This document shows positions 1 through 23,937 of a DNA stretch of 23,937 nucleotides, in pieces. The notes beneath the pieces were generated by a model. The model ran no database searches. It saw nothing but the letters and a program-made list of their open reading frames with translations, and was not told where the DNA came from. Every line of letters begins with the position of its first letter. Position 1 is the stretch's first letter. The stretch spans positions 1-23,937 of IMG/VR virus record IMGVR_UViG_3300018080_002477. One strand, written 5' to 3'. This stretch comes from a virus. Both the position numbers and the translations under genes were made by a program.

Positions 1-1160
1 GGTTCAGGGAGTTCCTGGAGGCCGGGGAGGGTGTTCCCAAGGGTGTTCCCAAGGGTGTTCCCAAGGGTGTTCCCAAGGGTGTTCCCAAGGGTGTTCCCAA
101 GGGTGTTCCCGCGGTCGCGGATCCGCAGGAAGATCAAGGAGTTACGCCGCAGGGGAAGGGTGTTCCCAAGGGTGTTCCCAAGGGTGTTCCCAAGGGTGTT
201 ACCCAGCCAGTTAAGAAAGAAGAAATTAAGAAAGGGGGTGTGGGGGATAGCTCCGCGCTTCGCGCGGAGCGTGGGGGCGCTGCCCCCACCCCTGTTCCCG
301 ATCCCAACACGGGCCTCGATGCGCAAGACGAGGAGGTGCAACCCGTCCCCACCCCGGACCCCACCCCCGGGACCGCGGCAGGCGTCCTTGCCCGGTTCTC
401 GGCGCGGGACCAGGCCGCGGCGCCCCCGGAGGGGAGCCACGTCCGGTACCTCCGGGGCGAAGATGGCCGTGCCCGGGGCGCCACACTCCACGGACAGGTA
501 GGGGCTCGCGCCCCGGGTCCGTGGCGGATGCCCCCCGAGGTGGAGGCCGCGATCCGCTCCCGTCTCCTGGACGACGTGCCCGGGTACACCCGGCTGCCTC
601 CCCCGCGCCTCCCCGGCGCCGAGAACTGCCACGGTGGGGACGAGCAGGAGTTGGCCGACGCCATGCTCGTGGCGTGGAAGGGGGTCCACCGCCGCAAGAC
701 CGGCAAGGACTACCAGGGGCGGGTGAGCAAGAAGCGCCTGGAGTCGATCGCGGAAGGGGCGCGGATCCTGCGTGCCGAGGGGGTGAGCCCGTGGGTGTAC
801 TTCGACCACGTGTGGACCGCGGAGGTGGAGCGATCCCGCAAGCCCCCGCAGTTTTTCTCGGCCGCCGGGCCCACCATGGTGGGGCGGTACGTCCAACGGG
901 TGGTCAAGTCCGCTCCCCGCCTCGACCAGATCGCGGTCAACGGGGAAGCCCGCGCCCAGCTTCTCGACCTCCGGGCCGCGGCCCTCCAACGCCTCCGCAG
1001 GGAGCGTCCCATGGACGCCGCCGCCGCGGTGGAGATCGTGGACCAGATCATCCCGGAGGAGAGGTACAATGACCTGCTCGCTCGTGTCCGCCAGGAGTGT
1101 GTCGCCGCCAAGCGGCGGGACATCGCGTCTCTGGACCGTGGCGTGTGGATCTGGGGCTGA
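1..1160 (+). CDS. Probable phage replisome-organiser/replication protein, 5'-partial, with GVPK repeats
   Basis: The reading frame is open from the left edge (first full codon at base 3) to TGA at 1158-1160, so the start lies outside the window. The visible protein begins FREFLEAGE, then seven GVPK-type tetrapeptides, a spacer, three more GVPK units and a Lys-rich stretch. A Pro/Ala/Gly-rich linker follows, then a C-terminal helical domain from about base 640 (EQELADAMLVAWKG to the end). A flexible linker between an N-terminal helix-turn-helix part and a C-terminal domain is common in phage replication initiators and DnaD/O-type organisers. The next two genes are helicase and primase, which supports that role. 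No catalytic motif is visible and the family is inferred mostly from position. The internal ATG-initiated frame at 31 is a shadow of the repeats. Confidence 0.6.
   Translation, partial: FREFLEAGEGVPKGVPKGVPKGVPKGVPKGVPKGVPAVADPQEDQGVTPQGKGVPKGVPKGVPKGVTQPVKKEEIKKGGVGDSSALRAERGGAAPTPVPDPNTGLDAQDEEVQPVPTPDPTPGTAAGVLARFSARDQAAAPPEGSHVRYLRGEDGRARGATLHGQVGARAPGPWRMPPEVEAAIRSRLLDDVPGYTRLPPPRLPGAENCHGGDEQELADAMLVAWKGVHRRKTGKDYQGRVSKKRLESIAEGARILRAEGVSPWVYFDHVWTAEVERSRKPPQFFSAAGPTMVGRYVQRVVKSAPRLDQIAVNGEARAQLLDLRAAALQRLRRERPMDAAAAVEIVDQIIPEERYNDLLARVRQECVAAKRRDIASLDRGVWIWG
31..207 (+). repeat. Two blocks of a 12-bp in-frame tandem repeat (GTGTTCCCAAGG)
   Basis: Copies start at 31, 43, 55, 67, 79 and 91 (exact) and 103 (last four bases differ). 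After a 45-bp spacer, exact copies start at 160, 172 and 184, and a decayed copy at 196. Read in the gene's frame they encode Gly-Val-Pro-Lys with the same four codons each time, including GGT and GTT, which are uncommon in the neighbouring genes. Either a recent tandem expansion or selection on the DNA itself explains this uniformity. Confidence 0.95.
250..289. repeat. Twin perfect inverted repeats, back to back
   Basis: Hairpin 1 has a 9-bp stem GCTCCGCGC (250-258), loop TTC, and its exact complement at 262-270. Hairpin 2 follows without a gap: 8-bp stem GTGGGGGC (271-278), loop GCT, and its exact complement at 282-289. Both lie inside an open reading frame, so they are not simple intergenic terminators and no T-run follows. 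Confidence 0.9.
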
Positions 1161-1180
1161 CCACCCCGCATGGAGATCGG

Positions 1181-2542
1181 ATGTCTACACCACAAGTTCG
1201 CCCCCTTCGCGCCGTTTCTGATGACCCCACCAAGTACACCGAGTTCGACCGCGCCTTTGAGCGCGCCTTGGTGTACGCGTCCTGCGTAGTCCCCCGGTTC
1301 TGGGGGTTGATCGGGATGCACCTGGACCCCGAGTGCCTGCGGGACGACCGGGGGGTGGAACTGCTCAAGGCCTGCGCCGCCATCGCGCGGGAGACGGGGG
1401 AAGGGCCCACGTCCCCCACGTTGGTCCTCCAGCGCCTCATGGCTGCGGTGGACAGCGGCCGGCTCACCCAGCGCCAGGTGGACCACGCCGCCGAACTGTT
1501 CGACATGGTGGAGGACGCCGGGGTTCCCCACACCGACCAGTTGGTCACGGAGGCGGCCAAGGTGCTCCGCGCCCGCGCCAACGCCGACATTCTCCGTCGA
1601 ATGTCCCTGGACCACGGCAAGGGCAAGAGCCTGGTCAAGTACGCTGCGGAGATCGACACCGCCGAGCGGATCGGCAAGGAGGTGGCCACCGGGAGCACCC
1701 TCCTGTCCAAGTCTGTGTGGGCGGGGATCGATGAACTGCGCCGCACCGATCGCCTCCCTCTGGGGATCCCCCAACTGGACGACCCCATGGGGGGCGGGAT
1801 CCACCCCCGCACCCTCACCGTGATCGGCGCCGATATGGGGGTGGGCAAGACCGCCACCCTGGTCCACGTGGGGTGCTTCGCCTGGATGGCGGGCAAGCGG
1901 GTGATCTACGTCCCCACGGAGGAGGGGGTGAGCGAGACACTGGTCCGCGCCATCGCCTGGGTCACTGGTGAGTCCATGCGCGCCGTGGAGCGGAGCGACC
2001 ACGCGGCCAAGGACAAGCTCGACCGGATGCTGGCCCATCCCAAGGTGGGCGCCCTGGCGGTGGAGTACCTGCCCCAAGGGAGCACCCCCAACCAGTTGCG
2101 GCAGTTGGTGGCCCAGGCGGTGGAAGATCACCCCGCGTTCGGCGGAGGGTACGACGTGCTGATCGTGGACTACGCCGACAAGCTCTCCAGCGGCCGCAGC
2201 GGCTTGAGCAGCTACGAGGAGATGAAGGTGGTGTACGAGGGGGTGCGCCAGATCGCGGTGGACGACCGCACGTGGGCGGTCACCGGCTCGCAGCTCAAGG
2301 ACTTGGACGGCAAGAAGATCCCCGGCGCCGATGACCTGTCCGACAGCCGGTGGAAGGGGCGAACCGCTGACACCGTGATCACGATCTGGAAGCCGGCGGA
2401 CGGCGACCCCGAGGACCGGCACTACCACATCGCCAAGAACCGCGGACCCGGCGCGGGCACTTTGGTGGGTCCCCTCCCCATGGATATGGACCGCGGCCGC
2501 ATGGTGCCACTCGGCGCCGGCCTCACCGACGACAGCCTGTAG
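1181..2542 (+). CDS. DnaB-family replicative helicase
   Basis: A 453-residue RecA-fold helicase expected to unwind DNA at the phage fork in the 5'-3' direction. Walker A is GADMGVGKT (residues 216-224) and Walker B is DVLIVDY (325-331). The region RLPLGIPQLD before Walker A and the C-terminal HIAKNRGPGAG segment, which holds a candidate arginine finger, match DnaB-like C-terminal domains. The N-terminal roughly 190 residues are helical and would correspond to the primase-interacting domain, though similarity there is weak. I chose ATG 1181 because GGAG sits about five bases upstream and it avoids a long overlap with the preceding gene. An upstream in-frame start at 1097 is less likely. The primase gene follows after three bases, suggesting coupled translation. 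Confidence 0.9.
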   Translation: MSTPQVRPLRAVSDDPTKYTEFDRAFERALVYASCVVPRFWGLIGMHLDPECLRDDRGVELLKACAAIARETGEGPTSPTLVLQRLMAAVDSGRLTQRQVDHAAELFDMVEDAGVPHTDQLVTEAAKVLRARANADILRRMSLDHGKGKSLVKYAAEIDTAERIGKEVATGSTLLSKSVWAGIDELRRTDRLPLGIPQLDDPMGGGIHPRTLTVIGADMGVGKTATLVHVGCFAWMAGKRVIYVPTEEGVSETLVRAIAWVTGESMRAVERSDHAAKDKLDRMLAHPKVGALAVEYLPQGSTPNQLRQLVAQAVEDHPAFGGGYDVLIVDYADKLSSGRSGLSSYEEMKVVYEGVRQIAVDDRTWAVTGSQLKDLDGKKIPGADDLSDSRWKGRTADTVITIWKPADGDPEDRHYHIAKNRGPGAGTLVGPLPMDMDRGRMVPLGAGLTDDSL

Positions 2543-2545
2543 ACC

Positions 2546-3406
2546 ATGGCCACCAACGCCGAGATCCAAGAGCGGATCGAGGGGGAGTCCCCCAACTCCG
2601 CGGGCTACTACCACATCCACTGCCCCGACTGCCAAACGGCGCGGGAGCGCAAGCCCAAGATGTACGTGTCCACCCACAGCGGGTGGTGGAAGTGCTGGCG
2701 ATGCGGCGTCACCGGGCGCCTTCCGGGGGACTGGGAGGAGGTGGACGACGACGGGTGGGAGGACGTGCCCGAGGAGCGCCCCCCGATCGAGGAACCCAGC
2801 GAGTACCACGCCCTCCCGGGGACCCACCGCCTACTGGAACCGGCGCGGGCGTACCTCCGGGGCCGAGGTGTCCCCGACCACGTGGTGGCGGAGGCGCGCC
2901 TGGGGTACGCCCGCAAGGGGGACCACGCCCAGCGGGTGATCATGCCCATCCCCGGGCCGGATGGGGAGTGGCTCGGATGGGTGGGTGCTGCGATCCGCAG
3001 GCCCCATCCTGTCCCCTACTGGACCGCGGGAAACATGGACAGGGAGTCCACGTTCTACAACGACTGCGCCCTGGCGCGCGTGACCGAGGAACCTCTCCTG
3101 GTGACGGAGGGGCCGTTCGACGCCCTCCGCCACTGGCCCAACGCGGTGGCCTGTCTCGGCAAGCCCACCCCATCCCAGATCAAGCGCCTCCGCCGAGCCC
3201 AGCGCCCCCTGATCATCGCCCTGGACGGGGACTCCTGGCGCGAGGGGGTGGGGGTGGCAGAGAGCCTTCGGGTGGACGGCCGCCGCGCGTACGCAGTGGT
3301 CCTCCCCCGAGGGCAAGACCTGGACGACACCGACCCCGAACTGGTCCGTGCCGCGGTGGCCATGGCGGTGGAACACGCCACGGACATCGACACGCGGACG
3401 GACTAG
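2546..3406 (+). CDS. DNA primase (zinc ribbon plus TOPRIM)
   Basis: A 286-residue primase resembling the primase half of T7 gp4, here unfused from the helicase. The N-terminal zinc ribbon has Cys pairs C26-x2-C29 and C50-x2-C53 (CPDC and CWRC), used by DnaG-type primases to read the template. An acidic linker (about 61-90) follows. The TOPRIM core shows the glutamate motif TEGPFDA (E188), the DGD motif (D227, D229) and a third acidic cluster near D258, which bind the catalytic metals. Start ATG 2546 lies three bases after the helicase stop with no clear ribosome site, so translation is probably coupled. It would lay primers for the polymerase encoded at 4890. Confidence 0.88.
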   Translation: MATNAEIQERIEGESPNSAGYYHIHCPDCQTARERKPKMYVSTHSGWWKCWRCGVTGRLPGDWEEVDDDGWEDVPEERPPIEEPSEYHALPGTHRLLEPARAYLRGRGVPDHVVAEARLGYARKGDHAQRVIMPIPGPDGEWLGWVGAAIRRPHPVPYWTAGNMDRESTFYNDCALARVTEEPLLVTEGPFDALRHWPNAVACLGKPTPSQIKRLRRAQRPLIIALDGDSWREGVGVAESLRVDGRRAYAVVLPRGQDLDDTDPELVRAAVAMAVEHATDIDTRTD

Positions 3407-3424
3407 CCGCGCAAGAGACACACC

Positions 3425-4519
3425 ATGAAGCCACCCGAGATCAAGTCGTTTCAACTCCACGCGGATGGAGTCCAGCCGATCACCCTGGAGGTGTGCATCA
3501 CGTGTGAGCGCACCACCGACGCCGTGGACGTGCTCGCCGCGATCCGTGCCATGCTCGCCACTGCACAGGTAGCTCAACGAGAGGAGGCGCCGCCCCCCGA
3601 ACCTCCGAGCCCTCCCGCGGGGCAGGACTACCCCGACACCCACGCCGTGGCGCCCGCCCGGTACATGGTCCGCACGATCGAAGGCAAGGTCATGGTGGGC
3701 ACCCCCTACGCCGACGAGGCCCAGGCCATCACCGCGTGCCAACCGGGCCAGGAGGTGGTGGACGGCGCCGTGGGGGGTGTGATCCATGCGGTCCCGGCGC
3801 CCCCTCGGAGCAACCAGGCCGAGGCGATCAAGACCCCCGACGCTCCGCTGGAAACCGCCGCCCAGGCCAAGCGTGACGCGGTGGAGCCCGTACCCAAACG
3901 ATCCGCCCCGGTTGCTGCTGCCGCGGTCAAGATGGAGGCCGCGGGGCTCGACCCCGCAGAGGCCCTGGCGTACTACGACCGCATGAGCGGCGGGGAGGCC
4001 CCCGATCCAGGCAAGGGGGCGGCCGCCGAGGACGGGAGCGCTCACTACGAGGTTGGCGCCCGGTACGACGGGGTGGAGATCGTGCGGGTCCAGACCAGCC
4101 GCAAACAGGGGTTCGGGGTGCTCACCCTCCAGGACGGCACCAAGGTCAAGTACGACCTGGCCACCGGCCACGAGGTCGAGCGCAAGAACAGGCCCCCGGC
4201 CCCGGAGGGCGCGGAGGCAGGGGAGATCTCCCCCACCACCCGCCAGTCTGGCCCCGGTGCCCCCAAGGTGGACCAGCCCCTGGCCGACACCACGGGGGTC
4301 CCGGAGGGGGAGACCCCCGAGTGGATGAAGCCGATCGTCAATGCCAAGGGCCTCAAGGCCGCGGTGACGGCAGCCCTGGCGCGGGTGTCCCGTGACGACC
4401 TCGTGGAGTGGGCCCTGGCCAACCGTGGGCGGGTTCCCGCGTTCGCCCGGGTCAAGGCGGACACTTTCCGCAAGCGAATCGAGCGCCAACTGGCCACGAT
4501 CCCTAAGGAGGCCGCATGA
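3425..4519 (+). CDS. Unknown phage protein with low-complexity linkers
   Basis: A 364-residue protein I do not recognise. Visible parts are a short N-terminal segment (MKPPEIKSFQ, then about 45 ordered residues), Pro/Glu-rich linkers near residues 55-75 and 255-300, a central stretch with HYEVGARYDGVEIVRV (a likely beta-rich module), and a basic C-terminal helical module (about 305-364) ending RKRIERQLATIPKEAA. There are no membrane segments, signal peptide or catalytic motif. It sits between primase and polymerase and overlaps the next start by ATGA, so a replisome accessory role is possible but unproven. The 18-base gap before it contains no strong ribosome site. Confidence 0.7.
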   Translation: MKPPEIKSFQLHADGVQPITLEVCITCERTTDAVDVLAAIRAMLATAQVAQREEAPPPEPPSPPAGQDYPDTHAVAPARYMVRTIEGKVMVGTPYADEAQAITACQPGQEVVDGAVGGVIHAVPAPPRSNQAEAIKTPDAPLETAAQAKRDAVEPVPKRSAPVAAAAVKMEAAGLDPAEALAYYDRMSGGEAPDPGKGAAAEDGSAHYEVGARYDGVEIVRVQTSRKQGFGVLTLQDGTKVKYDLATGHEVERKNRPPAPEGAEAGEISPTTRQSGPGAPKVDQPLADTTGVPEGETPEWMKPIVNAKGLKAAVTAALARVSRDDLVEWALANRGRVPAFARVKADTFRKRIERQLATIPKEAA

Positions 4520-4893
4520 CCAACGACACCAAGACACCCCACCGCGAGCGCGCCGAAGCCCTGGTCAAGATCATGGTCGAGCAGGGCATGGTCCTGGGCG
4601 GCGAGAAGGACCAGGAACGCGTGGTGGTCATGGTCGAGCGCACCCTAGCGGCTACCGACCCCAAGGTGGCCATGGAGGCGCGCCGCCTCCGTGCCTTGGA
4701 GGGGATCGCCGTGTCCCTTCACGTGGTGTCTGGTCTCATGGGAATCGGCGCCGTCCGGCGCAATGAGATCACCATGGAGCACTACCAGTCGTTGATCGCC
4801 CAGGCGCTGGAGGCTTACGCGGGGGTCAAGCCCCAGGCGCCGCAGCCCAAACCCGGCAACCCGTCCGACTTGCCCCCGGGAGTGCTGGGGTGA
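4516..4893 (+). CDS. Small unknown protein
   Basis: A 125-residue, mostly helical protein without a recognisable family. Charged amphipathic helices fill the first 115 residues (HRERAEALVKIMVEQGMV and later ITMEHYQSLIAQALEAY), then a Pro-rich tail. The start ATG overlaps the previous stop (ATGA), and its own stop overlaps the GTG start of the DNA polymerase (GTGA). It is therefore translationally linked to the polymerase and could be an accessory factor, which is an inference from position only. Confidence 0.7.
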   Translation: MTNDTKTPHRERAEALVKIMVEQGMVLGGEKDQERVVVMVERTLAATDPKVAMEARRLRALEGIAVSLHVVSGLMGIGAVRRNEITMEHYQSLIAQALEAYAGVKPQAPQPKPGNPSDLPPGVLG

Positions 4894-7673
4894 TCCGCCT
4901 CCCCCTGTACCCCACCACCGACCTGCCGATCGACGGGGTCAAGCCCCTCCAGCCGGACCCCCTGTGCCAGCGGTGCGACCTGGGGGGCGTGGGGGACCAC
5001 ACCTGTATGCGCCCCGCCGGCGAGCCTGGCGGGGTGCTCGTGGTGGGGGACCGTCCCTCCGCCAAGGGGGCCCTCCTGGGGCGGCCGTGGGCCACCCATC
5101 GAGAGCGGCGGTGGGCCCAGATGATCCGAGGGTGGGCCAACGCCCCCGTGGCGTTCGACTACGCGCTCAAGTGCGCCGGGACTGCCAAGGACGTGGACAA
5201 GGCCATGGCCGCGTGTGCCCCGTACATGCGGCGGGCTCTGGACGTGACCAAGCCGGAACGGATCCTGTGCTTCGGCCACATGGCCGCCAAGGCGATCCTG
5301 GGACGCACGGCCAACACCGCCAAGGTCCGCCGCGCCTGGACCCGCACCAAGGACGGCACCTTGGTGTTCCTGTTCCCCGACGTGTTCATCACGGCGGGGA
5401 ACAGGGTGCGCACCCAGTGGCTCCGAGAGGATGTGGAGTGGGCCTGCACCGCCGACCCCGGCGCCGTCCCGTGGGACGCGTACATGAACCGGGTGGAGGA
5501 CCAGGACGACGCCGCCGCGGCGTGGGAAGCCCTCCGGGGGCGCCACGTGATGTTCGACACCGAGACGTTCGGCAAGGCCTACCGCCCGATCTTCCGCATC
5601 GTGTGCCTGTCCTTCGCGGAGGTGGGGTCCGACGTGGTGTGGATGTTCCCCGGGGAGGCGCTACAGGAGGGTGACCCCCGCCGCCCGTACCTCCTCAAGA
5701 TCCTCCACGGCGCCCGCCTTGGCGGGCACAACTTGAAGTACGACCTCAACGCGGTGCGCCTGGTGACCGGGGAGGACGTGGGGGCAAAGTGGACCGGCGC
5801 TGATACCATGATCCACGCCAAGCAGATCCGCGCGGACGGGAGCGGCGGCCTGGACGAGCTGTCCAACTTGGTGGGGATGGGCGGGCACAAAGGGGAGGCC
5901 GCCGAGCACTTCGACGTGTGCCGCACGGTCCTCAAGCGGATGCGGAACTTCGCCCGCAAGCCCGTCCCCGTGGAGTGGGAGTACGAGGAGCGGGTCAACA
6001 AGGCCGGCAAGAAACAGCGGCGCAAGAGGGTGACCAAGAGCCGCCCCCCGACCCCGGAGGAGGCGCGGAGCCAGGCCGACGAGGCGTGGGTCAAGAAGCG
6101 GAGCGTCAACAAGGTCCAGACCACCTTCGCGGACCTCACGGGGATCCCCGCGCCTACCGACGCGTGGATGGAGGCGATCATGGCGGACGGGGAGGCCGAC
6201 TGGTACGTCCACGGCCTGACCAACACCACCGTGGAGGAGCGGTACAACGCCAGGGACACGTGCGCCACGGCCCGACTGGCGGCACACCTGGAGCCCCAGA
6301 TGGCCCCGGAGTACCGGGCGCTGTGGGACAGCCACCTCGGCAGGGCCCCGTGGGCTGTGGGGTGGGTGGAGCACTGGGGGATCGGCGTGGACCGGCAGGC
6401 GGTGTCGAGCTTGTCCGCGTTCGTGGACGCGGAGTGCTCCCGTCTCCTGGCTCAGATCCACGGGTACGCCCCAGGGTTGGAGCCCGGGTCCCCCGATCAA
6501 CTGTCTGCGTTTCTGTTCGACCCCCCGAGTCGCGGGGGGCTGGGACTTGTTCCGATCAAGCGGAGCCGCAAGACGGGCAAGCCGAGCACCGACAAGCAGG
6601 TGATGACCACCCTGGCCGCTGCGGCTAACCCCCACCCCGCCATCAAGCTGATCATGGAGTGGCGGGAACTGGACAAGATCCAGGGGACCTACGCCCAGGG
6701 GATGATGTCCCACATCTCCCCGGACGGCCGGATCCACTGCTCGTTCAACATCATGGGCGCGGAGACGGGGCGCATGTCCTGCACCGATCCCAACATGCAG
6801 ACCATCCCGAGCCGCGGCCAGTACGCCAAGCGGGTCAAGGACTGTTTCGTGGCGGCGCCGGGGTACCGCCTGGTCCAGTTGGACTACAAGACCCTGGAGA
6901 TGCGGGTGGCCGCCATGCTCAGCGGTGACCCGGTGATGATCCAGATCTTCCTCAACGGGGAGGACCCCCACCGCCGCACCGCGGAGTTGGTGAGCGACAT
7001 GCTGTGGGGCAACGACTTCGAAACGTGCGGACTGGGGTACACCCTAGACACCGCCCCGGACGAGGACGCTCGCGCGGCGCTGGCCAAGGAGCAGAAACAC
7101 CGCCGCGGCGTGTGCAAGTGGGTCAACTTCGGCACGGTCTACGGGCAGTCACCGGAGACGCTCGCGGAGCAGGCGGGTATCTCCGTCAAGGAGGCCGAGC
7201 AGGCCCAGGACATTGTCCTGGGGCGGTTCAAGGTTCTCCGCCGGTGGATCAAGCGCACGATCGCGGACGCCAGCCGGTCGGGGAGCACGTGGACGTGGTG
7301 GGACGGGGGGATCGCCCGGCGGCGGCCGGTGCCCGACATTGGAGACGAGGACAAGGGGTCCGCGGGGCACGGCCAGCGCCAGGCGTTCAACACCCCGGTC
7401 CAGGGGACTGGTCACGAGTATTGCCTGGCGTCTGGGGTGTCGGCGGTCCAGTGGATCCTGGACGACGGCCTGGACGCGCGCCTGGTGATGATGGTCCACG
7501 ACTCCCTGGTGTTCGAAGTGGCCGAAGGGGACGTGCCGGAGTTGGTGCTCGGCGCCAAGGACATCATGGAGGGGTGGCCCACCGCCCACGGCCTCCCCTT
7601 GGAGGTGGACGTGGAGATGGGCACGGCGTGGGGCTCGTTGGAGGAGGTGGACGTGACCACCCTGGCCCCGTGA
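4890..7673 (+). CDS. Family A DNA polymerase with N-terminal UDG-fold domain and 3'-5' exonuclease
   Basis: A 927-residue replicative polymerase. Residues about 20-190 resemble family 4 uracil-DNA glycosylases: C26-x2-C29, C95 and C109 match the [4Fe-4S] ligand pattern, with VVGDRPS...GRPW and ERILCFGHMAAKAILG motifs. The glycosylase catalytic segments are altered (no HPSP-like motif, FITAGN instead). SPO1-type phage polymerases are known to carry such a domain. The proofreading domain has DTET (D223, E225), NLKYD (281-285) and YNARD (452-456), with a Lys/Arg-rich insert at about 345-410. The Pol I fingers and palm show motif A LDYKTLE (D665, E670), motif B R739...K743...F747...Y751 and motif C VHDS (H870, D871), so polymerase and proofreading activity are expected. 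It starts with GTG overlapping the previous stop. Confidence 0.93.
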   Translation: MIRLPLYPTTDLPIDGVKPLQPDPLCQRCDLGGVGDHTCMRPAGEPGGVLVVGDRPSAKGALLGRPWATHRERRWAQMIRGWANAPVAFDYALKCAGTAKDVDKAMAACAPYMRRALDVTKPERILCFGHMAAKAILGRTANTAKVRRAWTRTKDGTLVFLFPDVFITAGNRVRTQWLREDVEWACTADPGAVPWDAYMNRVEDQDDAAAAWEALRGRHVMFDTETFGKAYRPIFRIVCLSFAEVGSDVVWMFPGEALQEGDPRRPYLLKILHGARLGGHNLKYDLNAVRLVTGEDVGAKWTGADTMIHAKQIRADGSGGLDELSNLVGMGGHKGEAAEHFDVCRTVLKRMRNFARKPVPVEWEYEERVNKAGKKQRRKRVTKSRPPTPEEARSQADEAWVKKRSVNKVQTTFADLTGIPAPTDAWMEAIMADGEADWYVHGLTNTTVEERYNARDTCATARLAAHLEPQMAPEYRALWDSHLGRAPWAVGWVEHWGIGVDRQAVSSLSAFVDAECSRLLAQIHGYAPGLEPGSPDQLSAFLFDPPSRGGLGLVPIKRSRKTGKPSTDKQVMTTLAAAANPHPAIKLIMEWRELDKIQGTYAQGMMSHISPDGRIHCSFNIMGAETGRMSCTDPNMQTIPSRGQYAKRVKDCFVAAPGYRLVQLDYKTLEMRVAAMLSGDPVMIQIFLNGEDPHRRTAELVSDMLWGNDFETCGLGYTLDTAPDEDARAALAKEQKHRRGVCKWVNFGTVYGQSPETLAEQAGISVKEAEQAQDIVLGRFKVLRRWIKRTIADASRSGSTWTWWDGGIARRRPVPDIGDEDKGSAGHGQRQAFNTPVQGTGHEYCLASGVSAVQWILDDGLDARLVMMVHDSLVFEVAEGDVPELVLGAKDIMEGWPTAHGLPLEVDVEMGTAWGSLEEVDVTTLAP

Positions 7674-7707
7674 CCGGCGGTCCACCCACTGCGCAAGTAC
7701 CTTCCCG

Positions 7708-8142
7708 ATGTCACAGTTCACGATAGACAGCAACGGAGAGTCGATCCGCGCCTGGGCGTACCGTCGCCGGGCCACCGTGCGCAAGCTGGATCAGGACGCG
7801 GTTCGGCTCACCCCCACGTACACCGGCAAGAAGCCCAAGAGCGGCCGCCTGGGGCGGTCCTGGGACGAGGCCGAGAATAGGGGGCTGGTCAAGTGGCGGG
7901 CGATCGACAAGGACACCCGCACCGTGATCCGCAGCGGGGACAACTTCACCCAGGTGGTGGAGGCCGCGGGTGGTCGGGTGGCCACTACCCCCGCGGAACA
8001 GGCAGGGGTGGCGGCGCCCGGTCCTGTGGGCACGGCCGAGTCGTACAGCCCCGCAGCGCTCCGGGCTCGCGCCGACCAACTGGAGGAGCAGGCCAACGCC
8101 CTTCGCCAGGCGGCCGACCTCATGGACAGGGTGATGGGGTGA
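7708..8142 (+). CDS. Small unknown protein with C-terminal coiled coil
   Basis: A 144-residue protein of unknown function. The N-terminal 80 residues are basic and polar (WAYRRRATVRKLDQDAV, then Lys-rich TGKKPKSGRLG). An Ala/Gly/Pro linker leads to a C-terminal helix (ALRARADQLEEQANALRQAA) that looks like a short coiled coil. The 34-base gap after the polymerase has no clear ribosome site. Its stop overlaps the GTG of the next gene. Location between polymerase and recombination genes suggests a DNA-metabolism accessory, but nothing in the sequence proves it. Confidence 0.65.
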   Translation: MSQFTIDSNGESIRAWAYRRRATVRKLDQDAVRLTPTYTGKKPKSGRLGRSWDEAENRGLVKWRAIDKDTRTVIRSGDNFTQVVEAAGGRVATTPAEQAGVAAPGPVGTAESYSPAALRARADQLEEQANALRQAADLMDRVMG

Positions 8143-8411
8143 CGGTCTCCGCTCGCAAGAAACGACGCCCCGGTGCGCCCCGCGTGTGGCTGGTGATCCG
8201 CAAGTCCACGGGCGCGGAGGCTCACCGGGTCGAGGTGACCGGCCAGAGCGAGCGTGCCGTGGAGAAGATCGAGCGAGGGTTGCTCCGCCAGATGTACCGG
8301 GACGCGTACTACGTGGTGCAGGAGACGGAGGCGGACACCCCGGAGGGGCGCAACCGTCTCGCTCGCGAGCTGCTGGCGCAAGAGGGGATCGATGACCAAA
8401 CCCATCCATGA
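8139..8411 (+). CDS. Small basic unknown protein
   Basis: A 90-residue protein starting at GTG 8139, which overlaps the previous stop by GTGA. The N-terminus is strongly basic (ARKKRRPG), followed by a short beta-like segment (RVWLVIRKSTG...HRVEVTG) and helices to the end. No family is recognised. A nucleic-acid-binding role would fit the charge. The frame is open further upstream, but that part is a shadow of the preceding gene, so the GTG is the natural start. The next gene begins inside its last 20 bases. Confidence 0.6.
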   Translation: MTVSARKKRRPGAPRVWLVIRKSTGAEAHRVEVTGQSERAVEKIERGLLRQMYRDAYYVVQETEADTPEGRNRLARELLAQEGIDDQTHP

Positions 8412-8868
8412 CCAGGAGTTCGATGACTACCTCGTGGACAGCGTGTCCATTGACGAGGCGGCCATCACCGACGAGTACATCCGGGTGGCCCCGGATCTGG
8501 CGTACTGGAGCGCCCAGGCGTCGGAGGCGCTGCGGGACGAGATGCTGGCCAAGGCTGCGGCCGACGAGGCCAAGGCGGCGATCAAGGAGGCCGAGGCGCG
8601 GGCGTGGATCGCGGCCAAAGCGGCCCTGGACGCGGACCAGACGATCAAGAAGCCCACGGTGGACCAGATCAACGCCCACACCCAGATCCAGCCTATCCTC
8701 CTCCAGGCGCGCCAACGGCACACCGCCGCCCAGGAGCACTACGCGGACACGGTCGCGGCGCGCAAGAGGGTGGACGGGGTGGTGTCCGCGGTGGGCACCA
8801 AAAGGGAGATGCTGATCTCACTCGGCGCCACCCTGCGCAAAGAGATGGCGGGGGATCCCCCCGGCTAA
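8392..8868 (+). CDS. Helical acidic protein, possible UvsY-like recombination mediator
   Basis: A 158-residue, almost entirely helical protein. The start ATG 8392 has a purine-rich GAGGGG six bases upstream and overlaps the previous gene by 20 bases. The N-terminus is acidic (DQEFDDYLVDSVSIDEAAI). Long Ala/Glu/Lys helices follow, with a KPTVDQINAHTQI segment and a final helix KREMLISLGATLRKEM. This layout (acidic start, helix, loop with a KPT-type motif, C-terminal helix) resembles small phage proteins encoded beside ssDNA-binding protein and recombinase genes, among them UvsY-type mediators that load the recombinase. The gene directly precedes the ssDNA-binding protein and is near RecA, which supports the idea. 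The assignment remains tentative. Confidence 0.5.
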   Translation: MTKPIHDQEFDDYLVDSVSIDEAAITDEYIRVAPDLAYWSAQASEALRDEMLAKAAADEAKAAIKEAEARAWIAAKAALDADQTIKKPTVDQINAHTQIQPILLQARQRHTAAQEHYADTVAARKRVDGVVSAVGTKREMLISLGATLRKEMAGDPPG

Positions 8869-8910
8869 CGGATAACGGACAACAGACAGCAACGGAAAGA
8901 CGGAAACACC
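8867..8910 (+). promoter_or_regulatory. A-rich repeated leader of the ssDNA-binding protein gene
   Basis: This 44-base stretch has 21 A and a single T in an otherwise very GC-rich region. AACGGA occurs at 8867, 8874 and 8891, and again inside the gene at 8917. GACGGAAA occurs near 8899. It is expected to be poorly structured. T4 gp32 is known to repress its own mRNA by binding an unstructured A/U-rich leader, so an analogous operator is a reasonable inference. There is no strong Shine-Dalgarno; GGAAAGACGGA is the nearest purine run. Confidence 0.45.
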
Positions 8911-9858
8911 ATGACCAACGGAAACGATCAAGCCCTCCAGCCCTATCTCGACTACGACCTGGACGTCGCCGCCGAGGCCGCGGAGCAGGCCAAGGAAACC
9001 GCGGCTGCTGAGGCCAGCGTGTTCTTCACCGTCTCCCAGGGGGAGAACGTGGTGCGGATCCTGCCCCCGCCCATGGCGTGGCAGCAGTGGTTCGCGGACA
9101 ACGGCGCCAAGCCGGAGCCGTTCTTTGTCCTGTGGAAGCACTTCTATGAGCGCCCCGACGACCCGGGCCAGTACGTGAGCGTGCCGTGCCCCCGCAAGAT
9201 GAAGGGGGAGCCGTGCCCGATCTGCGCCGAGGCGGCGCGGCTCAAGGCGAGTCAGGACGCCTTGGACCAGGAGTTGGCCAAGGACATGGAGGCTAAGCAC
9301 CGGGTCCTGATGAACGTGATCAACCGGGACCACGAGGCGGCGGGCCCTCTGATCTACGAGGTGTCCTACCCCTACGGCAAGTGGAAGGGGAAGTCCCAGT
9401 ACGAGAAGATCCGCGGCCTCATGGTCGGCCGCGCTCGGCGCAACTTGGTGACCCCCGGGCCCAACGGGTTCGATCTGATCATCACCAAGGAGGGGAGCGG
9501 CCGCCAGGGAACGTCCTACGCGTTCCAGGCGGACATCCGCCCCACCCCGTTGGCGGAGGACCCCCAGGTGGCCCTAGCGTGGATCAATGGCCAGCACGAC
9601 CTCCGGGAGTACGTCAAGGTGCCCACCCCCGCACAGATGGCTGCCATCCTGCGCGGTGACGCCATGAGCCCGGTGATGCTCAACCCGGACGGCACCGAGA
9701 AGGACGGGGGTACCCGTGCCGTGGGTGACGGCACGGCTGGGTCCGCTCCCCGACGTGAGCGCCGCCAACCCGCGCGGGAGCCCCAGGGCCCGTCCGCCGG
9801 GGACTACGTGGACACCACCGCGGTGGAGCGCGACGAGGAAGACGAACTCCAGTTCTAG
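8911..9858 (+). CDS. T4 gp32-like single-stranded DNA-binding protein
   Basis: A 315-residue ssDNA-binding protein that should coat unwound DNA during replication and recombination. After an acidic N-terminal segment comes the core signature NVVRILPPP (47-55), then the zinc site H77...C93...C102-x2-C105 within CPRKMKGEPCPIC, as in gp32-type proteins. The OB-fold region (MNVINRD, IYEVSYPYGKW, FDLIITKEG) follows. An Arg/Pro/Gly-rich linker leads to an acidic tail ERDEEDELQF, the usual protein-interaction tip. It lies between the putative mediator and recA, the expected partners. Start ATG 8911 follows the unusual A-rich leader described separately. Confidence 0.88.
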   Translation: MTNGNDQALQPYLDYDLDVAAEAAEQAKETAAAEASVFFTVSQGENVVRILPPPMAWQQWFADNGAKPEPFFVLWKHFYERPDDPGQYVSVPCPRKMKGEPCPICAEAARLKASQDALDQELAKDMEAKHRVLMNVINRDHEAAGPLIYEVSYPYGKWKGKSQYEKIRGLMVGRARRNLVTPGPNGFDLIITKEGSGRQGTSYAFQADIRPTPLAEDPQVALAWINGQHDLREYVKVPTPAQMAAILRGDAMSPVMLNPDGTEKDGGTRAVGDGTAGSAPRRERRQPAREPQGPSAGDYVDTTAVERDEEDELQF

Positions 9859-9969
9859 GGGGAGCCTGGGGACCAGCGGGCGGTGTCCCTTGCATTGAAA
9901 CAACACCCGCAGTCGCGCCACGGGGACCGTTCTTGCCCCCGGGGGCGCGGCGCCTTTTGAGGACCGACC
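9859..9969 (+). promoter_or_regulatory. ssb-recA intergenic region with inverted repeats
   Basis: This 111-base gap is unusually long for the block. It contains GGTGT (9882) and ACACC (9903) flanking an AT-richer loop with TTGCATTGAAA, then a 12-bp palindrome GCCCCCGGGGGC (9935-9946), and a GGCGCGGCGCC stretch running into TTTT (9955-9958). TTGAAA at 9895 resembles a -35 element, but I see no fitting -10. It could hold a weak terminator or an operator; function is uncertain. GAGGA at 9959-9963 serves as the recA ribosome site. Confidence 0.35.
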
Positions 9970-10980
9970 ATGCCACGGAAAAAGAAAGACCCCAAACCCG
10001 CCGCCACCGCGGACAGCCCCCTCACCTCCGCCCTGGATGCCATCCAGGCCAAGTATGGCGGGGAGGCGGCCCGGCGCCTGGGTTCCGCGTCCGACTTCAA
10101 GCACGACGTGATCAGCACCGGGTCCATGGGCCTGGACGACGCCATCGGCGTGGGCGGCCTTCCACGGGGGCGGATCGTGGAGGTGTACGGCCCGGAGTCG
10201 AGCGGCAAGACCACCCTGTGCCTCCACGTGATCGCGGAGGCGCAACGGCTCGGCCTGCCCGCCGCGTTCGTGGACGCCGAGCACGCCCTGGACCCCGTGT
10301 ACGCGGAGGCCATCGGGGTCAACACCGACGACCTCCTGATCTCGCAGCCGGATTACGGCGAGATGGCGCTGGGTGTGGTGGACATGGTGGTGCGCACCGG
10401 GGGGTTCGGCGTGGTGGTGGTGGACAGCGTGGCCGCCCTCACCCCCAAGGCGGAACTGGACGGGGAGATCGAGGACCAGCCCATGGCCCTCCAGGCGCGC
10501 ATGATGTCCAAGGTGATGCGCCGCCTCACCGCAGCCACGTCCAAGAACGGCACCCTGGTCCTGTTCATCAACCAGACCCGGTCCAAGGTGGGCAAGTTCT
10601 TCGGCTCCCCCACCACCACCAGCGGCGGCAACGCCCTCAAGTTCTACTCCAGCGTGCGCCTGGAGGTGCGCCGGATCTCCGCGGTCAAGAGCGGGGAGCA
10701 GACCGTGGCCATGAAGACCAAGGTCAAGGTGGTCAAGAACAAGGTGGCGCGGCCGTTCCAGGAGGCCGAGTTCGACATTGCGTTCGGGGTGGGGATCGAC
10801 CAGGCCGCGGAAGTGATCGACGCCGCCGTGATCGCCGGGGTGATGGACAAGAAGGGCAGTTTCTACGCCTACAAGGGGGAGAACGTGGCCCAGGGGCGCG
10901 CCAACGCCATCACGTACCTCCGAGAGCACCCCAAGATCATGGAAGCGATCCGACGGAAGGTGCGCAAGGTAGGGGTGTGA
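9970..10980 (+). CDS. recA: RecA recombinase
   Basis: A 336-residue RecA that should form filaments on ssDNA and drive strand exchange during phage recombination and repair. Walker A is GPESSGKTT (residues 74-82). Other matches are AFVDAEHALDP, VVVVDSVAAL (Walker B), the LFINQTRSKVG segment before loop L2, and TTSGGNALKFYSSVRLEVRR. It is close to the length of bacterial RecA, with a short, slightly basic C-terminus instead of the long acidic tail. It is of cellular RecA type, not T4 UvsX type. A GAGGA ribosome site lies six bases before ATG. Its stop overlaps the GTG of the sbcD-like gene, tying it to the SbcCD nuclease. Confidence 0.96.
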   Translation: MPRKKKDPKPAATADSPLTSALDAIQAKYGGEAARRLGSASDFKHDVISTGSMGLDDAIGVGGLPRGRIVEVYGPESSGKTTLCLHVIAEAQRLGLPAAFVDAEHALDPVYAEAIGVNTDDLLISQPDYGEMALGVVDMVVRTGGFGVVVVDSVAALTPKAELDGEIEDQPMALQARMMSKVMRRLTAATSKNGTLVLFINQTRSKVGKFFGSPTTTSGGNALKFYSSVRLEVRRISAVKSGEQTVAMKTKVKVVKNKVARPFQEAEFDIAFGVGIDQAAEVIDAAVIAGVMDKKGSFYAYKGENVAQGRANAITYLREHPKIMEAIRRKVRKVGV

Positions 10981-12152
10981 GAGTCGCAACCGTAGCCGAC
11001 GTGCATGTAGCCAATCACCGCCGCCACGGCGGGGAGGTGGTGGCGGGGATCAACCGCCGCGGCCAACTAACCGGGGCGGTGTTTTCCCGCGCCGTGTCCC
11101 GCGCCAGGATGGACGGGGCCAACCTGTTCGTGTGCGCGGGGGACCTGTTCGACAGCCTCCACGTCCCGCCCCAGATCGTGGCCATGGCCCAGGCGGCGCT
11201 GTCCAAGGAGGGGGCCAACGAGGACTATGGCCCGGGGGACCACTGGGGCCAGTTGGTCCTGGGGAATCACGAGCACGGGAGCGAGACGCAGGGGGACCAC
11301 GCCTTGGGACCCATGGCCCCGGTGGCCGACGTGGTGGACCGTCCCAAGGTGCTGTCCCAGGATGGCGCCGCGGTGGTCCTGGTCCCCTACGCCCCCGGGA
11401 AGGCCGAGGACGTGATCCGTGCGGCTCTGGCCTACACGGACGTGGGCGCCGGGTGGCCGGAGGGAGCGCTTTTGGTCCTGCACATGGGGATCAAAGATGC
11501 CCGGACTCCCCCGTGGCTCGCGGGCGCGGAGGGGGCCATCGACGTGAACACCCTGGCGGAGATCGCCAACGAGTGGGGGTTCTCGTCGGTCCTGGCCGGG
11601 GACTGGCACGAGCACCGGTCGTGGAGGTTCGACAACGGCCTGGAGATCATGCAGGTGGGCGCGCTGTGCCCTACAGGGTGGGACAACCCATCCACCGTCC
11701 GCCAACTGGACCCGGGGCGCGACCCCTACGGGTCCTTGATCACGTGGGACAGCGCCAGCGCCCCCGGGGAGCGCCTACGACGGGAGGTGATCCACGGCCC
11801 CCGGTTCGTCAAGACCGCCAACGTCCGGGACGCGATCACGGCCGCCAGTGACACCCACCGAGGGTCGGGCAATCAGGTGTACGTCCAGATCGTGGCGAGC
11901 CCGGATGCGGTGGCCGCCGTCAACGCTGCGTTCGCGGAGAGCGACGCCCACCCGGCGGGGTACGAGGTGGTGGTGGACTCGGAGGATGTTCGGCGCCGGA
12001 TCGAGTCGGCGGCCATGAGCGCCCGGGATGCGGAGACGGTGGAACGAGCCGTGGCGGAGTACGTGGGCATGGCCCCCTTTGAGGGGGATCCCGACCGGGA
12101 TGAGGTTCTCCGCCTGGTGCGCCACTACGTCACCGCGGAGGGGGTAGTCTAG
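10977..12152 (+). CDS. sbcD: SbcD/Mre11-like nuclease subunit
   Basis: A 391-residue calcineurin-type phosphoesterase, the nuclease subunit of an SbcCD (T4 gp47/46) complex that trims DNA ends for recombination. Metal-binding motifs run in order: DVH (D8, H10), GDLFDS (55-60), GNHE (96-99), a histidine in VLHMGIKD, and GDWHEH. The C-terminal part (after about residue 260) is the capping and SbcC-binding region. The GTG start overlaps the recA stop (GTGTGA). Its stop overlaps the GTG of a small gene inserted before sbcC, in contrast to the usual direct sbcD-sbcC order. Confidence 0.9.
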   Translation: MRVATVADVHVANHRRHGGEVVAGINRRGQLTGAVFSRAVSRARMDGANLFVCAGDLFDSLHVPPQIVAMAQAALSKEGANEDYGPGDHWGQLVLGNHEHGSETQGDHALGPMAPVADVVDRPKVLSQDGAAVVLVPYAPGKAEDVIRAALAYTDVGAGWPEGALLVLHMGIKDARTPPWLAGAEGAIDVNTLAEIANEWGFSSVLAGDWHEHRSWRFDNGLEIMQVGALCPTGWDNPSTVRQLDPGRDPYGSLITWDSASAPGERLRREVIHGPRFVKTANVRDAITAASDTHRGSGNQVYVQIVASPDAVAAVNAAFAESDAHPAGYEVVVDSEDVRRRIESAAMSARDAETVERAVAEYVGMAPFEGDPDRDEVLRLVRHYVTAEGVV

Positions 12153-12484
12153 TGGCCATGGAACACACCCCCGATCGTCCCTTCGGTCTGCCCCCGGCGG
12201 TGGTCCGCGCGTGCTACCAGGACGCGGCGGATCGGGACCAGGGGGTCCCCCGGTACCTCGTGTTCGCCCACAACCTGGAGGTGGCCGCGGCCCGCCACCG
12301 ATGTCAGACGGACCCCGTCTTGGCGCCGATCGTTCGGGAGTTCCACCTCCTGCGGTTTCACGCCGACCGCCTTTCCGCCACACTGGAGAGCGCGCTAGAT
12401 CTGATCGACCGCGACCCCCGGATGGACGTGCGGCCTGGCCGCCAGATCGTGTCCGACTACAAGGCCGCGCTCCGCACAGACTGA
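12152..12484 (+). CDS. Small unknown protein between sbcD and sbcC
   Basis: A 110-residue protein starting at GTG 12152 (overlapping the sbcD stop) or ATG 12158. It is mainly helical (AVVRACYQDAADRDQ, EVAAARHRCQ, LSATLESALDLIDRD) with no recognised motif. Overlap on both sides (its stop forms TGATG with the sbcC start) means it is co-translated with both nuclease subunits. A role with the SbcCD complex is inferred only from that position. Confidence 0.6.
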   Translation: MAMEHTPDRPFGLPPAVVRACYQDAADRDQGVPRYLVFAHNLEVAAARHRCQTDPVLAPIVREFHLLRFHADRLSATLESALDLIDRDPRMDVRPGRQIVSDYKAALRTD

Positions 12485-14190
12485 TGCGTGTTTCCGAGAT
12501 CTACCTCCGCGGCGTAACCCGCCATTCTCGTACCACCCTCACCCTCCCCGACACTGGGGTGGTCCTGGTCACCGGGGACAACGGGAGCGGCAAGAGCACC
12601 CTGATCGAGGCGGTGCCCCTCACAGTGTGGGGCAAGACCCTCCGAGGGGCGCCGTTGTGGAACGAGGGGCTTCTGGACCCGTCCAAGATCAGCGCCGCCG
12701 TCCGGGTGGGGGGCGTCCTGTACCGCCGCACCCCCAAGGGGCGGGTCAAGGTCAAGTGGGACAACGGCCCCAAGCACGACAGCACCACCAAGGCCCAGGC
12801 CGAACTGGACGCCAAGTTCGGGTCGTTCGACCAGTGGCGCCGGTCGTGTGTCCTGTCCAGCCAGGACGCGGCCAACTTCACCATGGCCACTGATGCCGAC
12901 CGCAAGCGCATGATCGAAGCCCTCACGGGGGCTGGGGGCCTGGAGGGTGCGTACCGTGCCGCCCTGGCTGACCTCCGCACCCTGGAGAAGGACGCCGCGG
13001 GGGTGGGGGCAGACCTCCGGGTGGTCCAGGAGAGGGTGGCGGGGATCCGCACGCGTCTCGCTGGCTTGGTCCCACCCGATGGGGACCTGGGACCACCCCC
13101 TGACTACGACCCGGATGCAGCGTCGAGCCTGCGGGACCTCCAGACCCAGACCACCCGGGACATCCGGGAACGGTCCCAGGAGATCCGCAAGGTGGAGGGG
13201 ACGGGCCGGGACGCCAAGGCCGCGGCCATGGACGCTCGCCGCCAGCGGGACCGCTTGTCCGCGGCCAACTGCCCCACGTGCGGCCAGCCGATCGGGGACG
13301 ACCTCCGCGCGTCCTTGGAGGACGCGGTGGCCAAGGCCGAGGCCGCTGCTGCCGCCAAGGAGCAGGAGATCCAGAACGCGGTGGCCGACCTGGAGGCCGA
13401 CCTGGCCGATCTCCGCCGGGAGCAGGCCGACCTGTCCACCGAGATCGACAAGGCCGCCACCGCGGCCGCTGCCGCCGCTGCCTACGACCGGGAGAAGTCC
13501 CACCGTGACGGCCTGGAGGACCAACGGGCCCAGGCCACGGCCGACCTGATCGCCGCCAAGCAGGAACAGGCCGCCCTGGAAGTCCAGGCCGAGACCACCG
13601 CCGCGGCGCTCGTCAACCTCAAGGCCGCCGTCAAAACCTTGGGGACCAAGGGGGTGCGGGCACACCTCCTGGGCAAGACGATCTCCGCCATCGAGGCGGC
13701 CGCCAACGCGTGGCTCGGCCGGATCTGCCACGGCAACCTCCGCCTGGTCCTTCGCCCCTACGGCACCAAGAAGGACGGCGGGGTCAAGGATCAAGTGGCC
13801 TTGTCCATCGAGACGGACCACAACACCCAGGCCGCCGCCCTTCTGGAGGACGACGACGCTGCGGTGGCCGAGGCCGAGGCCCTGGCGGGTGATGGCGGGC
13901 GCGGGTACGCGTCTGCCAGCGGCGGAGAGCGTCGTCGTGTGGACGTGGCCCTGATGTTTGCCCTAGCCCAAGTGGCCGAGGCGGCGCGTGGGGAACGTCA
14001 CAGCACGATCTTCTGCGACGAGATCTTTGACGCCTTGGACGCGGACGGGGTGGCCCGGGTATCTGCCGCCGTGGGGGAACTGGCGCAGGACCGCACCGTG
14101 GTGGTGATCGCGCACCAGGCCGCCCAGGCGCTCCGCGCCGTGGCTCGCGAGCACTGGCACGTGACCCAGGGGGTCCTTGCCCGCGTGTGA
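12484..14190 (+). CDS. sbcC: SbcC/Rad50-like ATPase
   Basis: A 568-residue SMC-like ATPase that pairs with the SbcD nuclease. Walker A is GDNGSGKST (31-39). The Q-loop region includes CVLSSQDAANF. Two coiled-coil arms flank a zinc hook CPTC (C263, C266). The C-terminal half has the ABC signature SGGERRR (from S479) and Walker B IFCDEIFDALD (D512, E513). The length matches phage gp46-type proteins, with much shorter coils than bacterial SbcC. ATG 12484 overlaps the preceding stop (TGATG). The coiled-coil arms are Ala/Glu/Asp-rich, as expected. Confidence 0.93.
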   Translation: MRVSEIYLRGVTRHSRTTLTLPDTGVVLVTGDNGSGKSTLIEAVPLTVWGKTLRGAPLWNEGLLDPSKISAAVRVGGVLYRRTPKGRVKVKWDNGPKHDSTTKAQAELDAKFGSFDQWRRSCVLSSQDAANFTMATDADRKRMIEALTGAGGLEGAYRAALADLRTLEKDAAGVGADLRVVQERVAGIRTRLAGLVPPDGDLGPPPDYDPDAASSLRDLQTQTTRDIRERSQEIRKVEGTGRDAKAAAMDARRQRDRLSAANCPTCGQPIGDDLRASLEDAVAKAEAAAAAKEQEIQNAVADLEADLADLRREQADLSTEIDKAATAAAAAAAYDREKSHRDGLEDQRAQATADLIAAKQEQAALEVQAETTAAALVNLKAAVKTLGTKGVRAHLLGKTISAIEAAANAWLGRICHGNLRLVLRPYGTKKDGGVKDQVALSIETDHNTQAAALLEDDDAAVAEAEALAGDGGRGYASASGGERRRVDVALMFALAQVAEAARGERHSTIFCDEIFDALDADGVARVSAAVGELAQDRTVVVIAHQAAQALRAVAREHWHVTQGVLARV

Positions 14191-14205
14191 CGCGCTAGGT
14201 AGGGT
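14177..14205 (+). promoter_or_regulatory. Possible promoter just before the exported-protein gene
   Basis: TTGCCC (14177-14182) and TAGGGT (14200-14205) are 17 bases apart, a sigma-70-like spacing. The start codon at 14215 is nine bases after the -10-like box, so the transcript would be leaderless or nearly so. In GC-rich DNA such matches can be chance. Confidence 0.3.
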
Positions 14206-14214
14206 CACCGGCTT

Positions 14215-14964
14215 ATGGAACAGCTCTACGCATGGCTGCTCGCCCTTTTCATCACTCCCGGCGCCCTGTCCGGCCTCCCGGCCGACGCACCGGCGCTGGT
14301 GGACCCCATGGACCCCATGGAGTCCAGCCTGTTCGTGGACGCGGTGTTCGAAGACATCCCGGACGGGATTGTCACAGACCTGTGCCTGGTGGAGAGCGGC
14401 GGTTGCACGCGGCCGGTGGGGATCCACAGCCGGGACGGGTGGACTGGGGCCCACATCCTCCCCAAGCTCATGGAGCGGGGCCGCCTGCCCCAGTGGTGCC
14501 CGTTCTACTGGGGGATCGAGGATCACCCCGTGGACCTGGCCACCCGGGGCAATCACGGCCAGGTGGCCGGGTACGCCCTCCACGACTTGGGGGCGTGCGT
14601 CCCCCCGGAGATCCTGGACGTGCCCTTGTGGTCGGCCCTCCGCGCCGCGATCCGAGCGCGCCAGGTGTGCCGCCGCCACTACAACCGGGAATCCAAGGCC
14701 CTCCGCGCCGAGGAGATCTCCGAGCGAACACCCTGCACCAGCGAGGACGTGCGCCACGCCTGGGCCGGGTACGGCAAGGACAGGACCAAGGTGGAGGCGG
14801 CCTGGCACAAGCACGTCCCCAAGTGGCGGCGCCTCCGAGCGGGGCTCACGGACTGGCGGACCCGGTGCCAAAAGCACGGCAACTGCTCGGACAGTCTGGC
14901 GGTGCGCCCCACACTGGAGGACTTCCGCCGCCGAGCTGACCCAGACAAGGACGCCCGGTGGTAG
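14215..14964 (+). CDS. Possible exported lysozyme-like protein
   Basis: A 249-residue protein. The first 22 residues (MEQLYAWLLALFITPGALSG) form a hydrophobic segment that could be a signal peptide or anchor, although its positive charge is missing. The next region contains LCLVESGGC (E60, S61), like the catalytic ES of lytic transglycosylases, followed by GIHSRDGWTGAHI and RGNHGQVAGYALHDLG, compatible with a lysozyme fold. Several Cys (57, 64, 95, 128, 152) could form disulfides, fitting an exported protein. The C-terminal part is basic and helical. A muralytic role is a guess. A new transcription unit may start here, since the gap to sbcC holds a promoter-like sequence. Confidence 0.5.
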   Translation: MEQLYAWLLALFITPGALSGLPADAPALVDPMDPMESSLFVDAVFEDIPDGIVTDLCLVESGGCTRPVGIHSRDGWTGAHILPKLMERGRLPQWCPFYWGIEDHPVDLATRGNHGQVAGYALHDLGACVPPEILDVPLWSALRAAIRARQVCRRHYNRESKALRAEEISERTPCTSEDVRHAWAGYGKDRTKVEAAWHKHVPKWRRLRAGLTDWRTRCQKHGNCSDSLAVRPTLEDFRRRADPDKDARW

Positions 14965-15047
14965 TCCCCTCGGATGACCGGCTCATGCTCCGGGTGGCCT
15001 TGGCGCTGGTGACCGGCCTGGCTATCCTGGGGGTGTGGCCCCGGTGA
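14958..15047 (+). CDS. 29-residue single-pass membrane peptide
   Basis: A GTG-initiated frame that overlaps the preceding stop by seven bases and ends at TGA 15045-15047, inside the start of the RuvC-like gene. After a short polar start it is one hydrophobic helix (LMLRVALALVTGLAILGVWP). An internal ATG at 14985 would give 20 residues. Its position after a putative muralytic protein suggests a holin-like or lysis-related peptide. Very short frames like this can also be chance. Confidence 0.35.
   Translation: MVVPSDDRLMLRVALALVTGLAILGVWPR
15000..15028 (+). promoter_or_regulatory. Possible leaderless promoter of the RuvC-like gene
   Basis: TTGGCG (15000-15005) and TATCCT (15023-15028) are 17 bases apart. 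The GTG start at 15035 begins six bases after the -10-like box, where transcription would be expected to begin, and no Shine-Dalgarno is present. It lies within the small membrane-peptide frame. Confidence 0.3.
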
Positions 15048-15478
15048 ACTACCTGGGGGTGGACCCTGGCAAGTCCGGCGCCATGGCGGTGGTGGACGGG
15101 GACGGGGGTCTGGTGGAGGTGATCCGCCTGGACAACACCCTGCGCGACGTGTGGGAGTGGCTCGACCGCCACCGCGCGGAGATCTCGTTCGCCGTGCTGG
15201 AGAAGGTGAGCGCCATGCCCAAGCAGGGGGTGGCGAGCACCTTCAAGTTCGGCATGTCGTTCGGCCACTGCGAGATGGCCCTGGCGGCGGCCGGGGTGCG
15301 GTACGAACTGGTGACCCCCGCCAAGTGGCAGGGGGCCATGTCCTGCCGGTCCAAGGGGGACAAGAACGTCACCAAGGCCCGCGCCCAGCAGTTGTTCCCG
15401 GGGGCCAAGGTGGTCCATGCCACCGCCGACGCCCTCCTCCTGGCGGACTACGCACGCAGGATCCGCACGGTGGAGTAG
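15035..15478 (+). CDS. RuvC-like Holliday junction resolvase
   Basis: A 147-residue RNase H-fold nuclease expected to cut branched DNA before packaging. GVDPGKSGA (D10) is the first metal motif, AVLEKVSAMPKQGVAST supplies E56 and the typical phage/bacterial RuvC loop, and HATADALLLADY (H128, D132) is the C-terminal acidic motif. The STFKFGMSFG and VTPAKWQGAM segments also match this family. Start GTG 15035 or GTG 15044, three codons later, are both possible. The gene completes a recombination set with RecA, SbcCD and ssDNA-binding protein. Confidence 0.85.
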   Translation: MAPVNYLGVDPGKSGAMAVVDGDGGLVEVIRLDNTLRDVWEWLDRHRAEISFAVLEKVSAMPKQGVASTFKFGMSFGHCEMALAAAGVRYELVTPAKWQGAMSCRSKGDKNVTKARAQQLFPGAKVVHATADALLLADYARRIRTVE

Positions 15479-15517
15479 GACTGGACGGGCACCCCGGGGG
15501 TGGGGCACACTGCCACC

Positions 15518-15793
15518 ATGCGTCGTGCCTCCCTGGTCCTGCTCGCGGTCCTGCTCCTCCCCCTGGGGGGTTGCCTCAAGAAGACTCTCCGCCACCCCGC
15601 GGAAGATCACCACGTCCAGACCAAGGCCGTGGCCGCGTCCTGTGAGGCGGACGGGTACGGCAACGGCAAGTGTACGCAGGACGACCTGGACGCCATGGCC
15701 AAGCAGGCCGAGTGCATCGACGCGATCGTCAAGGGTGAGGACTGCGACGACGCCCCCGCCGCCGATGGCGGTGAGGAAGGCGGCGGCCAGTGA
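15518..15793 (+). CDS. Small lipoprotein
   Basis: A 91-residue protein with a clear lipoprotein signal: MRRA, a hydrophobic core of Leu/Val, then the lipobox LGGC with the lipid-attachment Cys at residue 19. The mature part is about 73 residues with Cys at 48, 58, 72 and 81 and an acidic, Gly-rich end. It should be anchored in a membrane facing outward. Phage lipoproteins include outer-membrane spanins and superinfection-exclusion proteins; which applies here cannot be told. ATG 15518 was chosen because the signal peptide begins there. The stop overlaps the GTG of the next gene. Confidence 0.7.
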   Translation: MRRASLVLLAVLLLPLGGCLKKTLRHPAEDHHVQTKAVAASCEADGYGNGKCTQDDLDAMAKQAECIDAIVKGEDCDDAPAADGGEEGGGQ

Positions 15794-16140
15794 GCGTCGG
15801 GGATCTGATCACCCGGGAACTCTGGGAGTCGGTCGCGGGTGAACTCCGCGGCGTAGCTGGCCGCTGGTGGGACGAGAACAAGGACCACCTCGTCGGCCTG
15901 GCCAAGGACGAGGCCGCGGACATCTTCCGCGCCCTCAAGAGGGGGGACACATTCCGCGCCAAGCAGGAGATCGTGGCCATGATGTCCCCCGAGGAATGGC
16001 GCGCCTACCGGGACGGCACCACCGAGCAACTCGCTGGTATCGCTCGCCGGCGCGCGGAACTCCTGGACGCGCTCGAAGACCTGGGACTCCGCGCCGCCAA
16101 GGTGCTGGGTCGCGCGGTCGGCGGGGCGCTGGGGGTATAG
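15790..16140 (+). CDS. Small helical unknown protein
   Basis: A 116-residue protein starting at GTG 15790 inside the lipoprotein stop (GTGA). It is rich in amphipathic helices (ELWESVAGELRGVAGRWWDE, KRGDTFRAKQEIVAMM, IARRRAELLDALEDLGLRAA) and ends with a mildly hydrophobic Gly/Ala tail (VGGALGV). No family is recognised and no true membrane helix is present. Coupling to the lipoprotein suggests they are expressed together. Confidence 0.6.
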   Translation: MSVGDLITRELWESVAGELRGVAGRWWDENKDHLVGLAKDEAADIFRALKRGDTFRAKQEIVAMMSPEEWRAYRDGTTEQLAGIARRRAELLDALEDLGLRAAKVLGRAVGGALGV

Positions 16141-16154
16141 GAGGACGACACACC

Positions 16155-16511
16155 ATGCCCACACCCGAACGACGACCCATCCCCGACGTACCCAACCACG
16201 AGATCGACGCCGAGGGCGGCGTGTGGGCCACCTATGACGGCGCAGCCGTCCGGTGCCCCGTGAGCGCCGGGGGCAAGTGCGTGGTGTTCGTAGATGGACG
16301 GAGCGGCGGCAAGATGGGCCAGACCCTGGACGTGCCGGCCATCCACAAGGAGGTGTTCCCCAAGGCCACCCCCGTGGTCATGGAGCCGGAGCCCGTGGTC
16401 CTGGAACCGGACGCTCCGCCCCCCGAGAAGTTGGAATCGGCCGCTGCCATGGCCGATAAGGCCACCGGCCAAGGCGAGACACGGAAGCGCAGCAAGAAGC
16501 GGTCCAAGTAG
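16155..16511 (+). CDS. NUMOD4-like small protein
   Basis: A 118-residue protein with a strong AGGAGG ribosome site just upstream. The first 65 residues (RRPIPDVPNHEIDAEGGVWA, then a beta-rich stretch and AIHKEVFP) follow the pattern of the NUMOD4 DNA-binding module found at the front of phage HNH homing endonucleases. The HNH part is absent: the rest is a Pro/Glu linker (VMEPEPVVLEPDAPPPEK) and a basic tail ending RKRSKKRSK. It may be a DNA-binding protein derived from a homing endonuclease or a stand-alone module. It precedes the modification operon. Confidence 0.5.
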   Translation: MPTPERRPIPDVPNHEIDAEGGVWATYDGAAVRCPVSAGGKCVVFVDGRSGGKMGQTLDVPAIHKEVFPKATPVVMEPEPVVLEPDAPPPEKLESAAAMADKATGQGETRKRSKKRSK

Positions 16512-16545
16512 ACCAAACGCGCGGCGGCCCGTGCCAGGAGGAACC

Positions 16546-17244
16546 GTGCCCGCACAACACGAGTACATCAACGAGTCACTACGTCCCCTCGCGGTCCCGA
16601 TCGCGGGGCTCACTTTGGACCCCAAGAACGCCCGGAAGCACAACCAGCGCAACCGGGAGGCCACCATGGCCAGCTTGCGCCAGTCGGGGCAGGCCAAGTG
16701 CATCGTGGTGTGGCGCCAGACCGAGGAGCAGGGCGGCCGCGACATCGTGATCGCCGGCAACGGGACGGTGGACGCGGCCCTGGCCCTGGGGTGGACCCAC
16801 ATCGCCGCCAACGTCCGCACCTTCGACACGGAGGCGGACGCCATCGCCTACGGCCTGGCCGACAATCGCACCGCCGAGTTGGCGGAGTGGGACTACGAGG
16901 AGTTGGTGGGCCGTTTCGCGGACCTGGACGCCGCGGGGTGGGGCACCGCGGGTCTGGGGTGGGAGGACTACGAACTGGAACCCCTCATGAACGCGGAGTT
17001 CCAGACCCCGGACGTGGACCCGGACGCCGACCCCGCGGGGGACGACGGCAAGTCCGAGGACGCCATCGGTGGCGAGCCTGCCGAGGTGGGGGGCCGCAAC
17101 GGGGTCAAGGCGTGGAAGGTCCTCCTGTCCCCGGACCAAAAGGAGGAACTGGACACCCTCCTGGGCCCGGGGTGGGACGGTGACGACCTCGTGGACGCGG
17201 CGCGCACCAAGACCGCCGCGGCGCGGGAGGCCGCCAGTGCATGA
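16546..17244 (+). CDS. ParB-like domain protein upstream of dpdA
   Basis: A 232-residue protein. The N-terminal roughly 115 residues match ParB/sulfiredoxin-like domains: VPIAGLTLDPKNARKH (17-32), then a conserved IAGNGTVDAALALGW (69-83) where ParB proteins usually have a GHGR-like motif, then AYGLADNRTAELAEWD. The rest is acidic linker (DVDPDADPAGDDGKSED) and a C-terminal helix. GTG 16546 has AGGAGG upstream. Its stop overlaps the dpdA ATG, so the two are coupled. In bacterial Dpd systems a ParB-fold protein, DpdB, works with DpdA. This gene could be a functional counterpart, or a DNA-binding protein of another kind. Confidence 0.75.
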   Translation: MPAQHEYINESLRPLAVPIAGLTLDPKNARKHNQRNREATMASLRQSGQAKCIVVWRQTEEQGGRDIVIAGNGTVDAALALGWTHIAANVRTFDTEADAIAYGLADNRTAELAEWDYEELVGRFADLDAAGWGTAGLGWEDYELEPLMNAEFQTPDVDPDADPAGDDGKSEDAIGGEPAEVGGRNGVKAWKVLLSPDQKEELDTLLGPGWDGDDLVDAARTKTAAAREAASA

Positions 17245-18254
17245 CCACCGTGCGCCTGGCGGTGGGGATCACCGACCCCGCGCGCACGGTCAAGGCCTTC
17301 GGGGGGTTCATGCCTAGTGAGGACAGCCCCACTGTCCGAATGGCGGTCAACGACCGCACCATGGATCGCACCGTCCGCGCCTTCCCTCCCCGTGCTCCCC
17401 AGGGGGAGGCGCCAAACGTCCGGTTCGCCCTGGGGTCCAACGTGAATCACGCGATCACCGGCACCCAGGCCCGCGGCCCCGCGGCTGCGGACAGTCCAAC
17501 CATGCGTATGGCGCTGGTCACCAGCGAGCGCACGGTCATGGGCCTGGCCCCGGATCAAGGGGAGGAGCCCGCGGTGCTGGTGTCGTACTTCTACCTGTCC
17601 GGGTTCCTCAAGCACCGCCACCGCATGGGGTTTCGGGACTGGGTGATGGACAGCGGCGCCTACTCGGCGGCCAACAGCGGGGTCACCATCGACCTCCAGG
17701 AGTACATCGACACGTGCGCCCGGCTCCTGGAGGAGGACCCCAAGCTCACGGAGGTGTTCGGCCTGGACGTGATCGGGGATCCCGAGGCGTCCCTGCGCAA
17801 CTGTGAGGAGATGGTGCGCCAGGGGATCCCCGTGATCCCCACCATGCACATCGGGGAGCCCTGGGAGGTGGTCCAGGAGGTCAAGCGCTACCCCAAGTTC
17901 GCGGTGGGGGGCATGGTGGGACTCCACAAGGCGCGCAAGATCAAGTTCATCGAGCAGGTGTTCGCCCGCGCGTGGCCCCACAAGATCCACGCGTTCGGGA
18001 TCGCGAGCGAGGAGATCCTCATGCGGTTCCCGTTCCACAGCGCGGACGCGAGCAACTGGGAGACGGCCCCGTGCGCCTTCGGCAACTGGAAGGTGTACGG
18101 CAAGATGTCCGTCCGCGGCGGCACCCACCAACACCTCCGCGCCGAGATCGAGTGGTACATGGCCTTGGAACGCAAACTGCGGTTCCGGTGGCGCAAGGAG
18201 ATGGCGCGCCTGGACGCGCTCGACAAGGAAAGGGAGGCCGCGCGTGGGACGTAG
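17241..18254 (+). CDS. dpdA: DpdA-type DNA guanine transglycosylase
   Basis: A 337-residue TGT-fold enzyme expected to exchange guanine in DNA for a 7-deazaguanine base. Residues about 88-300 form the barrel: VLVSYFYLSG (112-121), MDSGAYS (136-142; D137 as the base-side Asp), GLDVIGDP (174-181; D176), AVGGMVGL (221-228), and HSADASNWE (266-274), where D269 fits the nucleophile position. The zinc-binding Cys cluster of tRNA-type TGT is not visible, as is usual for DpdA. Residues 1-87 are unusual: three extra copies of the segment that starts the barrel (see findings). ATG 17241 overlaps the ParB-like stop; M88 (17502) would give a start nearer the usual DpdA length. The QueD, QueE and FolE genes downstream make its substrate. 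Confidence 0.88.
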   Translation: MTTVRLAVGITDPARTVKAFGGFMPSEDSPTVRMAVNDRTMDRTVRAFPPRAPQGEAPNVRFALGSNVNHAITGTQARGPAAADSPTMRMALVTSERTVMGLAPDQGEEPAVLVSYFYLSGFLKHRHRMGFRDWVMDSGAYSAANSGVTIDLQEYIDTCARLLEEDPKLTEVFGLDVIGDPEASLRNCEEMVRQGIPVIPTMHIGEPWEVVQEVKRYPKFAVGGMVGLHKARKIKFIEQVFARAWPHKIHAFGIASEEILMRFPFHSADASNWETAPCAFGNWKVYGKMSVRGGTHQHLRAEIEWYMALERKLRFRWRKEMARLDALDKEREAARGT

Positions 18255-18699
18255 GCTGGAGACGATCACGGTGGGCCCCCTGGGCCTGGAGTTCCACAAC
18301 CTCAACTCCGCCATGAAGCTCAAGGGGCACCGCCACTACGGCACGGTGGAGGTGACGTTCCAGACCCTGGCGGAGGTGGGGTTCCCCGCGTTCCGGGACA
18401 CCGTGGAGCCCATGGAGGCCGCGATTCAGGAGGCCACCGCCGCGCCGTTCCGGGATCCGGGGACCAACGAACAGGTGGCGCAGGCCATGTTCGACCTGTT
18501 CGACGGGTGGGCCCACGAGTCCTGCCTCAAGTACAACGCCCCCGGCGCTATCCGCGGGGACACCTCCCGCCTCACCGCGGACGGGGAGGTGGCGTGCTTC
18601 CGCCTCCTGGCGATCCGCCTGGGGGTCATGGGGGTGCGGGACAAGATCGGCCACAACCCGGGGATGACCTACTACACCGTGAGCCGCGACCCGTTGTAG
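18244..18699 (+). CDS. Unknown protein within the 7-deazaguanine operon
   Basis: A 151-residue protein starting at GTG 18244, overlapping dpdA by 11 bases. I do not recognise the family. Near the start H18, H29 and H31 (LEFHNL...KGHRHYGTVEV) are arranged much like the zinc histidines of QueD-type T-fold enzymes (H-x14-H-x-H in E. coli QueD) and are followed by a beta-strand-like stretch. The rest (EPMEAAIQEATAAPF, NEQVAQAMFDLFDGWAHE, FRLLAIRLGVMGV) is helical. A T-fold relationship is a speculation. Its place between dpdA and queD makes it a candidate for a base-tailoring enzyme or a DpdA partner. Confidence 0.65.
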   Translation: MGRRLETITVGPLGLEFHNLNSAMKLKGHRHYGTVEVTFQTLAEVGFPAFRDTVEPMEAAIQEATAAPFRDPGTNEQVAQAMFDLFDGWAHESCLKYNAPGAIRGDTSRLTADGEVACFRLLAIRLGVMGVRDKIGHNPGMTYYTVSRDPL

Positions 18700-18720
18700 G
18701 ATCGCCGCGCCAGGAGCCCC

Positions 18721-19188
18721 ATGCCCTACGTCTCGACCAAGACCTACACCCCCGGGTGGAGTTGCGCGTTCCGCCAGTGGCGCGCCACGCACTCCCACTG
18801 CTCCCTGATCCACGGGTACGCGCTGGGGTTCCACCTGGAGTTCCACAGCGCCACCCTGGACGACAAGAACTGGGTGATGGACTTCGGCGCCCTCAAGGAG
18901 GTCAAGAAGTGGCTGGAGGACACCTTCGACCACAAGCTCGTCCTGGCTGCCGACGACCCCGCCTTGGCGGCGATCCGCGGCCTCCCCGAGGGGGTGGTGG
19001 ACCTGTCTGTCCTTCCGGCGGTAGGGTGTGAGGCGTTCGCGGAGTACGTGTGGCGCCACGTGGACCAGTGGCTCCGCAAGAACGGCGCTTACCCCCGCGT
19101 CAAGATCGCCATGGTGGAGTGCCGCGAGCACGGCACCAACAGCGCCCAGTTCCGGGCGCCCAAGGAGTACCTGGATGGGAGTGCATGA
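18721..19188 (+). CDS. queD: QueD-like 6-carboxy-tetrahydropterin synthase (variant zinc site)
   Basis: A 155-residue T-fold protein that should convert 7,8-dihydroneopterin triphosphate to 6-carboxy-tetrahydropterin, the second step to CDG. SCAFRQWRATHSHCSLIHGY (14-33) holds the catalytic Cys C27 and H31, but the third zinc His of the usual HGH motif is Tyr 33. H24 or H26 may replace it, a layout I associate with phage-type QueD variants. VMDFGALKEVKKWL, FDHKLV (D70, H71) and MVEC (E133) match the family's catalytic positions. AGGAG lies just before ATG 18721. The stop is next to the small acidic gene. Confidence 0.82.
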   Translation: MPYVSTKTYTPGWSCAFRQWRATHSHCSLIHGYALGFHLEFHSATLDDKNWVMDFGALKEVKKWLEDTFDHKLVLAADDPALAAIRGLPEGVVDLSVLPAVGCEAFAEYVWRHVDQWLRKNGAYPRVKIAMVECREHGTNSAQFRAPKEYLDGSA

Positions 19189-19189
19189 C

Positions 19190-19426
19190 ATGGAGAACGA
19201 GTCCCCTGCGGCCAACGGCTTCCGCGAGATCCGGCGCCAAGTCGCGGGTCTGCGGAGCCGCAAGGTGACCCCCGCGGACGACGGGTACTACCACCTGTCC
19301 CTTCCCGCAGATCAGTGGGACGCCCTGGACCAGTGGATCGACAACGACCCCGACGACACGTTCGACCGGGACGGCGAGGACACCCTGGTGATCATCGGCG
19401 CCAAGGTGACCAAGGGGGGCGCGTGA
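19190..19426 (+). CDS. Small acidic unknown protein
   Basis: A 78-residue protein between queD and queE. ATG 19190 has GGGAG about nine bases upstream; GTG 19181 is an alternative. The C-terminal half is acidic (WIDNDPDDTFDRDGED) and ends in a beta-like [14 protein letters not shown]. There is no recognised motif. It overlaps the queE GTG and is co-translated with it, so it may assist the pathway, but nothing else supports a function. Confidence 0.6.
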   Translation: MENESPAANGFREIRRQVAGLRSRKVTPADDGYYHLSLPADQWDALDQWIDNDPDDTFDRDGEDTLVIIGAKVTKGGA

Positions 19427-20112
19427 CCTACCGGGTCAAGGAGGTGTTCGCCACTCTCCAGGGGGAAGGCCTCCACGCCGGCCGCGCGTCGGTGTTCCTT
19501 CGGTTCGCGGGGTGCAACTTGTGGAATGGCCTGGACAAGGACCGCGCCAGAGATGCGGAGCGCAACGGGGCCAAGTGCCCAGTGTTCTGCGACACGGACT
19601 TTGTGGGGGGTGACACCCTCACCGCCGCGGAGGTGGCCGACCGGGTGGTCCTGGCGGCCCAGGACGCAGGCATGGACCCTCCGCCGTTGATCGTGATCAC
19701 CGGGGGCGAGCCGTTCCTCCAGATCGACCGCGAGCTGATCCAAGCCCTCCGGGGCGCGTACCCCGACGCCATCCTGGCGGTGGAGACCAACGGCACCGTG
19801 GCCCCCAAGGTCCCCCACGGGGTGCGGGAGGGTGTGGACCACGTGTGCGTGAGCCCCAAGACTCCCCCCGACCGGATCGTGATCCGCCGCGGCACGGAGT
19901 TGAAGGTGGTGGTCCCCAGCTACAACCCCCAGGAGTACGCGGAGATCACCGCGGGGTTCGACCACCTGTTCGTGAGCCCGGAGGCCGTCCCCCACGCCGT
20001 GGGGGTCTCCGTCCTCAACGTGGACAACATCCGCCGCGCCGCGGCGTACTGCCAAGCCTTCCCGGAGTGGCGCCTGTCCCTCCAGACCCACAAGATCACC
20101 GGAGTTCCATGA
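19423..20112 (+). CDS. queE: QueE-like 7-carboxy-7-deazaguanine synthase
   Basis: A 229-residue radical SAM enzyme that rearranges 6-carboxy-tetrahydropterin to CDG. It starts with GTG ([16 protein letters not shown]), matching QueE N-termini. The cluster cysteines are C31, C52 and C56 in FAGCNLWNG and [12 protein letters not shown]. The spacing is C-x20-C-x3-C, unlike the usual C-x14-C-x2-C of bacterial Que[10 protein letters not shown] is the SAM-binding GGE motif, and AVETNGT and CVSPKTPP are typical QueE segments. Its end overlaps the folE ATG. The product CDG is either used directly or goes on to preQ0 through a QueC not seen here. Confidence 0.88.
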
Positions 20113-20681
20113 AGCCCAGCCGCCAAGAAGCCGAAGCCGCAGTCCGCACTCTGATCCGCTGGGCGGGGGACGACCCCGACCGGGAGGGACTTGTCGGGAC
20201 GCCAGATCGCGTGGTTCGGTCCTACGAGGAGTTCTTCGGGGGGTACGACGCCGATCCGGCCGCCATGCTGGCCAAGACCTTTGAGGAGACCGAGAGCTAC
20301 GACGAGATGGTGGTGCTCACGGACATCCGCCTGGAGTCCTACTGCGAGCATCACATCGTGCCGATCATCGGCACCGCCACGGTGGCCTACCTGCCGCGCG
20401 ACCGGGTGGTGGGGATCTCCAAGCTGGCGCGGGTGGTGGACGCGTTCGCCAAGCGCCTCCAGATCCAGGAGAAGCTCACCCGTCAGATCGCGGACACGAT
20501 CCAGGAGGCGCTCAACCCCCTGGGCGTGGGTGTGGTGATCCGCGCGCAGCACCAGTGCATGACCACCCGCGGGGTCCACAAGACCGACGTGGCCATGGTG
20601 TCCTCGGCCCTCCTGGGCAAGTTCCGCGACGACCCCAAGGTGCGGGCCGAGTTCCTGGCGCTCGCTCACCCGCGCGGGTGA
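20109..20681 (+). CDS. folE: GTP cyclohydrolase I
   Basis: A 190-residue type I GTP cyclohydrolase that makes dihydroneopterin triphosphate from GTP, the first step toward 7-deazaguanines (and folate). [18 protein letters not shown] (24-41) is the family's early motif. The zinc ligands are C79 and H82 in SYCEHH and C150 in [10 protein letters not shown], and [20 protein letters not shown] is the typical core. It is complete and close to the usual length. A GGAG lies before ATG 20109, which overlaps the queE stop. It is the last gene of the operon. An 18-bp palindrome spans its stop codon. Confidence 0.95.
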
Positions 20682-20742
20682 GGTCCGCTGCGGCGCGCCG
20701 TGGTGTCCGCGGGACACCCACAAAAGTGCGCGTTTTGCGCAC
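20665..20742. repeat. Three consecutive inverted repeats after folE
   Basis: An 18-bp perfect palindrome CTCACCCGC/GCGGGTGAG (20665-20682) covers the folE stop. A hairpin with 7-bp stem GGTGTCC and loop GCG lies at 20702-20718. A third, 6-bp stem GTGCGC with loop GTTTT, lies at 20726-20742. No T-run follows, so they are not a classical terminator, but they may end or stabilise the operon transcript. Confidence 0.6.
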
Positions 20743-20818
20743 CTCATGGTGGTGGAGGGGGTCGGCCCCGGTCCCACCCCGCACCCCCCGGGGGCGCCTG
20801 GACGGGCGGCCCCCGTGT

Positions 20819-20892
20819 TCGGTTGATTTCACCGATCCCTTGTCGGGCGGCGGCGCTAGGGGATACTTGGAACCCCGGGGGAGCCCCCCGGG
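20819..20892 (+). promoter_or_regulatory. Leader with shared 15-bp motif, promoter-like boxes and GC hairpin (copy 1)
   Basis: TCGGTTGATTTCACC at 20819-20833 is followed by a -35-like TTGTCG (20840-20845), a -10-like GATACT (20862-20867, 16-base gap) and an 8-bp-stem hairpin CCCGGGGG/CCCCCGGG with loop AGC at 20874-20892. GGAGACAAGGA then leads to ATG 20909. The copy upstream of 22389 has the same order and nearly the same distances, which supports a regulatory role. The motif may bind an activator. Confidence 0.5.
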
Positions 20893-20908
20893 AGACAAGG
20901 ACAGAACG

Positions 20909-22060
20909 ATGACCGAGAACACCAACACCACCCCCGCCCCTCCCACCCTCACTGGCCCCTCCGCCCGCCTCTTGATCGAGTACGTGGCCGAGGAGTACGC
21001 CGTGACGGCCAACGACGTGGCGATCTTCTTCGAACTGGGCGAGACCCCGGAGGGCCGCGCCGCCGCCGAGACGTGCCTGCTCCGGGCCGGCGCCGTGATG
21101 TCGGAGGGGTCCTGGAGCCTCCCCGCCCAGTGGGACGGCGACCCGGACGGGGCGATCGACGCGTGGATGGACCGCCACGGCCCCAACGCCGACGCCGACC
21201 TCCTTACGATCGACCCCGTGGGACAGGTGACGCCCCCCGCCGACGACACCCCCGCGCCAAAGCCGGAAGTTCCCCACCACACCCCCACCCCCAAGGGGGA
21301 CGGGACCGAGATCGGGGACCCCGACGCCGACGACACTCCCGTCGCGGATGACCGCCCCGCGGGGAAGTACGCCGCCATGCAGTTGGTGGTGGGGGACGTG
21401 ATCAAAACGAGCCGCCGCGCCAAGGCCCGGTACCGGGTCACCGCCGCTGCCGCGGATGAGGGGTCGGTCCTTCACGCCGAGTTGGTGGAGGGCCGCGCCG
21501 CCAAGGCCATCGAGAAGGTGGGGACGGACGACGTGTGGCTCGTGACCCCGGCCGCCGCCGACGCCCCGGAGGTGGATCCCGCCCCCGCGCCGCGACCCAA
21601 GGCCCCCAAGAAGAAGGGGAAGGACAAGGCCCCCACGGCCCCCGTGGTGGTCCGGGAAGGGGATCCCCAGGAGGGGTTCAAGATCCCGCCGCCGCCCAAG
21701 GGCACCGACGTGGACCCCCTGGTTGCCGCCGCCGCCGCGGTCCAGGAGAAGATCGCCGCCGCCAACGACCCCCTGCTCGCGGAGATCGGCACCCTGCTCG
21801 GCGCCATGGCCGACCGGATCGCCACCAGCCGCACCAAGCGGTCCAAGTCCAACGGTGACGGACGCAAGCGGGGCAAGCCCGACGATCTGTTCGGGTGGGC
21901 CAAGTCCCAACTGGACGCCGGCAAGGACAAGGAGCAGGTGGCCGCCGCGATCGAGTGTTCCACGTCCTACCTCCGCAAGCGGCTCGCCCGGCTCCCGGAG
22001 GGGTTCACCCCGGACCCCGCCGTGGTGGCCGAGCTGGACGCCCGACTGGGCGCCAACTAG
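20909..22060 (+). CDS. Unknown multidomain protein, possible C-terminal helix-turn-helix
   Basis: A 383-residue protein. It has an N-terminal helical module (LLIEYVAEEYAVTANDVAIFF, about 20-85), an acidic Pro-rich linker with PTPKGDGTEIGDPDADDTP, and a small beta-type module (KYAAMQLVVGDVIKTSRRAKARYRV). A long Lys/Pro/Ala-rich linker follows, then a basic C-terminal domain (about 310-383) where DKEQVAAAIECSTSYLRKRLARL resembles a helix-turn-helix. A DNA-binding or chromatin-like role is possible. The gene has its own leader (20819-20892), AAGGA ribosome site and downstream terminator, so it is a single-gene unit. No family is recognised. Confidence 0.7.
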   Translation: MTENTNTTPAPPTLTGPSARLLIEYVAEEYAVTANDVAIFFELGETPEGRAAAETCLLRAGAVMSEGSWSLPAQWDGDPDGAIDAWMDRHGPNADADLLTIDPVGQVTPPADDTPAPKPEVPHHTPTPKGDGTEIGDPDADDTPVADDRPAGKYAAMQLVVGDVIKTSRRAKARYRVTAAAADEGSVLHAELVEGRAAKAIEKVGTDDVWLVTPAAADAPEVDPAPAPRPKAPKKKGKDKAPTAPVVVREGDPQEGFKIPPPPKGTDVDPLVAAAAAVQEKIAAANDPLLAEIGTLLGAMADRIATSRTKRSKSNGDGRKRGKPDDLFGWAKSQLDAGKDKEQVAAAIECSTSYLRKRLARLPEGFTPDPAVVAELDARLGAN

Positions 22061-22089
22061 AGCCTCCTGACCTACACGGTCACACCCCT

Positions 22090-22120
22090 GCCCCCTGGGT
22101 CACCCCCGGGGGGCTTTTCT
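22090..22120 (+). terminator. Rho-independent terminator-like hairpin
   Basis: Stem GCCCCC (22090-22095) pairs with GGGGGC (22109-22114), with an inner GGGT/ACCC pairing possible, followed directly by TTTTCT. It lies 30 bases after the stop at 22060. Confidence 0.7.
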
Positions 22121-22301
22121 GTGCTCACCCTCACAAGTTCCGGGAGTCCTGGGGGGTGGGCTCGCCAGCACCTAGCCAACGACCACGCAGACCCCCCATC
22201 GTGGCGTGCGGGGCCCTGCCCTGGTCGGAAGGGGAAGGTGGGACCCCCACCCGGGGCACAGCGCGCGGGGGCGCAGGTCGGCGCAGGGGTGGGCCACAGA
22301 A

Positions 22302-22374
22302 TCGGTTATTTTCACCAAATAGATAGACGTGCCAGTGGTGCCGGGTCACCATGGGGACGGGGGAGACACCCCCG
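22302..22374 (+). promoter_or_regulatory. Leader with shared 15-bp motif and GC hairpin (copy 2)
   Basis: TCGGTTATTTTCACC (22302-22316) differs from copy 1 at two bases. Promoter-like boxes are weak: TAGACG (22324-22329) and CACCAT (22347-22352), 17 apart. A hairpin CGGGGG/CCCCCG with loop AGACA (22358-22374) precedes AGGAGACA and ATG 22389. The motif-to-hairpin gap is 41 bases against 40 in copy 1. Confidence 0.5.
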
Positions 22375-22388
22375 CAGGAGACAGACCC

Positions 22389-22670
22389 ATGACCACCACC
22401 AACATGCCCACCGGTACCACCCTCAAGTCCCTCCTCCGCGCTCACGGCTCCACCGCTGACCGTGTCCGCCGCCTTCCCGGTTCCCCCACCTCCCCCTGCT
22501 GGGACGTGAGCGAGCGGGACGGCCTGCGTCCCCTGGGCAAGATGTCCTGCACGGGGGGAACCTGGCACGTGTACCGGTACACCGGCCCCATGGGGTCCGG
22601 CATGGGCACGTCCGCGTCCTTCGACAACCCCGCCGCCGCGTGCCGGTACCTGGCCACCGGCGAGAAGTAG
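22389..22670 (+). CDS. Small unknown protein
   Basis: A 93-residue protein starting MTTTNMPTGTT, with AGGAG before ATG 22389. It contains a short basic helix (LKSLLRAHGSTADRVRRL), then a probably beta-rich Gly/Trp/Tyr segment (GGTWHVYRYTGPMGSGMG) and ends ACRYLATGEK. It has Cys at 37, 54 and 85. No family is recognised. Its long structured leader suggests tight control and possibly high expression. The next gene follows after 51 bases of CCA-rich sequence. Confidence 0.65.
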   Translation: MTTTNMPTGTTLKSLLRAHGSTADRVRRLPGSPTSPCWDVSERDGLRPLGKMSCTGGTWHVYRYTGPMGSGMGTSASFDNPAAACRYLATGEK

Positions 22671-22721
22671 TCCACCCACCACACCCACCACCACACCACG
22701 CAAGAACGACAGGACAGACCG

Positions 22722-23636
22722 ATGACCACCACCACCACCACCACCACCACACTCACCTTCCTCGATGGCCGGTCAGCCGCCGACCTCCCACCCCTTGGGG
22801 ACTGCGGGTTCGTGATCGCGCGCGGGTTCCTCAACGCCGACCAAGTCCGCGCGGAGTGGGGTGATGCCGCCCAGAACGAGGGCCTTGCCTGGCTCGCGGA
22901 CACCGACGACGGGTTTGACTCCTGGGAGGCGGCGGCCACTGCCGCCTTCAAGTTGTCCAAGGGCCGCCGCAAGGCCCTCGTGGACGCGTTGTCCAAGGTC
23001 CAGGGGTGGCGCTACCGTAACGAGGAGTCCCCCATGGGGTACGCCCCCGATCACTGGCAGTGCCGGGTCAACAGCCGGGGCAAGTACCAGGGCGAGGGGT
23101 CGGCGTTGATCCACGGGTACAAGTCCCTCCTGGACGACGGCCTTCTCCGCGGCTCGGTGACGGCCACGTATGAGCACTACAAGTCCACCACGGGGGACTA
23201 CAACGGCAGCCGGGTGTACCTGCACGGCATGTCCCCCCGCGCCGAGCAGATGGCGTGGTGCCTCCGCATCATGCACAAGCCCATCGGGTCGATCCCCCAG
23301 GGGGTGGACCCCGAGGTGGTGTGGTCCAAGCTCAACGCCGCCGCGCGGGAGATGCTGATCGCCATGGGCCGGGGGGTCCTTCGGGCACCATCGTCCACCC
23401 GCCAGTTCCGCCGCGGCCGGATCGAGGGGGTCACCCGGGCCCAGAGCGGCGCCATCCGAGCCCTGGAGAACCGGGGGTTCATCCGGGTCACCGACCGCAA
23501 GAAGGTGGACGACGGGTGCGGGTCCACGTTCGTGGAACTCACCTACCGGGTCCCCCGCGGGTCCCAGTTGGTCCGCTTCGCCGCCCGGTACGACATGGAC
23601 TGCGCCAACGCCCTCCTCCTGGCCCACGAGGACTAG
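22722..23636 (+). CDS. Unknown protein with poly-Thr N-terminus
   Basis: A 304-residue protein. It opens with Met and nine Thr residues encoded by eight ACC codons then ACA, a microsatellite-like run. The body is soluble and mixed alpha/beta: GFVIARGFLNADQVRAEW, AAATAAFKLSKGRRKALVDALSKVQGW, MAWCLRIMHKPIGSIPQGVDPEV, and a C-terminal part (about 215-285, TRAQSGAIRALENRGFIRV) that resembles a winged-helix or MarR-like readout of a strand and turn. This last point is tentative. It has AGGA upstream and a strong terminator downstream. Function is unknown. Confidence 0.7.
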   Translation: MTTTTTTTTTLTFLDGRSAADLPPLGDCGFVIARGFLNADQVRAEWGDAAQNEGLAWLADTDDGFDSWEAAATAAFKLSKGRRKALVDALSKVQGWRYRNEESPMGYAPDHWQCRVNSRGKYQGEGSALIHGYKSLLDDGLLRGSVTATYEHYKSTTGDYNGSRVYLHGMSPRAEQMAWCLRIMHKPIGSIPQGVDPEVVWSKLNAAAREMLIAMGRGVLRAPSSTRQFRRGRIEGVTRAQSGAIRALENRGFIRVTDRKKVDDGCGSTFVELTYRVPRGSQLVRFAARYDMDCANALLLAHED

Positions 23637-23654
23637 GCCGCCACCCTCCCGGCC

Positions 23655-23694
23655 ACCCGCCGACCCGCCCCCTGGTAGGTCGGCGGGTTTCTTT
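23655..23694 (+). terminator. Rho-independent terminator
   Basis: An 11-bp stem, ACCCGCCGACC (23655-23665) with GGTCGGCGGGT (23678-23688), has a 12-base loop and runs into TTTCTTTA. It lies 19 bases after the stop at 23636 and is the clearest terminator in the window. Confidence 0.85.
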
Positions 23695-23725
23695 ACGCCT
23701 TGGGCGCGCGGCGGTAGAGGGGGGT

Positions 23726-23937
23726 ATGACCGACGACACCACCGCGGCCGACGTGCTCGCCGCCACCGAGGCCATCCAGTGCCCCGCCTGCGCCGACGTG
23801 GCCCAAAGCGCCACCTGCCCCTACTGCGACGGGTCCGGGTTCGGGGACGTGGACCTGGAGGACGGCCAGGGGTGGTGTGGCGCCTGCGGTGGCACGGGGT
23901 TCGCCGCGTGTGACCTGTGCGGGGGACTCCACGGGGA
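23726..23937 (+). CDS. Cysteine-rich DnaJ-like zinc-finger protein, 3'-partial
   Basis: The frame starts at ATG 23726 with a purine run (AGAGGGGGG) upstream and runs off the window after 70 codons. The N-terminus is MTDDTTAADVLAATEA. It then shows repeated Cys pairs: CPAC, CPYCDGSGFG, CGACGGTGF and CDLCGG, the CxxCxGxG pattern of the DnaJ zinc-finger domain. No J domain precedes it. Small phage and bacterial proteins with only this module exist. A role in protein folding or nucleic-acid binding cannot be decided from the visible part. Confidence 0.7.
   Translation, partial: MTDDTTAADVLAATEAIQCPACADVAQSATCPYCDGSGFGDVDLEDGQGWCGACGGTGFAACDLCGGLHG

Follow-up and report, generated by a model that had tools for sequence, protein, structure and literature searches.

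Gene organization

The window, the whole 23,937-nucleotide stretch that was analysed, was a 23.9 kb fragment of an IMG/VR virus record and not a whole phage. It carried a modification gene cluster in the single-strand order ParB-dpdA-X-queD-orf78-queE-folE, in which the neighbours of gene X were assigned by PHROGs and Pfam. The cluster genes and the motifs of X given below were all on the plus strand. The first gene of the cluster was ParB-like (16546..17244), and its stop codon overlapped (ATGA) the start of dpdA (17241..18254; phrog_887, E 3e-31), which encoded a homologue of DNA-guanine transglycosylase. Gene X (18244..18699) came next and was followed by queD (18721..19188; CPH4 synthase; PF01242, E 2e-17), queE (19423..20112; radical SAM 7-carboxy-7-deazaguanine (CDG) synthase; phrog_2076, E 2e-25) and folE (20109..20681; GTP cyclohydrolase I; PF01227, E 1e-71). 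No QueC (PF06508) was found in the window.

Gene X started with GTG, had a GGGAGG-like ribosome site close upstream and overlapped the end of the dpdA ORF (18254) by 11 bases. Based on the ORF list, the homologues and the predicted fold, it encoded a 151-aa predicted T-fold protein in the position that queC occupies elsewhere. The initial annotation had placed an unrecognised gene between dpdA and queD with this same overlap, and the coordinates agreed. The family had no entry in Pfam, PHROGs or NCBIfam, in line with that description, and X belongs to a previously uncatalogued family. A weak match to phrog_12936, a family of minor tail proteins (E 0.022), was dismissed as chance.

The QueD of the window displayed HGY at the position of HGH in 18 other aligned QueDs, which placed a tyrosine at a zinc-ligand histidine (H33 position). 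In the alignment it retained C27, D70-H71, E104 and E136.

Homologues and distribution of X

A tblastn search of 50,697 phage records returned seven matches to X (E 1e-13 to 1e-15), all of them in Mycobacterium phages: Typha and Bipper (two records each), Hilltopfarm, Nadezda and Cracklewink. In the four mycobacteriophage regions inspected, X lay directly between dpdA and queD and was labelled 'hypothetical protein'. A search of IMG/VR with a single X sequence gave no relative, and what succeeded there were hand-made protein-motif patterns in DNA. The pattern for the C-terminal motif D-x-IGH-xx-G-x-T-x-Y retrieved 17 additional loci, and an independent pattern for the N-terminal motif F-x-N-x-N-xx-M...H-x-H retrieved 16 more. 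The set therefore comprised the window, four phages and 33 IMG/VR records, that is, 38 records with 37 distinct sequences.

Homologues in the same slot of Mycobacterium phages, the 33 further IMG/VR records and a dN/dS of ~0.14–0.38 between close X pairs indicated that X was a genuine gene and not a chance ORF. GTDB genomes searched with a three-sequence X alignment yielded no relative. A stricter motif scan of GTDB with exact patterns yielded no X either, so that within the limits of such patterns the family looks restricted to phages.

Linkage with dpdA and exchange with queC

The gene dpdA was present in 36 of the 38 X records, the remaining two being contig ends, and queD in 37, with the lone exception again at a contig end. 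The proposed co-occurrence of X with dpdA was thereby borne out. Whole records were also scanned for QueC (PF06508); phages carrying queC served as positive controls and were detected, and the X records included complete mycophages of 75–78 kb and contigs of up to 115 kb. QueC was missing from 37 of the 38. The sole X record with a canonical QueC, G010, carried it at G010:C1:6745-7365, ~37 kb from the X cluster near 43–45 kb. X occurred in none of 80 IMG/VR queC loci, 42 of which contained dpdA.

The Mycobacterium phages displayed the same exclusion in their record counts: DpdA and QueE were each found in 52 records, QueC in 45 and X in seven, and 45 + 7 = 52. The queC genes of Quesadilla and Funsized were located between dpdA and queD, the exact position of X in Bipper and Typha. 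The DpdA tree (85 rows) contained 10 changes between the queC and X labels, at least six of which were forced by well-supported branches, and the highest identity of the window DpdA (56%) was to a queC-associated DpdA. The slot, the counts and the tree together show X and queC to be exchangeable modules, placed between upstream enzymes that stay the same and DpdAs that are related. QueC absence was tied to X more strongly than the initial annotation could see, as X and queC substitute for each other.

No DpdA residue tracked queC versus X after relatedness was controlled for. A search for additional X-specific partner genes returned mainly ParB, terminase and the cluster genes already known, together with noise from antisense ORFs. 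Tandem dpdA pairs were observed in several X clusters (L008 108-1870, L014 1325-3138 and L017 1512-3298).

Cellulophaga phage phiST (L202/L203) possessed FolE, QueE and QueD and had neither QueC nor X. It is a different QueC-less arrangement, and therefore X is not needed by every QueC-less phage. A gene annotated as a phosphoribosyltransferase was located ~20 kb away from the FolE/QueE/QueD genes of phiST.

Predicted fold of X

AlphaFold2 (AF2) modelled the window protein with a 19-sequence alignment at a pLDDT of 84.9, and the IMG/VR member L010 at a pLDDT of 93.7 and a pTM of 0.87. Both models had the outline of a beta-beta-alpha-alpha-beta-beta T-fold. The leading Foldseek matches in the PDB were PTPS/QueD, dihydroneopterin aldolase/epimerase, QueF and GTP cyclohydrolase, with PTPS first (E 2.7e-3, probability 0.99, and E 2e-2, probability 1.00, for the top PTPS matches of the models), and the TM-scores ranged from 0.4 to 0.6. 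Against viral predicted structures, the top three matches were PTPS/QueD proteins. The E-values were modest, and the T-fold was assigned because the matches agreed among themselves.

At the profile level, hhalign comparisons of X with QueD (probability 3.9), FolE, QueE and QueF (probability 3.7) gave nothing significant, PF01242 did not match X, and one member reached only E 0.05 against the QueF family PF14489. The models thus provided good support for X as a predicted T-fold protein with QueD as its nearest relative by fold, and membership in QueD was unsupported by profiles. A fold related to nucleobase chemistry had been named beforehand as the test of the gene's proposed role, and AF2 and Foldseek pointed to such a fold, nearest QueD/PTPS.

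Conserved residues

The N-terminal signature F17-x-N19-x-N21-xx-M24-x-L-xx-H29-x-H31 (18292..18336) was present in 37 of 37 distinct sequences, except that L26 was found in 35. The C-terminal signature D133-x-I-G-H137-xx-G-x-T-x-Y144 (18640..18675) lay in the loop joining strands 3 and 4, and D133, H137 and Y144 occurred in all 36 X sequences covering the region. Each sequence set had been retrieved through a motif at one end of the protein, so that the N-terminal invariants are unbiased in the set found with the C-terminal motif, and the C-terminal ones in the set found with the N-terminal motif. T74-N75-E76 (18463..18471) was located at the start of helix 2, and E76 was conserved in every X sequence covering it. 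An 18-residue insertion (residues 101–118; 18544..18597) was found in the window copy only and formed a low-confidence stretch of the model.

Some of these features were shared with QueD/PTPS (PF01242). In addition to the predicted beta-beta-alpha-alpha-beta-beta fold, the HxH of X, like that of QueD, stood where strand 2 begins, and T74-N75-E76 fell in the register of the QueD PTxE motif in an hhalign alignment that was itself non-significant. The initial annotation had compared H18, H29 and H31 with the zinc histidines of T-fold pterin/deazapurine enzymes. All three were present in the window copy and H29 and H31 were invariant (37/37), but H18 was not conserved, its place in the rest of the alignment being taken by Gly, Ser, Thr or Cys. 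The invariant residues near position 18 were N19 and N21. Aligned by motif spacing rather than by structure, X keeps the HxH of the His...HxH triad and has an invariant Asn in place of the first His. Among the 37 sequences there was neither a conserved Cys nor a conserved adjacent Asp-His, whereas the QueDs of the same loci had both; X in turn has a new D-x-I-G-H loop. Judging from conservation, N19/N21, E76, D133 and H137, together with H29/H31, likely form the active site, and D133/H137 are candidates for a catalytic Asp/His.

Proposed function of X

QueC converts CDG to preQ0 using ATP, and the substrates of T-fold enzymes are small purines and pterins. We propose, with a probability of roughly 0.55, that X takes the place of QueC as a T-fold nucleobase enzyme in a QueC-less branch of 7-deazaguanine DNA modification in phages, and that it is most likely a CDG decarboxylase that supplies 7-deazaguanine to DpdA. 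The slot and the fold are well supported; CDG as the substrate, the decarboxylation and the roles of the residues are what we infer. FolE, QueD and QueE form an established route that stops at CDG (PMC6884629, PMC13329287). Free CDG would then be bound by X in a T-fold purine/pterin pocket. X would most likely strip the 7-carboxylate by acid-assisted protonation of C7, without a cofactor, to give 7-deazaguanine. It may use the conserved N19/N21/H29/H31 site, which is possibly metal-binding, and D133/H137 in this step. Finally, DpdA would swap guanine in the phage DNA for 7-deazaguanine.

CDG was chosen as the probable substrate because the occupant of the QueC slot would most economically use the substrate of QueC. 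X shares with QueC (PF06508) the gene slot, the position in the pathway and the one-for-one swap. It differs in its predicted fold, in its size (about 130–150 aa compared with 220 aa) and in having no PF06508 match and no ATP-pyrophosphatase or zinc-Cys motif. With a base-binding fold, no match to an ATP enzyme and no conserved Cys, decarboxylation would be the simplest reaction, and it is presumably the main one-step reaction of a 7-carboxylate without ATP or NADPH.

QueF and QueF-like proteins, which were among the lower-ranked Foldseek matches, are also T-fold enzymes that alter the 7-substituent. QueF, however, acts on a nitrile through a catalytic Cys, and the lack of a conserved Cys in X disfavours chemistry of the QueF type. 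The QueF precedent, together with the slot and the queC exchange, would also fit a case in which X replaced QueC but converted CDG otherwise, to an amide, an ester or another 7-substituent, and the DNA then carried a base other than 7-deazaguanine. We consider this unlikely, as a protein of ~130–150 aa with no match to a nucleotide-binding family and no conserved Cys seems poorly equipped for activating a carboxylate.

That X is no enzyme but a partner protein, delivering CDG to DpdA as a carrier or as a specificity subunit and thereby leading to dCDG in the DNA, is rather improbable. X is usually immediately downstream of dpdA, T-folds bind the base, and CDG is the default end of a QueC-less pathway, all of which would fit such a partner. 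However, X was not adjacent to dpdA in some records (L033, L034), the invariance of its His, Asp, Glu and Asn residues suggests catalysis, and the gene with which it trades places across the DpdA clades encodes an enzyme, QueC. It is very improbable that X works as an additional or auxiliary QueD (CPH4 synthase) that might offset the H33Y change in the window QueD. That tyrosine and QueD/PTPS as the nearest fold would agree with such a role, but QueD was present in all X records except one contig end, the motif is intact in the other aligned QueDs, X has no Cys and Asp-His catalytic set, and X tracks the absence of QueC rather than defects of QueD.

For the preferred reading, X as a CDG decarboxylase, a precedent is found in the tubercidin pathway, in which homologues of FolE, QueD and QueE occur, CDG is used without QueC, and decarboxylation has been proposed for the UbiD-type TubF (PMC6112128). 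What TubF has in common with X is that CDG is used in the absence of QueC and is then proposed to lose its carboxylate; TubF differs from the small T-fold protein in being a prFMN-dependent UbiD-family enzyme of 422 aa with a proposed nucleotide substrate (PMC6112128).

The initial annotation had regarded X as a candidate component of the modification pathway with a QueD-like histidine pattern. A real, conserved predicted T-fold protein tied to QueC loss upheld the first part, and the zinc triad, Cys and Asp-His of QueD were not present as such. Its alternative suggestion, an essential DpdA cofactor, gained no support.

In their abstract, Cui et al. (2023, NAR) reportedly describe phages with dDG and dCDG and a predicted CDG decarboxylase, DpdL. 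DpdL and X have the same proposed reaction, pathway and phage setting. X may be DpdL itself, related to it or unrelated, and the chance that X is DpdL is a little better than even. More tentatively, X may be an undescribed T-fold family that is not DpdL and carries out a new reaction on CDG, either cofactor-free decarboxylation or another tailoring, with QueC and X interchangeable and DpdA kept. If so, phages would switch their DNA base chemistry through QueC/X modules while DpdA is retained.

Bipper was reported to miss only QueC, and its host M. smegmatis has no preQ0 pathway (Hutinet 2019; PMC6884629). How the pathway ends in Bipper and other QueC-less phages had not been settled in 2019, and X is a concrete candidate for that final step. 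The queC/X exchange predicts the base carried by each phage, and X may serve as a marker for metagenomic phages whose modified guanine is a different one. A decarboxylating T-fold enzyme could be tested in a small, cultivable system, Bipper or Typha in M. smegmatis.

Other features of the window

The DpdA of the window had an N-terminal extension of ~100 aa (17241-17560) with imperfect repeats (SPTxRMA.../RTV...), which the DpdAs of Typha and Bipper did not have. The 78-aa ORF in the queD-queE interval (19190-19426) matched no family and was unannotated in the Typha and Bipper clusters. Close to its left end (28-205), the contig carried 12-bp tandem repeats of AGGGTGTTCCCA (6.9 copies) and AAGGGTGTTCCC (4.1 copies). 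An (ACC)n run at 22725-22750 encoded a poly-Thr stretch at the beginning of the ORF that started at 22722.
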